Shown here: positions 1-64,000 of the stretch, piece by piece | Layout: each line of letters begins with the position of its first letter | Numbering within the stretch: the first letter of the stretch is position 1 | Origin: Alloyangia pacifica | GTDB taxonomy: Bacteria; Pseudomonadota; Alphaproteobacteria; Rhodobacterales; Rhodobacteraceae | Direction: 5' to 3' | DNA length: 64,000 nucleotides | Assembly (NCBI RefSeq): GCF_020524285.1 | Contig: NZ_JAIVKX010000002.1 | Coordinates: forward strand, 558,001-622,000 | The notes under the pieces: model-generated | What the model was told of the DNA's origin: nothing | Seen by the model: the letters and a program-made list of their open reading frames with translations, nothing else | Databases searched by the model: none | Made by a program: the position numbers and the translations under genes

Positions 1-36
1 AGCTCCTGCGGCTGCGGCACCAGCTTCTCGATGTAA
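1..36 (+). CDS. A-type Fe-S cluster carrier (IscA/SufA/HesB family), C-terminal end only
   Basis: Only the last 11 codons and the TAA are inside the window. They read SSCGCGTSFSM, matching the C-terminal CGCG-x-SF signature of A-type carriers, whose two close cysteines bind the transferred cluster. A perfect intrinsic terminator follows 32 bp downstream, as expected for a gene end. Which paralogue (SufA, IscA, ErpA) cannot be told from this fragment. Confidence 0.75.
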   Translation, partial: SSCGCGTSFSM

Positions 37-68
37 CCCGCCGCACGGCGGCTCAGTCGAATGCGCCA

Positions 69-99
69 AAGGGCCGCGGCACCCGCCGCGGCCCTTTTC
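69..99 (+). terminator. Intrinsic terminator after the Fe-S carrier gene
   Basis: Two perfect 11-bp arms (AAGGGCCGCGG / CCGCGGCCCTT) with a short loop run into a T tract. It lies just after the TAA at position 36. Confidence 0.8.
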
Positions 100-227
100 G
101 TTGGCCTATCAAGACCGCCCGCGACATACCTGAAGTCCACCGCGACACCGCGACACGAGGGCCTTTCCCCCGCACGGTCAATCGCAAGCTCACCCCGAGC
201 CTCAATAGCTTCCAGCAAGCCTCTGCG

Positions 228-261
228 AAAAAACAAAAAAGCGCGTCACAACCGGACGCGC
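228..261 (-). terminator. Intrinsic terminator of recA
   Basis: On the minus strand GCGCGTC and GACGCGC form a 7-bp stem with a 7-nt loop, followed by two T runs of six. It lies 80 bp beyond the recA stop and matches its orientation. Confidence 0.8.
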
Positions 262-327
262 CCTTCTTCTCTTTCCAAATACGCCGGGGTGAATTGCTGC
301 GCAGCGGCAAGAGGGGCAGCGCCCCTC
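262..327. repeat. Interspersed hairpin-family element, copy A (half element)
   Basis: Contains one arm of the family (CTTCTTCTCTTTCCAAATACGC) in two pieces: TTCTTCTCTTTCC then AAATACGC, followed by CGGGG and a GC block with perfect arms GAGGGGC-AGC-GCCCCTC at 311-327. The opposite arm seen in copies B, C and D is missing. It fills most of the space between the recA stop and its terminator. Confidence 0.65.
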
Positions 328-340
328 CCGCCCCGAGCGA

Positions 341-1408
341 TCAATCCTCGGTCACGTCCCCGTCTTCCTCGGACATGTGGAAATCAAGCCCGTGCGCCGC
401 GCGGATCTTGTCCTCGATGTCATTGGCGATCTGGCTGTTTTCCTTGAGGAAGGTCTTGGCGTTCTCGCGGCCCTGGCCGATGCGCTCGTCGCCATAGGAG
501 TACCAGGCGCCGGACTTGTCGACCACGCCGGCCTTCACCCCGAGATCCAGCAGCTCGCCGGTCTTCGAGATGCCCTCGCCGTACATGATGTCGAACTCGA
601 CCTGCTTGAACGGCGGCGCCACCTTGTTCTTCACCACCTTGACGCGGGTCTGGTTGCCGACGACCTCGTCGCGGTCCTTGATCGCGCCGATGCGGCGGAT
701 GTCGAGACGCACGGAGCTGTAGAATTTCAGCGCGTTGCCGCCGGTGGTGGTTTCGGGCGAGCCGAACATCACGCCAATCTTCATGCGGATCTGGTTGATG
801 AAGATCACCATGCAGTTCGAGCGGCTGATCGAGGCGGTGAGCTTGCGCATCGCCTGGCTCATCAGGCGCGCGTGCACGCCGACCGAGCTGTCGCCCATGT
901 CGCCCTCGAGCTCGCTCTTCGGGGTCAGCGCGGCGACGGAGTCGACCACCACCATGCTGACCGCGCCGGAGCGCACCAGCGTGTCGGTGATTTCCAGCGC
1001 CTGTTCGCCCGTGTCGGGCTGCGAAATCAGCAGCTCGTCGAGATCGACGCCCAGCTTCTTGGCGTATTGCGGGTCGAGCGCGTGTTCCGCGTCGACGAAG
1101 GCGCAGACGCCGCCCTTCTTCTGTTCCTCGGCCACGGCATGCAGGGTCAGCGTGGTCTTGCCCGAGCTTTCCGGGCCATAGATCTCGATGATCCGGCCCT
1201 TGGGCAGGCCGCCGATGCCAAGGGCGATATCGAGCCCCAGCGAGCCGGTCGAGGTCGCCTCGATGTCGCGCAGGGCGTTGTCGCCGCCCAGTTTCATGAT
1301 CGAGCCTTTGCCGAACTGCCGCTCGATCTGGGCCAGCGCCGAGTCGAGTGCCTTTTGCCGGTCCGCGTTTCGCTTGCTGTCCATAGTCAGAAGATCTGCC
1401 GTTGCCAT
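341..1408 (-). CDS. recA: Recombinase RecA
   Basis: 355-residue ATP-dependent strand-exchange protein for homologous recombination; it also stimulates LexA self-cleavage in the SOS response. Walker [10 protein letters not shown] is at residues 78-86, Walker B MVVVD at 152-156, and the tail is acidic (EEDGDVTED). Full family length. The start at 1408 has AAGGA 8-9 nt upstream; the ATG at residue 9 (MDSKRN) is an alternative. Transcription probably starts from the SOS-regulated promoter at 1484-1512. In Rhodobacterales RecA is also needed in recipients to recombine GTA-delivered DNA. Confidence 0.98.
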
Positions 1409-1459
1409 GATTTCCGATCCTTATTTCATACCGCGTCCGGGGCGGCAATCGCTGCTTTC

Positions 1460-1474
1460 GTTCGCCTCTTGTTC
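1460..1474. promoter_or_regulatory. LexA (SOS) box of recA
   Basis: GTTC-N7-GTTC, the direct-repeat operator recognised by alphaproteobacterial LexA. It starts about 10 bp downstream of the predicted -10 of the recA promoter, so bound LexA would cover the transcription start. Confidence 0.85.
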
Positions 1475-1483
1475 TTATCGGCG

Positions 1484-1512
1484 GTTATGAGACCAAAAGG
1501 AGAACATTTCAA
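1484..1512 (-). promoter_or_regulatory. recA sigma-70-type promoter
   Basis: On the minus strand a -35 TTGAAA (1512-1507) and a -10 CATAAC (1489-1484) are separated by exactly 17 nt. The LexA box lies immediately downstream. Confidence 0.7.
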
Positions 1513-1591
1513 GCACCATCTGTTCTCACTGTTGCGAAACAGCGTTAAAGAGTGGTTTATCGACAAAAAGACCACGGTGTGAGGCAGGGGT

Positions 1592-2185
1592 ATGCTGGTT
1601 TTCTGGAAGGCGCGGCTGGTGCTGCTTGCGGTCCCCAAGACGGGGACCTCGGCCTATGAGGCCGCATTGGGCCCGCATGCCTCGATGAGCGTGCTCGACC
1701 CGCCCGAGCTAAAGCATGCCCCGGTCTACCGCTACAACCGCTTCTTCCGCCCGATGTTCGAGAAGATCGGCGCGGAGCAGATGGAACTGATGGCTGTGGT
1801 GCGTGAGCCGATTTCCTGGCTCGGCTCGTGGTACCGCTATCGCCAACGCGATTTTCTCAACGGCAAACCCACCTCGACCCGCGGCATCAGCTTCGACGAT
1901 TTCGTCGAGGCCTACACCCGCGGCGAGCGGCCGCCCTTCGCCAATGTCGGCAGCCAGGCGAAATTCGTCGAGCCGCGCCCCAACGGCACCGAGGTCACCC
2001 ACCTGTTCAAATACGAGACCCAGGCAGAGATCACCGGCTTTCTCGAAGCGCGGCTCGGCCTGACGCTCGACCTGCCGCGCCAGAACGTCTCGCCGCGCGC
2101 CGATCTTGCGCTCTCGCCCGAGACCGAGGCGAAGCTGCGGCGCAAATGCGCGGCGGATTTCGAGCTCTGGACACGGGCGCGCTGA
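1592..2185 (+). CDS. Sulfotransferase-family-like protein
   Basis: 197 residues. The N-terminus has a 5'-phosphosulfate-binding-type loop (PKTGTS, residues 15-20) after a hydrophobic beta strand, and a later segment VVREPISWLGSWYRYR resembles the 3'-phosphate-binding R-x-P-x-x-x-x-S region of PAPS sulfotransferases. Similar proteins transfer sulfate from PAPS to sugars or lipids, but the acceptor cannot be predicted. Start chosen at the ATG preceded by GGCAGGGG. Transcribed divergently from recA; the next gene is convergent. Shorter than many family members. Confidence 0.7.
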   Translation: MLVFWKARLVLLAVPKTGTSAYEAALGPHASMSVLDPPELKHAPVYRYNRFFRPMFEKIGAEQMELMAVVREPISWLGSWYRYRQRDFLNGKPTSTRGISFDDFVEAYTRGERPPFANVGSQAKFVEPRPNGTEVTHLFKYETQAEITGFLEARLGLTLDLPRQNVSPRADLALSPETEAKLRRKCAADFELWTRAR

Positions 2186-2227
2186 GCCTCCGGCCAGGGT
2201 CGGGTTCGGGCCACGTTCAGGCCAGGC

Positions 2228-4573
2228 TCAGGCGAGCTGCTGCTCCACCGTCTCGGTCAGCTCCGACAGCGAGAAGGGCTTGGGCAGGAACACCGAGTTC
2301 GGGACCGCCACCCGGCTCTTGTCGAGCGATTCCTCGGCGTAGCCCGAGACGAAGACCACCCGCGTGCCCGGCCGCAGCTCGAGCGCGCGGCGCACCCAGC
2401 TTGGCCCGTCCATCCCCGGCATCACCACGTCGGTGACGAAGACGTCGACCTTCAGCGACGCATCCTCGAGCACCTCCAGCGCCTGCTCGGCGGTTTCCGC
2501 CTCGATCACCGAGAAGCCGCGCAGGCGAAGGGCGCGGGCGGCGAAAGCGCGCACCGGCGCCTCGTCCTCGACCAGCAGCACCGCCCCGCCCTCCGGCGCG
2601 GCGGCGGCGCGCTCTGGCTCGGCGGGCGGCAGCTCGGCCGCTGCTACCTCCTCGTAGGCCGGAAAGAGCAGGGTGAAGCAGCTGCCCTCGCCCACCACGC
2701 TGTCGACGAAGATGAAGCCGCCGGTCTGCTTGACGATGCCGTAGACGGTGGACAGGCCGAGCCCGGTTCCCTCGCCGGTGCGCTTGGTGGTGAAAAAGGG
2801 CTCGAAGACCTTCTGCAGCTTGTCCTGCGGGATGCCCTCGCCCTGGTCGACGACCTTGACGCAGGCATAGACCCCGGGCTCGACGCGCGCCCGGTCGCGG
2901 CTCAGCGCCTCCTGCACCACGACGCGCTGGGTTTCGATGACGATCTCTCCGCCCGCGGCCATGGCATCGCGCGCGTTCACCACCAGGTTCATCAGCACCT
3001 GCTCGAGCTGGCGCCGGTCGCCGCGGATCTGCGGCAGCACCGGGTCGTGGCGCAGGATGAGTTGCACCCGCTCACCCACCAGCCGGTTGAGCAGGTGGGT
3101 GAGGTCCGACAGGGTGTCGCGCAGGTCGAGCCGCTCGACGCTCAGCGTCTGCTTGCGCGAGAAGGCCAGAAGCTGGCCGACCAGCCCCGCGGCGCGGTTG
3201 GCGTTCTGGTTGATCTGCTGCAGGTCGGCGTAATCCGCGTCGCCCTGATCGTGGCGCAGCAGCAGCAGGTCGCAATGGCCGGAGATCGCCGTCAGCAGGT
3301 TGTTGAAGTCATGCGCCACGCCGCCGGCGAGCTGGCCGATGGCCTGCATCTTCTGGCTCTGGACGAATTGCGCCTCGAGCGTTTTCAGCTCGGTCGCGTC
3401 GTTGAGCAGCGCCACCAGCTCGGTCCGCCCGCCATCCATCACCCGGTTCAAGGTCACCTGGACGAAGACCTCGCGTTCCGGCCGAGACAGGCGCAGGAAC
3501 TCCGAGCGATGCAGCCCGCGCCCTGCCGCGGCATCGGCGAGCCAGTCGGCAATCGACCGCCCCAGCCCTTCCATATGGCTTCCGAGCAGGGTGCCGTCGG
3601 CGCTGCTCACCTCGAGCATGCGGCAGGCCGCGGCATTGGCGTGCAGGATGTGGCCGTCGGGCGCGAGGCGCAGCAGCGGCACCGGCAGATCGTCCAGCCC
3701 GCTGCGCGCGCGCCCAGGCGAGGGCTGGTCCACCGGGTGCAGCAGCACCTCCTGCCGCCCGACGCCGGCATCGGCGCAGCGCAGCCTTACGCTACGCGTC
3801 CCCTCGGGCGTGACGATCTGGTAGAGCTTGCCGCTGCGCAGCGGCAGCTCCAGCACCTCGTCGACGCGCCGGATGCGCCGCCCGATCATGCGCCGCGCCA
3901 CGTCATTCATGTAGAGCACCGTGCCGCTGCGCCCGACGGTCAGCACCGGCACCGGCGCGGCCCCTGCTGCCTCGGGACCGGGCGCCGCCGTCTCGCCGTC
4001 CGGCGCGCCTATAGCCTCGCCGGGGATCTCCGGCGCCGCCGTCTGCGGCAGGCGGTCGATCCGCCAGCAGCTCAGCGTCTCGACCAGTGCGAGGGTGAGC
4101 CGGTAGCGCCCGGACGGCGAGACCACCTCCTCGCTCACGCCGCCGCCCTCGGCCCGAAGCAGCACCCTGTGCCGCAATTCCTCGGGCTCCGGGGTCATCT
4201 CGGCCAGCAGGTCGGCGACATGATCGCCGGACACCAGCGTGAACCACCGCGCCGCGGTGTGGTTGGCAAAGAGCAGCCGCCCGGACGCATCCTCGATCAG
4301 GGTGGGCGCCGGATCGCCCTCGGCCAGTTGCCGCAGCACCACCAGCGCGGCTTGCGCGCGGCTGCGGCGGATGCCCCTGTAGAGCGCCAGAAGGCCGCTG
4401 ATCGCAAGCAGCGCCCCCGCGGCGGCGAAGAGCGCCACGGTGGCCTCGTCCCCACGCAGGACTGCGCCGATCACCAGGCACAGCAGCCCGGCCCCGGCCA
4501 GCAAAAGCCCCGGCAGGGCCCGCCGCAGCGGCCCATGCAGGCGGTCCTGCTCATACAACGCGGATTGCGTCAC
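2228..4573 (-). CDS. cckA: Hybrid sensor histidine kinase CckA
   Basis: 781 residues. Two membrane helices at about 20-40 and 46-66 are followed by PAS-like sensor regions (about 85-395). The HisKA motif GGVAHDFNN has phospho-acceptor His421; the ATPase domain has the N box (Asn533), DQGEGI (576-581) and GTGLGL; a C-terminal receiver has Asp715, Ser743 and Lys765. This architecture and the H-box wording are typical of CckA, which passes phosphate through ChpT to CtrA and in R. capsulatus influences GTA expression and release. Monocistronic here, with a CtrA-like site at 4636-4650. Function assigned by family resemblance. Confidence 0.9.
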
Positions 4574-4604
4574 CCCGCGGTCCCCCTCGTTCCGTATCCC
4601 CCTG

Positions 4605-4621
4605 CATCATGTCGCATGATG
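4605..4621. promoter_or_regulatory. Inverted repeat upstream of cckA
   Basis: CATCATG-TCG-CATGATG, a perfect 7-bp inverted repeat with a 3-nt spacer, 32 bp upstream of the cckA start codon; a further GTCGCATG copy follows. It could bind a dimeric regulator. No known factor is assigned. Confidence 0.4.
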
Positions 4622-4635
4622 TCGCATGGGCGATC

Positions 4636-4650
4636 CTAACCAAAGGTTAA
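4636..4650. promoter_or_regulatory. Candidate CtrA-binding site upstream of cckA
   Basis: On the minus strand TTAACCTTTGGTTAG fits the CtrA consensus TTAA-N7-TTAA with one mismatch. It lies 63-77 bp upstream of the cckA start. In this GC-rich sequence such a match is uncommon, but it is a single site and unproven. Confidence 0.45.
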
Positions 4651-4683
4651 CGCAGGCATTCCTTCACGTCACGGAACCCGAGG

Positions 4684-5846
4684 TCAGGCGGGGCGCCTCA
4701 GCTGCGCGGAGAAGAATCCGTCGCCGCCATCGCCGGGCACGAACTGGCGCTGCTGCTCCAGCGTCCAGCCCGGATGACGCGCGAGAAAGGCCTCGATCTG
4801 CGCGGCGTTCTCCACCGCCAGCATCGAGCAGGTGGCATAGGCCAGCAGCCCGCCCGGCGTCACCAACCGCGTGGCGATATCGAGGATCCCGGCCTGCACC
4901 CCGGTCAGCTCATCGAGCCGTTCCGGGGTCAGCCGCCATTTGCCCTCGGGGGACCGGCGCCAGGCGCCGCTGCCGGAACAGGGCACGTCGCAGAGCACGA
5001 GGTCATAGGGGCCCTTGGGCTTGGCAACGGCCTGGACCCGGGCCCCGGCGCGCTTGGCACGGGCGGGCAGATCGGACATGCGGCGCGGGTCTGCGTCATG
5101 CGCCGCAACCTCGCCCCCCTTGCTGCCCTGCAGCCGCGCGGCCATGGCCAGCGCCTTGCCGCCGCCCCCGGCGCAATAGTCCAGCACCCGCATTCCGGGC
5201 ACCAGCGGCAGCGCCGCGACCACCGCCTGGCTGGCGACGTCCTGCAGCTCGACCAGCCCCTCGGCGAAGGCCTGGCTCTGGGCGATCCGGCGTGCGCCCG
5301 CGGTGACTTCCAGCGCTCCGGCGGCGAGCGGATGCGGACGGGTCTCGATCCCCTCGCCCGCCAGCGCCGCCTGCGCCGTGGCGAGATCGCCGCGCAGCGT
5401 GTTCACCCGCAGGAAGACCGGCGCGCGCTCGCGCAGCGCCTCGGCGGCGGCACCCGCCGCGTCGCCGAGGCTTTCGGCCAGCAGCGTGTCGATCCAGTCG
5501 GGAAGATCGCGCGCCTCGGCGCCCTCGGGCGCGCGGCCCGCCGCCTGCTCGTCGTCCGACAGCGCCGCGGGTGCGTGGCCCTCGCCGGTGAACAGGCTCT
5601 CGGGCACAACCCCCTGCTGGCGCAGCAGGCCGATCAGGCGCGCCCGGCCGCTCTCGCCGCCGCCCTGCGCGGCGGTGGAGCGCCAGCGGCGCAGCACGTC
5701 GAAAACATGGTCGCGCACCGCGGCGCGGTCCTTGGAGCCGGCATAGCGCGCGCCGCGCGACCAGCCGAGCAGCGCCTGCTCGGCCGGGGTCCCGGCGGCG
5801 ATGCGGTCGAGCACCTCGGCGGCGGCCTGCAGCCGTGCGCCCGGGG

Positions 5847-5850
<4 letters not shown>
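4684..5850 (-). CDS. RsmB/NOP2-family rRNA (cytosine-C5) methyltransferase
   Basis: 388 residues. SAM-binding region VLDYCAGGGGKALAMAA, motif IV DVPCSGSG with a catalytic-type Cys, and motif VI YATCSM carrying the second conserved Cys. An N-terminal helical RsmB-like domain covers about the first 130 residues. Family members make m5C in 16S rRNA. The ATG at 5850 overlaps the stop of the upstream MBL gene (ATGA), implying translational coupling. A longer in-frame reading upstream exists but lies inside the MBL gene and is rejected. Confidence 0.88.
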
Positions 5851-8265
<2,415 letters not shown>

Positions 8266-8268
8266 GGC

Positions 8269-8508
8269 CTAGCGCAGCGCCTGCAGGCAGGCCTGTACGA
8301 GGGCGACAAGCGCGAGGGGCGCGGAGAGGACAAGCGCAAGTAGCAGCGCCGCGGCGCGGGTCGGGCGGGGCCGAGGGGCCACGCTCGGAGGGCGGTTTGA
8401 AAGTCGGTCTGAAAGGCGCTGCGGGGCCTTTCTCGCGGCCTGCCCCGGAGCGCGGCGCGAAAGGCGGGCGAAAAGAGGCACGAACGGGGGGCGGCGCGGC
8501 GGTGTCAT
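8269..8508 (-). CDS. Possible small single-pass membrane protein
   Basis: A 79-codon reading frame: Arg/Pro-rich cytoplasmic-like part (about 1-50) and one strong hydrophobic segment (about 51-75, ALLLALVLSAPLALVALV). It fills the 450-bp gap between guaB and the divergent acyltransferase gene, and its start is 38 bp from that gene's start. No family recognised and no clear ribosome binding site, so it may not be translated. Confidence 0.3.
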   Translation of the reverse strand: MTPPRRPPFVPLFARLSRRAPGQAARKAPQRLSDRLSNRPPSVAPRPRPTRAAALLLALVLSAPLALVALVQACLQALR

Positions 8509-8546
8509 GCCTGCGATTAACCATACCCTCACTTGCCGGCGGGTTA

Positions 8547-9452
8547 ATGGCGGAGATGACAGCCGCGAGTCCCCTGCCCATTCCCCTGCCGCTGCCGCAG
8601 TCGCCGCAATACGCCCGCGCCTGCGCCGCACTGGGAGTCGCCTGCGTGGCGGGCGACGAGCGATCATCAAACGGCGCGCCGCTGCGCTGGCAACTCCAGA
8701 GCCGGCGCCTTCCACTGCTGGGAGAGGTGGCGCTGCTCTCGCGCGGGCCGGTGACGCCGGACGCCGCAGACGCCGAGGCTTGGCTGCAGGGCCGCCGCGC
8801 AGCGGGGCCGCTGCTGCTGAATGCCGATGGCCTCTTGGATGCGGCGCTGCGCAGCGCCGGGTTCTGGCCGCTGCTGACCCCGGCAACGCTCGCCCTGCTG
8901 CCCCTGGGCGGCGAGACGCAGATGCGCGCGGCGCTGCGGCAGAAGTGGCGCAACCGGCTGGTCCGCGCCGAGGACTCCGGGCTCTCCCTGCGCCGGCTGC
9001 CTCTCCACGGTGCGCACTGGCTGCTCGCCGCCGAGGCGGATCAAGCCCGCGCCCGGCGCTACCGCAACCTGCCGCCGGCCTTCCTCGCGGCCTACGCCCG
9101 GGCCAATCCCGGCGAGGCGTTAATCTGGGAGGCGCGGCAGGACGGCCGTCCGATCGCCGCCATCGCGGTGCTGCGGCACGGGCGCATGGCAAGCTGGACC
9201 ACCGGCGTCTCGACGCCGCAAGGCCGCGCCGCCAACGCGATGACCCTGCTGCTCTGGGCGGCGATGCGCTGCCTCGCGGCCCGGGGCCACGACCTGCTCG
9301 ATCTCGGCATCCTGAACAGCGACGACGCGCCGGGGGTCACCCGTTTCAAGCTCGGCACCGGCGCGCGCCCGCACCGGCTCGGCGGCACCTGGCTGCGCAG
9401 CCGCGCGCTCGCGCCGCTCGCCCGCCGCCTGCCAAAAGGGCTGGTCACCTGA
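8547..9452 (+). CDS. GNAT / FemAB-like acyltransferase
   Basis: 301 residues. The C-terminal half (RQKWRNRLVRAEDSGL ... AIAAIAVLRHGRMASW ... LLWAAMRCLAARGHDLLDLG) has the layout of GNAT/FemAB-like acyltransferases: an early region with a conserved K/R-W-R-N-x-L motif, a beta strand with V-L-R-x-G, and a helix before DLG. Substrate unknown. Start chosen at ATG 8547, which has GGCGGG close by; ATG 8556 is equally possible. Flanked on both sides by inverted copies of the interspersed element. Confidence 0.65.
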   Translation: MAEMTAASPLPIPLPLPQSPQYARACAALGVACVAGDERSSNGAPLRWQLQSRRLPLLGEVALLSRGPVTPDAADAEAWLQGRRAAGPLLLNADGLLDAALRSAGFWPLLTPATLALLPLGGETQMRAALRQKWRNRLVRAEDSGLSLRRLPLHGAHWLLAAEADQARARRYRNLPPAFLAAYARANPGEALIWEARQDGRPIAAIAVLRHGRMASWTTGVSTPQGRAANAMTLLLWAAMRCLAARGHDLLDLGILNSDDAPGVTRFKLGTGARPHRLGGTWLRSRALAPLARRLPKGLVT

Positions 9453-9467
9453 CGGTGCCCAGCCCAT

Positions 9468-9534
9468 TCTTCTAGGTCGAAATATCCCGGGGTGAGGCGC
9501 GCAGCGCCGAGGGGCAGCGCCCCTGATGCCACGC
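9468..9534. repeat. Interspersed hairpin-family element, copy E (variant)
   Basis: TTCTTCTAGGTCGAAATATCCCGGGG, here split as TTCTTCTAGG, TCGAAATATC and CCGGGG, then a GC block GAGGGGC-AGC-GCCCCT. Same two-part design as copy A, opposite in orientation to copy F. It sits between two convergent genes, where it might also act as a transcription barrier. Confidence 0.55.
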
Positions 9535-9550
9535 CCCACCCGCACGGCGG

Positions 9551-10099
9551 TCACTCGGTCGGGGTGACCTTGACCATCTTGTCGGGCGCGCCGATCACCG
9601 CGCCGTTCGGTCCGTCGCCGCGCTTGATCGCATCGACGACCTCCATGCCCGAGGTCACCTCGCCCACCGCCGTGTAGGCGCCGTTCAGATGCGGCGCCGG
9701 GGCGAACATGATGAAGAACTGCGAGTTCGCCGAGTTCGGGTTCTGCGAGCGCGCCATACCGACCACGCCACGTTCGAAGGCCTTGTCGGAGAACTCCGCC
9801 TGCAGGTCCGGCAGGTCCGACCCGCCGGTGCCCGCCATGCGCATGTCATTGCCCTCGCGGCCGAACTGCACGTCGCCGGTCTGCGCCATGAAGCCGTCGA
9901 TCACGCGGTGGAAGACCACCCCGTCGTACTCGCCGGAGCTGGCCAGCTCGGTCAGCCGCGCGGCGTGCTGCGGTGCGACATCGTCGTAGAGCTCGATGTG
10001 GAAGGTGCCGTTGGCGCCCTCGCCCGCGACCTCGACGTCGAGCCCCGCCGCCAACGCGGGCGAGGCCACGACGGAGAGCAGCAGCGCGAGCTTACGCAT
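9551..10099 (-). CDS. Exported cyclophilin-type peptidyl-prolyl isomerase
   Basis: 182 residues. An N-terminal signal peptide ([17 protein letters not shown]) directs it to the periplasm; the rest is a cyclophilin core with [16 protein letters not shown] and [11 protein letters not shown], which carry the conserved catalytic Arg and Gln/Phe positions. It would catalyse X-Pro cis-trans isomerisation of exported proteins. Its ATG overlaps the end of the upstream cytosolic paralogue by 8 bp, so the pair is probably co-translated. Confidence 0.93.
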
Positions 10100-10598
10100 C
10101 TGCCGCCACCTTCACCGAGATCATCCGGTCGGGCTCCGCAGGCGGCTCGCCGCGGGTGATCGCATCGACATGATCCATGCCCTCGATGACCCGGCCGTAG
10201 ACGGTGTACTGGCCGTTGAGGAAATGGTTGTCCTTGAAGTTGATGAAGAACTGCGAATTCGCCGAGTTCGGGTTCATCGAACGCGCCGCGCCGAGGGTGC
10301 CGCGGTCGTGCGGCAGGCGCGAGAATTCCGCGGGCAGGTCGGGCAGCTGCGAGCCGCCGGTGCCGGCGCGGCGCAGGTTGAAGCCGTCTTCCATGTCGCC
10401 ATGCTCGACGTCGCCGGTCTGCGCCATGAAACCGTCGATCACGCGGTGGAAGCAGACGTTGTCATATTCGCCCGCGCGCGCCAGTTCCTTCATGCGCTCG
10501 GCGTGTTTCGGCGCCACGTCGGGCAGCAGCTCGATGGTGACGGTGCCGCCCTTCAGCTCGATGAGGATGGTGTTTTCGGGGTCCTTGATCTCGGCCAT
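10092..10598 (-). CDS. ppiB: Cytosolic cyclophilin-type peptidyl-prolyl isomerase
   Basis: 168 residues without signal peptide. Cyclophilin motifs [20 protein letters not shown] and [11 protein letters not shown] are intact. Start [10 protein letters not shown] at 10598, preceded by GGGAG 7-8 nt upstream. Closely related in sequence to the exported copy next to it, consistent with an old tandem duplication in which one copy acquired a signal peptide. Divergent from pgk. Confidence 0.93.
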
Positions 10599-10769
10599 GT
10601 CGATACTCCCTATGGCGTTCGTTGCGCGAGATTTAGTCCGCCCGGACGCGAATGCCAAGATGCGCGTCCCCTCGGGCGCACGCTCTGCCCGTCGCCGGGT
10701 GCTGGCGCATTGACCTTGCGCCCGGCTCGGGGCAGACCTTTGACCAACCAAGAGATCAGGAGGACCGAC

Positions 10770-11948
10770 ATGGCCTGGAAGACCCTCGACGACATGGAGC
10801 TCACCGGCAAGCGCGTGCTGACCCGCGTGGACATCAACGTGCCGGTGGACGGCGGCGTGGTCACCGACGCGACCCGGATCGAACGCGTGGCCCCCACGGT
10901 GCAGGACATCCTGTCGCGCGGCGGCACGCCGATCCTGCTGGCCCACTTCGGTCGCCCCAAGGGCAAGGTCGTGCCCGAGATGTCGCTGAAGATGCTGGTG
11001 CCCGCGCTCGAGGCCGCCTTCGGCACAACGGTCAACTTCGCCACGCTGGACGAGGCCGCCGCGGTGATTGGCGCCTGCGCCGAGGGCCAGGTCGTGCTGC
11101 TCGAGAACACCCGCTTCGAGCCCGGCGAGGAGAAGAACGACGCCGAGCTCGCCAAGCGCTATGCCGCGCTCGGCGACGTCTACTGCAACGACGCCTTCTC
11201 GGCGGCGCACCGCGCCCATGCCTCGACCGCGGCGCTGGCGCATCTGCTGCCGGCCTGCGCCGGCCGGCTGATGCAGGCCGAGCTGGAAGCGCTCGAGGCC
11301 GCGCTCGGCGCGCCGAAACGCCCGGTGCTGGCGGTGGTCGGCGGCGCGAAGGTCTCGACCAAGCTCGACCTGCTCGGCAACCTCGTCGAAAAGGTCGACA
11401 TGCTGGTGATCGGTGGCGGCATGGCCAACACCTTCCTTGCGGCGCAGGGCGTCGACGTGGGCAAGTCGCTCTGTGAGCACGAGATGACCGGCACCGCCCG
11501 CGAGATCGCCGAGAAGGCCGCCGCGGCGGGCTGCGGGATCCTGCTGCCGCGCGACGTGGTCGTGGCCCGCGAGTTCCGCGAGAACGCGCCGTCGGAGGTC
11601 GTGCCCGCCGAGGCCTGCCCCGCCGACGCGATGATCCTCGACGCCGGCCCGGACAGCGTGGCGCATGTGGAGCAGGCCATCGGCCGTGCCGAGACGCTGA
11701 TCTGGAACGGCCCGCTCGGCGCCTTCGAGATCGCCCCCTTCGATGCCGCCACCAATGCCGCGGCGAAGTACGCCGCCAAGCGCACCGCGCAGGGCGATCT
11801 GGTCTCGGTCGCCGGCGGCGGCGACACGGTGGCGGCGCTCAACAAGGCCGGCGCCTCCGAGGATTTCACCTATATCTCCACCGCCGGCGGCGCCTTCCTC
11901 GAATGGATGGAAGGCAAGACCCTGCCCGGCGTCGCCGCGCTCGGCTGA
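10770..11948 (+). CDS. pgk: Phosphoglycerate kinase
   Basis: 392 residues, normal family length. Interconverts 1,3-bisphosphoglycerate + ADP and 3-phosphoglycerate + ATP. The N-terminal domain has RVDINVPVD and [11 protein letters not shown] substrate loops; the C-terminal domain has [19 protein letters not shown] and AGGGDTVAA nucleotide-binding loops. Start at ATG 10770 after a strong AGGAGG. A perfect terminator hairpin follows at 12015. Confidence 0.97.
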
Positions 11949-12014
11949 CAGCGCGGCCCGCGCACCTGAGCGCACCGGGAGCACACCAGTGGCACACCGG
12001 GGCGCAACGGACAC

Positions 12015-12040
12015 AATCGGCGCGCAATCGCGCCGATTTT
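12015..12040 (+). terminator. Intrinsic terminator of pgk
   Basis: Perfect 10-bp arms AATCGGCGCG / CGCGCCGATT with a CAAT loop, then TT. The T tract is short, so termination may be partial and the following septum-initiator gene may be reached by read-through. Confidence 0.65.
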
Positions 12041-12175
12041 CCAAGCCCCTGGCCCTTGGGGGATTTCCATGCCCCCACGCCTGTGGCATGGTTTCCCCGA
12101 CGTCGGACGGGCCTCCGGAGAACGAGAGGCCGCGGCAGAGCAGCAGATGACCACAGGCAACAGGATCCCAGGCAT

Positions 12176-12475
12176 ATGACGGGCAGACGCAAACCGGCCT
12201 TCGGCGGCCTTGTCTTCGCGGTGATCACCCTGAGCCTGTCGGGCTATTTCACCTTTGCCGCCGTGCAGGGCGACTACGGGCTCTTCCGCCGTGCCGAGAT
12301 CGAGGTCGAGGCCGACCGGCTCAGTGCCGAGCTCGACGCGATCAACTCCGAGGTCGCGCATATGGAAAACGTCACCCTGCGCCTGTCGGACGACTATCTC
12401 GACCTCGACCTTCTCGACCAGCAGGCCCGCGACGTGCTGGGAATGATCCGCTCGGACGAGATCGTCGTGCGCTGA
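12176..12475 (+). CDS. FtsB/DivIC-family septum formation initiator
   Basis: 99 residues: one membrane helix (about 10-30), then a coiled-coil segment (about 38-75, YGLFRRAEIEVEADRLSAEL) and a short C-terminal part ending LGMIRSDEIVVR. This matches the FtsB/DivIC family, bitopic proteins of the FtsQLB divisome complex. In alphaproteobacteria the gene typically sits between glycolytic genes and pdhA, as here. A tandem repeat array begins in its last codons. Confidence 0.85.
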   Translation: MTGRRKPAFGGLVFAVITLSLSGYFTFAAVQGDYGLFRRAEIEVEADRLSAELDAINSEVAHMENVTLRLSDDYLDLDLLDQQARDVLGMIRSDEIVVR

Positions 12476-12560
12476 GCGCACGCGTACTAAGTTGGCGCTA
12501 AGCGCACGCATGCTAGCCGGCGCTGAGCGCACGCAGGCAAAGCCCGCGCCAAGCGCAGCC
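12469..12560. repeat. Tandem array of ~26-bp units, 3.6 copies
   Basis: Units start at 12469, 12495, 12520 and 12546 (26, 25, 26 and 15 bp). Each begins GCGCTRAGCGCACGC or a close variant (last copy GCGCCAAGCGC). Every unit contains the near-palindrome GCGCT-N-AGCGC. The first unit overlaps the last two codons and stop of the FtsB-like gene. Confidence 0.75.
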
Positions 12561-12707
12561 AAACCTACCTTCCATCGACCACAGGCCGTCGCCCCGGCCG
12601 CCGGCGGGCGCCACCCTCGCCAGACATCAACGCCTCGGCGATGGAGCGCCCGTGCCGGGCGCTTTCGGGGCTCCGCCCCCGCACGCCGCTACGCGCCGCG
12701 CTCCCCC
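12561..12707. other. Non-coding spacer before pdhA
   Basis: Short reading frames here and across 12708-12870 are low-complexity and overlap the inverted repeat, so none is supported. A GC block GGGGCTCCGCCCC at 12667-12679 resembles the side blocks of the interspersed elements. Confidence 0.5.
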
Positions 12708-12768
12708 GCGTATTTTCAAAGAGAAGAAGGCAGGGACGCTTCGGTGCGTCTTCTCTTTCCAAATACGC
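12708..12768. repeat. Interspersed hairpin-family element, copy B (full inverted repeat)
   Basis: Left arm 12708-12727 and right arm 12749-12768 are complementary over 20 bp except for two central positions, with a 21-bp loop. Core wording GCGTATTT..AAAGAGAAGA as in the other copies. Transcribed, it would fold into a long hairpin upstream of the pdh promoter. Confidence 0.75.
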
Positions 12769-12887
12769 ATGGCGCGGCAGCCTGCAGGCGCGCCTTCGGC
12801 GGGACGCAGCGGACGGCGGGGTTTTGCCACCTGCTTGCCGCAAGGTCCGTCAGCCCCACTTTTTGTAGAAACAGTCCGCTGCGCCCT

Positions 12888-12916
12888 TTGACACTCTGGC
12901 GCCGGCGATTTACTGT
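12888..12916 (+). promoter_or_regulatory. pdhABC promoter
   Basis: -35 TTGACA (12888-12893, perfect consensus), 17-nt spacer, -10 TACTGT (12911-12916). Predicted start near 12923, about 34 nt before the pdhA ATG. Confidence 0.75.
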
Positions 12917-12923
12917 GGGAGAA

Positions 12924-12939
12924 AGTTTAACACTAAACT
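12924..12939. promoter_or_regulatory. Candidate operator at the pdh transcription start
   Basis: Perfect inverted repeat AGTTTA-ACAC-TAAACT covering about +2 to +17 of the predicted transcript. Position and symmetry fit a repressor site; the binding protein is unknown. Confidence 0.5.
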
Positions 12940-12956
12940 AGTTGGGAGGAGTCCCC

Positions 12957-13979
12957 ATGGCCGCCCGGAAACCATCCGCCAAGCCGAACGTCTCGCCCGA
13001 GGAGCTCAAGCAATACTATCATGACATGCTGCTCATCCGCCGCTTCGAAGAGAAGGCGGGTCAGCTGTATGGCATGGGGCTCATCGGCGGGTTCTGCCAC
13101 CTCTACATCGGCCAGGAAGCCGTTGTCGTCGGCCTCGAGGCCGCGGCCAGCGAGGGCGACAAGCGCGTCACCTCCTACCGCGACCACGGCCACATGCTTG
13201 CCTGCGGCATGGACCCCAACGGCGTGATGGCCGAACTCACCGGGCGTGAGGGCGGCTACTCCAAGGGCAAGGGCGGCTCGATGCACATGTTCAGCCGCGA
13301 GAAGCACTTCTACGGCGGCCACGGCATCGTCGGCGCGCAGGTGCCGCTCGGCGCCGGCCTCGCCTTCGCCGACCGCTACCTGGAAAACGACCGCGTGACC
13401 TTCGCCTACTTCGGCGACGGCGCGGCCAACCAGGGCCAGGTCTACGAGACCTTCAACATGGCCTCGATCTGGAAGCTGCCGGTTGTCTTCGTCATCGAGA
13501 ACAACCAGTACGCCATGGGCACCTCGCAGAAGCGCTCGACCTCGACCGAGGAAATCTACACCCGCGGCGCGCCCTTCGGGATCCCCGGCGAGCTGGTCGA
13601 CGGCATGGACGTGCTGAAGGTCAAGGAAGCCGGCGAGAAGGCCGTGGCGCACTGCCGCGCCGGCAACGGCCCCTACATCCTCGAGGTGAAGACCTACCGC
13701 TACCGCGGCCACTCCATGTCGGACCCGGCGAAATACCGGACCCGCGAGGAAGTGCAGAAGATGCGCGACGAGCGTGACCCGATCCAGAGCGTGCGCGACC
13801 TGCTGCTGCAGGGCAAGCACGCCACCGAGGACGACCTCAAGGCGATCGACAAGAACATCAAGGACATCGTGAACGCCTCGGCGGAGTTCTCGAAGGAGAG
13901 CCCGGAGCCGGCGCTCGAGGAACTCTGGACCGACATCTACGCCGACGAAGTGCCGCAAGGCGACGCGGTAGAGGCCTGA
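12957..13979 (+). CDS. pdhA: Pyruvate dehydrogenase E1 component, alpha subunit
   Basis: 340 residues. With PdhB it decarboxylates pyruvate and reductively acetylates the lipoyl group. Thiamine-diphosphate motif GDGAANQGQ...ENNQYAMGT and the phosphorylation-loop-like RYRGHSMSDPAKYRT are present. Start at ATG 12957 with GGGAGGAG just upstream; an in-frame ATG 15 bp earlier lies before that site and is rejected. First gene of pdhABC, 20 bp before pdhB. Confidence 0.97.
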   Translation: MAARKPSAKPNVSPEELKQYYHDMLLIRRFEEKAGQLYGMGLIGGFCHLYIGQEAVVVGLEAAASEGDKRVTSYRDHGHMLACGMDPNGVMAELTGREGGYSKGKGGSMHMFSREKHFYGGHGIVGAQVPLGAGLAFADRYLENDRVTFAYFGDGAANQGQVYETFNMASIWKLPVVFVIENNQYAMGTSQKRSTSTEEIYTRGAPFGIPGELVDGMDVLKVKEAGEKAVAHCRAGNGPYILEVKTYRYRGHSMSDPAKYRTREEVQKMRDERDPIQSVRDLLLQGKHATEDDLKAIDKNIKDIVNASAEFSKESPEPALEELWTDIYADEVPQGDAVEA

Positions 13980-13999
13980 GGCAGAAGGACTAGACGGAT

Positions 14000-15382
14000 A
14001 TGGCAACCGAAATTCTCATGCCCGCGCTCTCGCCGACCATGGAAGAGGGCACGCTGGCCAAATGGCTGGTCAAAGAGGGCGACACCGTGAGCTCGGGCGA
14101 CATCCTCGCCGAGATCGAGACCGACAAGGCCACGATGGAATTCGAAGCCGTCGATGAAGGCATCGTCGGCAAGATCCTCATCGAGGAAGGCACCGAGGGT
14201 GTGAAGGTCAACACCCCGATCGCCGTGCTGATCGAGGAAGGCGAAAGCGCCGATGACATCGAGGTCTCCTCGGGTGGCGGCGACGCCGAGCCCGCGCAGG
14301 CCGAGGAAGCGCTCGAGGCGCCGGTCGAAGCGGCCCCCGCCTCCGCTCCGGCCACCCCCAAGGCCAAGGCGGTCGAACCCGACTGGCCCGAGGGCACCGA
14401 GCTCAAGCAGCAGACCGTGCGCGAGGCGCTGCGCGATGCCATGGCCGAGGAAATGCGCTCGGACGCCAATGTCTTCGTCATGGGCGAGGAAGTGGCCGAG
14501 TACCAGGGCGCCTACAAGGTCACCCAGGGCCTGCTCGACGAGTTCGGCTCGAAGCGCGTGATCGACACGCCGATCACCGAGCACGGCTTTGCCGGCATCG
14601 GCGTCGGCGCGGCCTTCGGCGGGCTCAAGCCCATCGTCGAGTTCATGACCTTCAACTTCGCCATGCAGGCGATCGACCAGATCATCAACTCGGCGGCCAA
14701 AACGCTTTACATGTCCGGCGGCCAGATGGGTGCGCCCATGGTGTTCCGCGGCCCGAACGGCGCGGCGGCCCGCGTCGGCGCGCAGCACAGCCAGGACTAC
14801 GCCGCATGGTACGCCATGGTGCCCGGCCTCAAGGTGGCGATGCCCTACTCGGCCTCCGACGCCAAGGGCCTGCTGAAGAGCGCCATCCGCGACCCGAACC
14901 CGGTGATCTTCCTCGAGAACGAGATCCTCTACGGCCGCTCCTTCGACGTGCCGGTGATGGATGACTTCACCGTGCCCTTCGGCAAGGCCCGCATCTGGCG
15001 CGAAGGCACCGACGTGACCCTCGTGTCGTTCGGCATCGGCATGACCTACGCCCTCGAGGCGGCGGACAAGTTGGCGGAAGAGGGCATCTCGGCCGAGGTC
15101 ATCGACCTGCGCACCCTGCGCCCGATCGACTACGGCACCGTCATCGAGTCGGTGAAGAAGACGAACCGCTGCGTGACCGTGGAAGAGGGCTGGCCGGTGG
15201 GCTCCATCGGCAACCACCTCTCGGCCTACATCATGCAGAACGCCTTCGACTGGCTGGACGCCCCGGTGATCAACTGCACCGGCAAGGACGTGCCCATGCC
15301 CTACGCGGCGAACCTCGAGAAGCACGCGCTGATCACCACCGCAGAGGTGATCGACGCCGTGAAGCAAGTCACCTACCGGTAA
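14000..15382 (+). CDS. pdhB: Pyruvate dehydrogenase E1 beta subunit with N-terminal lipoyl domain
   Basis: 460 residues. Residues 1-80 form a biotinyl/lipoyl domain with the lipoylated lysine in [10 protein letters not shown] (Lys43), then a Pro/Ala/Glu-rich linker (about 90-128), then the E1-beta transketolase domain (from [18 protein letters not shown], with the GAAFGG and [11 protein letters not shown] motifs). The fusion of a lipoyl domain to E1-beta is characteristic of alphaproteobacterial PDH. The lipoyl domain is nearly identical to that of the E2 gene that follows. Confidence 0.96.
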
Positions 15383-15392
15383 GGAGAGCGTC

Positions 15393-16736
15393 ATGCCCAC
15401 GGAAATCCTGATGCCCGCGCTGTCCCCCACCATGGAGGAAGGCACGCTGGCCAAGTGGCTGGTGAAAGAGGGCGACACCGTGTCCTCGGGCGACATCATC
15501 GCCGAGATCGAGACCGACAAGGCGACGATGGAATTCGAAGCCGTCGACGAAGGCACCATCGGCAAGATCCTCATCGAGGAAGGCAGCGAAGGGGTGAAGG
15601 TGAACACCCCCATCGCCGTGCTGCTCGAAGAGGGTGAAAGCGCCGACGACATCGACACCTCGGCCTCCAAGGCCGAGGAGACGCCCGCCGAGGCCAAGTC
15701 CGAGGCGCCCGCGCCGAAGGACGAGGGCGCCAAGGCCGCGGCGGCCACCCCGGCTGCCGGCTCCGCAACCCCTGCCCCCGCCGCGCCCAAGGGCGAGGAC
15801 GGCAAGCGCATCTTCGCCTCGCCGCTGGCCCGCCGCATCGCGGCGGACAAGGGGCTCGACCTGGCGCAGGTCAAGGGCACCGGCCCGCATGGCCGGATCG
15901 TGAAGGCCGACGTCGAGGCCGCCAAGCCCGGCGCAGCAGCCGCCAAGTCCGAGGCCGCAGCCCCGGCCGAGAAGAAGGCCGCCGATGCGACCGTCATGCC
16001 CGCCGGACCTTCGTCGGACGCGGTGCGCAAGATGTACGACGGGCGCGAGTTCGAAGAGGTCAAGCTCGACGGCATGCGCAAGACGGTGGCCAGCCGCCTC
16101 ACCGAGGCCAAGCAGACCATCCCGCACTTCTACCTGCGCAAGGACATCAAGCTCGACGCGCTGCTCAAGTTCCGCAGCCAGCTCAACAAGCAGCTCGAAG
16201 CGCGCGGCGTGAAGCTCTCGGTCAACGATTTCATCATCAAGGCCTGTGCCCTGGCGCTGCAGTCCGTGCCCGACGCAAACGCCGTCTGGGCAGGTGACCG
16301 CATCTTCAAGCTCAAGCCGTCGGACGTGGCGGTGGCCGTGGCGATCGAAGGCGGTCTCTTCACCCCGGTGCTGAAGGATGCCGAGATGAAGTCGCTCTCG
16401 GCTCTCTCTGCCGAGATGAAGGACCTCGCGGGCCGGGCCCGGAACAAGAAGCTGGCACCGCATGAATACATCGGCGGCAGCTTCGCGATCTCCAACCTCG
16501 GCATGTATGGCATCGACAACTTCGACGCGGTGATCAACCCGCCGCATGGCGCGATCCTCGCCGTGGGCGCGGGCGTCAAGAAGCCCATCGTCGGCGCGGA
16601 CGGCGAGCTGGCCGTGGCGACGGTGATGTCGGTGACGCTCTCGGTCGACCACCGGGTCATCGACGGCGCGCTGGGGGCCGAGCTGCTGCAGGCGATCGCC
16701 GACAACCTCGAGAACCCGATGGTGATGCTCGCCTGA
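15393..16736 (+). CDS. pdhC: Dihydrolipoamide acetyltransferase (PDH E2)
   Basis: 447 residues: one lipoyl domain (1-80, Lys43), an Ala/Pro-rich linker, a peripheral-subunit-binding domain (FASPLARRIAADKGLDLAQV, about 140-175), a second linker and the catalytic domain ending with the active-site DHRVIDGA. It transfers the acetyl group to CoA and forms the complex core. Last gene of the operon; a strong terminator follows 25 bp after the stop. The E3 gene (lpd) is not in the window immediately downstream. Confidence 0.96.
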   Translation: MPTEILMPALSPTMEEGTLAKWLVKEGDTVSSGDIIAEIETDKATMEFEAVDEGTIGKILIEEGSEGVKVNTPIAVLLEEGESADDIDTSASKAEETPAEAKSEAPAPKDEGAKAAAATPAAGSATPAPAAPKGEDGKRIFASPLARRIAADKGLDLAQVKGTGPHGRIVKADVEAAKPGAAAAKSEAAAPAEKKAADATVMPAGPSSDAVRKMYDGREFEEVKLDGMRKTVASRLTEAKQTIPHFYLRKDIKLDALLKFRSQLNKQLEARGVKLSVNDFIIKACALALQSVPDANAVWAGDRIFKLKPSDVAVAVAIEGGLFTPVLKDAEMKSLSALSAEMKDLAGRARNKKLAPHEYIGGSFAISNLGMYGIDNFDAVINPPHGAILAVGAGVKKPIVGADGELAVATVMSVTLSVDHRVIDGALGAELLQAIADNLENPMVMLA

Positions 16737-16760
16737 TCCGGGCGCATCGCAGGAATAAGA

Positions 16761-16795
16761 AACGGCCCCACTGCAAAGTGGGGCCGTTTTTCTTT
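16761..16795 (+). terminator. Terminator of the pdh operon
   Basis: AAACGGCCCCAC-TGCAAA-GTGGGGCCGTTTTTC: a perfect 11-bp-plus stem followed by five T and more T residues. Confidence 0.9.
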
Positions 16796-16895
16796 GCCCG
16801 GCCCCATGGCCTCGAGAGGCCCCATACGTGCAGACCGAAAACGTCAGAGGCGCGGACCCGCCGGCCCGCGCCCCTTTTCAGTCAGCTCGACGCGT

Positions 16896-18482
16896 CTACT
16901 GCATCGCGCTGTCGAGGAAATCCGCCACGACGTTCGACATGTCGAAGGACGCCCCGCCCTGCACCGGCGGGTATTCCGCCAGCGTCTGCAGGTGCTGGCC
17001 CATGAGCACGCTCATCGGCTGCATCAGCCACGAGACCTTCTGCATCAGGTGCCCGTAGGCGTCGGTGCTGCTGTAGCTCTCGAAGGGGTCCATGCGGATG
17101 TTGAACACCAGCGGCGCGGTGCGCGCCTCGAGGCTGTCGTAGTAATCCTCCTTGGTGGAGAAGTGGAACTTCCACGGCCCCATGCGCACGGCGGTCAGCT
17201 TGCTTTCGTAGTAGTAGAAGATGTTGTTGCGGGCCGAGTTGTCCTGCTCGCCCATCCAGTACGGCAGGTTGTTCACCCCGTCGATGTACTGCTGCTTCTC
17301 TTCCATGACCTCGGCGGCCACGTCCTCGATCCCGGCGGCGGCGGCCAGCGAGGTGAACATGTCCTGGTGGCCCTGGATGCCGTTGAGGATCTCGCCCTCG
17401 GGCAGATGTCCCGGCCAGCGGATCATCGACGGCACGCGCACGCCGCCCTCGTAGGTGGTCATCTTCTCGCCGCGGAACGGCGAGGTGCCGCCATGCGGCC
17501 AGGAGTTGTGCTCGGGGCCGTTGTCGGTCGAGTACCAGACGATGGTATTGTCGGCGAGGCCCTGCTCTTCGAGCCAGTCGAGCACCACGCCGATGTCATG
17601 GTCGTGCTGCAGCATGCCGGAGCCGTAGAAGTCGGCCTCCGAAGTGTACTCCTCGGCGGCGTAGCGCCATTCGTCGTTGAGACGGGTGTAGAGGTGCATG
17701 CGGCTGGTGTTGAGCCAGACGAAGAAGGGATCGCCCGCCTCCTTGGCCGCCAGCATGAAGTCCTGCGCCAGCGGGATCACCTCGGCCATGTCGAAGTCCT
17801 TCATCCGCTCCTGCGTCAGCGGGCCGGTGTCCTCGATGGTCTGCATGCCGATCTTGCCGAAGCGCGGCTGCTCGGTGGGGTCGTCGGTCTCGGAGGCGAA
17901 GGAGTGGATCACCCCGCGCGTGCCGAACTGCTCCTCATAGGCCTCGAGCGAGCCCGAGAAGGCTTCGCCGAAGCGCTGGTAGTCGCGCTGTTCGGCCTCT
18001 TCCTGGGTGTTGAGGTGGTAGAGGTTGCCAAAGAACTCATCGAACCCGTGCACCGTCGGCAGGTGCTCGTTGCGGTCACCAAGGTGGTTCTTGCCGAAAT
18101 GGCCGGTGCGGTAGCCGATCTGCTTCAGCTCTTCGGCCAGCGTCGGCGAGGCGGCCTGCAGGCCGAGCGCCGAGCCCGGCTGGCCCACCGTCGTCATGCC
18201 CGAGCGGATCGGGTACTGGCCGGTGATGAAGGCGGCGCGGCCCGCAGTACAGCTCGGCTGCGCGTAGTGGTCGGTGAAGCGGATGCCTTCCATGGCGATG
18301 CGGTCGATGTTGGGCGTGGTGTAGCCCATGGTGCCCATCCCGTAGGATGAAAGATTGGACCAGCCGATGTCGTCGCCCCAGATCACAAGGATGTTCGGTT
18401 TCTCGGCCTGCTCCTGCGCCGCGGCGGGACCCGCGAGCGCAAGGACGGCAAGCGGAACCGCCAGAATATGTGTCCTCGACAT
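16896..18482 (-). CDS. Exported arylsulfatase
   Basis: 528 residues from ATG 18482 (GGAG upstream; an in-frame ATG at 18503 lies before that site). Signal peptide about 1-22 (ending GPAAAQE). Metal ligands WGDDIG near residue 36 and the sulfatase signature SCTAGR with Cys78 as the residue converted to formylglycine. Later [12 protein letters not shown] and [15 protein letters not shown] supply further conserved Lys/Arg. It would hydrolyse sulfate esters in the periplasm. No activating enzyme gene is adjacent. Substrate unknown. Confidence 0.92.
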
Positions 18483-18509
18483 TACTTTTCTCCAAATTTC
18501 CATACGCTT

Positions 18510-18532
18510 GGGAAAAATCTTTCCCTAGGGAA
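18510..18532. promoter_or_regulatory. Three-half-site operator candidate upstream of the arylsulfatase
   Basis: GGGAAA-AATC-TTTCCC (18510-18525) and the perfect 12-bp palindrome TTCCCTAGGGAA (18521-18532) share their middle half-site. The cluster is 28 bp upstream of the arylsulfatase ATG, in an AT-richer pocket. Likely regulator-binding sequence; protein unknown. Confidence 0.5.
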
Positions 18533-18830
18533 GCTTACACACGCTTCGCGGGTACACGCATGAAAATACCGCGCCCCGGAGCCCTTTATGACGTAACGTC
18601 ACAATCGCGTGTCAGCGCGGTTTCGCGCGACGCGGGCGCGCGGCGCGCAGACAGCTGCCCGTGCGTCATGCGCTGCCTGCATGGCGAGATTGCGCAACCG
18701 TCGCTTGCGAAGATGCACCCAGGGCATACCATTGCTCCGTGCTGCATTGCGGCGGGCGAGTCCCGTCCCCGCAGTCCGGCACTCCCGACATTCGACACAC
18801 GATGCAACATCCGATCCGCGGAGCTGCGAC
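18533..18830. other. Intergenic region between divergent sulfatase and transporter genes
   Basis: About 300 bp without a supported gene; short reading frames on both strands lack family features and ribosome sites. It should hold the promoters of both divergent genes, but no convincing -35/-10 pair was found. Confidence 0.5.
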
Positions 18831-20030
18831 ATGGCTATCCAAGACCGTCAGGGTTTTCTGACGATCCTCTCTCTGGCGCTCGGCGCCTTTGCAATCGGCG
18901 TCTCCGAGTTCGCCGCCATGGGGCTGCTGCCCTATTACGCCGCCGATCTCGGCGTGAGCGAGCCCGATGCCGGCCACGCGGTGAGCGCCTATGCGCTCGG
19001 CGTGGTCGTCGGCGCGCCGGTGCTGGCAGTGCTGGGCTCGATGATCCCGCGCAAGCTGCTGCTGATCCTGCTGATCTGCTTCTTCGGGCTCGGCAACCTG
19101 CTCTCGGCCATGGCGCCGAACCTGACCATGCTGATCGCCGGGCGCTTCCTCGCCGGGCTGCCGCACGGCGCCTTCCTCGGCATCTCGATGCTGTTTGCCG
19201 CCGAGTTCTCCCCCGAGGGCCGCAAGGCGCGCGGCGTGGCGCAGGTGCTGATGGGGCTGACACTGGCCAATGTGATCGGCGTGCCGCTGGCAGGTGCCGC
19301 GGGCCAGGTCTTCGGCTGGCGGCTGTGTTTCGTGGTCACCACCGGCATCGCCGCGCTCTCGGCGCTGATGATCGCCCGGCTGGCCCCCAACGTGCAGACC
19401 GGCCCGATGCCCAGCCCCCTGCGCGAGCTCTCGGCGCTGGCCAACCGCGCGGTGTGGATGACGCTGCTGGTGGGCGCGATCGGCTTCGGCGGCGTCTTCG
19501 CCGTCTACGCCTACTTTTCGGCCGCCATGCTCGACGCCACCGATGCCCCCTCCTGGGCGGTTCCCGTGGCGCTCTCGGCCTTCGGCGTCGGCGGCATCCT
19601 CGGCAACCTGATCGCCGGACGGCTCTCGGACTGGTCGCGGCTCGGCGGCGCGCTGCTGCTGCTCGCGGGCATGGTGCTGATGTCGCTGCTCTACGCCGCG
19701 GTGATCGGCGACTGGATGATGATGGGCCTGGCGCTCTTCCTGCTCGGCACCACCGCCAGCCTCGCCATCCCGCTGCAGATGCGGCTGATGGACGTGGCGG
19801 GCGAGGCGCAGACCCTCGCCGCGGCGCTCAACCACGCCGCCTTCAACGCCGCCAACGCCCTGGGGCCGTTCCTCGCCGGGCGCGCGCTGGCCGCGGGCCA
19901 GGGCTGGGCCGCCACCGGCCAGGTCGGCGCGGCGCTGGCCGCGGGCGGGATCGTCATGCTCGGCCTCGCGTGGATGGAAAGCCGCAGCCGCGCACGCCGG
20001 GTGATGCCCGCGGTGGCGGCGGGGGCCTGA
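18831..20030 (+). CDS. MFS transporter (DHA1-like)
   Basis: 399 residues with about 12 hydrophobic segments starting at residue 10. The A-motif region between helices 2 and 3 reads VLAVLGSMIPRKLLLILL, degenerate compared with the drug:H+ antiporter consensus. GRFLAGLPHGAFLGISMLFAAE resembles AraJ/YdhP-like sugar or drug efflux members (written here in the order of helix 4). Start MAIQDRQGFL at 18831. An upstream extension was rejected as it is Arg/Ala-rich and non-membrane. Possibly works with the divergent sulfatase; only position suggests this. Confidence 0.88.
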   Translation: MAIQDRQGFLTILSLALGAFAIGVSEFAAMGLLPYYAADLGVSEPDAGHAVSAYALGVVVGAPVLAVLGSMIPRKLLLILLICFFGLGNLLSAMAPNLTMLIAGRFLAGLPHGAFLGISMLFAAEFSPEGRKARGVAQVLMGLTLANVIGVPLAGAAGQVFGWRLCFVVTTGIAALSALMIARLAPNVQTGPMPSPLRELSALANRAVWMTLLVGAIGFGGVFAVYAYFSAAMLDATDAPSWAVPVALSAFGVGGILGNLIAGRLSDWSRLGGALLLLAGMVLMSLLYAAVIGDWMMMGLALFLLGTTASLAIPLQMRLMDVAGEAQTLAAALNHAAFNAANALGPFLAGRALAAGQGWAATGQVGAALAAGGIVMLGLAWMESRSRARRVMPAVAAGA

Positions 20031-20270
20031 GGAGGTCAGGCCCGGTCGGAACGAGGCGCGCAGCGCCGCCGGGCAGCGGCCGACCGCCCCCCGGGCGGCC
20101 GCTTTGGTCAGGGCACCGCACGATCGACCGTTCGGCGGAGCGGCCCGATAAACTGCCGGGCCACCCTCGTCTCAAGCGGCAGCCCGCGGTCGGCCCCTGG
20201 CCTCCGTATCGCTCCGGGTGAACGCGTCTTTGGCGGATCAGCCCCCCGTACTCGGCACCCCATACAAAGC
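20031..20270. other. Spacer between convergent MFS and cysE genes
   Basis: GC-rich, no supported gene. Contains GAGGCGCGCAGCGCCGCC (20051 region), similar to part of the side block in copy E, but no GTATTT core. Confidence 0.4.
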
Positions 20271-20298
20271 AAAAGGCGCGGTCCCGCCGGACCGCGCC
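20270..20298 (-). terminator. Intrinsic terminator of cysE
   Basis: Minus strand: GGCGCGGTCC-GGCG-GGACCGCGCC, a perfect 10-bp stem, then TTTTGCTTTG. Located 26 bp beyond the cysE stop. Confidence 0.85.
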
Positions 20299-20323
20299 TT
20301 CTTCATTTTCCCAAGGCCCCGCC

Positions 20324-21142
20324 TCAGTCGCTGCAGTTGCAGCCGGTGAGCTTCTGATCCATCGAGCGCGAGGGCTGGTCGCAGCCCGCCTCGCCGACGA
20401 TCTTCGCCGGCACCCCGGCGACGGTCTTGCAGGGCGGCACTTCGGCCAGCACCACCGAGCCCGCCGCGATGCGCGAGCGGTCGCCCACCTTGATATTGCC
20501 CAGCACCTTGGCCCCGGCGCCGATGAGAACGCCGTTGCCGATCTTCGGGTGACGGTCCTCGTCCTCCTTGCCGGTGCCGCCGAGCGTCACTGAGTGCAGG
20601 ATCGATACGTCGTCGCCGACCACCGCCGTCTCGCCGATGACGATCGAGTGGGCGTGGTCGATCATGATTCCCTTGCCGATCTTCGCCGCCGGGTGAATGT
20701 CGACGCCGAAGACCTCCGACGAGCGCATCTGGAAGAAGTAGGACAGGTCGCGCCGGCCCTGGCGCCACAGCCAGTTCGCCACGCGCTGGCTCTGCACCGC
20801 CTGGAACCCCTTGAAGTAGAGCAGCGGCTGCAGATAGCGGTGGCAGGCCGGGTCACGCTCGTAGGTGGCCTGGATGTCGGCCCGCGCCTTCAGCGCCAGC
20901 GAGGGGTCGGAGCCGTAGGCCTCGTCGCAGATCTCGCGCAGGATCTGCTCGGACATCTCGCCATTCGCCAGCTTCAGGGAAATCCGGTAGGCCAGCGCCC
21001 GTTCGATCGTCGGATGGTGCAGGATCGAGTAGTGCACCGACCCGCCCAGCAGCGGCTCGGCGGCGACAACCTCTTCGGCCTCGTGGACGATGCGGGCCCA
21101 GACAGGGTCCAGTTCGGCGATCTTGGCACGTGTCTTGGCCAT
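20324..21142 (-). CDS. cysE: Serine O-acetyltransferase
   Basis: 272 residues. Acetylates L-serine with acetyl-CoA, the first step of cysteine synthesis. N-terminal helical domain (to about 145), then left-handed beta-helix hexapeptide repeats (IHPAAKIGKGIMIDHA ... IGDRSRIAAGSVV) with the catalytic Asp/His region DHAHSIVIGE. C-terminal tail ends NCSD. Located immediately downstream of the GTA cluster but preceded by a gap of over 110 bp, so probably separately expressed. Confidence 0.95.
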   Translation of the reverse strand: MAKTRAKIAELDPVWARIVHEAEEVVAAEPLLGGSVHYSILHHPTIERALAYRISLKLANGEMSEQILREICDEAYGSDPSLALKARADIQATYERDPACHRYLQPLLYFKGFQAVQSQRVANWLWRQGRRDLSYFFQMRSSEVFGVDIHPAAKIGKGIMIDHAHSIVIGETAVVGDDVSILHSVTLGGTGKEDEDRHPKIGNGVLIGAGAKVLGNIKVGDRSRIAAGSVVLAEVPPCKTVAGVPAKIVGEAGCDQPSRSMDQKLTGCNCSD

Positions 21143-21255
21143 GGGATTCCTCCGTCAGTTGCCGCCCAGTCTAGCAGATAGGCTTTGAGGGTCGAAATGC
21201 AAAACCGTGATCTAGGGGATCGCGGGCCGAGATGAAAGCCCCAGGGCGACACCCG

Positions 21256-24200
21256 TCAGGCCGAGAGCGACAGCCGCGCGAAAGGCCCCGCCCCATAGCG
21301 CGCCGAGACCTGCGCCACCTGCACTTCGTAGAGCCCCGTCAGCCCGTCCTGCGCCGGGTCGTAGAGCCATGACGGCTCGGCGCTAAACGCCTCTCGGATC
21401 ACAGTCTCTCCCTGCGTTACGCGCAGGAGGTAACGCTCGCTCTCCTCCCCGAGCGGCACCTCGGGAAGCGCCCAGTCGTCGCCTTCGAGGCGGGTGCGCC
21501 GGATCCAGCTCAGCGCCCGTGCCGTGCCCCCCGCCGATGCGGCGCGCAGATGCACCGGGCGGTAGGGCCGCAGCCCGTTGCCGTCGAAGGCCAGCTCCCG
21601 GTGCACGTAGCTCGGATCGTCGTAGCCACGCTTGGCCGGGCCGATCCGGTAGTGCCGCGTTTGCCGCCGCTGCGCCGGGCTCAGCGCAATCTGCTGCGGC
21701 GCCCCGTCGAGCAGCACCACCCAGGACCCCGCGGGCCAGACCCCGGGCATCACACCGTCGCTGCCCGCCTGCCCGCGCAACCGGTGCGAGAGCAGCCAGC
21801 GCCCGTTCTCCAGAAGTTCGGCATCGCGGAACTGGAACACCTCCCAGCCCCCCGGCGTGCCGTCGCCGATCGCCATGGCATTCGCCCCGCCCAGCAGCGC
21901 GGCGCCGGAGACCGTCTCCAGCGCCCCCGAGCGCAGCGCGATCTGCACCCCCACGCCGCGGTCGATCCGCCCGGCGGGCGCGGCGGCCAGCGGCGTCTCG
22001 GTGAGCCCGACCGTCGCCCGCGCCGCGAGGATCTCGCTCAGCCCGTAGTCCGCGTCCGAAGCGCTGTCATAGACCGCCACGCTGCCCGGCCAGGGCGTCG
22101 CCGTCACCGCCAGATGCGGCGCATGCGGCACCTCCTCGCCGCTCAGCAGCGGCAGGTCGAGGAAGAGCGGCAGCACCGGCACCGGCGCCGCAAAAGGCCG
22201 CAGCACCGGGTCGCTCTCGCCCAGATCGGCGGGCAGGTAGGTCTCCGGCTCGATGCGCACCGCTTCGATCCTCTGATGCGCGCCGCTCTCCACACGGTCG
22301 ATGCGCGCGCGCACAGACCCCGAGGCGGCAGGCAGCTCGATGATATCCCCGGCGCCCAGCGGCATCAGCGAGGGCGGCAGCGCGAAGCGCAGCGTCTCGC
22401 GGGCGATGCGAGCCTCGGCCAGCCAGCGCTCCAGCACCATCCGGCCCTCGGCCCGGGTCAGCGCCATCGGCCATTCGGTCTCGGCCACCCCGTGCGTCTG
22501 CGCATCCGGCAGCACCACCTCCTCGCCCGAGACCACGTGGTCGCCATCCGCCTCGACGAAGCGCAGCCGCAGCCGTCCGGCCATCTCGGCCTCGGCGGCG
22601 CGGATGCGCAGAAGGTCGCCCTCCTCCGACGGATCATGCACCAGCGCCGCCGGATCGAGCGTCACAGGCGCGCGCCCGCGCCGTGGCAGGAAGACCAGCG
22701 CGCCGTCGCGCTCGATCGCATCCACCCCATGCGCCAGCAGGAGCGGCTGCAGCGCGCCCCGCGCGTCGCTCACCCGGCCGAGCTGATACCCCCGCACCCA
22801 GCCCCAGAGCCGGCTCACGTCGACCTCCGCCCCCCCCGAGCGCGCGCAGACCTCCGCCACCACCGAGGCCAGCGTCCGCCCCGAGGCACGCCCGTTCAGC
22901 CAGTGCCCGCGCCGGTAGTTGCCACCGTCGCTCCACTGCTCCGAGAGCCCCGGAAACCACGGGTAGGGCCGCGCGTCCCAGGCCCAGACCAGCGCCCGCG
23001 ACATGTCGAGCATCGGCGCGTCGTAGACCTCCGAGTCCGGGTTGTTGGCGGGATCGTCCCAATGGGCATGCACCGCGCGCAGATACTGCCGCTGCATAAG
23101 TTCATCACGCAACCCATTGGAGTAATGCGGAAGAAGGCTCTCAGAGCTTTTCGGATCAAGGTACTTGTTGGGCTGGTTCGCGCCCTTGTCGACGGCGGCG
23201 CAGCCAAGCTCGGTGAACCAGATCGGCTTGCTCTGCGGCACCCAGCCGGTGGGCTGCGCCTGCCGCACCCCGCCGATCCGCTCGTGGTGCAGGTTCGACC
23301 ACCAGCCGCGCAGGTCCTTGTAGCGGTAGACCCAGGGCTCGCCATGCGCGCCATCGGTGATCGGCACCCGGCGCTGCGCGTCGCGGGCCTCGGCGGTGGG
23401 ATAGTACCAGTCGTAGCCCTCGCCGCCCGCGACATTGGCCATGAGGTACGCAGGGCTGTAGACCGCGCCCCACCCCGCATCCGCGTGATCCTCGCCGTCG
23501 CGCCAGTCGGCCAGCGGCATGTAGTTGTCGATGCCGATGAAATCGATCTGCGGGTCGCTCCACAGCGGGTCGAGGTGGAAGTAGACATCGCCCGAGCCGT
23601 CCTGCGGGTGGTAGCCGAAATACTCGCTCCAGTCGGCGGCGTAACCGATCTTCACCTCCGGCCCCAGCAGCACCCGGCACTCCGCCGCCAGCGCCCGCAG
23701 CGCCTGCACCGCCGGGAAACCGGAGGCGCCGCGGATCTGCGTCAGCCCGCGCATCTCCGAGCCGATGCAGAAGGCCGAGACTCCGCCCGCCGCGGTGCAG
23801 AGCGCCGCCTGATGCAGGATGAAACGGCGGAAGGACCATTCCTCCGGGCCGGAGTAGCTGACCGCGCCGTCCGACACGGCAAAATCCGCCGCCGCGGCGC
23901 TGCCGAAGAAGGCCGCCACCTCGGTCTCCGCCGCCGCCGTGCCGTCCGGCGATCCGCTCATCCCGGGCGCGAGGCTCGAGGTGATCCGCCCCCGCCACGG
24001 GAGCGCAGGCTGGCCCCCGGTCCCGGTCCACGGGTCGGGCAGCGCATTGCCCGCCAACTGGTCCATCAGCACGAAGGGGTAATAGACCACCTCCAGCCCC
24101 CGCGTCGCCATTTCCTGCAGCGCCTCGATCACCGCGGCATCGGCGGGCGTGCCGCCATACACCGGGCGCCCCTCGAGCTGCGGCACAAGCTGCGCCGCGC

Positions 24201-25161
24201 CGCGCTCCAGCCCGGCGACCCGCCACGGCATCTGCTCCGAGTCCCATTCCCCCTGCTCGACCTTCGGACGAATGGAGCAGGCCCCGCAGCGCAGATCGTC
24301 GCCGAACCAGCTCACCACCAGCGAGGCGGCGCGGCACTCGGGCAGCTCGTCGCGCAGCTGGTCCAGCGAGACGATGAAATCCGGCAGTTCGGCGGGCGTG
24401 TTCAGGTTCACCGCCGCCTGCGCGCCATTGCCGCGATCGAGGTATACCGGCCGCGTCGCCAGCGCATATTCCCCGGTGCCGGGGATCATCGCCACGCCGC
24501 GGATCGCCAGCGGCACGTCCTGCGCATCGCCTAGCTCGGGCCGCGTCACCTCGAAGCTGAACTGCGGCACGCGGTTGCCGAAACGCTCGAGCATCAGGTC
24601 CTCGATCACCACGTAGGCGGTGCCGCGATAGGCCGGGACCAGCCCCGCACCCTCCACCGCCTCCATCTTCGGATCGGGCAGTTGGTCGCGGCTGCCGGTG
24701 TAGACCCGCATGTTGAGATCGCGCGGCGCGATCTCGGCCCCGTCGGCCCAGACCCGGCCCACGCCGGTGATCTCGCCCTCGCAGAGCGCCAGCGCGAGGC
24801 TCACCGAATAGCTGTGTTGCTTCACCGTGGTCTCGCTGCGCGGGCTGCCCTTGCCGCCGCCGACGCGCTCCTTGCGCACATGTTCGGTGAATTCCGAGGC
24901 CCAGATCACCTGGCCGCCGACGCGCATGCGGCCCCAGACCTGCGGGACCGCCGCGCCCTCGCCCGCGCCCGCCAGCCGAAAGCGTTCGATCCGCCCGGTC
25001 TCGACGGTCTCGGACCCCGCGCCCATAAGGCGCTGGTCGACCGCCCGGCCAAGCCCCGCGCCGAGAAAGCGGCCCACGGCGGTCATCGACAGGCCGAGCG
25101 CCGAGCCGCCCATGCTGCTGCCAAACGCCGCCCCGGCGGCGGAAAGGAGGATCGTCGCCAT
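21256..25161 (-). CDS. GTA g15: baseplate/host-interaction megatron protein
   Basis: 1301 residues from ATG 25161, whose A overlaps the g14 stop (TGATG). Matches RcGTA g15 in size and layout: a Gly/Ala-rich membrane-interacting N-terminus (ILLSAAGAAFGSSMGGSALG), a tail-protein region, and a central glycoside-hydrolase-like TIM barrel (about 420-700, with GSEMRGLTQIRG, DFIGIDNYMPL and WFTELGCAAVDK), then phage tail-tip domains. It forms the tail fibre/baseplate that contacts and penetrates the recipient. Last gene of the cluster, intact. An upstream in-frame start lies inside g14 and is rejected. Confidence 0.93.
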   Translation of the reverse strand: MATILLSAAGAAFGSSMGGSALGLSMTAVGRFLGAGLGRAVDQRLMGAGSETVETGRIERFRLAGAGEGAAVPQVWGRMRVGGQVIWASEFTEHVRKERVGGGKGSPRSETTVKQHSYSVSLALALCEGEITGVGRVWADGAEIAPRDLNMRVYTGSRDQLPDPKMEAVEGAGLVPAYRGTAYVVIEDLMLERFGNRVPQFSFEVTRPELGDAQDVPLAIRGVAMIPGTGEYALATRPVYLDRGNGAQAAVNLNTPAELPDFIVSLDQLRDELPECRAASLVVSWFGDDLRCGACSIRPKVEQGEWDSEQMPWRVAGLERGAAQLVPQLEGRPVYGGTPADAAVIEALQEMATRGLEVVYYPFVLMDQLAGNALPDPWTGTGGQPALPWRGRITSSLAPGMSGSPDGTAAAETEVAAFFGSAAAADFAVSDGAVSYSGPEEWSFRRFILHQAALCTAAGGVSAFCIGSEMRGLTQIRGASGFPAVQALRALAAECRVLLGPEVKIGYAADWSEYFGYHPQDGSGDVYFHLDPLWSDPQIDFIGIDNYMPLADWRDGEDHADAGWGAVYSPAYLMANVAGGEGYDWYYPTAEARDAQRRVPITDGAHGEPWVYRYKDLRGWWSNLHHERIGGVRQAQPTGWVPQSKPIWFTELGCAAVDKGANQPNKYLDPKSSESLLPHYSNGLRDELMQRQYLRAVHAHWDDPANNPDSEVYDAPMLDMSRALVWAWDARPYPWFPGLSEQWSDGGNYRRGHWLNGRASGRTLASVVAEVCARSGGAEVDVSRLWGWVRGYQLGRVSDARGALQPLLLAHGVDAIERDGALVFLPRRGRAPVTLDPAALVHDPSEEGDLLRIRAAEAEMAGRLRLRFVEADGDHVVSGEEVVLPDAQTHGVAETEWPMALTRAEGRMVLERWLAEARIARETLRFALPPSLMPLGAGDIIELPAASGSVRARIDRVESGAHQRIEAVRIEPETYLPADLGESDPVLRPFAAPVPVLPLFLDLPLLSGEEVPHAPHLAVTATPWPGSVAVYDSASDADYGLSEILAARATVGLTETPLAAAPAGRIDRGVGVQIALRSGALETVSGAALLGGANAMAIGDGTPGGWEVFQFRDAELLENGRWLLSHRLRGQAGSDGVMPGVWPAGSWVVLLDGAPQQIALSPAQRRQTRHYRIGPAKRGYDDPSYVHRELAFDGNGLRPYRPVHLRAASAGGTARALSWIRRTRLEGDDWALPEVPLGEESERYLLRVTQGETVIREAFSAEPSWLYDPAQDGLTGLYEVQVAQVSARYGAGPFARLSLSA

Positions 25162-25601
25162 CAGGTTCTCTCCGTCGGAAAGGCAAAGCGCGCCGCCAGA
25201 CGGCGGCACCACGGCGCGCTGAGCGCGCTCTCGATCACCCCGTGACCGCTGTAGGCATGGATGAACCGCGCGCCCGCGCCGGCTCGTGCCTGCAGCCCGA
25301 GGTGCTTGGCCACCGCGCCCTCGCGCATGCGGAACAGCAGCACGTCACCGGGGGCCTCGTCCTGCATCGGCTTTGCACGCAGATGCCGCAGCGCCGCGCG
25401 CAGCAGGGCTTCGTCGCCCTGCGGCTCGGACCAATCGCGGCTGTAGGGCGGCACCGGCTCGGGCTCCGCACCGATCACCTCGCGCCAGACCCCGCGTAGG
25501 AGCCCCAGGCAATCGCAGCCCGCCCCCTTCACCGAGGCCTGGTGCAGGTAGGGCGTGCCGATCCAGCCGCGCGCCGCGTCGACGATCCGGGTCCTGCTCA
25601 T
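25161..25601 (-). CDS. GTA g14: NlpC/P60-family cell-wall peptidase
   Basis: 146 residues. NlpC/P60-type Cys peptidase of the tail tip: DAARGWIGTPYLHQASVKG precedes the catalytic Cys in GCDCLG (about residue 30), followed by the conserved His in AKHLGL. In RcGTA this protein helps the tail cross the peptidoglycan. Overlaps g13 by 4 bp at its start and g15 by 1 bp at its end. Confidence 0.93.
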   Translation of the reverse strand: MSRTRIVDAARGWIGTPYLHQASVKGAGCDCLGLLRGVWREVIGAEPEPVPPYSRDWSEPQGDEALLRAALRHLRAKPMQDEAPGDVLLFRMREGAVAKHLGLQARAGAGARFIHAYSGHGVIESALSAPWCRRLAARFAFPTERT

Positions 25602-26479
25602 CGCCGCGAGCCCCCGCCCGCGCCCGCCGCTCGGCTGGCGTGCACCAGCATCCAGTCATCCTCGGGGATGTCCGGGAAACCCTGGAAGTTGAGCAGATTG
25701 CCGAACTTCAGCCGGCAGCTCTCCATGCGCTTGTCGCAGCCCGCGGTGACCCGGCAGAGATCACCCGGCGCCAGCGCCGCCCGCAGGGGCTCCCAAAGCT
25801 CGATCACCCGCTGTCCGCCGTCCATCCGGTCGCGCTTGACCGCCGCGCCGAGCCCCTTGCCCGCACCGTCCAGCATCTCCAGCCTTCCGCGCGCGAACCA
25901 GCCCGGCGCGAGCTCCGCCAGCGGGCCAAGCTGGACGCGCCGACCGTCGAAGGCCGCCAGCACCGGCCCCTCGAAGACAAACCCCGGTCTGGCGAGATCA
26001 AACCGGCACGCCGCATCCCCCAGCACCGCGGAACACGGCGCCTGGTAGACCCGCCCCAGCGGCACGTTCAGCGCCTCGGTAAGCCCGCGCAGCTCGGCGT
26101 GGAACGCCCCGTCGCCGCGGCGGATCTCGCCGAGCGTGCCACGGAACGTCACCCGGCGCTGCGCGACATCGGACCAGTTCACCAGCCAGGCCACAAGGTC
26201 GGCCCCGTCGAAACGCCCGGCGTCGAGCTCCGCCTCCGACAGCGCCGCATCCGAGAGCGCGCCCATCGCCTCGCTGTTGTCGACCGACAGCCCCGTGCCC
26301 TGCTGCAGCGCCAGCGCGCTCAGCCCCGAGCCCGCGCGGAACACCAGCCCGTCGAAGGACAGATCCCGATCGTGGTCGGTGAAGCCGTAGCGCGTGCCAT
26401 CCGCCCGGGTCAGCGCCCAGCAGCGCGCCACGGTGGTCAGCCCGCCCGCAAGGTGGTCATGAAGCTCCGCCGCGCCCAT
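25598..26479 (-). CDS. GTA g13: tail hub protein (DUF2163)
   Basis: 293 residues with the DUF2163 / phage BR0599-like features: N-terminal LHDHLAGGLTTVARCWALTRADG and YGFTDHDRDLSFDG, and the C-terminal Cys cluster (CSAVLGDAACRF, CRVTAGCDKRMESC, LKFGNLLNFQGFPDIP) that in RcGTA g13 binds an iron-sulfur cluster in the hub. Start codon overlaps the g12 stop by one base. Confidence 0.92.
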   Translation of the reverse strand: MGAAELHDHLAGGLTTVARCWALTRADGTRYGFTDHDRDLSFDGLVFRAGSGLSALALQQGTGLSVDNSEAMGALSDAALSEAELDAGRFDGADLVAWLVNWSDVAQRRVTFRGTLGEIRRGDGAFHAELRGLTEALNVPLGRVYQAPCSAVLGDAACRFDLARPGFVFEGPVLAAFDGRRVQLGPLAELAPGWFARGRLEMLDGAGKGLGAAVKRDRMDGGQRVIELWEPLRAALAPGDLCRVTAGCDKRMESCRLKFGNLLNFQGFPDIPEDDWMLVHASRAAGAGGGSRR

Positions 26480-27111
26480 CAGACCCGCACCTCGACCACC
26501 GGCACATCGGGCACCTGCCCGGCCTGGAAACTGGCCACCGAGACGTTGATCCGCTCGGTGTCGAAGCGCACCGGCACGTCGAACTCGAAGCCCGCGCTGA
26601 CCTCGACCCCGGCGAGCGGCGGCTCGGCAAAGGTGATGAGCCCGGTCGCAAGCGCGACCTCGAAATGCACCCCTTCGCGCATCTCCACGTCCTGCACCGC
26701 CGCGAGCACCGTGCCCGCCACCGGCTTGGCAATGGGCCGCGCAGTGCTGGCGCCGCCCGAGCGGTAGGTCTTGGTCAGCTGGAAGGCGCGCGTCACCCCG
26801 TCGCCATGGGCGATCACCTGGTCGCCAGCCGAGACGGTGCCCGAAGGCAGGCAGGACTTGTAGTCCGACCAGTCCTTCCAGCGAAATCCGTAGAGCTGTC
26901 CGCGCCGCGCCTCGAAGAAGGCCAGCAACTCCGCGATATCGTCCAGAGAGCGCAGCCCGAGCCCGGCGTCGAAGCGCCGCCGCGACTGCGCCCAGGGGGT
27001 GTTGCGCTCCTCATGGCCCGAGCGCAGCTCGACCACGTCGGTGCGCCGCTCCGGCCCGCCCATGGCGCCGAAGCTCAGGTCGGCGGGAAAGCGTGTCTCG
27101 TGAAAGCTCAT
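26479..27111 (-). CDS. GTA g12: distal tail protein (DUF2460)
   Basis: 210 residues. DUF2460 signatures FHETRFPADLSFGAMGGPER, RRRFDAGLGLRSLDDIAELLAFFE and FRWKDWSDYKSC are present. Forms the ring at the distal end of the GTA tail tube. Strong GGAGG 6 nt before the ATG; g12 starts 9 bp after g11. Confidence 0.92.
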   Translation of the reverse strand: MSFHETRFPADLSFGAMGGPERRTDVVELRSGHEERNTPWAQSRRRFDAGLGLRSLDDIAELLAFFEARRGQLYGFRWKDWSDYKSCLPSGTVSAGDQVIAHGDGVTRAFQLTKTYRSGGASTARPIAKPVAGTVLAAVQDVEMREGVHFEVALATGLITFAEPPLAGVEVSAGFEFDVPVRFDTERINVSVASFQAGQVPDVPVVEVRV

Positions 27112-27120
27112 GGTGCCTCC

Positions 27121-27783
27121 TCAGCGGTTGCGCGCGCCCTGGCTCAGCGCCCGGCTCATCTGCGCGGCGATCTGCGAACGGCTGCGCTGGAAGCCCTGCA
27201 CGTCGGGCGTCTGGATGTTCATCACCACGGAAACCGGCGCGCTGCGCCCCTCGGCGCGCACGCCGAGCCGGCCATCCGCCCCGCGCGAGAGCGGCAGGAT
27301 CGCCTCTGGCCCCGCCTCGCCCATCAGCCCGGTGCCGCCGCGCATGGGAAAGCGCACCGGCCCGCTGACCACGCCGCCGCTGGCAAAGGGCATGACCCGC
27401 CCCTGGGTGAAGGCCCCACCCTGCGCAAAGGGCGAAAACGCCCCGAAGAGCTCCGACATTCCCGCCGCCAGCGTGCCGCCGAGCTGATCGCTTACCGGGC
27501 GCACCGCGGCGCGATAGGCGCTGTCCGCCACGCCCTGCGCCACACGCTGCAGCGCCTCCGAGGCGCGCATCTCGCCGCTCACCAGCCCGTCAAAGGCCCT
27601 TGCCAGCCCGCGGCTCAGCGCGCCTTCGAGCTTCGCCGCGCCCTTGCCGGTGGTGGCAAATGTCTGGTTGATGCGCTTCAGCTCGGCCTCGAAGCCCGCC
27701 GCCATGGTCGCGGCGCCGCCCAGCCCCGTTTCAAGTGCGCCCATGGCGCGATCGAGCTCTTCGACCCTGTCGAAATCCGTCAT
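27121..27783 (-). CDS. GTA g11: short tail tape measure protein
   Basis: 220 residues, close to the RcGTA tape measure and far shorter than in siphophages, which sets the short (about 50-nm) GTA tail. N-terminal coiled coil (about 1-60), a central alpha-helical region, then the Gly-rich FAQGGAFTQGRVMPFASGG and GLMGEAGPEAILPLSRG motif found at the end of phage tape measures. Overlaps g10.1 by 4 bp. Confidence 0.92.
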   Translation of the reverse strand: MTDFDRVEELDRAMGALETGLGGAATMAAGFEAELKRINQTFATTGKGAAKLEGALSRGLARAFDGLVSGEMRASEALQRVAQGVADSAYRAAVRPVSDQLGGTLAAGMSELFGAFSPFAQGGAFTQGRVMPFASGGVVSGPVRFPMRGGTGLMGEAGPEAILPLSRGADGRLGVRAEGRSAPVSVVMNIQTPDVQGFQRSRSQIAAQMSRALSQGARNR

Positions 27784-27980
27784 GTCCCATCCCCCTGTTC
27801 CCCGTCCGGAAAGGCCGCGATCAGCTCCTCGAGCCGCGCCCGCCCCATCGGGCGCGCGCCGCGCGCCTCACCCAGCATCACCCGCAGCTCGGCAGGGGTG
27901 AGCGCCCAGAACTCCGCCGGGCGCAGCCCGAGCCCGCGCAGCCCCGCGTGCAGCAAGGCCGGCCAGTCGAACCCGCTCAC
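27780..27980 (-). CDS. GTA g10.1: small tail-assembly chaperone-like protein
   Basis: 66 residues (FDWPALLHAGLRGLGLRPAE, FWALTPAELRVMLGE). Matches the position and wording of RcGTA g10.1. In long-tailed phages a frameshift-linked gene pair before the tape measure acts as tail-assembly chaperone; g10/g10.1 sit in that place. Overlaps g10 by 4 bp. Easily missed for its size. Confidence 0.88.
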   Translation of the reverse strand: MSGFDWPALLHAGLRGLGLRPAEFWALTPAELRVMLGEARGARPMGRARLEELIAAFPDGEQGDGT

Positions 27981-28300
27981 CCGGCATCCCCCGGCAGCTC
28001 GAAGGCCCGCGCCAGCAATTCCGCCGCCGCCCGTGCCGCCGCCATCGGGCCACCGCCGATCTCGGCGCTCACGAGGTCCGCCGCCGAGCCCTGCCAGCCG
28101 CCGTCGCGCAGCCCCGCCACGATCAGCGCCAGCACGTCGCGGCTCGAGCAGGCGCCGCCCTCGAAGCGGCGCACCAGGTCGACCAGCGACCCCTCGTCCA
28201 GCGCCGCCTCAAGCTCGGCCAGGGCCCCCAGCGTCAGCCGCATCACCCGCCGCTCGCCGTCCAGCACCAGGTCCACCTCGCCGCGCCACGGGTTGGCCAT
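27977..28300 (-). CDS. GTA g10: tail-assembly chaperone / GTA family protein
   Basis: 107 residues. ANPWRGEVDLVLDGERRVMR and LTLGALAELEAAL are typical of the GTA g10 family. Lies directly after the tail tube gene (stop and start abut) and overlaps g10.1 by 4 bp (ATGA), the usual layout of a tail-assembly chaperone pair. Confidence 0.9.
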   Translation of the reverse strand: MANPWRGEVDLVLDGERRVMRLTLGALAELEAALDEGSLVDLVRRFEGGACSSRDVLALIVAGLRDGGWQGSAADLVSAEIGGGPMAAARAAAELLARAFELPGDAG

Positions 28301-28723
28301 TTACGCCCCCGCCGCCGGCACGAAGCTCAGCGCCCCGGCCGAGGCCAGCGCGATCTCGTAGGTCGCCTCGCCATCGTGGCTGCCCGCGTAGTCGATCGAG
28401 GTCAGCTGAAACGGCCCCTCGACCGTGCCGAAATCGGGGATGATCACCTGGAAATCCGGCGTCTCGCCGTCGAAGAAGATCTGCCGCGCCCGCTCATCCG
28501 TGCCCGCATCGCGGAACACGCCCGAGCCCGAGAGGTTCGCCGATTTCACCCCGGCCCCCGCCAGCAGCTCGCGCCAGCCACCGGCGCTTTCCAGCGAGGT
28601 GACATCGACGCTCTCGGCGTTGAAGCTGACCCGCGTCGCGCGCAGCCCCGCCATGGTCTCGAACTGCCCGTCGCCGGTGAGGTCGAGCTTGATCAGAAGA
28701 TCCTTGCCGTTCTGCGCAGCCAT
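28301..28723 (-). CDS. GTA g9: major tail tube protein
   Basis: 140 residues, TP901-1-like major tail protein: NGKDLLIKLDLTGDGQFETM, GLRATRVSFNAESVDVTS and DFGTVEGPFQLTSIDYAG. Hexamer rings of this protein build the GTA tail tube. Good GGAGG 8 nt upstream of the ATG, as expected for a high-copy component. Confidence 0.93.
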   Translation of the reverse strand: MAAQNGKDLLIKLDLTGDGQFETMAGLRATRVSFNAESVDVTSLESAGGWRELLAGAGVKSANLSGSGVFRDAGTDERARQIFFDGETPDFQVIIPDFGTVEGPFQLTSIDYAGSHDGEATYEIALASAGALSFVPAAGA

Positions 28724-28748
28724 GTCTGCACCTCCTTGTTTTCGGGCG

Positions 28749-29156
28749 TCACACGTCTTCGACGCGGGCGCGGAATGTCATGTCGATGCGGCGCAGCCCG
28801 CCGCGCTCGCGCTTGGCCTCGGCGCGGCGAAAGCGCAGGCTCACCAGCCTTCCGCGGTCCAGAGAAAGGTCACCCTCATGCAGTAGGTCCGAGACCGCGC
28901 CCGCCACCGCCTTTGCCGCCGAGAACCCCGCCGCCTCGGTCACCACGGCAACGGTCAGATCGTGCCAGGCGCCCGCGACCGAGCCGTCTGAGGCATCACG
29001 CACCCGCTCGGCCCCGAGCGTCACGTAGAGCCCCGGCAGCGTGCCCGAGGGCGGCGCGTCGTAGATCGCGCTGCCCACCAGCCCGGTGAGCGTGGCATCG
29101 CCCCGCAGCGCGCCGTAGATGGCCGCCTGAAGCGCGCCGGAGACCGCATAGCTCAT
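28749..29156 (-). CDS. GTA g8: tail terminator protein (DUF3168)
   Basis: 135 residues with DUF3168 features: SGALQAAIYGALRGDATLTG, GSAIYDAPP, PGLYVTLG and a C-terminal RRIDMTFRARVED. It caps the tail tube and links it to the stopper. ATG overlaps the g7 stop by 4 bp. Confidence 0.9.
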   Translation of the reverse strand: MSYAVSGALQAAIYGALRGDATLTGLVGSAIYDAPPSGTLPGLYVTLGAERVRDASDGSVAGAWHDLTVAVVTEAAGFSAAKAVAGAVSDLLHEGDLSLDRGRLVSLRFRRAEAKRERGGLRRIDMTFRARVEDV

Positions 29157-29491
29157 GATGCCACCTCTTCCTGCGCCTCGCAGGCGAGATAGCGTGCCGC
29201 GGGATCGCGCTCGCTGACCGAGAGTATGTCGAACACCCGCCCGCCGAGCCGGAAGCGCTGCCCCGGCAGCGGGCGGCTGGTGGCCCCCTCCGGTGCGCCG
29301 CGCACGGTGATGCGGTAGCGCCCGCGGGCCACCGGCCCCGCCTCGCCCATCACCTCGCGCCCCGAGCGCGGGGTCAGCTCGGCCCAGAGCGTGCCCAGCA
29401 CCTGCCAGCCCGCGGTGAAACCGCCGGTGCCGTCGGGCACCTGCAGCGGCGCCTCGAGCACGAGGTTCTGCGTCAGCCGCACGCCCCTCAT
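29153..29491 (-). CDS. GTA g7: head-closure / stopper protein
   Basis: 112 residues. RLTQNLVLEAPLQVPDGTGG ... WAELTPRSGREV ... RFRLGGRVFDILSVSERD matches the SPP1 gp16-type head-closure family as seen in GTA g7. ATG at 29491 overlaps the g6 stop (ATGA). The frame is open far upstream through g6 and part of g5, but those residues are Arg/Ala-rich shadow sequence. Confidence 0.9.
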   Translation of the reverse strand: MRGVRLTQNLVLEAPLQVPDGTGGFTAGWQVLGTLWAELTPRSGREVMGEAGPVARGRYRITVRGAPEGATSRPLPGQRFRLGGRVFDILSVSERDPAARYLACEAQEEVAS

Positions 29492-30081
29492 GCCGAGAAC
29501 CCCAACCGCAGCGGGCGGTAGCGCGCGATCAGCGCGGTCACGCCGAAGGGCATGCAGCCCTGGCTCAGCGCGGTCTCGTCGCGGTACTCGTAGTAATGCG
29601 CGGCGAGCAGCAGCACCGCCTGCCCAAGATCGGGCGGCAGGTCGTCGAACCCCGCGCCGTAGCCGGCGGTGAAGCGCACCTCGGCAGAGCCCCCGGTCGG
29701 CACGTCGGGCAAGGCGCCGCGCTGCGGGCGCAGCACCGGGGCGAAGGCGTCGACCTCCAGCCGGTAGCGCTCGGGCGACACGTCCTGCGCCACGCCATAG
29801 CGGTCGACCAGCGTCAACTGCGAGACCGCCACCACGGGCGCCAGCGGAAACACCGCACCCTCGGCGTCGCGCCAGCCGTGATGCGTCCATAGGAAGCTCC
29901 TGACCAGCAGCGCCTTGCCGGTGCGCGCCTCGATGGCCGCCAGCGCCGCACGCAAGAACGAATGAAGAACATCGTCCTGCAGCCCGTCCTCCTCGAAGCC
30001 GCTGCCCATCCGCAGCTGCCGTTTCAGCGCCGCGACAGGCAGTGCCGCATCCGGCACCTGGGTTTCTTCGATCACCATCAT
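29488..30081 (-). CDS. GTA g6: head-tail adaptor protein
   Basis: 197 residues, phage gp6-like connector: ALPVAALKRQLRMGSGFEED, LHSFLRAALAAIEARTGKAL and DLGQAVLLLAAHYYEYR. Forms the ring below the portal. 78 bp separate it from the capsid gene, the longest gap in the second half of the cluster. Confidence 0.9.
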   Translation of the reverse strand: MMVIEETQVPDAALPVAALKRQLRMGSGFEEDGLQDDVLHSFLRAALAAIEARTGKALLVRSFLWTHHGWRDAEGAVFPLAPVVAVSQLTLVDRYGVAQDVSPERYRLEVDAFAPVLRPQRGALPDVPTGGSAEVRFTAGYGAGFDDLPPDLGQAVLLLAAHYYEYRDETALSQGCMPFGVTALIARYRPLRLGFSA

Positions 30082-30159
30082 CAGGTCTCTCCGCTTGTCC
30101 CTGCTGTAGCTGCCGCCGGGGGAATGAGGGCGACAGGCCCGCCGCCGCCCGCACCCCGT

Positions 30160-31344
30160 TCAGCTCATGGCGCAGCGCAGCAGCTTGATCGCCGCGAAAT
30201 CGCTGACGTCGCCGCCGACGCGCTTGGTGGCGTAGAACAGCACGTGCGGCTTGGCGCTGTAGGGATCGCGCAGCACCCGCAGGTCGGGGCGTTCGGCGAT
30301 GGTGTAGCCGGCGCCGAAGTCGCCGAAGGCGATGGGCGTGCTGTCGGCGGCGATGTCGGGCATGTCCTCGGCGATCAGCACCGGGTAGCCCATCAGTCGC
30401 GCCGGCTGGCCCGCCGCCAGCCCGTCCGACCACAGGTGCCGCCCGTCGGCGTCCTTGAGCTTGCGCAGCGCCCCGGCGGTCTTGGAGTTCATCACGAAGG
30501 CGCCCTTGGCCCGGTACTCGGCGCCCAGCGCGTACACGAGGTCGATGATCGCATCGCCGTCACCGACGGCCCCCGCAATGCCCGACGGGACGTATCCGAT
30601 GTTGCCCCACTCCCAGATCTCGTTGTCGACCATGTCGTGGGACAGAATGCCCATCGGCTTGTCGATCCCGTCGCCGGTGAGGAAGGCCGCCGCCTCGGCG
30701 CGGGCGAAGCGGTCAGCGATACGTCCCGCCAGCCAGGCCTCGAGATCGAAGGCCACATCGTCCAGCAGCCGCTGCGAGGCCTTGGGCATGGCCGAGAGCT
30801 CGTGCAGCTTGATCTGGATGCGGTCGATTGTCGGCGTCTCGCTCTCGCCGGGATCGTTGACCTCGTCGGACCAGCCCGCGCCGGTGTCGCCCTGGTCCAC
30901 CAGCACGTCGAAGGACGAGGCCTCCACCGTCACCACGGCGGCAATGGCGCGGATCGAGGCGGCGCTCTCGAGCACGGATTTCACCGTCTCCGAGGTTACC
31001 GGATCGACGAGGTAGCCACCATCGGCGGCCACGGCGGTGGAGAGCGCCTTGCCCTCCAGCACCAGCCCGCGCAGCCCGTCGTCATCGCCGCTGCGCAGGT
31101 AGGCCCCAAAGGCCTTGCGGTGCGGCGGCCCGGCGTCCGCCGTGGTGCCCAGCGCCGGGCGCGCCGCGGCAAGCGAAGTCTTTGTGTCCAGCATGGTCAG
31201 TCGCTCTTCGTGGTTGTCGAGTTTCGCGTGAAGGTCGGCCCGCATGGCCTTGATGTCCGCGGTCAGCCCCGCCATGGCGGCGCCCACCTGGCCGGCCGGG
31301 GACAGATCCTCCCCGGTCCGAGACGTCCTCTCGGGTCTGTTCAT
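30160..31344 (-). CDS. GTA g5: major capsid protein (HK97 fold)
   Basis: 394 residues. N-terminal delta-domain-like coiled coil (about 20-65), removed by the g4 protease; mature part probably begins near the ALSTAVAADGGYLVDP segment. HK97-fold wording: GTAGWSDEVNDPGES-like E-loop region, ELSAMPKASQRLLDD, LTGDGIDKPMGIL and the C-terminal LRDPYSAKPHVLFYATKRVGG. Main shell protein of the particle that packages host DNA. Confidence 0.95.
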   Translation of the reverse strand: MNRPERTSRTGEDLSPAGQVGAAMAGLTADIKAMRADLHAKLDNHEERLTMLDTKTSLAAARPALGTTADAGPPHRKAFGAYLRSGDDDGLRGLVLEGKALSTAVAADGGYLVDPVTSETVKSVLESAASIRAIAAVVTVEASSFDVLVDQGDTGAGWSDEVNDPGESETPTIDRIQIKLHELSAMPKASQRLLDDVAFDLEAWLAGRIADRFARAEAAAFLTGDGIDKPMGILSHDMVDNEIWEWGNIGYVPSGIAGAVGDGDAIIDLVYALGAEYRAKGAFVMNSKTAGALRKLKDADGRHLWSDGLAAGQPARLMGYPVLIAEDMPDIAADSTPIAFGDFGAGYTIAERPDLRVLRDPYSAKPHVLFYATKRVGGDVSDFAAIKLLRCAMS

Positions 31345-31371
31345 CAGCTCGGTCCCCTGTTGTGGCGCGCG

Positions 31372-31926
31372 TCAGTCGCCCGCCAGGTCACGGCGCGCGG
31401 CATCAAGGGCCAGCGCCAGCTCGCGCAGCGTGTCGCCGTCGGGGCTCTCGCCCTTGGCCGCCACCCGCGCACTGGGCAGCATCGGGAAGGTGACAAGCGA
31501 CACCTCCCAGAGCTCCAGTTCCCGGAGGAGCCTGCGCCCCTCGCGATCCTTCACCGCCGTGACGGTGCGATATCCGATCGACAGACCATCGATGGCCCCG
31601 GCAGCAATCAGCGCCGCCGCCTCCCGGCCTTTCTCGACGGCCTCCAGAAGACGGCCCTTCACGTAGAGCCCGCGCCCGTCCTCGCGCACCTCCTCCCAGA
31701 AGCCGATGGGCCGGGCCGGGTCGTGCTGCCAGAGCAAGCGCACCGCCCGTCCCTCGGCGGCGAGCCGCTGCAACGAGGCAGCATAGGCGCCGGGCGCCAC
31801 GACATCGCCGCCCTGATCGGCCCTTCCGAAGACCGAGGCATAGCCCTCGATCCGCATCCCCTCCGTGAGGGTGAGCCCCATGGCGCTCTCTGCGCCGGGC
31901 TGGCAGAACTTGTGTTCCAGTTCCAT
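31372..31926 (-). CDS. GTA g4: HK97-type prohead protease
   Basis: 184 residues. Family motifs IEGYASVFGRADQGGDVVAP, LLWQHDPARPIGFW (catalytic His) and AAGAIDGLSIGYRTV (catalytic Ser), plus ELWEVSLVTFPML. It trims the capsid delta domain during maturation. Ends 27 bp before the capsid gene start. Confidence 0.94.
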   Translation of the reverse strand: MELEHKFCQPGAESAMGLTLTEGMRIEGYASVFGRADQGGDVVAPGAYAASLQRLAAEGRAVRLLWQHDPARPIGFWEEVREDGRGLYVKGRLLEAVEKGREAAALIAAGAIDGLSIGYRTVTAVKDREGRRLLRELELWEVSLVTFPMLPSARVAAKGESPDGDTLRELALALDAARRDLAGD

Positions 31927-31953
31927 GGCAAGCTCCCTTGCGTAGAGCCCCTC

Positions 31954-32181
31954 TCAGGGCGTCATGGTGATCAGACCCTGCAGCGCCTGCGCCAGCAGAC
32001 CCGCGGCAACCCCGTAGACCGCCAGCCAGAGACGTTTCTCCAGCCGCTCCAGCACCGCCTCCAGCCGCGCCAGCCGGTCCTCGAGCGCGGCGATCTGCAG
32101 GGCGCTCAGCCGCTCGTGCGCCTCCAGCCGCAGCGCCGGGGCGCAGGCGAAGGGCTCGTAGGGGAGGCCACGCTCATTCAC
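31954..32181 (-). CDS. GTA g3.5: small membrane-anchored-like protein
   Basis: 75 residues: N-terminal NERGLPYEPFACAP, a central coiled coil (about 25-50, ALQIAALEDRLARLEAVLER) and a C-terminal hydrophobic helix (about 52-70). Same place and design as RcGTA g3.5, whose function is not established. Overlaps the portal gene by 8 bp. Confidence 0.88.
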   Translation of the reverse strand: MNERGLPYEPFACAPALRLEAHERLSALQIAALEDRLARLEAVLERLEKRLWLAVYGVAAGLLAQALQGLITMTP

Positions 32182-33367
32182 CCCCGTCCTCCTCCTCGGC
32201 CAGCGGCGGCAGCCCCAGCATGCGCCGCTTTTCCGGCACGGTGAGAAAGGCCGCCTCGGAGACTCGCCGCCAGTGCGTCTCGCGCTCGGCAGACAGCGCC
32301 GGCACCTGGTCGAGGTCGGGCTTCAGCTCCACCTCCTCGCCGGTGAAGCCGGCCAGCCATCTGCCCAGCGCCGCGCTCACCCGCTGCGCCAGCGGCAGCA
32401 CGGTCAGCCGGTAGAAGGCGCGGTTGGCCTCCTGGTAGTTGGCGTAAGTGGCATCCCCGGGGATCCCCAGCAGCATCGGCGGCACCCCGAAGGCGACGGC
32501 GATCTCGCGCGCCGCGGCCTCCTTGGTCTGCCGAAATTCCATGTCCGAGGGCGAGAACCCCATGGGCTTCCAGTCGAGCCCGCCTTCCAGCAGCATCGGT
32601 CGCCCGGCGTTGCGCGCCCCCTGGTGCTGGCTCTCAATCTCCGAGACCAGCCGCTCGTACTGGTCCTGCGCCATGGACCCCTGACCGTCGCCGCCCGTCC
32701 AGACAATCGCCCCCGAGGGCCGCGCGGCATTGTCCAAGAGCCCCTTGGACCAGCGCGACGCGCTGTTGTGCACATCCACCGCCTGCGCGGCGGGCTGCAG
32801 CGGCGAGAGCCCGTAGTGGTCGTCCTGCGGATGGAAGCTTTTGATATGGCAGATCGACGCCGGCCCCTCGCGCAGATCGAAACGATACGCCCGCCCGTCC
32901 ACCTGATACTCATAGGCGATGGGCCAGCCATCCGGCCCCGGCACCGGCCGCATGCGCTCCGAGCGCAGCACATGGAGCTCGGCGGGCAGACCTGCGCCGC
33001 GCCCCACCGCCTCGAGATAGCCATCCCCCGAGAGCAGCAGCTGACCATAGAGCGCCTCCAGCAGCTCCGCCTTGCCCTGCACCGGGTTCGGCGCGGCGAT
33101 GCGGCGCAGGATCGGATGCGCGCTGTAGCGCATCTCGGCATCCTGCAGCACCAGTGGCAGGGCAGCCGCGGCCTCGGCGATCAGCTTCACCGCGCGGAAG
33201 CCCACCGGGTTGCCGGTGAACCCCTGCCGGGTGAGCGAGCCGGTGTCGCGCGGCGACCAGGCCACGCGCCCCGAGGCCTGCACCGCGATCAACCGCCCCG
33301 CCGCCGAGGCCTTGGTCTCCGGCTGCGCTTCCGCCCCGCGTCGCCGCCGCAGAAAGTCGAACCCCAT
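32174..33367 (-). CDS. GTA g3: portal protein
   Basis: 397 residues from MGFDFLRRRR (33367), with AAGGAG 7 nt upstream; an in-frame ATG 25 codons earlier adds a non-portal-like stretch and is rejected. HK97-type portal wording: NPVGFRAVKLIAEAAAALPL, SICHIKSFHPQDDHYGLSPL, PPMLLGIPGDATYANYQEA and AFYRLTVLPLAQRV. Forms the DNA-packaging gate of the GTA head. Separated from terminase by an unusual 280-bp gap with a hairpin repeat. Confidence 0.94.
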   Translation of the reverse strand: MGFDFLRRRRGAEAQPETKASAAGRLIAVQASGRVAWSPRDTGSLTRQGFTGNPVGFRAVKLIAEAAAALPLVLQDAEMRYSAHPILRRIAAPNPVQGKAELLEALYGQLLLSGDGYLEAVGRGAGLPAELHVLRSERMRPVPGPDGWPIAYEYQVDGRAYRFDLREGPASICHIKSFHPQDDHYGLSPLQPAAQAVDVHNSASRWSKGLLDNAARPSGAIVWTGGDGQGSMAQDQYERLVSEIESQHQGARNAGRPMLLEGGLDWKPMGFSPSDMEFRQTKEAAAREIAVAFGVPPMLLGIPGDATYANYQEANRAFYRLTVLPLAQRVSAALGRWLAGFTGEEVELKPDLDQVPALSAERETHWRRVSEAAFLTVPEKRRMLGLPPLAEEEDGGE

Positions 33368-33647
33368 CTCGCGCTCCTTGCTGGTCTCCACCCCAAGGCC
33401 CGCATGGCCCCGGTTCGCGTTGAAGACCAAGCTACGCAGCATCCGTTAACCAAGCCCTCCCGCGCCGCGCGCTGCCCGGGCAACGGCCCCACCGGGAACA
33501 CCGACCCGCCGCCGCGCTGTCCCTGGTCAAGCACCATGCGTATTTCGAAAGAGCAGAAGCGGGGAAGGCTGCGCCCCTTCTTATCTTGCGAAATACGCCG
33601 GGGCGTGAGGCCGCAGGCCGAGGGGGGCAGCGCCCCCCTTTCCCTGT
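33368..33647. other. 280-bp gap inside the GTA operon
   Basis: No supported gene. Holds the ribosome binding site and leader of the portal gene plus repeat copy C at 33538-33598 and its GC block GAGGGGGGCAGCGCCCCCCTT near 33620-33640 just after the terminase stop. Confidence 0.6.
33538..33598. repeat. Interspersed hairpin-family element, copy C (inside the GTA cluster)
   Basis: Left arm GCGTATTTCGAAAGAGCAGAAG at 33538-33559, given in two parts GCGTATTTCG and AAAGAGCAGAAG, and a right arm 33577-33598 complementary to it except at three positions. A GC block follows toward the terminase stop. Would form a long hairpin in the GTA transcript between g2 and g3. Confidence 0.75.
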
Positions 33648-35057
33648 TCACAGCCCGCGCACCCGGGGTCGCCGCCAGCCCTCTGCCGGTCCGGTGACCA
33701 ACTCGGTCAGCGCCCAGACCAGCGCATCCACCCGGTCGGGCGAGCCCTGTCCCCGGAACCCCGATGCGGTCATCAGCCCCATCTGCTCCTCCAGCAGCTC
33801 GAACCGCCGCGCATGGGCGATACGCCCCTGCTCGTAGAGCGCCGCCACGGGCTCGGCGCGCAGCGCCTTGCCGCGCGTGGCGCTGACCTTGCGCAGCGGC
33901 ACCGCGGGCGCCACCTGCCGCAGCACCGCCTCGACCATGGCGCCGCCCTGGTTGACCTCGGCGACGATGCGATCCGCCTGCCAGCGCTCAAAGGCCGCCA
34001 CGGCGGCGCGGGCCCAGCCGGTCGGCCCGAGCCCCTGCACCGAGGCATCCTCGAGCACCACCGCCTGCCAGCCCTGCGGCGGCCCCTCGCAGCTCACGCC
34101 GCAGACGACGATGCCACAGGCGTCGGACCCGGCGCCATCCCCGGCGGGCGGGTCCACCGCGACGACGATGCGATCCATCCGCTCCGGCGCCGCCCGCAGC
34201 CGCGCGCGCTCCAGCACTTGTTGCGTCCAGAGCGTGCCGTCGACGTCGCAGACCATCTCGCCGTCAAGCTCCTGCCGGGCCAGCCGCGTCGCCCCGTAGC
34301 GCGCCCGCACCTCGTCGAGGAAACTGGCCGCGAGGTTGGCCCGGTTCGCCTCGGTCGGCGCCCGGCTCACCACGGTGCTCTCCATCTCCAGCAAGTCTTT
34401 CAGAACGCCGATATTGCGCGGCGTGGTGGTCACGCAGACCTGAGGATGCGCCCCCAACCGCAGCGCGAACTGCAACATGTCCCAGGTGTCCCGCGCCTTG
34501 CGCCATTTGCCCAGCTCGTCCGCCCAGGCGCCATCGAACTGCGGCCCGCGCAGCGCCTCTGGGTCATGCGCGGAGAAGACCATCGCTTCGGCCCCATTGG
34601 GCCACGTCAGACACCGCCGCGTCGCGCTCCAGTCCGGCCGCCGATCGGGCGGAGAGCAGGCGAGCAGCCCTGAGTCCCCGAACACCATCACCTCCCGCGC
34701 CTGGTCCAGCGTCTCGCCGACCAGCGCCACCCGCTTGCAGCGCCCCGGCGAGAGCGGCAGCGCGCCCTCCACCGAGGCACGCACCCATTCCGCCCCGGCC
34801 CGGGTCTTGCCCGCGCCGCGCCCGCCGAGGATCACCCAGGAGCGCCAGGCGCCCGCGGGTGGCAGCTGGTGCTCCAGCGCCCAGAACTCGAAGAGAAAGG
34901 GAAGCGCCAGGCGCTCCCCCTCCGACAGCTCATTCAGGAAACTCTCCTGCACCGCAGCACCGGCGGAGGCGAGCCATGCGGCAGCCGACCTCAACCCTTG
35001 CGCGCTCGAGATCGAGCGCCCAGTCTCCGGCAATTCCCTTCTGCTTGCGTCTGACAT
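33648..35057 (-). CDS. GTA g2: large terminase
   Basis: 469 residues from ATG 35057. ATPase Walker A GGRGAGKTR (78-86), Walker B-like PQFDGAWADELGKW, and a nuclease domain with VVAVDPPAG and DACGIVVCG Asp residues. It pumps host DNA into GTA heads. The chosen start overlaps g1 by 128 bp; GGAGG lies 12 nt upstream. ATG 35081 (GAAGG upstream) is an alternative, and a later non-ATG start near the g1 stop would remove the overlap but also shorten the conserved N-terminus. Confidence 0.93.
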   Translation of the reverse strand: MSDASRRELPETGRSISSAQGLRSAAAWLASAGAAVQESFLNELSEGERLALPFLFEFWALEHQLPPAGAWRSWVILGGRGAGKTRAGAEWVRASVEGALPLSPGRCKRVALVGETLDQAREVMVFGDSGLLACSPPDRRPDWSATRRCLTWPNGAEAMVFSAHDPEALRGPQFDGAWADELGKWRKARDTWDMLQFALRLGAHPQVCVTTTPRNIGVLKDLLEMESTVVSRAPTEANRANLAASFLDEVRARYGATRLARQELDGEMVCDVDGTLWTQQVLERARLRAAPERMDRIVVAVDPPAGDGAGSDACGIVVCGVSCEGPPQGWQAVVLEDASVQGLGPTGWARAAVAAFERWQADRIVAEVNQGGAMVEAVLRQVAPAVPLRKVSATRGKALRAEPVAALYEQGRIAHARRFELLEEQMGLMTASGFRGQGSPDRVDALVWALTELVTGPAEGWRRPRVRGL

Positions 35058-35271
35058 TCCTGATCTGTGCCTCCGTTTCATGGGCGACCTTCAGCCAGTA
35101 GCGCAGATCCGCCGCGGCCTTGCTGGTCTCCGGTTTGTCCAAGGTGCCGTCTTCGTCGAAGCGGTCGCGCAGGCGCCGCATGTCATTGCCGAGATGCCGC
35201 AGCATGTCGGCCAGCTGCTCCCGTTCCTCTTCGAGACGGGACAGCTCTTCTTCGAGATGAATGAGGATCAT
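34930..35271 (-). CDS. GTA g1: small terminase
   Basis: 113 residues, mostly alpha-helical with a coiled coil at 5-40 (LEEELSRLEEEREQLADMLR). KPETSKAAADLRYWLKVAHE and RRKQKGIAGDWALDLERARV are typical of GTA g1, which serves as a small terminase without sequence-specific DNA binding in R. capsulatus. The ATG overlaps the stop of the 73-codon leader ORF (ATGA). First structural gene after the promoter. Confidence 0.88.
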   Translation of the reverse strand: MILIHLEEELSRLEEEREQLADMLRHLGNDMRRLRDRFDEDGTLDKPETSKAAADLRYWLKVAHETEAQIRNVRRKQKGIAGDWALDLERARVEVGCRMARLRRCCGAGEFPE

Positions 35272-35489
35272 CGCTCGATACCTTTCTTGCCTGTGGAATC
35301 CTTGCCTCTGGACTCCTTGCCTGTGGGACTCTTGCCTGTAGGGAGTGCCTCGCAGGGGCCCGCGCCGGTCTCCGCCGGGGTCGTCGCGCCCTGCCGCTGC
35401 ACGAGAAAGGCGGCCCATCGACGAGCCGCCAAACGAAAAAGCGGCCGCCGGGGGTATCCCCGGGGCCGCCTGCCCATCTCGTCCAGCAT
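35268..35489 (-). CDS. Leader ORF of the GTA transcript (73 codons)
   Basis: Open from an ATG at the predicted transcription start (35489) or ATG 35477 to a TGA that overlaps the g1 start codon. The peptide is Arg-rich at first (MLDEMGRRPRGYPRRPLFRL) and ends with four five-residue repeats ([20 protein letters not shown]). No ribosome site; it would need leaderless initiation. The ATGA overlap and in-frame repeats favour translation, but no family is recognised. It contains the terminator-like hairpin. Confidence 0.4.
   Translation of the reverse strand: MLDEMGRRPRGYPRRPLFRLAARRWAAFLVQRQGATTPAETGAGPCEALPTGKSPTGKESRGKDSTGKKGIER
35286..35345. repeat. Four 15-bp tandem repeats in the GTA leader
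   Basis: Plus-strand units start at 35286, 35301, 35316 and 35331, each beginning CTTGCCT. The 15-bp period keeps the leader ORF in frame and encodes the x-x-(T/R)-G-K repeats. Confidence 0.8.
35436..35469 (-). terminator. Intrinsic-terminator-like hairpin in the GTA leader (attenuator candidate)
   Basis: Minus strand: GCGGCC-CCGGGG, loop ATAC, CCCCGG-(C)-GGCCGC: 12 bp with one bulged C, directly followed by TTTTT. It starts about 20 nt after the predicted transcription start and faces the GTA genes. On the plus strand there is no T tract. Confidence 0.7.
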
Positions 35490-35495
35490 GCCAGA

Positions 35496-35524
35496 ACCCT
35501 AGCGAAGAGCGTCCGCAAAGTCAA
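35496..35524 (-). promoter_or_regulatory. GTA cluster promoter
   Basis: -35 TTGACT (35524-35519), 17-nt spacer, -10 TAGGGT (35501-35496) on the minus strand; predicted start near 35489. This is 218 bp upstream of the g1 ATG. Confidence 0.65.
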
Positions 35525-35591
35525 GATTACCGCACCGCGCGCTCAATTCTAAACGTTTGTTTATAAGCAATAATCCAAGATTGACGCACCG
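35521..35591. promoter_or_regulatory. Pair of 17-bp direct repeats upstream of the GTA promoter
   Basis: Minus-strand sites at 35537-35521 and 35591-35575 both read CGGTGCG-N2-AATCTTG, 14 of 17 identical, 54 bp apart. The proximal one runs into the -35 element. The spacer is AT-rich. Candidate binding sites for the GTA activator (GafA-type) or another regulator; the assignment is inference. Confidence 0.6.
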
Positions 35592-35678
35592 TCCGCCCCG
35601 CGCCGCGCAGAGCCTCTCTTGCCGCCCCGCCGGCGCTCTGGCACAACTCCTGCGTCCAAGTCTTTCGCGGAGCCCGCC
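35592..35678. other. Spacer upstream of the aminotransferase gene
   Basis: GC-rich leader of the divergent aminotransferase gene; no convincing promoter seen. Confidence 0.4.
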
Positions 35679-36866
35679 ATGCCGTCCCTGTCCCGTCGCA
35701 TCACGTCCCTCAACGCCGGTGGCGGCGACGGCTGGGAGATCTTCTACAAGGCCCGCGCCCTGCGCGCCGCGGGCGTGCCAGTGACCGAGCTGACCATCGG
35801 CGAGCCCGACGAGCTCACCGATCCCGCAATCCTCGACGAGATGCACCGCGCCGCCACGGCGGGCCACACCGGCTATGCCATCGTGCCCGGCATCCCCGCG
35901 CTGCGCGACGCCATCGCCGCCCGGGTCAGCGCGCGTACCGGCGTGGCCACCACGCGCGACAACGTGCTGGTCACCCCCGGCGGGCAGTCGGCGCTCTTCG
36001 CCGCGCATATGGCCGCCTGCAACCCCGGCGATGCCGCGCTCATGGTCGAGCCGCATTACGTCACCTACCCCGGCACCATCCGCGCCGCCGGGGCGATCGC
36101 GCACAGCATCGAGACCCGCCCGGAGCACAGCTTCTTCCCCGATGCCGCCGAGGTCCGTCGCAAGGCGCGCGAGACCGGCGCCGCGGCGCTGCTGATCAAT
36201 TCACCCAACAACCCCACCGGCGCGGTCTACCCTCGCGCCGTGCTGGAAGGGCTCGCCGAGGTTGCCCGCGACGAGGACTTCTGGGTGATCTCCGACGAGG
36301 TCTACGACACGCAGATCTGGGAGGGTGACCACATCAGCCCACGGGAGCTGCCGGGCATGGCCGAGCGCACCATGGTCATCGGCTCGCTGTCGAAGAGCCA
36401 TGCGATGACCGGCAGCCGCATCGGCTGGCTGATCGCGCCCGAGCCCGCCATCGCCGCGCTGATCGACCTTGCGACCAACACCACCTACGGGGTGCCGGGC
36501 TACATCCAGGACGCGGCGCTGCACGCGCTCACCGCCGACGCCACGCTCGAGCCGCGCGTCGCCGAACCCTTCCGCCGCCGCCGCGCACTGGCGCAGGAGA
36601 TCCTTGCCCGGCAGAGCATTGTCGGCCTCGTCCCGTCGGGCGGCGCCATGTACCTCTTCCTCGACATCCGCGCGACCGGCCTCTCGGGCATCGAATTCGC
36701 CGACGCGCTGCTCGACACCCACCGCATCGCCGTGATGCCGGGCGAGAGCTTCGGCCCCTCCGCCGCGGGCTTCCTGCGCGTCGCGCTGACCATCCCCGAC
36801 GCCCGGTTCGCCGAGGCGCTGGCCACGCTCACCGGCTTCGCCGCGACGCTCTCCAAGGCCGCCTGA
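35679..36866 (+). CDS. Class I/II PLP-dependent aminotransferase
   Basis: 395 residues, fold-type I. INSPNNPTGAVYPR substrate/PLP loop, VISDEVYDTQIW with the PLP-binding Asp and Tyr, GSLSKSHAMTGSRIGW containing the Schiff-base Lys and the phosphate-binding Arg, and a C-terminal LRVALT substrate Arg. Similar to aspartate-type aminotransferases; the amino donor is not predictable. Transcribed away from the GTA promoter, followed 4 bp later by the TfoX-like gene. Confidence 0.92.
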   Translation: MPSLSRRITSLNAGGGDGWEIFYKARALRAAGVPVTELTIGEPDELTDPAILDEMHRAATAGHTGYAIVPGIPALRDAIAARVSARTGVATTRDNVLVTPGGQSALFAAHMAACNPGDAALMVEPHYVTYPGTIRAAGAIAHSIETRPEHSFFPDAAEVRRKARETGAAALLINSPNNPTGAVYPRAVLEGLAEVARDEDFWVISDEVYDTQIWEGDHISPRELPGMAERTMVIGSLSKSHAMTGSRIGWLIAPEPAIAALIDLATNTTYGVPGYIQDAALHALTADATLEPRVAEPFRRRRALAQEILARQSIVGLVPSGGAMYLFLDIRATGLSGIEFADALLDTHRIAVMPGESFGPSAAGFLRVALTIPDARFAEALATLTGFAATLSKAA

Positions 36867-36870
36867 GGCG

Positions 36871-37221
36871 ATGGCCGGCACCCGGGTTTCCAGCCTCCGC
36901 AACCTCGGGCCCGCCTTCGAGAGCGCCTGCAGCCGCGCGGGCATCGCCGATGCCGAGACCCTGCGCGCGCTCGGTGCCGACGAGACTTACCGCCGCCTGC
37001 TCGCCCATGGCACGAAGCCGCATTTCATCGGCTTCTACGTGTTGCACATGGCGTTGCAGGGACGCCCGTGGAACGACGTGCGCGGCAAGGAAAAGGACGC
37101 GCTCCGCGCCCGCTTCGATGCGCTGGTGGCCGAGCGGAAGAGCGCGGCGCCGCTCGACGGCATCGAGAAGATCCTCGACGAGATCGGCGTGATCGACCCG
37201 GCCCGGCGCCAGTCCCGGTAA
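36871..37221 (+). CDS. TfoX/Sxy C-terminal-domain-like protein
   Basis: 116 residues. The first ~80 (SLRNLGPAFESACSRAGIAD, AETLRALGADETYRRLL, FIGFYVLHMALQGRPWNDV) match the TfoX C-terminal helix-hairpin domain; no TfoX N-terminal domain is present. TfoX/Sxy proteins activate competence in gammaproteobacteria, but stand-alone C-terminal domains are of unknown function. Probably co-transcribed with the aminotransferase. Confidence 0.82.
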   Translation: MAGTRVSSLRNLGPAFESACSRAGIADAETLRALGADETYRRLLAHGTKPHFIGFYVLHMALQGRPWNDVRGKEKDALRARFDALVAERKSAAPLDGIEKILDEIGVIDPARRQSR

Positions 37222-37341
37222 CGCAAAACTTCTCCGCTGAAACAGGACCCTGGGCCGCGCGCCTGCGGCACCATCGGAACCCTAAGCGCGGTCTCCGTGT
37301 TGGTCAGCCAACACATCATTCACCCTCGAAGGGAGACCGAC

Positions 37342-37521
37342 ATGGACCTGATCCGCATCATCTTCGCCATCCTCCTGCCGCCGCTCGGCGTGTTCCTGCA
37401 GGTGGGCCTCGGCAAGCATTTCTGGCTCAACATCCTGCTGACCATCCTCGGCTACATCCCGGGCATCGTGCACGCGGTCTGGATCATCGCCCGCACCGGC
37501 CCCAAGCAGCAGCACGTGTGA
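37342..37521 (+). CDS. YqaE/Pmp3-family membrane peptide
   Basis: 59 residues with two membrane helices. ILLPPLGVFLQVG, NILLTILGYIPGIVHAVWII is the Pmp3 family pattern, small stress-linked proteolipids of the inner membrane. Start after GGGAG 8 nt upstream. Five bases separate it from the next gene. Confidence 0.93.
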   Translation: MDLIRIIFAILLPPLGVFLQVGLGKHFWLNILLTILGYIPGIVHAVWIIARTGPKQQHV

Positions 37522-37526
37522 TCGCC

Positions 37527-37937
37527 ATGGCCGCGCAGCAGCGACACGCTCATCCGGATTTCCAGCGGCTCGACAGGATCGACCGCTGGGCGCGCCGCAT
37601 GGACCGCGCCTACCGCATCCCCCTGACGCCGATCCGCTTTGGCTGGGACGCGGTGTTCGGCCTGGTCCCCGGCATCGGCGACACGCTGGCTCTGGCACCG
37701 GCGCTCTGGATCATGAAGGAGGCCCATGACATGGGCGCTCCGAAAACCCTGCTCGGCCAGATGGGCGCCAACCTCGCGACCGACTGGGTGGTGGGCCTGA
37801 TCCCGCTGGTCGGCGACATCTTCGACATCGGCTACCGCGCCAACACCCGCAACGCCGGGCTGCTGCGGCGCTGGGTCGAAAGCCGCCACGCCGCCCCGGG
37901 CGTTGGCCCTGCGAGGCCCTACGGCATGGCGGCGTAG
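37527..37937 (+). CDS. DUF4112-family membrane protein
   Basis: 136 residues. LDRIDRWARRMDRAYRIPLT, FGWDAVFGLVPGIGDTLAL and VVGLIPLVGDIFDIGYRANT carry the paired G-x-(V/I)-P-x-x-GD motifs of DUF4112. Probably two membrane segments. Function unknown. Start at 37527; the frame is open upstream but that part overlaps Pmp3 and TfoX genes and is Arg-rich. Confidence 0.88.
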   Translation: MAAQQRHAHPDFQRLDRIDRWARRMDRAYRIPLTPIRFGWDAVFGLVPGIGDTLALAPALWIMKEAHDMGAPKTLLGQMGANLATDWVVGLIPLVGDIFDIGYRANTRNAGLLRRWVESRHAAPGVGPARPYGMAA

Positions 37938-37954
37938 GACATCACACCTCAGCA

Positions 37955-37986
37955 AAGAAAAAAGGCGCCCCTCGGGGCGCCCTTTA
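37955..37986. terminator. Bidirectional terminator between DUF4112 and ndk
   Basis: GGCGCCCC-TC-GGGGCGCC perfect 8-bp stem, with A/T tracts on both sides. The minus-strand T run of six fits ndk, the plus-strand TTTAT fits the upstream gene. Confidence 0.85.
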
Positions 37987-38009
37987 TACTGTCCGGGTGA
38001 GCGCTGAGC

Positions 38010-38432
38010 TCAGCCGACGAGCTCGAGGCCCGAGAAGAAGTAGGCGATCTCTTCCGCGGCGGTTTCCGGCGCGTCGGAACCGTGCACCGAGTTCTCGCCG
38101 ACCGACTCGGCGAACTCTGCGCGGATGGTGCCCTCTGCGGCGTCTGCCGGGTTGGTGGCGCCCATCACTTCGCGGTTCTTGGCGATCGCGCCTTCCCCTT
38201 CGAGCACCTGCACGACGACCGGCTCGGACGCCATGAATTCGCACAGTTCGCCGTAGAACGGACGCTCTGCGTGCACCTTGTAGAACTCGCCGGCCTGCGC
38301 CGGGGTCAGCTGGATGCGCTTCTGCGCGACGATGCGCAGGCCAGCTTCTTCGAACTTAGCGTTGATCTTGCCGGTCAGGTTGCGGCGGGTTGCGTCGGGC
38401 TTGATGATCGACAGGGTGCGTTCGACGGCCAT
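38010..38432 (-). CDS. ndk: Nucleoside diphosphate kinase
   Basis: 140 residues, standard length. Transfers the gamma-phosphate between NTPs and NDPs via a phospho-His in the motif [11 protein letters not shown]-terminal [15 protein letters not shown] substrate strand is intact. Start MAVERTLS at 38432 with GGAGAG upstream. Monocistronic. Confidence 0.97.
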
Positions 38433-38599
38433 TTTGGTCTCTCCAATATCGCAAGACCGGGCGACGGCCCGGCCAGTATTCTCTGGCAGGGGCGTTACCA
38501 TGGGGTTGAAGAATTGGGAAGACCCTGCGGCCCCTCGCTGCCTCATCCCTAGGCAAAAAAGGGGCGCTGCCCCTCTTGGCCTGCGGCCAATTCACCCCG
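38433..38599. other. Leader and spacer upstream of ndk
   Basis: Non-coding. Contains GCCGGGCCGTCGCCCGG-like symmetry near 38461 and a GC block GGGGCGCTGCCCC at 38561-38573 that belongs to the interspersed element. Confidence 0.45.
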
Positions 38600-38660
38600 G
38601 CGTATTTGTCAAAGAGAAGAAGCGGACGCCCTTCGGTCTTCTTCTCTTTGACAAATACGC
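38600..38660. repeat. Interspersed hairpin-family element, copy D (perfect 23-bp inverted repeat)
   Basis: Arms 38600-38622 and 38638-38660 are perfectly complementary over 23 bp (GCGTATTTGTC then AAAGAGAAGAAG in the left arm), with a 15-nt loop. Flanked on the left by a GC block GGGGCGCTGCCCC. It lies between the divergent ndk and ABC-F genes. Confidence 0.85.
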
Positions 38661-38758
38661 CCGGCGCGACACGGCCGCCGCGAGACTCGTTCGGGCAAAG
38701 GCGCTATGCGTGCAAAGGGGGATGTTGCCCGCCCGCGGCCTCTGCTATGGGCAGCCTC

Positions 38759-40627
<1,869 letters not shown>

Positions 40628-40677
40628 GCCGCAAGGCTTTTCTGGACAGAATCCGCCGGAGCGCCTAGCCATACCGC

Positions 40678-41304
40678 ATGGACATGGCCCTTCTCATCAG
40701 CGCCTTCGCCACGCTTTTCGTGGTGATCGACCCGATCGGGCTGACCCCGGTGTTCATCGCGCTGACCCAGGGCGCCGATGCGGCGCACCGGCGGGCGGTG
40801 GGAATCCGCGCCTGCCTCACCGCGCTGGCCATCCTCATGCTCTTCGCCTTCTTCGGCGAGGCGGTGCTGGGCTTCATCGGGATTTCCATGTCGGCCTTCC
40901 GTATCTCCGGCGGGCTGCTGCTGTTCATCACCGCGCTCGACATGCTCTTCGAGCGCCGCACCAAGCGGCGCGAGGACAAGGTCGAGGACGAGGTCATGCC
41001 GGACCCGTCGATCTTCCCCATCGCCATTCCGCTGATCGCCGGCCCCGGCGCGATCGCCACGATCATCCTGCTGGTCGGCCACTCCGGCGGCGCGCTGGAA
41101 ACCGCGATGATCCTCGGCGTGCTGGTGGTCGTGCTGCTGATGACCCTTGCCTGTTTCTTCGTCGCCGGCCCCATCGAGCACGCTCTGGGGCACGTCGGGA
41201 TCGTCGTGGTCACCCGGCTCTTCGGCATGCTGCTGGCAGCGCTGGCGGTGCAATTCGTCATCGACGGCATCCGCGGCATCGAGTGGTCCGGCGTCTTCGG
41301 CTGA
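40678..41304 (+). CDS. MarC-family integral membrane protein
   Basis: 208 residues, six predicted membrane helices. VVIDPIGLTPVFIALTQG near the N-terminus and a second MPDPSIFPIAIPLIAGPGAI repeat are the MarC signature. Function unproven in the family. Follows the ABC-F gene by 50 bp. Confidence 0.92.
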   Translation: MDMALLISAFATLFVVIDPIGLTPVFIALTQGADAAHRRAVGIRACLTALAILMLFAFFGEAVLGFIGISMSAFRISGGLLLFITALDMLFERRTKRREDKVEDEVMPDPSIFPIAIPLIAGPGAIATIILLVGHSGGALETAMILGVLVVVLLMTLACFFVAGPIEHALGHVGIVVVTRLFGMLLAALAVQFVIDGIRGIEWSGVFG

Positions 41305-41402
41305 ACGTTCCGGGATACCGCGGCAGTTCGGATACCGCGCCAGACAGTGGCGGGATCGCGCCCGAGCCCCTACATTGCATTTGAAGCAAGGGGAGCGCGC
41401 AT

Positions 41403-41987
41403 TTGTCTGAAATCGAGATCGGCCGGTTGGGCTACCTGGGCCTGCTGCTGACGGCGCTGGTGCTGTGGATGTTCGTGCAGCACCGCGGACGGCTGGTGCA
41501 GAAGCTGCAGCAGCTTGCGGCCTGGGGGCTGATCTTCCTCGCGGTGCTTGCCGCCATCGGGCTCTGGGACGACATCCGCCACACCGTCACGCCGCAGCAG
41601 TCGGTCTTTGCCGATCAAGGCCGCGTCGAGCTGCCGCGCGCGCCGGACGGGCATTACTACCTGACCCTGCAGATCAACGGCACGCCGGTGGATTTCGTTG
41701 TCGACACCGGCGCCAGCGGCATGGTGCTGACCCGCGAGGACGCCCGGCGCATCGGCATCGATCCCGCCGAACTGGCGTTCCACTCCAGCGCCCGCACCGC
41801 CAATGGCGCGGTGCAAACGGCGCCGGTGCGGCTCGACACCGTCACACTGGGACGCTTCGAAGACCGCAACCTCCCCGCATACGTGAACGGCGGCGAGATG
41901 GACAAGTCGCTGCTCGGCATGACCTACCTGCAGCGGTTCGACCGGCTCGAGATCTCGGGCGGCCGGATGGTGCTGGAACGAGGCTGA
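41403..41987 (+). CDS. Membrane-anchored retropepsin-like aspartic protease (TIGR02281-type)
   Basis: 194 residues. Two membrane helices (about 8-26 and 36-54), then a soluble periplasmic-type domain with the single aspartic-protease motif VDFVVDTGASGMVL and LLGMTYL, as in one-domain clan-AA proteases that dimerise. Starts with TTG at 41403, with AGGGGAG 8 nt before it. Substrate unknown. Confidence 0.88.
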   Translation: MSEIEIGRLGYLGLLLTALVLWMFVQHRGRLVQKLQQLAAWGLIFLAVLAAIGLWDDIRHTVTPQQSVFADQGRVELPRAPDGHYYLTLQINGTPVDFVVDTGASGMVLTREDARRIGIDPAELAFHSSARTANGAVQTAPVRLDTVTLGRFEDRNLPAYVNGGEMDKSLLGMTYLQRFDRLEISGGRMVLERG

Positions 41988-41990
41988 GCC

Positions 41991-42650
41991 TCAGACCTCG
42001 ATCTTCAGCCGCTCGCGGTCGACCACCGCGATGACCCCGCGCCGCAGCTCGATCACCCCGTCACGGCGCAGATCGCCCAGCAGCTTGTTGATGGTCTGCC
42101 GCGAACAGCCCACCATCGAGGCGAGGTAGGACTGGCTCAGCCGTGCCTCGCGATGCTTCTCGGTGGTGAACTGGTAGAGATACATCCGCAGGCGCTCTTC
42201 GACCGAGAAGAACTGTGCGATGGCCCGCAGCTCGTTGTCGCGGGTCAGCCGGGTCTGCATGATCGCCGCGGAGTTGCGCAGCAGCAATGCCGGCGGAATA
42301 TGCTTGAGCAGCAGCTCGGACGAGGCCGCCAGAACCACCGCGTCGGGCAGCGTCCGGCAACTCGAGGAGCACGTGGTGCCAGACAGCCCCTCGACCTCCC
42401 CGAGGACCTCGCCCGGTCCGGCGACGTGAAGCACCGCGGCATTGCCTTGCTTGTCGAGGTAGATCACCTCCACCCGGCCCCTGAGAATCAAGTACATGAC
42501 CGCCGTCGTTTCGCCCTGCCGCAGGATGTCGGTGGGCGCCTCGATGCGCTGCAGGGTGCAATCTGCGAGGAAATCTTGCTTCTGCTCGAGGCTGAGGCCG
42601 TTGAGCAGCGGGCAATCGAGCAATGGCCCGTATTCGATGGGAGTGGTCAT
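41991..42650 (-). CDS. Crp/Fnr-family transcriptional regulator
   Basis: 219 residues: N-terminal cyclic-nucleotide-binding-like beta barrel (GPLLDCPLLNGLS ... ILRQGETTAVMYLILRGRVEV), dimer helix, and a C-terminal helix-turn-helix (SQSYLASMVGCSRQTINKLL). Cysteines at CPLL, CTLQ and CSSSC are not in the FNR [4Fe-4S] spacing, so oxygen sensing by FNR chemistry is not supported. Ends 3 bp from the convergent protease gene. An inverted repeat lies upstream of its start. Confidence 0.9.
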   Translation of the reverse strand: MTTPIEYGPLLDCPLLNGLSLEQKQDFLADCTLQRIEAPTDILRQGETTAVMYLILRGRVEVIYLDKQGNAAVLHVAGPGEVLGEVEGLSGTTCSSSCRTLPDAVVLAASSELLLKHIPPALLLRNSAAIMQTRLTRDNELRAIAQFFSVEERLRMYLYQFTTEKHREARLSQSYLASMVGCSRQTINKLLGDLRRDGVIELRRGVIAVVDRERLKIEV

Positions 42651-42703
42651 GAAAATAGTCCGCTAAACGCTTCGTCGGGTGACGCAGGGGAATTAGCTGT
42701 AAA

Positions 42704-42722
42704 CCCTTTGACAGTACAAGGG
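42704..42722. promoter_or_regulatory. Inverted repeat upstream of the Crp/Fnr gene
   Basis: CCCTT-TGACAGTAC-AAGGG: 5-bp arms around a 9-nt partly symmetrical core, about 55-70 bp upstream of the start codon. Suitable for a dimeric regulator, possibly autoregulation. Confidence 0.4.
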
Positions 42723-42765
42723 GAATCGACCCCGCAGGCGGGGATCCCCCACGGTGCTGAAGGGT

Positions 42766-42837
42766 AGCGTTTGCGCGGTGCCGGCCCGGAGCGTTTTCGC
42801 GGTGTCAGGCCGGAGCGTCTGCTCGATGCGCCGGGCG
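42766..42837. repeat. 24-bp tandem repeat, two close copies and a degenerate third
   Basis: Units at 42766-42789 and 42790-42813 differ at five positions and both start AGCGTTT; the third (42814-42837) starts AGCGTCTGC and then diverges. Non-coding as far as can be seen. Confidence 0.7.
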
Positions 42838-43056
42838 ATGCGCCGGAGCGAGAAATGACCATTCCCGCGCACGTCCTGCCGCGCCAGATTCGGAGCGAAC
42901 TCCGTTTCGCAGCGCGGGTGCCGGACGGCGCCGAAATGGCCGTTACTCGTATACCCTCACCCTCTCGCGGGAGGTCCCGCGCGAGACACGGCCAAATCTC
43001 GTGAAAAACGTCGAGTCGGTCAGACGTGCAGGTACCGTGTAGGAGATTTTCCGCCG
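42838..43056. other. Long intergenic stretch upstream of the Crp/Fnr gene
   Basis: No supported gene. Small plus-strand frames (for example 42771-43004) have no recognisable domain. Confidence 0.4.
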
Positions 43057-43239
43057 ATGTGTGTAAGTCAAACGACACTGATTTCATTATTTTTAATATT
43101 TTTTCTGGTTCTTTTTGTCAGATTCATGAGGATCAAAAACCTGCCTCGCCAGAAGCAGAATGGGCGGAAATCCGCGCAGCTGTCAAACGCGATCACCCAT
43201 AACGCGAGTTACGATGTGCTTGGTGCGCGCGTAGAGTGA
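43057..43239 (+). CDS. Possible small membrane protein in an AT-rich patch
   Basis: 60 codons: short N-terminus, one strong membrane helix (LISLFLIFFLVLFVRF, about residues 8-23), then a basic tail (IKNLPRQKQNGRK). AGGAG lies about 12 nt upstream. The coding DNA of the helix is far richer in A/T than any neighbour, hinting at foreign or rapidly evolving origin. No family recognised; may not be a gene. Confidence 0.35.
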   Translation: MCVSQTTLISLFLIFFLVLFVRFMRIKNLPRQKQNGRKSAQLSNAITHNASYDVLGARVE

Positions 43240-43271
43240 CGAAATCGCGACACATCCGGGCGCAGGCAGCC

Positions 43272-43730
43272 TCAGGACTCCGCCTTCTTCTCCCAGCGAC
43301 CGCTTTCTTCGGACCAGTATTGCGCGGTCACCCCGGCGCCGGTCAGCGCCCGCCACTGCCCGCGCGCCACCTCCAACGCCTGCGGGTCCATGCCGTCGAA
43401 AAGGATGCAGACCCGCTCCATCGCGCCGACCTCCTCGGGCGCGACCTGCGCGCCGTCGACCGACATCAGGCAGGAGGCGCCGTTGGGCGCCTCTGCATGC
43501 TCGGTCAGCAGCACCGGCTGCTGCGCGTCATGCGGCCCGCCGGCACGGCCATGCGGCAGGAAACCGTCGTCCCGGCCGAGCCAGAGCCGCTCGTCGAGCC
43601 AGTCCAGCCGCCGGGGATCACCGCCGCGCACCGCGACGCGCCAGCCCGCGGCCAGCGATTTCTCCAGCAGCATCGACAGGGTCTCTTCGACCGGCCGCTG
43701 CGTGAGATGATAGAACATCGCGACACCCAT
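43272..43730 (-). CDS. holC: DNA polymerase III chi subunit
   Basis: 152 residues. AMFYHLTQRPVEETLSMLLE at the N-terminus, GWRVAVRGGDPRRLDWLDE, WLGRDDGFLPHG and RVCILFDGMDP are the HolC pattern. It links the clamp loader to single-strand binding protein. Start MGVAMFYHL; internal Met5 is an alternative. Downstream of pepA on the same strand, as is common. Confidence 0.93.
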   Translation of the reverse strand: MGVAMFYHLTQRPVEETLSMLLEKSLAAGWRVAVRGGDPRRLDWLDERLWLGRDDGFLPHGRAGGPHDAQQPVLLTEHAEAPNGASCLMSVDGAQVAPEEVGAMERVCILFDGMDPQALEVARGQWRALTGAGVTAQYWSEESGRWEKKAES

Positions 43731-43912
43731 GCGCGTCAGCCTCCGGTCTGCTCTTGCAAAGAAGCGCCGCTGCCCCGTGCGCCCCGCGGGCCGCGGGCCA
43801 CCGGGGCCCGCGCATCGCGGCCGGGCAAATGCACCTCGAAACCGGCAAGACCGGTCAGAACGGCGGGCATCCCCTCGGGGTCACGATGGCGCAGGGCGGC
43901 AGCGATCACGGC
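43731..43912. other. Spacer between pepA and holC
   Basis: 182 bp, GC-rich with GGGCCGCGGGCC and CCGGGGCCCG self-complementary stretches; no gene seen. Confidence 0.4.
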
Positions 43913-45385
43913 TCAGTCGTCCTTGGTCTCGAAGCGGTCGCGGATCATCCGGTCGAGCGACAGCACGCCCCAACCCGTGGCCCCGGCGGGCGCCAGTGCG
44001 GTCGCGGACTTCACCTTGGCGACACCCGCGATGTCGAGGTGGATCCACGGCACATCATCGCGCACGAAGCGCTTGAGGAACTGCGCCGCGGTGATCGACC
44101 CCGCAGGCCGCCCGCCGATGTTCTTCATGTCCGCCAGCGGCGATTTCAGCATGTCGTCGTAGGCCTGCGCCAGCGGCATGCGCCAGGCGCCCTCGCCCTC
44201 GGTCTTCGCGGCCTTGAGGAAGTCCTCGGCAAAGCCCTCCTCGTTGGCGTAGACCGCCGCGTTCTCGTGGCCGAGCGCGACGATGCAGGCGCCGGTGAGC
44301 GTGGCCAGATCGACCATCGCGGCGGGCTTCACGTGCTCCTGCGCGTACCACAGCACGTCGCACAGCACGAGCCGCCCCTCGGCGTCGGTGTTGAGGATCT
44401 CGATCGTGTCGCCCTTCATCGATTTTACGATGTCGCCGGGGCGCATCGCGGTGCCCGAGGGCATGTTCTCGACGAGGCCCACCAGCCCGACCACATGCGC
44501 CGGCGCCTTGCGCAGCGCCAGCGCCTTCATCACGCCGGCGACGGTGCCCGCGCCGCCCATGTCCATGGTCATGTCTTCCATGCCCGGCCCCGGCTTCAGC
44601 GAGATGCCACCGGTGTCGAAGACCACGCCCTTGCCGACCAGCGCCAGCGGATCGCCCTCGGCGCCCTTCCAGCGCATGACCACCATTTTCGACGGCGCAG
44701 CGGATCCCTGCCCCACGGCCAGCAGCGCGTTCATGCCAAGCTCGGCCATGCGGTCCTCTTCGAGCACCTCGACCTCGACACCCAGCTCGGTCAGCGCCTG
44801 CAGACGCGCGGCGAACTCCTCGGTGGTCAGCACGTTGGCCGGCTCGCTCACCAGGTCGCGGGTGAAGGCGACGCCCTCGGCCACCGCCAGCAGCGAGGCC
44901 GCGGCCTTGCCGGTCTCCTCGGGCTTGGCGCACATGACCAAGGCCGCCTCGGGCGCCTCGGCGCTCTCCGACTTGTGATTGACCACCGCATAGCCGCGCA
45001 GCGCCAGCGCCAGCGCCATCTGCGGCAGCCGCGCGGTGCCCTCGCCGATCAGGGTCAGCGCCTTGCCGCCAACCGCCGAGGCCAGCGCCGCGCCCGCCTT
45101 GCGCGCCTCCGCCACGGCCGGACGGCGCTCGAGCTTCACCACGTCCAGCGCCTCGGCGGCGAGCCCGGCGGGATAGGCCAGCGAGATCACCTCGCCCTGC
45201 TTGGCCTTTTCCCAGCGCTCCGCCTCGAGCAGGCGGGCCACCGCGCCCTTGGTCAAGCGGTTCAGGCGCCGCGCCGCGGGGCTCATCCGGCCCTCGGCGT
45301 TGACCAGCAGGGCGATCCTGCCCGGCCGCTCCGCCAGCCCGTCGAGGTCCACCGCCAAAAATTCGAATGTGCGCAGCTTGGTCAT
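43913..45385 (-). CDS. pepA: Leucyl aminopeptidase (M17)
   Basis: 490 residues from MTKLRTFEFL (45385, GGGAAGG upstream). The C-terminal catalytic domain carries LVGKGVVFDTGGISLKPG and the M17 signature NTDAEGRL; the Lys and Asp residues ligand two metals. Cytosolic removal of N-terminal residues. The longer frame upstream is rejected as it starts before the ribosome site. Confidence 0.96.
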   Translation of the reverse strand: MTKLRTFEFLAVDLDGLAERPGRIALLVNAEGRMSPAARRLNRLTKGAVARLLEAERWEKAKQGEVISLAYPAGLAAEALDVVKLERRPAVAEARKAGAALASAVGGKALTLIGEGTARLPQMALALALRGYAVVNHKSESAEAPEAALVMCAKPEETGKAAASLLAVAEGVAFTRDLVSEPANVLTTEEFAARLQALTELGVEVEVLEEDRMAELGMNALLAVGQGSAAPSKMVVMRWKGAEGDPLALVGKGVVFDTGGISLKPGPGMEDMTMDMGGAGTVAGVMKALALRKAPAHVVGLVGLVENMPSGTAMRPGDIVKSMKGDTIEILNTDAEGRLVLCDVLWYAQEHVKPAAMVDLATLTGACIVALGHENAAVYANEEGFAEDFLKAAKTEGEGAWRMPLAQAYDDMLKSPLADMKNIGGRPAGSITAAQFLKRFVRDDVPWIHLDIAGVAKVKSATALAPAGATGWGVLSLDRMIRDRFETKDD

Positions 45386-45527
45386 CCGCCAGCCTTCCCT
45401 GTTGTCTGTCGTTCTTGTGTTCGGTCCACGAGTCCTAGTTCCCCGCAATCGGCTTGACCAGAGGCACCTTTTCCCGCGATGAGCGATCGTCTAGGGTCGT
45501 CGCCAACGGAAAGCCGGGGGAAGTGAA

Positions 45528-46673
45528 GTGCAGAGATTCGACAGATACATGCTGTCGCAGCTCATGGTCCTGTTCGGGTTCTTCTCGCTGGTACTGGTGA
45601 TGGTCTACTGGGTGAACCGCGCGGTGAACCTGTTCGGCGAACTGATCGCCGACGGCCATTCGGGCGGCATCTTCATCGAGTTCACCCTGCTCAGCCTGCC
45701 GGCGGTGATCGCCATCGTGCTGCCCATCGCCGCCTTTGCCGCCTCGGTCTACGTGATCAACCGTTCGAGCAACGATTCGGAGCTGACCGTGGTGCAGGCC
45801 ACGGGCTACTCGCCCTGGCGGCTGGCCCGCCCGGTGCTGGTCTTCGGGCTGATCATCGGCGCGATGATGGCGGTGCTGGCGCATGTGCTGGTGCCGCTCT
45901 CGCACGGCCAGCTGCGCGAGCGGGAGGCGGAGATCTCCGGCTCGGTCTCGGCCCGGCTGCTGCACGAGGGCACCTTCCTGCACCCGGCCCGCGGCGTGAC
46001 CTTCTACATCCGCGAGATCTCGCCGCAGGGCGAGCTGCGCGACGTCTTCCTGTCGGACCGGCGGCTCAATGACCGCGAGGTGATCTACACCGCCCGCACC
46101 GCCTATATCGTGCGCGGCGAGTCCGGCGCGACGATGCTGACCATGGTCGAGGGCACCGCCCAGACCCTGCGCCGCTCGGACCGCGCGCTCTCGACCACCA
46201 CCTTCGAAGACCTGACCTACGACATCTCGAGCCTGATCACCCCCGACCGGCGCCCCGGCCGCCGCGCCCGGCAGATCGGCACCTTCGAGCTGCTGACCGA
46301 CACCGAGGCCGTCGCCGAGGAGGTCAACGACTCGGTCGGCGAGGTTCTGGAAGAGGCGCACATGCGCTTCGAGCAACCGCTGCTCTGCGTCGTCGCCGCG
46401 CTGATCGGCTACGCGGCGCTGATGACCGGCAGTTTCTCGCGCTTCGGGGTGACCCGGCAGATCATCGGGGCGATCTTCCTGCTGGTGCTGATCAAGATCA
46501 TCGAAAGCTCGGTCTCGACGCCGGTGCGGAGCAATGGCGCGCTCTGGCCGCTGATCTACCTGCCCAGCCTCACCGGCTTCGCGATCACCGGCGTCATGCT
46601 ATGGCAGGCGTCGCGGATGCGCCGCCCGGGCCGCGCCGCCCGCAAATCCCCCGCTTCCGGAGCCGCGGCATGA
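45528..46673 (+). CDS. lptF: LPS export permease LptF
   Basis: 381 residues, GTG start (45528) after GGGGGA. YjgP/YjgQ family: membrane helices at about 10-30, 50-75, 95-120 and, after a periplasmic beta-jellyroll (about 130-260), three more. RFDRYMLSQLMVLFGFFSL is the typical N-terminus. With LptG and the LptB ATPase (not in this window) it extracts LPS from the inner membrane. Its stop overlaps the lptG start by ATGA. Confidence 0.94.
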   Translation: MQRFDRYMLSQLMVLFGFFSLVLVMVYWVNRAVNLFGELIADGHSGGIFIEFTLLSLPAVIAIVLPIAAFAASVYVINRSSNDSELTVVQATGYSPWRLARPVLVFGLIIGAMMAVLAHVLVPLSHGQLREREAEISGSVSARLLHEGTFLHPARGVTFYIREISPQGELRDVFLSDRRLNDREVIYTARTAYIVRGESGATMLTMVEGTAQTLRRSDRALSTTTFEDLTYDISSLITPDRRPGRRARQIGTFELLTDTEAVAEEVNDSVGEVLEEAHMRFEQPLLCVVAALIGYAALMTGSFSRFGVTRQIIGAIFLLVLIKIIESSVSTPVRSNGALWPLIYLPSLTGFAITGVMLWQASRMRRPGRAARKSPASGAAA

Positions 46674-47764
46674 TCCTGCATTTCTACTTCGCCCGGCGCT
46701 TCCTGAAGTTCTTCTTCGCCATCGCCACGATCTTCGCGCTGTTCTTCTTCCTGGTGGATCTCGTCGAACAGCTGCGCAAGTTCGGTGAGGACGTCAGCTT
46801 CGGGCAGGTGCTGCACATGACGCTGCTGAACCTGCCCGGCGGCACCTATTCGATCCTGCCGCTGGTGACGATCCTCGCGGCCATCTCCATGTGCGTCTCG
46901 CTGGCGCGCAGCTCCGAGCTGGTGGTCAGCCGCGCCGCGGGCCGCTCGGGGCTGGCGGCGCTGATGGGGCCGGTGGGCGTGGCGGTGATCATCGCCGGGC
47001 TGGCCGTGGGCATGCTGAACCCGATCGTCGCCGCCACCTCGAAGCGGGCGGCGGACCTCGAACAGGAATGGGACAGCGACGGCGGGTCGGTGCTGTCGAT
47101 CGGCGCCGAGGGCCTGTGGCTGCGGCAGGGCACCGACGGCGCACAGACGGTGATCCGCGCCAGCCGCACCAACCCCGACGCCAGCGTGCTCTACGACGTC
47201 AGCTTCGTCGCCTACGCCGCCGGCGGCGGCCCCGAGCGCCGCATCGTCGCCGAACGCGCCGAGCTCGAGGCCGGCGACTGGGTGCTGAGCAACGCCAAGG
47301 TCTGGCCGCTCGACGACACGCCCAACCCCGAACAGGCGGCGGAGAGCTTCGAAGAGATGCGCCTGCCTTCGAACCTCACGCAGGACGGCATCCGCGACCG
47401 CTTCGGCGAGCCCTCGGCGATCGCCATCTGGGAGCTGCCCGCCTTCATCCGCGGGCTGGAAGAGGCCGGCTTCTCGGCCCGGCGCCACATCGTCTGGCTG
47501 CAGTCCGAACTGGCGCAGCCGATCTTCCTGGTGGCGATGGTCCTGGTCGCGGCGGGCTTCACCATGCGCCCGGCACGGCTGGCCAACACCGGGCTTTCGG
47601 TGCTGGCGGCGGTGATGCTCGGCTTCGGACTTTACTACGTGCGGAACTTCGCGCAGATCCTCGGCGAAAACGGGCAACTCAACCCGATGCTCGCCGCATG
47701 GGTTCCGCCGCTCGCCGCGCTGCTGCTGGCCCTCGGGCTGGTGCTCCAGATGGAGGAAGGATGA
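46670..47764 (+). CDS. lptG: LPS export permease LptG
   Basis: 364 residues, partner of LptF with the same layout: N-terminal helix (HFYFARRFLKFFFAIATIFA), helices at about 50-75 and 95-120, periplasmic jellyroll, three C-terminal helices (last LAALLLALGLVLQ). ATG overlaps the lptF stop and its own stop overlaps the lptD start. Confidence 0.94.
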   Translation: MILHFYFARRFLKFFFAIATIFALFFFLVDLVEQLRKFGEDVSFGQVLHMTLLNLPGGTYSILPLVTILAAISMCVSLARSSELVVSRAAGRSGLAALMGPVGVAVIIAGLAVGMLNPIVAATSKRAADLEQEWDSDGGSVLSIGAEGLWLRQGTDGAQTVIRASRTNPDASVLYDVSFVAYAAGGGPERRIVAERAELEAGDWVLSNAKVWPLDDTPNPEQAAESFEEMRLPSNLTQDGIRDRFGEPSAIAIWELPAFIRGLEEAGFSARRHIVWLQSELAQPIFLVAMVLVAAGFTMRPARLANTGLSVLAAVMLGFGLYYVRNFAQILGENGQLNPMLAAWVPPLAALLLALGLVLQMEEG

Positions 47765-49926
47765 CTCCCAAGACCCGCCTGCTCGCGGCGGCGCTGGCCC
47801 TGAGCCTGCCGCTCGCCGCCGGGCTGCCGCAGCCGCTGCACGCCCAGACGAGCCCGCGCACCACCCCCGAAGAGGAAGATGCCCCGGCCATTCTCGTCGC
47901 CGACGAGGTCTATGTCGAAGACGGCAACCGCCTGATCGCACAAGGCAATGTCGAGGCTCTGCAGGATGGCACACGGCTCGCTGCCAGCCGGATCGTCTAC
48001 GACCAGCAAGCCGGCACCCTGCAGATCGAGGGACCGGTGCGGATCACCGATCCCTCGGGCACCCTGCTGCTCGCCGACAGCGCCGAGCTGCAGGAGGGGC
48101 TGCGCGACGGCATCCTGTCGGGCGCGCGCATCGTCATGGAAGAGCAGCTGCAGCTCGCCGCCGTCGAGGCACGCCGGGCCGAGGGGCGCTTTACCCAGCT
48201 CAGCCGCGTCGCGGTCAGCTCCTGCCAGGTCTGCGGCCCCGACGAGGTTCCGCTCTGGTCGATCCGCGCCGACCGCGTGGTGCACGACCAGGAGGCGCAG
48301 CAGATCTATTTCGAGGGCGCGCAGTTTCGCGTGCTCGACGTGCCGATCCTCTGGGTGCCGAGCCTGCGCCTGCCGGACCCCACGCTGGAGCGCACCCGCG
48401 GTTTCCTGATCCCGACCTTCCGCAGCTCGACGCTGCTCGGCTTCGGGATCAAGCTGCCCTATTTCATTCCCATCGGCGACCACCAGGACGTCACGCTCAC
48501 GCCCTACTCCTCGCCGGTGACCAAGACGCTCGAGGCGCGCTATCGCCGCGCCTTCGCCAATGGCGACGTCGAGGTCAACGGCGCGCTGACCCGCGACACG
48601 CTGACCAGCGACGAGACCCGCGGCTACCTCTTCGCCGAGGGCAACTTCGGGTTGCGCAACGAGTTCCAGCTCGACTTCGACCTCAAGATGGTCAGCGACG
48701 AGGCCTATCTCAACGATTACGACTACGACGACCTCGACCGTCTCGACAGCACGATCGAGCTGTCGCGGGCGCGCGCGGACGACCTGCTGCGGCTCGGCCT
48801 GGCGCACTACCAGTCGCTGCGCGCGTCGGAAAAGGACGCGCTGCTGCCGTCCTGGATCGTCGATGCCTCCTACGAGAAGCGCTTCTTCCCGACCCGCGTC
48901 GGCGGCGAGCTGCGGCTCGGCACCGAGCTGCACGGGCACTACCGCACCTCCTCGGATGACATCGAGGGCCGCGACGTCGCCCGGCTCACCGCCGAGGCGA
49001 GCTGGCGCCGGCGCTGGACGCTGGACGGCGGGCTGCGCTTCGGGCTGACCACGCAGCTCTGGTTCGACCGCTACGCCTACCGCCAGGACAGCACCTCGGA
49101 AAGCGATGTGTCACGCGCCATGGGCGGCACCGCGCTCGAGCTGCGCTGGCCGCTGGTCCGGCACGCCGCCGACGGCGGGCACACGCTGCTCGAGCCGGTC
49201 ATGCAGTACGGCATCGTCGGCGGCACGCGGGTCAATATCGTCGCCGACGAGAGCACCCGCGTCGAGTTCGACGAGGCCAACCTGCTGTCGCTCTCGCGCT
49301 TCCCCGCCGCCGACCGCCGCGAGCACGGCCAGACCTTCGCCACCGGCGTGCGCTGGCTGCACGAGGCGCCCGACGGCTGGCGCGCGGGCATGACCCTGGG
49401 CCGGGTCTGGCAGGACGAGGTCGACGAGGACTTCAGCAAGTCCTCCGGCCTCGACAGCACGATGTCGGACTGGCTGGTCGCCGCCGGCTTCAGCAACGAC
49501 ACCGGGCTGACCATCTCGGCGCGCGGGCTGATGGACGGCATCAGCGACCTCAGCAAGGCCGAGGCGCGCGTCGACTGGTCCAACGACCGCATCGATCTCG
49601 GCGCCTCCTACCTGCTGCTGGTGCAGGACGCGGTCGAGGAGCGCGACGAAACCCAGTCCGAGTGGTCGCTCGAGGGCAGCTACCGTTTCGCCACCAATTG
49701 GACCACCTCGGCGGAATGGCGCTACGACCTTGCCGATCAACGCCTTGACCGCGCGGGCATGGGCCTGCAATACCGCAATGAATGCGTCCAGGTCGACTTC
49801 TCGGTGACGCGCAAATACGCGTCCTCGACCAACCTGGAACCGTCCACCGATTTCGGCCTCTCCGTGGCGCTGACTGGCTTCGGCACCGCGGAAAGCGCCA
49901 AGGAGTACCGACGCCAATGCAAGTGA
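47761..49926 (+). CDS. lptD: LPS-assembly outer membrane protein LptD
   Basis: 721 residues: signal peptide (1-28, ending PLHAQ), LptA-like beta-jellyroll (about 40-180, ILVADEVYVEDGNRLIAQGN), then the LptD beta barrel (about 190-720) beginning near CQVCGPDEVPLWSIRA and RTRGFLIPTFRSST. It inserts LPS into the outer leaflet. Two cysteines (CQVC) in the jellyroll-barrel junction and one near the end (CVQVD, final QC) could form the maturation disulfides. Confidence 0.95.
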   Translation: MTPKTRLLAAALALSLPLAAGLPQPLHAQTSPRTTPEEEDAPAILVADEVYVEDGNRLIAQGNVEALQDGTRLAASRIVYDQQAGTLQIEGPVRITDPSGTLLLADSAELQEGLRDGILSGARIVMEEQLQLAAVEARRAEGRFTQLSRVAVSSCQVCGPDEVPLWSIRADRVVHDQEAQQIYFEGAQFRVLDVPILWVPSLRLPDPTLERTRGFLIPTFRSSTLLGFGIKLPYFIPIGDHQDVTLTPYSSPVTKTLEARYRRAFANGDVEVNGALTRDTLTSDETRGYLFAEGNFGLRNEFQLDFDLKMVSDEAYLNDYDYDDLDRLDSTIELSRARADDLLRLGLAHYQSLRASEKDALLPSWIVDASYEKRFFPTRVGGELRLGTELHGHYRTSSDDIEGRDVARLTAEASWRRRWTLDGGLRFGLTTQLWFDRYAYRQDSTSESDVSRAMGGTALELRWPLVRHAADGGHTLLEPVMQYGIVGGTRVNIVADESTRVEFDEANLLSLSRFPAADRREHGQTFATGVRWLHEAPDGWRAGMTLGRVWQDEVDEDFSKSSGLDSTMSDWLVAAGFSNDTGLTISARGLMDGISDLSKAEARVDWSNDRIDLGASYLLLVQDAVEERDETQSEWSLEGSYRFATNWTTSAEWRYDLADQRLDRAGMGLQYRNECVQVDFSVTRKYASSTNLEPSTDFGLSVALTGFGTAESAKEYRRQCK

Positions 49927-51143
49927 TCCCCGCCCGTTTCCTCCGCTCCGTCATCTGCGCGGCCGGCCTGGCGTTCGCCCCCCTCGCGCTCTCCGCGCAG
50001 GGGCTGTTCTCGCCCGCGATCCTCGTCGACGAGATGGTGATCACCAACTACGAGATCCAGCAGCGTGCGCGGATGATCGAGGTGCTGAATTCCGGCGGCG
50101 ACCCCGCCAACCTCGCCCGCGAGCAGCTGGTCGACGACCGGCTGCGGCTGCAGGCGGCGCAGGACGCCGGCATCGAGCCCACCGAGGAGGAAATCCGCGA
50201 CGGCATGGCCGAGTTCGCGCAGCGCGGCAACCTCAGCCTCGAGCAGTTCCTCGGCGTGCTGGCGCAGAACGGCGTCGAGGAGCAGACCTTCCGCGACTTC
50301 GTCCGCGCCGGTTTCGCCTGGCGGCAACTGGTGCAGGCGCGCTTCCAGTCCCGGATCAACGTCAGCGACGAAGAGGTCGACCGCGCCCTCTCGGGCACCG
50401 GCACCGGCTCGAACGTGCGGGTGCTGCTGTCGGAGATCATCATCCCGATCCGTCCCGGCACCGAGGCGCAGGTGCAGAGCCTCGCCGAGCGCATCTCGAA
50501 ATACCGCTCCACCGCCGAGTTCTCCTCTGCCGCGCGCGAGTATTCCGCCACCGCCACCCGTGGCGAGGGCGGCCGCCTTCCCTGGCAGGATATCTCCGAC
50601 CTGCCACCGGTGCTGCGCCCGCTGGTGATCGGCCTCTCGCCGGGCGAGGTCACCGCGCCGATCCCGATCCAGGGCGCCGTGGCGCTGTTCCAGATGCGCC
50701 AGGTCGAGGAGTCGGGCTATTCCGCTCCCGAGATCGCCTCGGTCGACTACGCCACCTACTACATGGCCGGGGGCCGCAGCGCCGAGACCCTCGCCAAGGC
50801 CCGCGTGCTGGCCAGCAAGGTCGACCGCTGCGACGATCTCTACGCCTTTGCCAAGGGTCAGCCCGCCGAGGTGCTGCAGCGCCAGTCGATGCCGCCCGCA
50901 GACCTTCCGACCGACGTGGCCTACGAGCTGTCGAAGCTCGACCCGGGCGAGGTCTCGACCGCGCTCACCCGCTCGAACGGCCAGACCCTGATGTTCCTCA
51001 TGCTGTGCAGCCGCACCCCGGAAGTCACCGCCGACGCCGACCGCCAGCAGGTGTCCATCGGGCTGCGCAACCAGCGGCTCAACCAGATGGCCGAGGCCTA
51101 CCTGTCGCAGCTCCGCGCCAACGCCTACATCGTCGAGAAATGA
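49917..51143 (+). CDS. SurA-like periplasmic chaperone / parvulin PPIase
   Basis: 408 residues. Signal peptide about 1-27 (ALSAQG). N-terminal SurA chaperone helices (AILVDEMVITNYEIQQRARM) and a parvulin-like domain (VRVLLSEIIIPIRPGTEAQV ... AREYSATATRGEGGRLPW ... VTAPIPIQGAVALFQM) at about 165-275, then a C-terminal arm. Assists outer-membrane proteins such as LptD, its operon neighbour. Overlaps lptD by 10 bp and pdxA by 4 bp. Confidence 0.92.
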   Translation: MQVIPARFLRSVICAAGLAFAPLALSAQGLFSPAILVDEMVITNYEIQQRARMIEVLNSGGDPANLAREQLVDDRLRLQAAQDAGIEPTEEEIRDGMAEFAQRGNLSLEQFLGVLAQNGVEEQTFRDFVRAGFAWRQLVQARFQSRINVSDEEVDRALSGTGTGSNVRVLLSEIIIPIRPGTEAQVQSLAERISKYRSTAEFSSAAREYSATATRGEGGRLPWQDISDLPPVLRPLVIGLSPGEVTAPIPIQGAVALFQMRQVEESGYSAPEIASVDYATYYMAGGRSAETLAKARVLASKVDRCDDLYAFAKGQPAEVLQRQSMPPADLPTDVAYELSKLDPGEVSTALTRSNGQTLMFLMLCSRTPEVTADADRQQVSIGLRNQRLNQMAEAYLSQLRANAYIVEK

Positions 51144-52117
51144 GCCCGGCGCTGCCCGTCGCGCTCTCCTGCGGCGAGCCCTCGGGCATCGGCCCGGAGC
51201 TGGCCGAGGCCTGCTGGACCGTGCTTGGCGCGGCGCTGCCGTTCTTCTGGATCGGCGCGCCGCAGCACCTGCCCGGCACCGTGCCGCACGTGCTGATCGA
51301 ACGCCCCGCCGAGGCCGCCGCAGCCGCCACCCGCGGCCTGCCGGTGCTGCCGCTGGAAATCCCCGGCCCGCGCGTGCCGGGCGTGCCGCAACCGGCACAG
51401 GCGGCGGGCGTGGTGGCCTCGATCGAGCGCGGCGTGCAGCTTTGCCAGTCCGGCGAGGCGGCAGCGCTCTGCACCCTGCCGATCTCCAAGAAGGCGCTGG
51501 CCGAGGGCTGCGGTTTCGCCTTCCCCGGTCACACCGAGTTCCTCGCCCATCTCGGCGGCGTGCCCGAGGTCGTGATGATGCTCGCCTGCCCCGAGCTGAA
51601 GGTGGTGCCCGCCACCATCCACATCGCCCTCGAAGACGTGCCGCAGACGCTGACCGCCGAGCTGCTCGAGGCCCGGCTGCGCATCACCCATGACGCCATG
51701 GCGGGCTTCGGCATCCCCCGGCCGCGCATCGCGGTCGCGGGCCTCAACCCGCACGCCGGCGAAGGCGGTCGCATGGGGCGGCAGGAGATCGAGATGATCT
51801 CGCCCCTGCTCGAACGGCTGCGCGGCGAGGGCATGGATCTGCTCGGCCCGCTGCCCGCCGACACGATGTTCCACGCCGCCGCCCGCGCCCGCTACGACGT
51901 CGCGGTCTGCATGTATCACGACCAGGCGCTGATCCCGGTGAAGACGCTGGGCTTCGACGAGGGCGTCAACGTCACCCTCGGCCTGCCCTTCGTGCGCAGC
52001 TCGCCCGATCACGGCACCGCCTTCGACATCGCGGGCAAGGGGCTGGCGAATCCCTCCTCGACGCTGGCGGCGCTGCGCATGGCCGCCGAGCTTTCGGCTG
52101 GCGCGGCGACGGCGTAA
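51140..52117 (+). CDS. pdxA: 4-hydroxythreonine-4-phosphate dehydrogenase
   Basis: 325 residues. Pyridoxal-5'-phosphate synthesis. N-terminal [43 protein letters not shown], and metal-binding His residues in [20 protein letters not shown] and [13 protein letters not shown] are PdxA motifs. ATG overlaps the upstream stop. The gene is commonly found with surA and rsmA. Confidence 0.96.
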
Positions 52118-52223
52118 GGGTATAGAGGGGGCTCTGCCCCGCGCCCGTGCCCTGCGGGCGCACTGCAACACCCCAACGCCCCATTGCCCCAATACCGCGG
52201 CGAAACTGGAGAACCATGAAGAA
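52118..52223. other. Spacer between pdxA and rsmA
   Basis: Contains the GC block GGGGCTCTGCCCC and a CGCCCGTGCCCTGCGGGCG hairpin at 52128-52160, similar to the side blocks of the interspersed elements but without the GTATTT core. Confidence 0.45.
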
Positions 52224-53063
52224 ATGAGCGGGATCGACGGCCTTCCTCCGCTGCGCGAGGTGATCGCGACGCATCAGCTCAGCGCCAAGAAGTCGCTGGG
52301 CCAGAACTTCCTGCTGGATCTCAACCTGACCGCCAAGATCGCGCGGGCGGCCGGAGACCTGTCGAACATGGACGTGCTCGAGGTCGGCCCCGGCCCCGGC
52401 GGCCTGACCCGCGGGCTGCTCGCCGAGGGCGCGCGGAAGGTGCTGGCGGTGGAGAAGGACGAACGCTGCCTGCCCGCGCTCGACGAGATCGCGCGGCATT
52501 ACGAGGGCCGGCTCGAGGTGATCAACGGCGACGCGCTGCAGGTCGACCCGCTCGAGAAGCTGACCCCGCCGATCGCGATCTGCGCCAACCTGCCCTACAA
52601 CGTCGGCACCGAGCTGCTGGTGCGCTGGCTGACGCCGACCGACTGGCCGCCCTTCTGGTCGACGCTGACGCTGATGTTCCAGCGCGAGGTCGCCGAGCGC
52701 ATCGTCGCGCAGCCGGGGTCCAAGGCCTACGGGCGGCTCGCCCTGCTGGCGCAATGGCGCTGCGAGGCGCGCATCGTGATCAGCCTGCCGCCCTCCGCCT
52801 TCACCCCGCCGCCGAAAGTCTCCTCGGCGGTGGTGCATCTGAAAGCCCTTCCCGAGCCGCGCTACCCGGCAGACGCGAAGACGCTGGAGCGGGTGGTCGC
52901 CATGGCCTTCAACCAGCGCCGCAAGATGCTGCGCGCCGCGCTCAAGGGGCTGGCGCCGGACATCGAGGACAAGCTTCTGGCGGCGGGCATCGCGCCCACC
53001 GAACGCGCCGAGCAGGTCTCGCTCGAGCAATTCTGCGCCCTGGCACGGGTGCTGAAGGGCTGA
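52224..53063 (+). CDS. rsmA: 16S rRNA (adenine(1518)-N(6)/adenine(1519)-N(6))-dimethyltransferase
   Basis: 279 residues. [23 protein letters not shown] loop [14 protein letters not shown] and catalytic [14 protein letters not shown] (N-L-P-Y) are KsgA/RsmA hallmarks. Dimethylates two adenines near the 16S 3' end during small-subunit assembly. A three-codon mini-frame (ATG AAG AAA TGA) ends on top of the rsmA ATG, which may be chance. Confidence 0.97.
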
Positions 53064-53347
53064 GGCATCAAGCCGCCCGGCATCAAGGCGAAGCCGCCGG
53101 GCAATCGGTCGTCCAGCGTGGCGCCATCGGGCCAGGCCCGATGGACGAAGCCATCCTCGCGGGCTGACGCTTTGTCATTGTAGCGCAAAGCTCGCAGGGC
53201 ACCCTGATTTGGCCCGCATAAAGTGCAAACCTCAACTTTCGCAGCGCCATTCCACGGGCTGGCGCGCGCCCGGCTTGCCGTCGCAATGACCCAAAACGAA
53301 AAAGGCCGGGCTTCACGCCCAGCCTTTCCTGTTTCTGGCAGAAAGGC
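53064..53347. other. Spacer between convergent rsmA and mltG
   Basis: 284 bp, no supported gene; holds the mltG terminator near its right end. Confidence 0.5.
53296..53327 (-). terminator. Intrinsic terminator of mltG
   Basis: Minus strand AAGGCTGGGC-GTGAA-GCCCGGCCTT with one G-T pair, then TTTCGTTTT. Ends the fabF-mltG unit. Confidence 0.8.
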
Positions 53348-54508
53348 TCAGTTGCCCTGCGCCCGCTCCGCCTCGATCTTGCGCCATTCGGCGACGTTGC
53401 GGTTGTGCTCGTTCAGCGTTTCCGCGAAGGCGTGACCGCCCGAGCCGTCCGCCACGAAGTAGAGATACTCCGACTGCGCCGGGTTCAGCGCCGCCTCGAT
53501 GCTGGCGCGGCCCGGGTTGGCGATCGGGGTCGGCGGCAGCCCGTCGATGACGTAGGTGTTGTACGGCGTCTCGCGGCGCAGCTCGGACTGGCGCAGACCG
53601 CGGCCCAGCACACCCTCGCCGTTGGTCAGCCCGTAGATCACCGTCGGGTCCGTCTGCAGGCGCATGCCGCGCTCGAGACGGTTGACGAAGACCGAGGCCA
53701 CCATCGGGCGCTCGTCCGAGACACCGGTTTCCTTCTCGACGATGGAGGCCATGATCAGCGCCTCCTCGGGGCTGTCATAGGGCACGCCCTCGGCGCGGTT
53801 GGACCAGGCCTGCGCGAGGATCGCCTCCTGCGCCTCGGTCATCCGCGCGACCAGATCCTCGCGGCTGTCGCCGGGGCTGATCTCGTAGCTGTCGGGCGCC
53901 AGCGAGCCCTCGGCGGGCCGCTCGGCGACCTCGCCCTCGAGCACGTCGATCTGGCCCAGTTCCTCGATCACCTTCCAGCTCGTCACCCCCTCGGCCAGCG
54001 CCACGCGGAAACGCGTGCCGACCTCGGACTTGATCGCCTCGTAGCCCTCGGGGCGCGGCTCGTCGCTGGCCGGATCGAACTCGATGCGCTCGACGTAGCG
54101 CCCGGTTTCGGGATCGAGCTCGCGTACCTGCACCTCGGCGCTGTTGACGCCGATGCGGTAGACCACCTCGGTCCCGCAGGTCGAGGCGCCGCCCTTGGTG
54201 ACGATCTCGGTGATGTCCGACATCGAGGCATGCTCCGGCACGAGGTAGGAGCCCGCCTTCAGCTCGGTGGTCTTGTCGGTGTAATCCGCGCCGAGGCGGA
54301 ACAGCATGTCCGAGCTGACCGCCCCCTGCTCGGCGAGGTCACGCGAGACGCGGCCGAAGTTCGAGCCGCGCTGCACCTGCAGGCAGATGGGCTGCGCCAG
54401 AGGCCCTTCCGCGCTGTACTCGTTCTGAGCCCAGAGCAGGAAGCCCCCGGCGAGGAAGACGAGCACGACCAGGAAGGTCATCGCGTTGGAGGCGATGTTG
54501 CGCCACAT
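53348..54508 (-). CDS. mltG: Endolytic transglycosylase MltG
   Basis: 386 residues. One N-terminal membrane helix (about 8-28), a LysM-like/PASTA-adjacent region, then the YceG catalytic domain: EALIMASIVEKETG contains the catalytic Glu, followed by VNRLERGMRLQTDPTVIYGL and SPYNTY-type YNTYVIDGLPPTPIANPG. Cuts nascent glycan strands. Starts 1 bp after the fabF stop and probably shares its promoter. Confidence 0.95.
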   Translation of the reverse strand: MWRNIASNAMTFLVVLVFLAGGFLLWAQNEYSAEGPLAQPICLQVQRGSNFGRVSRDLAEQGAVSSDMLFRLGADYTDKTTELKAGSYLVPEHASMSDITEIVTKGGASTCGTEVVYRIGVNSAEVQVRELDPETGRYVERIEFDPASDEPRPEGYEAIKSEVGTRFRVALAEGVTSWKVIEELGQIDVLEGEVAERPAEGSLAPDSYEISPGDSREDLVARMTEAQEAILAQAWSNRAEGVPYDSPEEALIMASIVEKETGVSDERPMVASVFVNRLERGMRLQTDPTVIYGLTNGEGVLGRGLRQSELRRETPYNTYVIDGLPPTPIANPGRASIEAALNPAQSEYLYFVADGSGGHAFAETLNEHNRNVAEWRKIEAERAQGN

Positions 54509-54509
54509 A

Positions 54510-55769
54510 TCAGCTGACCTTCCCGAAGATCACGCTCGCGTTGGTGCCGCCGAAGCCGAAGCTGTTGGAGAGCGCGTAGTCGATCTTGCGGTCGCGCTTG
54601 GCATTGGGCGCGAGGTCGATCGGCGTTTCCACCGCCGGGTTGTCGAGGTTGATCGTCGGCGGCGCGACCTGGTCGCGGATCGCGAGGATCGAGAAGATCG
54701 CCTCGATCGCGCCGGCCGCGCCGAGCAGGTGGCCGGTCGCCGACTTGGTCGAGGACATGGTGACATTGCCCGCGTGTTCGCCGAGCAGCTTCTCCACCGC
54801 GCCAAGCTCGATGGTGTCGGCCATGGTCGAGGTGCCGTGGGCGTTGATGTAGTCGATCTGGCTCGCCTCGAGACCCGCCGACTTCAGCGCCGCGCCCATC
54901 GAGCGCAGGGCGCCGTCGCCGTCTTCCGACGGGGCGGTGATGTGGTAGGCGTCGCCCGACAGGCCGTAGCCGATGACCTCGGCGTAGATCTTCGCGCCGC
55001 GCGCCTTGGCGTGCTCGTACTCTTCCAGCACCACGATGCCCGCGCCCTCGCCCATGACGAAGCCGTCACGGTCGGCGTCATAGGGGCGGCTGGCCTTGGT
55101 CGGATCGTCGGCGCGCTTGGTCGACAGCGCCTTGCAGGCGTTGAAGCCGGCGATGCCGATCTTGCAGATGGCCGCCTCGGCGCCCCCCGCGACCATCACG
55201 TCGGCGTCGCCGTACTTGATCAGGCGCATCGCGTCGCCGATGGCATGGGCGCCCGTCGAGCAGGCGGTGACCACCGAGTGGTTCGGGCCGCGGAAGCCGT
55301 ATTTGATCGAGACCTGGCCGGAGATCAGGTTGATCAGCGCGCCGGGCACGAAGAACGGCGACACGCGGCGCGGGCCTTTGGCTTCCATCATCACGGCGGT
55401 GTTGGCGATCGAGTTGAGACCGCCGATGCCGGAGCCGATCAGAACGCCGGTGCGCTCGAGATCTTCCTTCTCGGTCGGGGTCCAGCCGGAGTCCTCGACG
55501 GCCTGCTGCGCTGCGGCCATGCCGAAGAGGATGAAGGTGTCGACCTTGCGCTGCTCTTTCGGCTCCATGTAGGCGTCGGCATTGAAGGTGCCGTCAGACC
55601 CGTCGCCGAGCGGCACTTCGCAGGCGTAGGTGGTGGTCAGACCCTCGGTGTCGAAGCCCTTGATCGGCCCGGCGCCCGATTGCCCGTCCAGAATACGTTC
55701 CCAGCTTTTCTCGACCCCATCCGCCAGCGGCGTGACAAGCCCCAGCCCGGTAACCACAACGCGACGCAT
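54510..55769 (-). CDS. fabF: 3-oxoacyl-ACP synthase II
   Basis: 419 residues. Condensing enzyme of fatty-acid elongation. Catalytic Cys in VTACSTGAHA, His in NAHGTSTMADTIE and in KSATGHLLGAAG; C-terminal NSFGFGGTNAS is intact. Start MRRVVVTGLGLVTPL with GAGAGGCAG upstream. An acpP gene is not adjacent within the window. Confidence 0.97.
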   Translation of the reverse strand: MRRVVVTGLGLVTPLADGVEKSWERILDGQSGAGPIKGFDTEGLTTTYACEVPLGDGSDGTFNADAYMEPKEQRKVDTFILFGMAAAQQAVEDSGWTPTEKEDLERTGVLIGSGIGGLNSIANTAVMMEAKGPRRVSPFFVPGALINLISGQVSIKYGFRGPNHSVVTACSTGAHAIGDAMRLIKYGDADVMVAGGAEAAICKIGIAGFNACKALSTKRADDPTKASRPYDADRDGFVMGEGAGIVVLEEYEHAKARGAKIYAEVIGYGLSGDAYHITAPSEDGDGALRSMGAALKSAGLEASQIDYINAHGTSTMADTIELGAVEKLLGEHAGNVTMSSTKSATGHLLGAAGAIEAIFSILAIRDQVAPPTINLDNPAVETPIDLAPNAKRDRKIDYALSNSFGFGGTNASVIFGKVS

Positions 55770-55882
55770 TGCTCTGCCTCTCTTTCAAGTTCCCAATGTT
55801 GACGCCGCTCATACCGCGCGGGCGGTCTGCTCGGCAAGCATAACGGTTAATTTGTGTGTCCCTTCAGGCGCCGAACAGGCGC

Positions 55883-56677
55883 TCAGGCCCAGTCTGAGCC
55901 GAGATCCGCCTGCGCCCGGTCGATCCAATGCTCGCGCAACCAGTCGCAGGGCTTGGAGTGGCGGACGAAGCTGCCGTTGTAGCCCTCCAGCGCCTCGGAC
56001 ATCTTGGGATGGCCGTGGAAGCAGACCACGCGGGCCTCCTCGGGCAGCCGCGGCGCGTGCAGCCAGTTGCCCGGGAACGGGTTGCAGTCATACTTGAAAG
56101 ACACGACCCAAGGGTCCGGAATATATTTAAAAACGCCGCGATCCATTGCCTTGTGAGAGGTGTAGCGTTGCTCCGACCCGCGGGCCTTTTCGACCTCTGC
56201 ATAGGCGTCCTTGGACAGATCCTCGTAGAGGAAACCATGCTGCGCGGGATCGAAGCGAAACACCGAGCCGTGCCCCGTGGGCCGGCCCTTGCGCTTCTCG
56301 GTCCAGTCGTGGCGCATGGCGATGGTGCCGGGTGCAAGGTCGTGGATCTCGCCCAGCGGGCCGGTGATCACGACGTCGAGATCGAAGCCCAGCACCGGCC
56401 CCTCGAGGTCGGGCACCAGACCGGGGCGGAACAGCGAGACCTTGCGCATGGCGCCCTGGCGGTTGGCGACGGCGAGCGCCGCGGCCATGGGCTCGGCGAA
56501 GGGTTCCACCGGCAGGTCGATGATCTCGATGTCCGGGTGCAGCCCCTCGGCGTGCTCGGTCATGCAGAAGAAGCGCACCGGGCGGTCCATGTGCCGGCGC
56601 ACGCCTGAATACAGCCGGTTGACGTATTCCGGGCCGAAGGCGGTGCCCCATTTGATGCAGAAGGTATTGGCGCGCAT
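55883..56677 (-). CDS. Glycosyltransferase-like protein
   Basis: 264 residues. NTFCIKWGTAFGPEYVNRLY, RFFCMTEHAEGLHPDIEI and the acidic motif LGFDLDVVITG (metal-binding DxD type) resemble nucleotide-diphospho-sugar transferases. LHAPRLPEEARVVCFHGHPK follows near the C-terminus. Start at 56677 with CCGGAGAG upstream. Acceptor unknown; the protein could act on surface polysaccharide. Confidence 0.7.
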   Translation of the reverse strand: MRANTFCIKWGTAFGPEYVNRLYSGVRRHMDRPVRFFCMTEHAEGLHPDIEIIDLPVEPFAEPMAAALAVANRQGAMRKVSLFRPGLVPDLEGPVLGFDLDVVITGPLGEIHDLAPGTIAMRHDWTEKRKGRPTGHGSVFRFDPAQHGFLYEDLSKDAYAEVEKARGSEQRYTSHKAMDRGVFKYIPDPWVVSFKYDCNPFPGNWLHAPRLPEEARVVCFHGHPKMSEALEGYNGSFVRHSKPCDWLREHWIDRAQADLGSDWA

Positions 56678-56760
56678 GATGCTCTCCGGGTGGTTCTTGC
56701 CTGCGCTTTAGCCCAAAGCGCCGGCAAGTGCCAACCTCTCGGCGCGCGCCCGCAAACGCG

Positions 56761-58044
56761 TCAATGCACCGCATGGCGGATGCGGCGGATGCCGAACCAG
56801 ACCAGCAGCGCCACCGGGATCACCGCCAGCGCGGTCAGCGTGCCCTTCGAGACGCCCACCGCCGCGGCCACCGGGTAGAGCAGGTAGCCCACCAGCGAGA
56901 CGGCATAGTAGGAGATCGCCACCACCGAGAGCCCCTCGACCGTGGTCTGCAGTTGCAGTTGCTGGTCGGCGCGCTTGTCGAGGCTGGCGAGGATCTCCTG
57001 GTTCTGCGCCGAGCGCTTCACCTCGACGCTGGTGCGCAGCAGCTCGCCCGCCCGCATCGCCCGGGCCGACATCTCGGCCAGCCGCTTCTCGCTGCTCTTC
57101 ACGGTGCGCATGGCCGGCTCGAAGCGCCGCGCCATGAATTCGCGGAAGGTCTGCCGCCCCTCGAAGCGCTCCTCGCGCAGCACCGAGATGCGCTGGTTCA
57201 CCAAAGCCTCGTAGGCGGCGGTGGCCGAGAGCCGGAAGGCGCTCTGGGCCTGCACCGTCTCGAGCTCAGCCGAGACCCCGAGCAGCGCCTTCAGCACGTC
57301 CTCCTCGGGGCTGTCGCCGCCGGTCATCTCGGTCGACAGCCGCGTCAGGTTCTCGTCGATCCGCGTGAGGTCGGCGCGGATCGCGCTGACTCGGGTGAAG
57401 CCGAGCATGGCCATGGTCTTGTAGACCTCGATCTCGCACAGGCGCTGCACCACGCGGCCCACGCGCTGCGCACCCGTGCCCGCGTCGACGAAGACCGCGA
57501 AGCGTTGGTGCCCCGCCGGGTCGATGCGGAAGTCGGAGGCCGCGACCAGAGCATCGTCAAGCATGCTGCTCACCGCGATGCTGTCGTTGACGAACCAGTC
57601 CGCGCAGGCGGCATTGATCGTCGCCGGGTCCGACGGGCGGTCCAGAACGCGGATCATCGCCGAGGTCATCCGAACGCCGGGCGTCGCCTCGAGCCAGTCG
57701 GCCGGAAAGATCCCGAAATCGCGCGGATCGAAGGCGCCATCGCCCAGCCCCGGCAGGAAGGCGGTATAGGTGACGAACTCGGTGTGCAGTTCCCACTTGA
57801 TCTCGGCCTTGCCGATGCGCCCGGCGTAGTGCCGTGCCTCGGGCTGCGGATGCGGTGCGCCATGGCGGTCGAGCAAGTCGACCAGATGCGCCAGGTCCTC
57901 GCCGCGATCGCGGGAGGCGGCATCCGCCGCGCGCTTGACCGCGAGGAAGACCCCGCGGCAGGGCACTTCGAGCGTGGGAAACGGACGGGCGTGCAACTCG
58001 TTGGCGAGCTCGTAGCGCAGCGGGTGATCTTTGATGGGCGGCAT
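56761..58044 (-). CDS. DUF3422-family membrane protein
   Basis: 427 residues. N-terminal HPLRYELANELHARPFPTLE is the family signature; long alpha-helical middle with coiled-coil parts (about 230-380), and two C-terminal membrane helices (about 365-385 and 395-415). Function unknown. Promoter candidate at 58092-58120. Confidence 0.9.
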   Translation of the reverse strand: MPPIKDHPLRYELANELHARPFPTLEVPCRGVFLAVKRAADAASRDRGEDLAHLVDLLDRHGAPHPQPEARHYAGRIGKAEIKWELHTEFVTYTAFLPGLGDGAFDPRDFGIFPADWLEATPGVRMTSAMIRVLDRPSDPATINAACADWFVNDSIAVSSMLDDALVAASDFRIDPAGHQRFAVFVDAGTGAQRVGRVVQRLCEIEVYKTMAMLGFTRVSAIRADLTRIDENLTRLSTEMTGGDSPEEDVLKALLGVSAELETVQAQSAFRLSATAAYEALVNQRISVLREERFEGRQTFREFMARRFEPAMRTVKSSEKRLAEMSARAMRAGELLRTSVEVKRSAQNQEILASLDKRADQQLQLQTTVEGLSVVAISYYAVSLVGYLLYPVAAAVGVSKGTLTALAVIPVALLVWFGIRRIRHAVH

Positions 58045-58091
58045 GGCTCAGGCTCCGGAAGGTTGTCGCGACACTAGCGCCCCGCCCTTCG

Positions 58092-58120
58092 ATGTAAAGG
58101 AAATGATTGTGTCTTATCAA
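58092..58120 (-). promoter_or_regulatory. Promoter candidate of the DUF3422 gene
   Basis: -35 TTGATA (58120-58115), 17-nt spacer, -10 TTACAT (58097-58092), within a local AT-rich patch that also contains TTAATTAA. Confidence 0.45.
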
Positions 58121-58219
58121 TTAATTAACGGAATACATTCGTATACTGGGTGAAGTGCCACAGGTTACCGCTATCGCGCATTGCTGCGACGCGCAGTGTG
58201 CGCCGGCCGCCCCGCAATG

Positions 58220-58912
58220 TCAGCCGCGCCCGGCCCGGATCACCTCGGGCAGCGAGATCGCCAGCAACGCGCCGGCACAGAGCGGGAAAAGCCAATAGCC
58301 CGCCGCGCCGAAGAGCACCGCACCGAGCACACCACCGGCGGTGAAACTGGCCAGCGTCAGCGCGTGGAGCCGCAGCTTCGGAAGCGCCGCGCGCCGCGTC
58401 TCGGCGTCCGCGGCCAGCGCCGACAGCCCGATGCCGATATCCGTGGCCATGCCAGAGACATGGGTGGTGCGCACCCGGGCGCGCGAGATCATCGTGGTCA
58501 CCGCGTTCTGCAACCCCATCACGAAGCTCAGCACGATAACCAGAAACGCCTGCTCCATCCCCGGCCAGAGCGCCAGCGCAATCCCCAGGAGCAGCACGAA
58601 GACCCCCTCCGCCGCGATGGCCAGCGCGTAGATTGCCCGGACCCGCCGCGCCTCGCCGATGCGGATGACCAGCGCCGCCAGGGCGGCGCCGCAGATGAAG
58701 GCGACGACCAGCCCGGCAAAGGACAGCGCCAGCCGCAGCGCGCCGTTCGCCAGATGGTCGGCAAGGGCCGAGATATTGCCGGTCATATTGGCGGTGAACG
58801 AGCCGGCGATGAGGAAGCCCACGGCGTTCAGCGCCCCCGAGATCGAAGACAGCAGCCCGGCCAGCGACAGATCGATGGCCCCGGTTCGATCGTCGCCCAC
58901 CCGGATCAGCAT
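58220..58912 (-). CDS. YoaK/DUF1275-family membrane protein
   Basis: 230 residues, about six membrane helices. [35 protein letters not shown] and [20 protein letters not shown] with [10 protein letters not shown] are the DUF1275 pattern. Possible small-molecule transporter; role unproven. Start at the ATG 58912. Confidence 0.88.
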
Positions 58913-58993
58913 GGCGCACCCTTTTTACCTTGCACGACAAGGAGCTTAGGACGCTTCGCGCGGCGCGGCAAAGCCCCGTTTCGCGCGCGCCAA

Positions 58994-59026
58994 AGAAAAA
59001 GGGGCGCAGCCGCGCGGCCCCGCCCC
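58994..59026 (-). terminator. Terminator candidate of lipA
   Basis: Minus strand GC-rich hairpin (outer GGGGC / GCCCC, inner GCCGCGCGGC) followed by TTTTTCTTTG, about 45 bp after the lipA stop. Confidence 0.6.
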
Positions 59027-59070
59027 CAATTCATCCTTGCCAAGTTGCCCGGCTTTGCGCCGTCGTCAAC

Positions 59071-60021
59071 TCAGCCGTTTGCCAGCTTGGCTTCGCGCGC
59101 GTCACGCAGGCGGGCGAAATCGTCACCGGCGTGGTAGCTCGAGCGGGTCAGCGGCGTCGCCGAGACCATCAGGAAGCCCTTGCCGAACGCGGCCTTCTCG
59201 TAGGAGGCGAACTCGTCGGGCGTGACGAAACGGGCGACGCGGTGGTGCTTCGGCGTCGGCTGCAGGTACTGGCCGATGGTCAGGAAGTCGATGTCGGCGG
59301 CGCGCATGTCGTCCATCACCTGCACGACCTGCTGACGCTCCTCGCCGAGGCCGACCATGATGCCGGACTTGGTGAAGATATGCGGGTCCATTTCCTTGAC
59401 CCGCTGCAGCAGGCGCAGCGAGTGGAAGTAACGCGCACCGGGGCGCACTTCGGGGTAGAGGCCGGGCACCGTCTCGAGGTTGTGGTTGAACACGTCGGGG
59501 CGCGCCTCGACCACGGTCTCGAGCGCGCCGGGCTTGGACTTCAGGAAGTCCGGCGTCAGGATCTCGATGGTGGTCTCGGGCGAGCGGTGACGGATCGCAC
59601 GGATGGTCTGGGCGAAATGCTCGGCGCCGCCATCGTCGAGGTCGTCGCGGTCCACCGAGGTCACCACCACGTGCTTCAGCCCCAGCTTCTGCACCGAGTC
59701 GGCCACGCGCCCGGGCTCGAAGACGTCGAGCGTGTCGGGGCGGCCGGTGGCGATGTTGCAGAAGGTACAGCCGCGGGTACAGATGTCGCCCATGATCATC
59801 ATGGTGGCGTGACCCTGGCTCCAGCACTCGCCCACATTGGGGCAGCCGGCCTCTTCGCAGACGGTCACCAGGCCGTGCTCGCGCATGATGCGGCGGGTCT
59901 CGTTGTAGCCCGCGCCGCCGGGCGCCTTGACGCGAATCCAGTCCGGTTTCTTGGGCTGGGCATTGTCGGGCCGATGCGCCTTCTCCGGATGGCGCTGCGC
60001 CGGGATCTTCAGGTCTCGCAA
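59071..60021 (-). CDS. lipA: Lipoyl synthase
   Basis: 316 residues. Radical-SAM enzyme that inserts sulfur into octanoyl-protein, needed for the lipoyl domains of PdhB and PdhC. First cluster motif [12 protein letters not shown] and radical-SAM [10 protein letters not shown] are intact; C-terminal TRSSYHAG supplies the serine ligand to the auxiliary cluster. The usual N-terminus [18 protein letters not shown] begins right after a TTG at 60021 with GGGGGA upstream, so TTG is preferred to the in-frame ATG at 60087. Confidence 0.96.
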
Positions 60022-60312
60022 AGCGTTTCCCCCGCGATGTGGGTCAGGTTGCCCCGGAAGATAGACCTCTTCGGGACGAGGTTCCACCCCAGGCTCCGGA
60101 TCGGTCCCCCACCGGGACCGACACCGGGACTGAACATGTCGGACTCTCCCCTACGCCCATCGCGCCCGAAGCGCAATTCCCGAGCATCCCGCGCCGCTTT
60201 TGTCCGCGCGCCTTCCGCGACGGCGCTCTTCTGCTTGCGCCCGCCGCGCCGCGCTCCTATCCCCACGTCAGGGAGGAGACCCGAATTTGCAAGTTCCCGA
60301 AAGGACACCAGA

Positions 60313-60861
60313 ATGAGAACCGGCGTCGCGCTTCCCAATGTCACCTTCCGTACCCGCGTCCGCGACGAGTCGATCGAGGGCCCGAACCCCTTCCGCTGGC
60401 AGGACATGACCACGGCGGATTACTTCAAGGGCAAGCGCGTGATCCTCTTCTCGCTGCCCGGCGCCTTCACCCCGACCTGCTCGACCTACCAGCTGCCGGG
60501 CTTCGAGAAGAACGCCGAGACCTTCCGCGCACACGGCATCGACGCGATCTACTGCATGTCGGTCAACGACAGCTTCGTGATGAACCAGTGGGCCAAGTCG
60601 CAGAACCTCGAGAATGTCTCGGTCATCCCCGACGGCTCGGGCGAGTTCACCCGCCGCATCGGCATGCTGGTGAACAAGGACAACCTCGGCTTCGGCATGC
60701 GCTCCTGGCGCTATGCGGCGATCATCAACGACGGCGTGGTCGAGGCGTGGTTCGAGGAGCCCGGCCTGTGCGACAACCACGGCGAGGATCCCTACGGCGT
60801 GTCGAGCCCGGAGAACCTGCTGGAGTACCTGGCGAACGCAAAGGCCGAAGCGGCGGCCTGA
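60313..60861 (+). CDS. Peroxiredoxin (Prx5-like / AhpE-type glutaredoxin-dependent)
   Basis: 182 residues. Active-site segment LFSLPGAFTPTCSTYQLPGF with the peroxidatic Cys, then WRYAAIINDGVVEAWFEEPG and a second Cys in GLCDNHGEDPYGVSSPE. Reduces hydroperoxides. Start MRTGVALPNV at 60313. A perfect terminator follows. Confidence 0.93.
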   Translation: MRTGVALPNVTFRTRVRDESIEGPNPFRWQDMTTADYFKGKRVILFSLPGAFTPTCSTYQLPGFEKNAETFRAHGIDAIYCMSVNDSFVMNQWAKSQNLENVSVIPDGSGEFTRRIGMLVNKDNLGFGMRSWRYAAIINDGVVEAWFEEPGLCDNHGEDPYGVSSPENLLEYLANAKAEAAA

Positions 60862-60883
60862 GCCCTTCGCTGAATCTGATGCG

Positions 60884-60914
60884 GAAAGCGGGCCCATGTG
60901 GCCCGCTTTTTTTT
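60884..60914 (+). terminator. Intrinsic terminator of the peroxiredoxin gene
   Basis: AAAGCGGGCC-CATGT-GGCCCGCTTT, perfect 10-bp stem, then eight T. Confidence 0.9.
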
Positions 60915-60983
60915 CATGTCCCGTGCGCACCATCGCCGGAAAACAAGCGCCCCGAAACAAGCCGGCGCCGCCGGGCGCAGCTC

Positions 60984-62060
60984 TCACCCCGCGATGCGCA
61001 CCAGGTGGTTGTCCCAGGCCACATCGGCGCGGCGCAGCGGCGTCGGCGTCTCGCCCTTCACCAGGATCAGCCCGCCCAGCCCGTCGCTGGCCATGTAGCC
61101 GCCCTCGTGCGTCGCCAGCCCGCAGACATCCGTGCGCGACACCGCCCCGAGAAACGCCCCCGTCTCCGAGAAGCGGTGCATCCGCCCGCCGCGCGGCGAG
61201 GTGATGGCGATCTCGCGCCCCTCCCCGGCAAAGGCGACGCTGCCCGCGTAGCCCTGCATCACCAGCTCGTCGCCGAGCGGCGCCTCGCAGAGCACCGGCG
61301 CCTCGCCGCGGCGGTGCAGACCGAGCAGAGGCGTCGCCGCGCCCTCCTCGCCCTGCCACTGCATGCAGAAGCCCACCAGCCCGTCGGGCCGCAGCGCGAG
61401 GTGGCGGATCGAGTTCTCGTGCAGCTCCGGCTCCAGCTCGACTTTCTCCAGCAGCGTGCCATCGAAGCCGACGTAGGAGAGGTTCGGCTGCATGGTGTCG
61501 GTGTTGAGCTTTGTGCGATCAAAGGCGTCGGTCTGGATGCCGCCGTTGGCGATCACCAGGCTCTGACCGTCCGGCATCAGCCGCAGCTCGTGCGGGCCGA
61601 GACCATGCGTCGGGAAATCCGAAACGCGCGTGTAGCCGGCCTCTACGTCCCAGATGCCCACGCGCCCCGCGCTGCCCTCGGCGACCTGCTCGGAGGTGAA
61701 GAGTACCGTGCCGTCGGCGGAAAAGGCACCGTGGCCGTTGAAGCTGTGGCCCTGCGGCGCGCTCAGCTCGTGCAGCACCTCGCCGGAGATGCAGTCGATG
61801 ACCAGCGCATAGGTGCCGGGACGGCGGGCAAAGCCCACGGCCTCGGCGCGGGTCGGATGGGCGCAGGCGGCGTGGCCGCGCGCCGGGAGCGGCACGCGGA
61901 AGGCCTCTTCGCCGCCCTCCCGCAGGCCGACCAGAACGAAGCTGCCGTCGCCCTGCTTGGCCGCGGCCAGATAGGTGGGATCGCCCACCGCCGCCCAGCC
62001 GGTCGCGGGGGCGGCGGACGCAGCCAGAAGGCTGGCCAGGAAAGTGCGTCTCGTGGTCAT
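60984..62060 (-). CDS. DUF1513-family exported protein
   Basis: 358 residues. N-terminus TTRRTFLASLLAASAAPATG is a Tat-type signal (R-R-x-F-L). The body is a beta-propeller-like repeat (GHSFNGHGAFSADGTVLFTS, GLGPHELRLMPDGQSLVIAN, ENSIRHLALRPDGLVGFCMQ) with conserved H-x-x-x-x-D positions. Function unknown; always found with imelysin and DUF1111 genes, as here. Starts 14 bp after the imelysin gene. Confidence 0.88.
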   Translation of the reverse strand: MTTRRTFLASLLAASAAPATGWAAVGDPTYLAAAKQGDGSFVLVGLREGGEEAFRVPLPARGHAACAHPTRAEAVGFARRPGTYALVIDCISGEVLHELSAPQGHSFNGHGAFSADGTVLFTSEQVAEGSAGRVGIWDVEAGYTRVSDFPTHGLGPHELRLMPDGQSLVIANGGIQTDAFDRTKLNTDTMQPNLSYVGFDGTLLEKVELEPELHENSIRHLALRPDGLVGFCMQWQGEEGAATPLLGLHRRGEAPVLCEAPLGDELVMQGYAGSVAFAGEGREIAITSPRGGRMHRFSETGAFLGAVSRTDVCGLATHEGGYMASDGLGGLILVKGETPTPLRRADVAWDNHLVRIAG

Positions 62061-62074
62061 GGTCTCATTCCCTC

Positions 62075-63082
62075 TCAGTCGCCGTCGCCGGAGTTGAAGC
62101 CCGGCTGGATGCCGAGGCGTAAGCCGATTTCCAGTTCCAGCGCATCGCTCAGGGCGCGCACCTGCTGTTGCAGGATCTCGACGTGCAGCCGCTCGGACGG
62201 ATCGTCGACGGCCTGGAAGCTCGGCTCCTCGACCCGCTCGGCCAGCTCGTAGAGCCGGTCCAGCGCGGCCTTGCTCTGCGGCAGGTCCCAGTCGGCGAGC
62301 GCCGCGGCCATATCGTAGGCGCCCTTGGAGTCCTGCAGCACGTTGCGCAGGCTGCGGCCCGAGCGCCAGGCCTCGGCGCGGGTCGGGCGCGGCCGCTCGA
62401 AGGTGCCGAGGGGGCGGCCGAGGCGGGTGTCGGCGGTGAACTCGAGCCCCGTGAGGATCTGCGTGTAGAGCGCCCGCACCGCCTCGTCCTCGCCCATGTA
62501 GGTGGCATTGCCCTCCTGCCCGGCGGTGCGCAGCACGTCGGCGAACTGCTCCTCCCAGCCGGCATCCAGCGCCGCGGCCTGCCGCGCGAGATCGCGGGTC
62601 ATGGTCTGCACCAGCGTGCAGGCGTAGCTGCCAGGCTCGTAGTCCCAGAAATCCGGATCGTAGAGCATGAACTCCAGCGGGTAGAGCCCGCGCGCGGCGA
62701 TCGAGACATCGGCATAGGCCACCGGGTCGCGGCCGACCTCCTCCTCGCCCGTGATCAGCCGGGTCAGCGTCTTGGGGGTGAAGCCGCGGCTGTCGGGCCA
62801 GAAGGCCACCGGCAGCGCGCCGGTCTCGGAAGGGCCGATGTGGATGTCGGCCACGGCGTTCCAGCGGTCGAAGGCGTGCATCCAGGGCTCGCGCAGCGAG
62901 GCGGCGGTGCAATCGGCCTGTGCCGCACCGGCCAGCGTCTCGGTGGCCTGGGCGAAGCCCGCGAAGCCGGGGAGGATATGCGCGCTCAGGGCCTCGGGCA
63001 CCCCGGCCTGCGCGGGCGCGGCCAAAGGCGCAACGAGCGGCGCGGCGAGCAACGCGGCGCAAAGGGTCAGGCGATATGTCAT
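62075..63082 (-). CDS. Imelysin-family exported protein (M75, iron-related)
   Basis: 335 residues. Signal peptide about 1-26 (APAQAG). Two helical bundles with WMHAFDRWNAVADIHIGPSE and YPLEFMLYDPDFW. The family's G-x-H-x-x-E motif reads GLYPLE, so the His is Tyr here. Members are periplasmic or outer-membrane proteins linked to iron uptake. Its ATG directly abuts the stop of the upstream DUF1111 gene. Confidence 0.9.
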   Translation of the reverse strand: MTYRLTLCAALLAAPLVAPLAAPAQAGVPEALSAHILPGFAGFAQATETLAGAAQADCTAASLREPWMHAFDRWNAVADIHIGPSETGALPVAFWPDSRGFTPKTLTRLITGEEEVGRDPVAYADVSIAARGLYPLEFMLYDPDFWDYEPGSYACTLVQTMTRDLARQAAALDAGWEEQFADVLRTAGQEGNATYMGEDEAVRALYTQILTGLEFTADTRLGRPLGTFERPRPTRAEAWRSGRSLRNVLQDSKGAYDMAAALADWDLPQSKAALDRLYELAERVEEPSFQAVDDPSERLHVEILQQQVRALSDALELEIGLRLGIQPGFNSGDGD

Positions 63083-64000
63083 TTACAAACTCTCCAGATA
63101 CCGGATCAGCGCCGCGCGGTCCGCCGGCACCATGGAAACCACCTTGTCGCGCTGCGTTTCGGCCTCGCCGCCGTGCCAGAGGATCGCCTCCAACAGATTG
63201 CGGGCCCGTCCGTCGTGCAGGAAGGTGGTGTGGCCGCTCACCCGCTGGGTGAGGCCGATGCCCCAGAGCGGCGCGGTGCGCCATTCGCGCCCGGTGGCGC
63301 GGCCCTCGGGGCGGTGGTCCGCCAGCCCCTCGCCCATGTCATGCAGCAGCATGTCCGAATAGGGCCAGATGAGCTGGAAGCTCTGCTCCGGCTGGGCGTC
63401 CAGCCGGTGGGTGACGAATTTCGGGGTGTGGCAGGCGGGGCAGCCGGTCTCGTAGAAGACGCGCTTGCCGTGCAGCACCTGCGGGTCATCCACGTCGCGC
63501 CGCGCGGGCACACCGAGGTTGCGGCTATAGAAGGTCACCAGTTCGAGCGCCGCCCTGTCCGCCTCGAAGCCGCCGCGCTCGGGATCGTCGCCGCCGGGCG
63601 CTTCGCGGCAGGCGGTCTGCGCCGGGGTGCAGTCGCCCCAGACGTCCGGATGCAGCGGGGTCGAGATGCCGATGTCGCTGGCGAAGGCCGCCGAGGATTG
63701 CTCGCGCACCGTCGCCATGCCGGCCTTGTGGCCGAAGCGGCCCAGCATCGGCGCGTCATGCTCCAGCGACCAGACCACCGCGGCGCGGCCCGAGATGCCG
63801 TCACCGTCCGCATCCTCGGGGTCGGCCAGCGCGAGGATGTCCCGCGCCGGGATCGCCTCGAGCAGGCCGAGCCCGATCATCTGCGGCGCGACGCGCGGAC
63901 TAAGCATGGCCGCCTCGCCGAGCGGGCCATAGGCGAGGTCGGCGGCGGCATAGCTCGGCACGCGCAGCGAAGCCCGCTCGCCGCCCGAGAGCGGCACGTC
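63083..64000 (-). CDS. DUF1111-family di-haem c-type oxidoreductase, N-terminus outside the window
   Basis: The last 305 residues are visible; the start lies beyond 64000. One c-type haem motif CPACH (ETGCPACHTPKF) is present, plus IPARDILALADPEDADGDGI and a C-terminal LHDGRARNLLEAILWHGGEA region. These are features of the DUF1111 thiol-oxidoreductase-like family, whose second haem motif is expected in the missing part. First visible gene of the DUF1111-imelysin-DUF1513 set. Confidence 0.88.
   Translation of the reverse strand, partial: DVPLSGGERASLRVPSYAAADLAYGPLGEAAMLSPRVAPQMIGLGLLEAIPARDILALADPEDADGDGISGRAAVVWSLEHDAPMLGRFGHKAGMATVREQSSAAFASDIGISTPLHPDVWGDCTPAQTACREAPGGDDPERGGFEADRAALELVTFYSRNLGVPARRDVDDPQVLHGKRVFYETGCPACHTPKFVTHRLDAQPEQSFQLIWPYSDMLLHDMGEGLADHRPEGRATGREWRTAPLWGIGLTQRVSGHTTFLHDGRARNLLEAILWHGGEAETQRDKVVSMVPADRAALIRYLESL

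Follow-up and report, generated by a model that had tools for sequence, protein, structure and literature searches.

The gene transfer agent operon and its leader

The window analysed here is a 64,000-nucleotide stretch of Alloyangia pacifica DNA (contig NZ_JAIVKX010000002.1), and it contains a gene transfer agent (GTA) cluster of the RcGTA type in which terminase, portal, protease, capsid and megatron genes follow one another in order, each matching its family (for the megatron, NF048004 GTA_megatron at 1897 bits). The gene for the large terminase subunit (TerL) is preceded by a g1-like gene, which gave no family match at its cut-off, and the upstream neighbour of the leader is a divergent aminotransferase gene. 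The same genome encodes one DUF6456 protein of 384 aa, of the GafA C-terminal type and a homologue of a known antiterminator. The features discussed below are collected in Table 1.

Table 1. Features of the GTA leader and adjoining genes in the window, and long TerL frames in other genomes
Feature	Position	Strand	Details and basis
-35 element, TTGACT	35519..35524	-	by eye
CGNNCG spacer motif (CGGACG), candidate GafA/GafZ-type binding element	35510..35515	-	information peaks
-10 element, TAGGGT	35496..35501	-	by eye; 17-nt spacer from -35
Predicted transcription start	about 35489	-	spacing from -10
Outer helix, 5' strand, GAGATG	35475..35480	-	covariation; by eye, 5 of its 6 pairs can form in the window
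Terminator stem-loop	35441..35469	-	12 bp, one bulge, 4-nt loop; arms 35469-35458 and 35453-35441 (6 + 6 bp, GTA direction), bulged C at 35447, loop AUAC at 35457-35454; fold and covariation
U-run, UUUUU (5 U)	35436..35440	-	read from sequence
Outer helix, 3' strand, CGUUUG	35430..35435	-	covariation and fold
Second terminator-like hairpin	35409..35430	-	scanner; directly 3' of the first; the aligned same-genus leaders lack it
g1-like gene (TerS position), first operon gene	34930..35271	-	position and conserved start relative to TerL
g2, terminase large subunit (TerL)	33648..35081	-	Pfam Terminase_6N and 6C
Long TerL frames	L107: 1811-3064; L117: 1815-3065		also in G083, G103, G145, G113, G142, G091, G148, G144

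An earlier, sequence-only reading had described a 12-bp GC hairpin with one bulge and a 4-nt loop, followed by five U, in the leader of this operon. Folding and cross-species conservation confirm the structure: the 60-nt leader (35489-35430) reaches -35.5 kcal/mol (z -4.46), and none of 200 dinucleotide shuffles folded equally well, while a longer 66-nt stretch, folded first, gave z -3.65 with 1 of 200 shuffles equally good. The plus strand at the hairpin gave z -2.18 and has no U-run 3' of the stem. The hairpin, about 21-54 nt beyond the predicted operon start, cannot be the terminator of the upstream gene, which is divergent; we rejected that role for the window. A simple terminator scanner does not report the hairpin, for which we take the bulged C to be the reason, and Rfam returned no family at its gathering score (18.7 bits at best, with 45 needed). 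The hairpin is real, and its features strongly support a function as an intrinsic terminator.

Immediately beyond it lies the second terminator-like hairpin of Table 1; could this be a species-specific tandem terminator? Closer to g1, a 15-bp-spaced repeat built around the ACAGGCAAG motif occurs three times (35286-35337) and stretches the window's leader to about 218 nt, compared with roughly 95 in many relatives.

A promoter scanner reported no promoter in the leader region of the window. Across Rhodobacterales leaders, information in the spacer peaks at positions 9, 10, 13, 14 and 16, with numbering from the first T of TTGAC, and CGNNCG is conserved there at a fixed place; the start region (GCTGGA type) is conserved as well. 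The spacer motif is similar to the left half of GCGCCCG-CTGGCGC, the Caulobacter ZBE.

Distribution of the leader terminator

We searched 150 genomes of the family, nearly one per genus, of which 134 (133 genera) carry TerL and 137 a DUF6456 protein. Alignment of other Rhodobacterales leaders had been put forward in the sequence-only reading as a check on the hairpin and U-run, and a strict intrinsic terminator, scored without a covariance model, is present in 93 of the 134 GTA-bearing leaders. The terminator features ahead of the first gene, on which that reading was built, recur across the family at a fixed distance from the -35 box, with the stem ending 77-88 nt after the box in 88 of the 93. 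U-runs of 4-7 occur in 82 of 87 genus-level leaders, in a search that demanded at least three. Among 108 leaders selected by their match to the promoter pattern, the strict rule finds a terminator in 91, compared with 15 of 1080 shuffled sequences and 4 of 108 antisense ones, and a looser rule gives 96/108, 221/1080 and 8/108, respectively.

A terminator-blind pattern places TTGAC at the -35 position in 100 of the 134 genomes, and the strict terminator accompanies this near-consensus promoter (89/100 leaders with it against 4/34 lacking it; Fisher p 1e-16, uncorrected for relatedness). Mapped on a TerL tree, the terminator switches state 30 times, and 10 independent pairs are concordant for promoter and terminator in 5.1 cases and discordant in 0.1 on average (median p 0.06). 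With the tree, the tie is weaker than in the raw counts: its direction is consistent, and it falls short of proof. Forty-one of the 134 leaders are without a strict terminator, though most of the family has a GafA-like protein. In one of the counts of individual loci, L088 is scored as lacking a terminator; it carries one 245-274 nt upstream of g1, beyond the zone covered there.

The spacer motif and the terminator co-occur among 88 dereplicated leaders, a larger and more related set (66/71 against 5/17; Fisher p 1.4e-7), and in a genus-level set the figures are 82/90 against 7/10 (Fisher p 0.08). Among promoter-bearing leaders the motif gave no independent signal with the terminator once the TerL tree was used, and we discarded it as an independent correlate, the association being strong in the larger set and gone after the tree.

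Individual loci were read for 19 same-genus leaders, which were aligned, and 69 other Rhodobacterales loci, of which two gave no g1 match. The promoter pattern occurs in 74 of 87 leaders cut to 300 nt, and a simple sense count gives terminators in 71 of 87, compared with 7 antisense. This count is not our main figure because upstream genes' own terminators are mixed in; in part of the window's genus the upstream gene is co-directional, with its own terminator before the promoter. Lack of the structure in close relatives had been named beforehand as an argument against it, and the same-genus leaders divide on this point under the strict rule: 12 of the 19 others pass and 7 of the 19 fail, five keeping hairpin-like sequence without the U-run. 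The same-genus loci L012, L013, L015, L017 and L019 have kept a hairpin with an ACAGGC-type loop and lost both the U-run and the usual spacer motif; GafA of this group may have changed specificity.

A covariance model built from the alignment A1 described below matches 93 of the 150 family genomes, nearly all with one match per genome. In 87 of the 134 TerL genomes the match lies 206-348 nt upstream of TerL on the same strand; another nine matches are at other places or on different contigs. When the filters were switched off, 40 of the leaders counted as missing (G103 included) yielded 9 matches at E 0.01 or better. In a by-eye comparison, a GafA-like DUF6456 protein accompanies the model in 91 of the 93 positive genomes and is found in 137 of the 150 overall. 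Class-wide the model matches 4 of 289 genomes: three belong to the family, and the fourth, a weak match outside it (31.3 bits, E 3e-4), may be chance. In an IMG/VR batch, with L124-L203 and L251-L284 left out, it exceeds 40 bits in 8 of 47 sources; the Rhodobacter-type contigs L205, L206 and L208 start at or inside g1, so that the leader falls outside them. The model offers a marker for intact GTA leaders in genomes.

In passing, we observed that 10 of the 134 genomes match TerL only to about residue 190 (WxDExG), while their reading frame runs on. In the two that were read, L107 and L117, TerL is joined to the GTA_TIM/tail part of the megatron and the intervening genes are lost; inteins were considered for the long frames and rejected, as the frames are fusions. 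The ten genomes have no portal match at E 1e-170, and they keep the promoter and the leader terminator. A TerL tree of 12 labelled rows, built on partial sequences, requires 10 changes, at least 7 of them on supported branches, and the fusions are perhaps repeated deletions at one short repeat.

Pairing in the leader RNA

Pairing was assessed in an alignment, A1, of 54 of the 67 non-redundant leaders (74 promoter-bearing); because the 13 leaders without the hairpin or departing from it were omitted, A1 is chosen for the hairpin. Within it, 88.5% of stem cells pair, compared with 81.8% when shuffled and at most 61.9% when slid, and 9 of the 12 pairs carry two-sided changes, in 51 cells compared with 10.5 after shuffling (0/500). 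Moreover, arms folded with their own partners reach -21.7 kcal/mol, against -15.4 when swapped between species (0/300; relatedness not corrected). An RNAalifold consensus on A1 contains part of the inner stem plus outer pairs only. The terminator of these leaders occupies a defined position in a fixed geometry, is conserved, and covaries at the RNA level.

Two further features bear on the level at which selection acts. G-U cells in the stem outnumber A-C cells (45 against 11; p 5e-6), and GNRA accounts for 38 of the 56 tetraloops found among 87 hairpins. This G-U excess and loop preference indicate selection on RNA, not on a DNA palindrome, which they make unlikely.

The six positions 5' of the stem can pair with the six 3' of the U-run, forming an outer helix. 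It is paired in 81.2% of cells, compared with 75.5% when shuffled and at most 58% when slid (0/500), with 18 double-change cells against 6.5 after shuffling (0/500). The number of its pairs with double changes is equalled by 97 of 500 shuffles, and a control slid by +1 has 20 double-change cells against 18. Own flanks give -4.8 kcal/mol and swapped flanks -4.0, a cost of 0.8 (0/300; relatedness not corrected). The outer helix is weaker than the inner stem and appears to covary too; it can form only after read-through, and any role in the read-through mRNA is a guess. Between the U-run and g1, beside the ribosome-binding region, a stem of the CTCGTGC...GCATGAG type recurs (for example in L342 and L204), with a mean z of -0.84 and 46% of 86 below -1; it might affect g1 translation.

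GafA as a candidate antiterminator and comparison with known systems

According to PMC9638019, it is not settled how GafA switches on the archetypal GTA or why particles are made by only few cells. The same leader is present in a genome whose portal has 100% identity to the Rhodobacter capsulatus chain of PDB 6tba, and all 17 leaders fetched from the Rhodobacter-type genus, that of this genome included, match the model at 45-59 bits. Relative to the ATG taken as the g1 start, the R. capsulatus-type leader has its -35 at -129, its -10 at -106, the start near -93 and the hairpin from -76. The probe bound by GafA covers 76-125 nt upstream of g1 and contains the RNA-seq-supported start (PMC6363796). 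Placing this probe on the leader map indicates that the R. capsulatus start precedes the hairpin and that GafA binds spacer, -10 and start, in an operon and under a regulator that are the same as in the window. In their accessible text, PMC6363796 and PMC9638019 treat GafA as an activator of initiation, with omega as the route, whereas we propose an antiterminator; a word search of that text found no mention of a terminator or hairpin. A literature search, with subscription papers mostly outside reach, found nothing on a leader terminator in a Rhodobacterales GTA.

In Caulobacter, GafZ is an antiterminator that is loaded between -10 and -35 and gives read-through of terminators, a foreign one included (PMC11150451). 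GafA is homologous to GafZ, its C-terminal part has been reported to bind matching DNA, and Tran and Le suggested in the Caulobacter paper that GafA may have unrecognised antitermination activity (PMC11150451). The leader terminator sits between the promoter and the first gene, as in units of the Q, AlpA and GafZ type. We consider it probable that the leader terminator is an attenuator which GafA, loaded at the spacer, lets polymerase read through into the structural genes, a switch of the lambda-Q/AlpA type. The near-consensus sigma-70-type promoter would start transcripts without the activator, and in its absence these would stop at about +54, the sequence of the hairpin predicting termination in the cell. 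The C-terminal, GafZ-like part of GafA would bind between -35 and -10, where CGNNCG is the candidate loading site, and GafA, an antiterminator by analogy with GafZ, would join RNA polymerase and permit its passage through the leader terminator into the structural genes.

If correct, this would explain the silence of a near-consensus promoter and tie GTA control to phage late-gene control, and it suggests that particle production depends on the regulator letting polymerase through. Since the R. capsulatus operon has the conserved leader terminator, the suggestion of Tran and Le becomes directly testable. A more far-reaching version is possible, if doubtful: in most Rhodobacterales, R. capsulatus included, the choice to make GTA would fall after initiation, with the promoter firing alone and the terminator at about +54 stopping it; GafA would be chiefly a processive antiterminator using omega and ppGpp, as AlpA seems to; and the RNA would then refold through the outer helix into a 5' hairpin that shields the mRNA, serving as off switch and afterwards as stabiliser.

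The terminator could also work while GafA acts at initiation only, strong initiation overriding a partial terminator that would be a noise filter rather than a switch. Binding of GafA around -10/-35, its link to omega and its description as a polymerase recruiter fit this account, which we nevertheless regard as unlikely: the GafA C-terminal part has in GafZ a homologue that reads through terminators, and the terminator is found chiefly behind near-consensus promoters. These should be less dependent on an activator, given that a consensus -35 made GafYZ dispensable in Caulobacter (PMC11150451). The stem might instead mainly protect the 5' end of the read-through mRNA, as a stabiliser or a barrier to RNase, with the outer helix folding the U-run into a long hairpin, as the excess of outer pairing and the advantage of own flanks would suggest. 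Such a stem has no need of the U-run, yet 4-7 U are almost always kept, and on two double-change measures the outer helix does no better than its control; as the main function this is improbable, and stabilisation may be a second role rather than a rival.

We give little credence to a small RNA gene whose product is the terminated transcript of about 55 nt: promoter, conserved 5' sequence and terminator are the minimal needs of such a gene, but its loops vary, no Rfam family reaches threshold, and nearly every genome matched by the model has just one match, located at the GTA operon. Just as improbable is a DNA site, for example for the N-terminal domain of GafA. That part specifically bound probes 1 and 3 in R. 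capsulatus, flanking the C-terminal site in probe 2, and from the probe layout probe 3 probably covers the hairpin; a DNA palindrome, however, demands neither the surplus of G-U over A-C, nor favoured GNRA loops, nor a U-run. The least likely account is translation-coupled attenuation, in which a ribosome on a leader ORF opens the hairpin. The window's own ORF invites it, with 73 codons that begin near the predicted start and a stop overlapping the g1 start, but this ORF has no family match, only 37 of 89 leaders have an ATG there, and the stop codon comes anywhere between 4 and 73 codons. With the ATG confined to a minority of leaders and the stops so variable, there is no conserved leader ORF, and we rejected it as a sensor and as any part of the control. 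The second switch by antitermination that the sequence-only reading had postulated is retained for the activator, as the best reading given homology with Caulobacter GafZ, and dropped for leader translation.

GafA as proposed here would act much as Q does at the lambda PR' promoter and AlpA at the alpB promoter. In lambda, the loading element of Q lies inside PR' and the terminator tR' in the leader; distance and proteins differ from those of the GTA leader. The Bartonella BaGTA reportedly uses antitermination, going by the title of a 2025 eLife paper (RP105142), and in this it would resemble the proposed control in the window.

In Pseudomonas aeruginosa, AlpA passes tB, a terminator that begins at +54 and precedes the first gene, and removal of the terminator raised a reporter more than 28-fold (PMC7969949). 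This unit resembles the Rhodobacterales leader in its element between -10 and -35 and its early intrinsic terminator, and AlpA shares with GTA control activity in a subset of cells and an influence of ppGpp genes. AlpA-tolerating mutants fell in relA, spoT and rpoZ, the last perhaps through polarity (PMC7969949); RcGTA output is about five-fold lower without rpoZ or relA/spoT, as told in PMC11150451. AlpA differs from GafA in that the accessible text of PMC7969949 describes it without homology to other antiterminators; the element sequences also differ, and the unit is not a GTA.

The Caulobacter CcGTA shares with the window a GTA operon, an antiterminator of the GafZ/GafA C-terminal kind and an element between -10 and -35 (PMC11150451). 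Its terminator, terGTA, is made up of three 150-bp repeats and follows the first gene, gtaT, whereas the window has a single intrinsic terminator, which is short and begins about 20 nt past the predicted start. The Caulobacter -35 is degenerate and requires GafY and IHF, in contrast to the near-consensus promoter of the window (PMC11150451). Antitermination in a GTA is already known from Caulobacter, and the earlier remark that no GTA attenuator had been described gives way to this precedent, with its terminator after the first gene; the terminator conserved among the Rhodobacterales lies earlier, in the leader.
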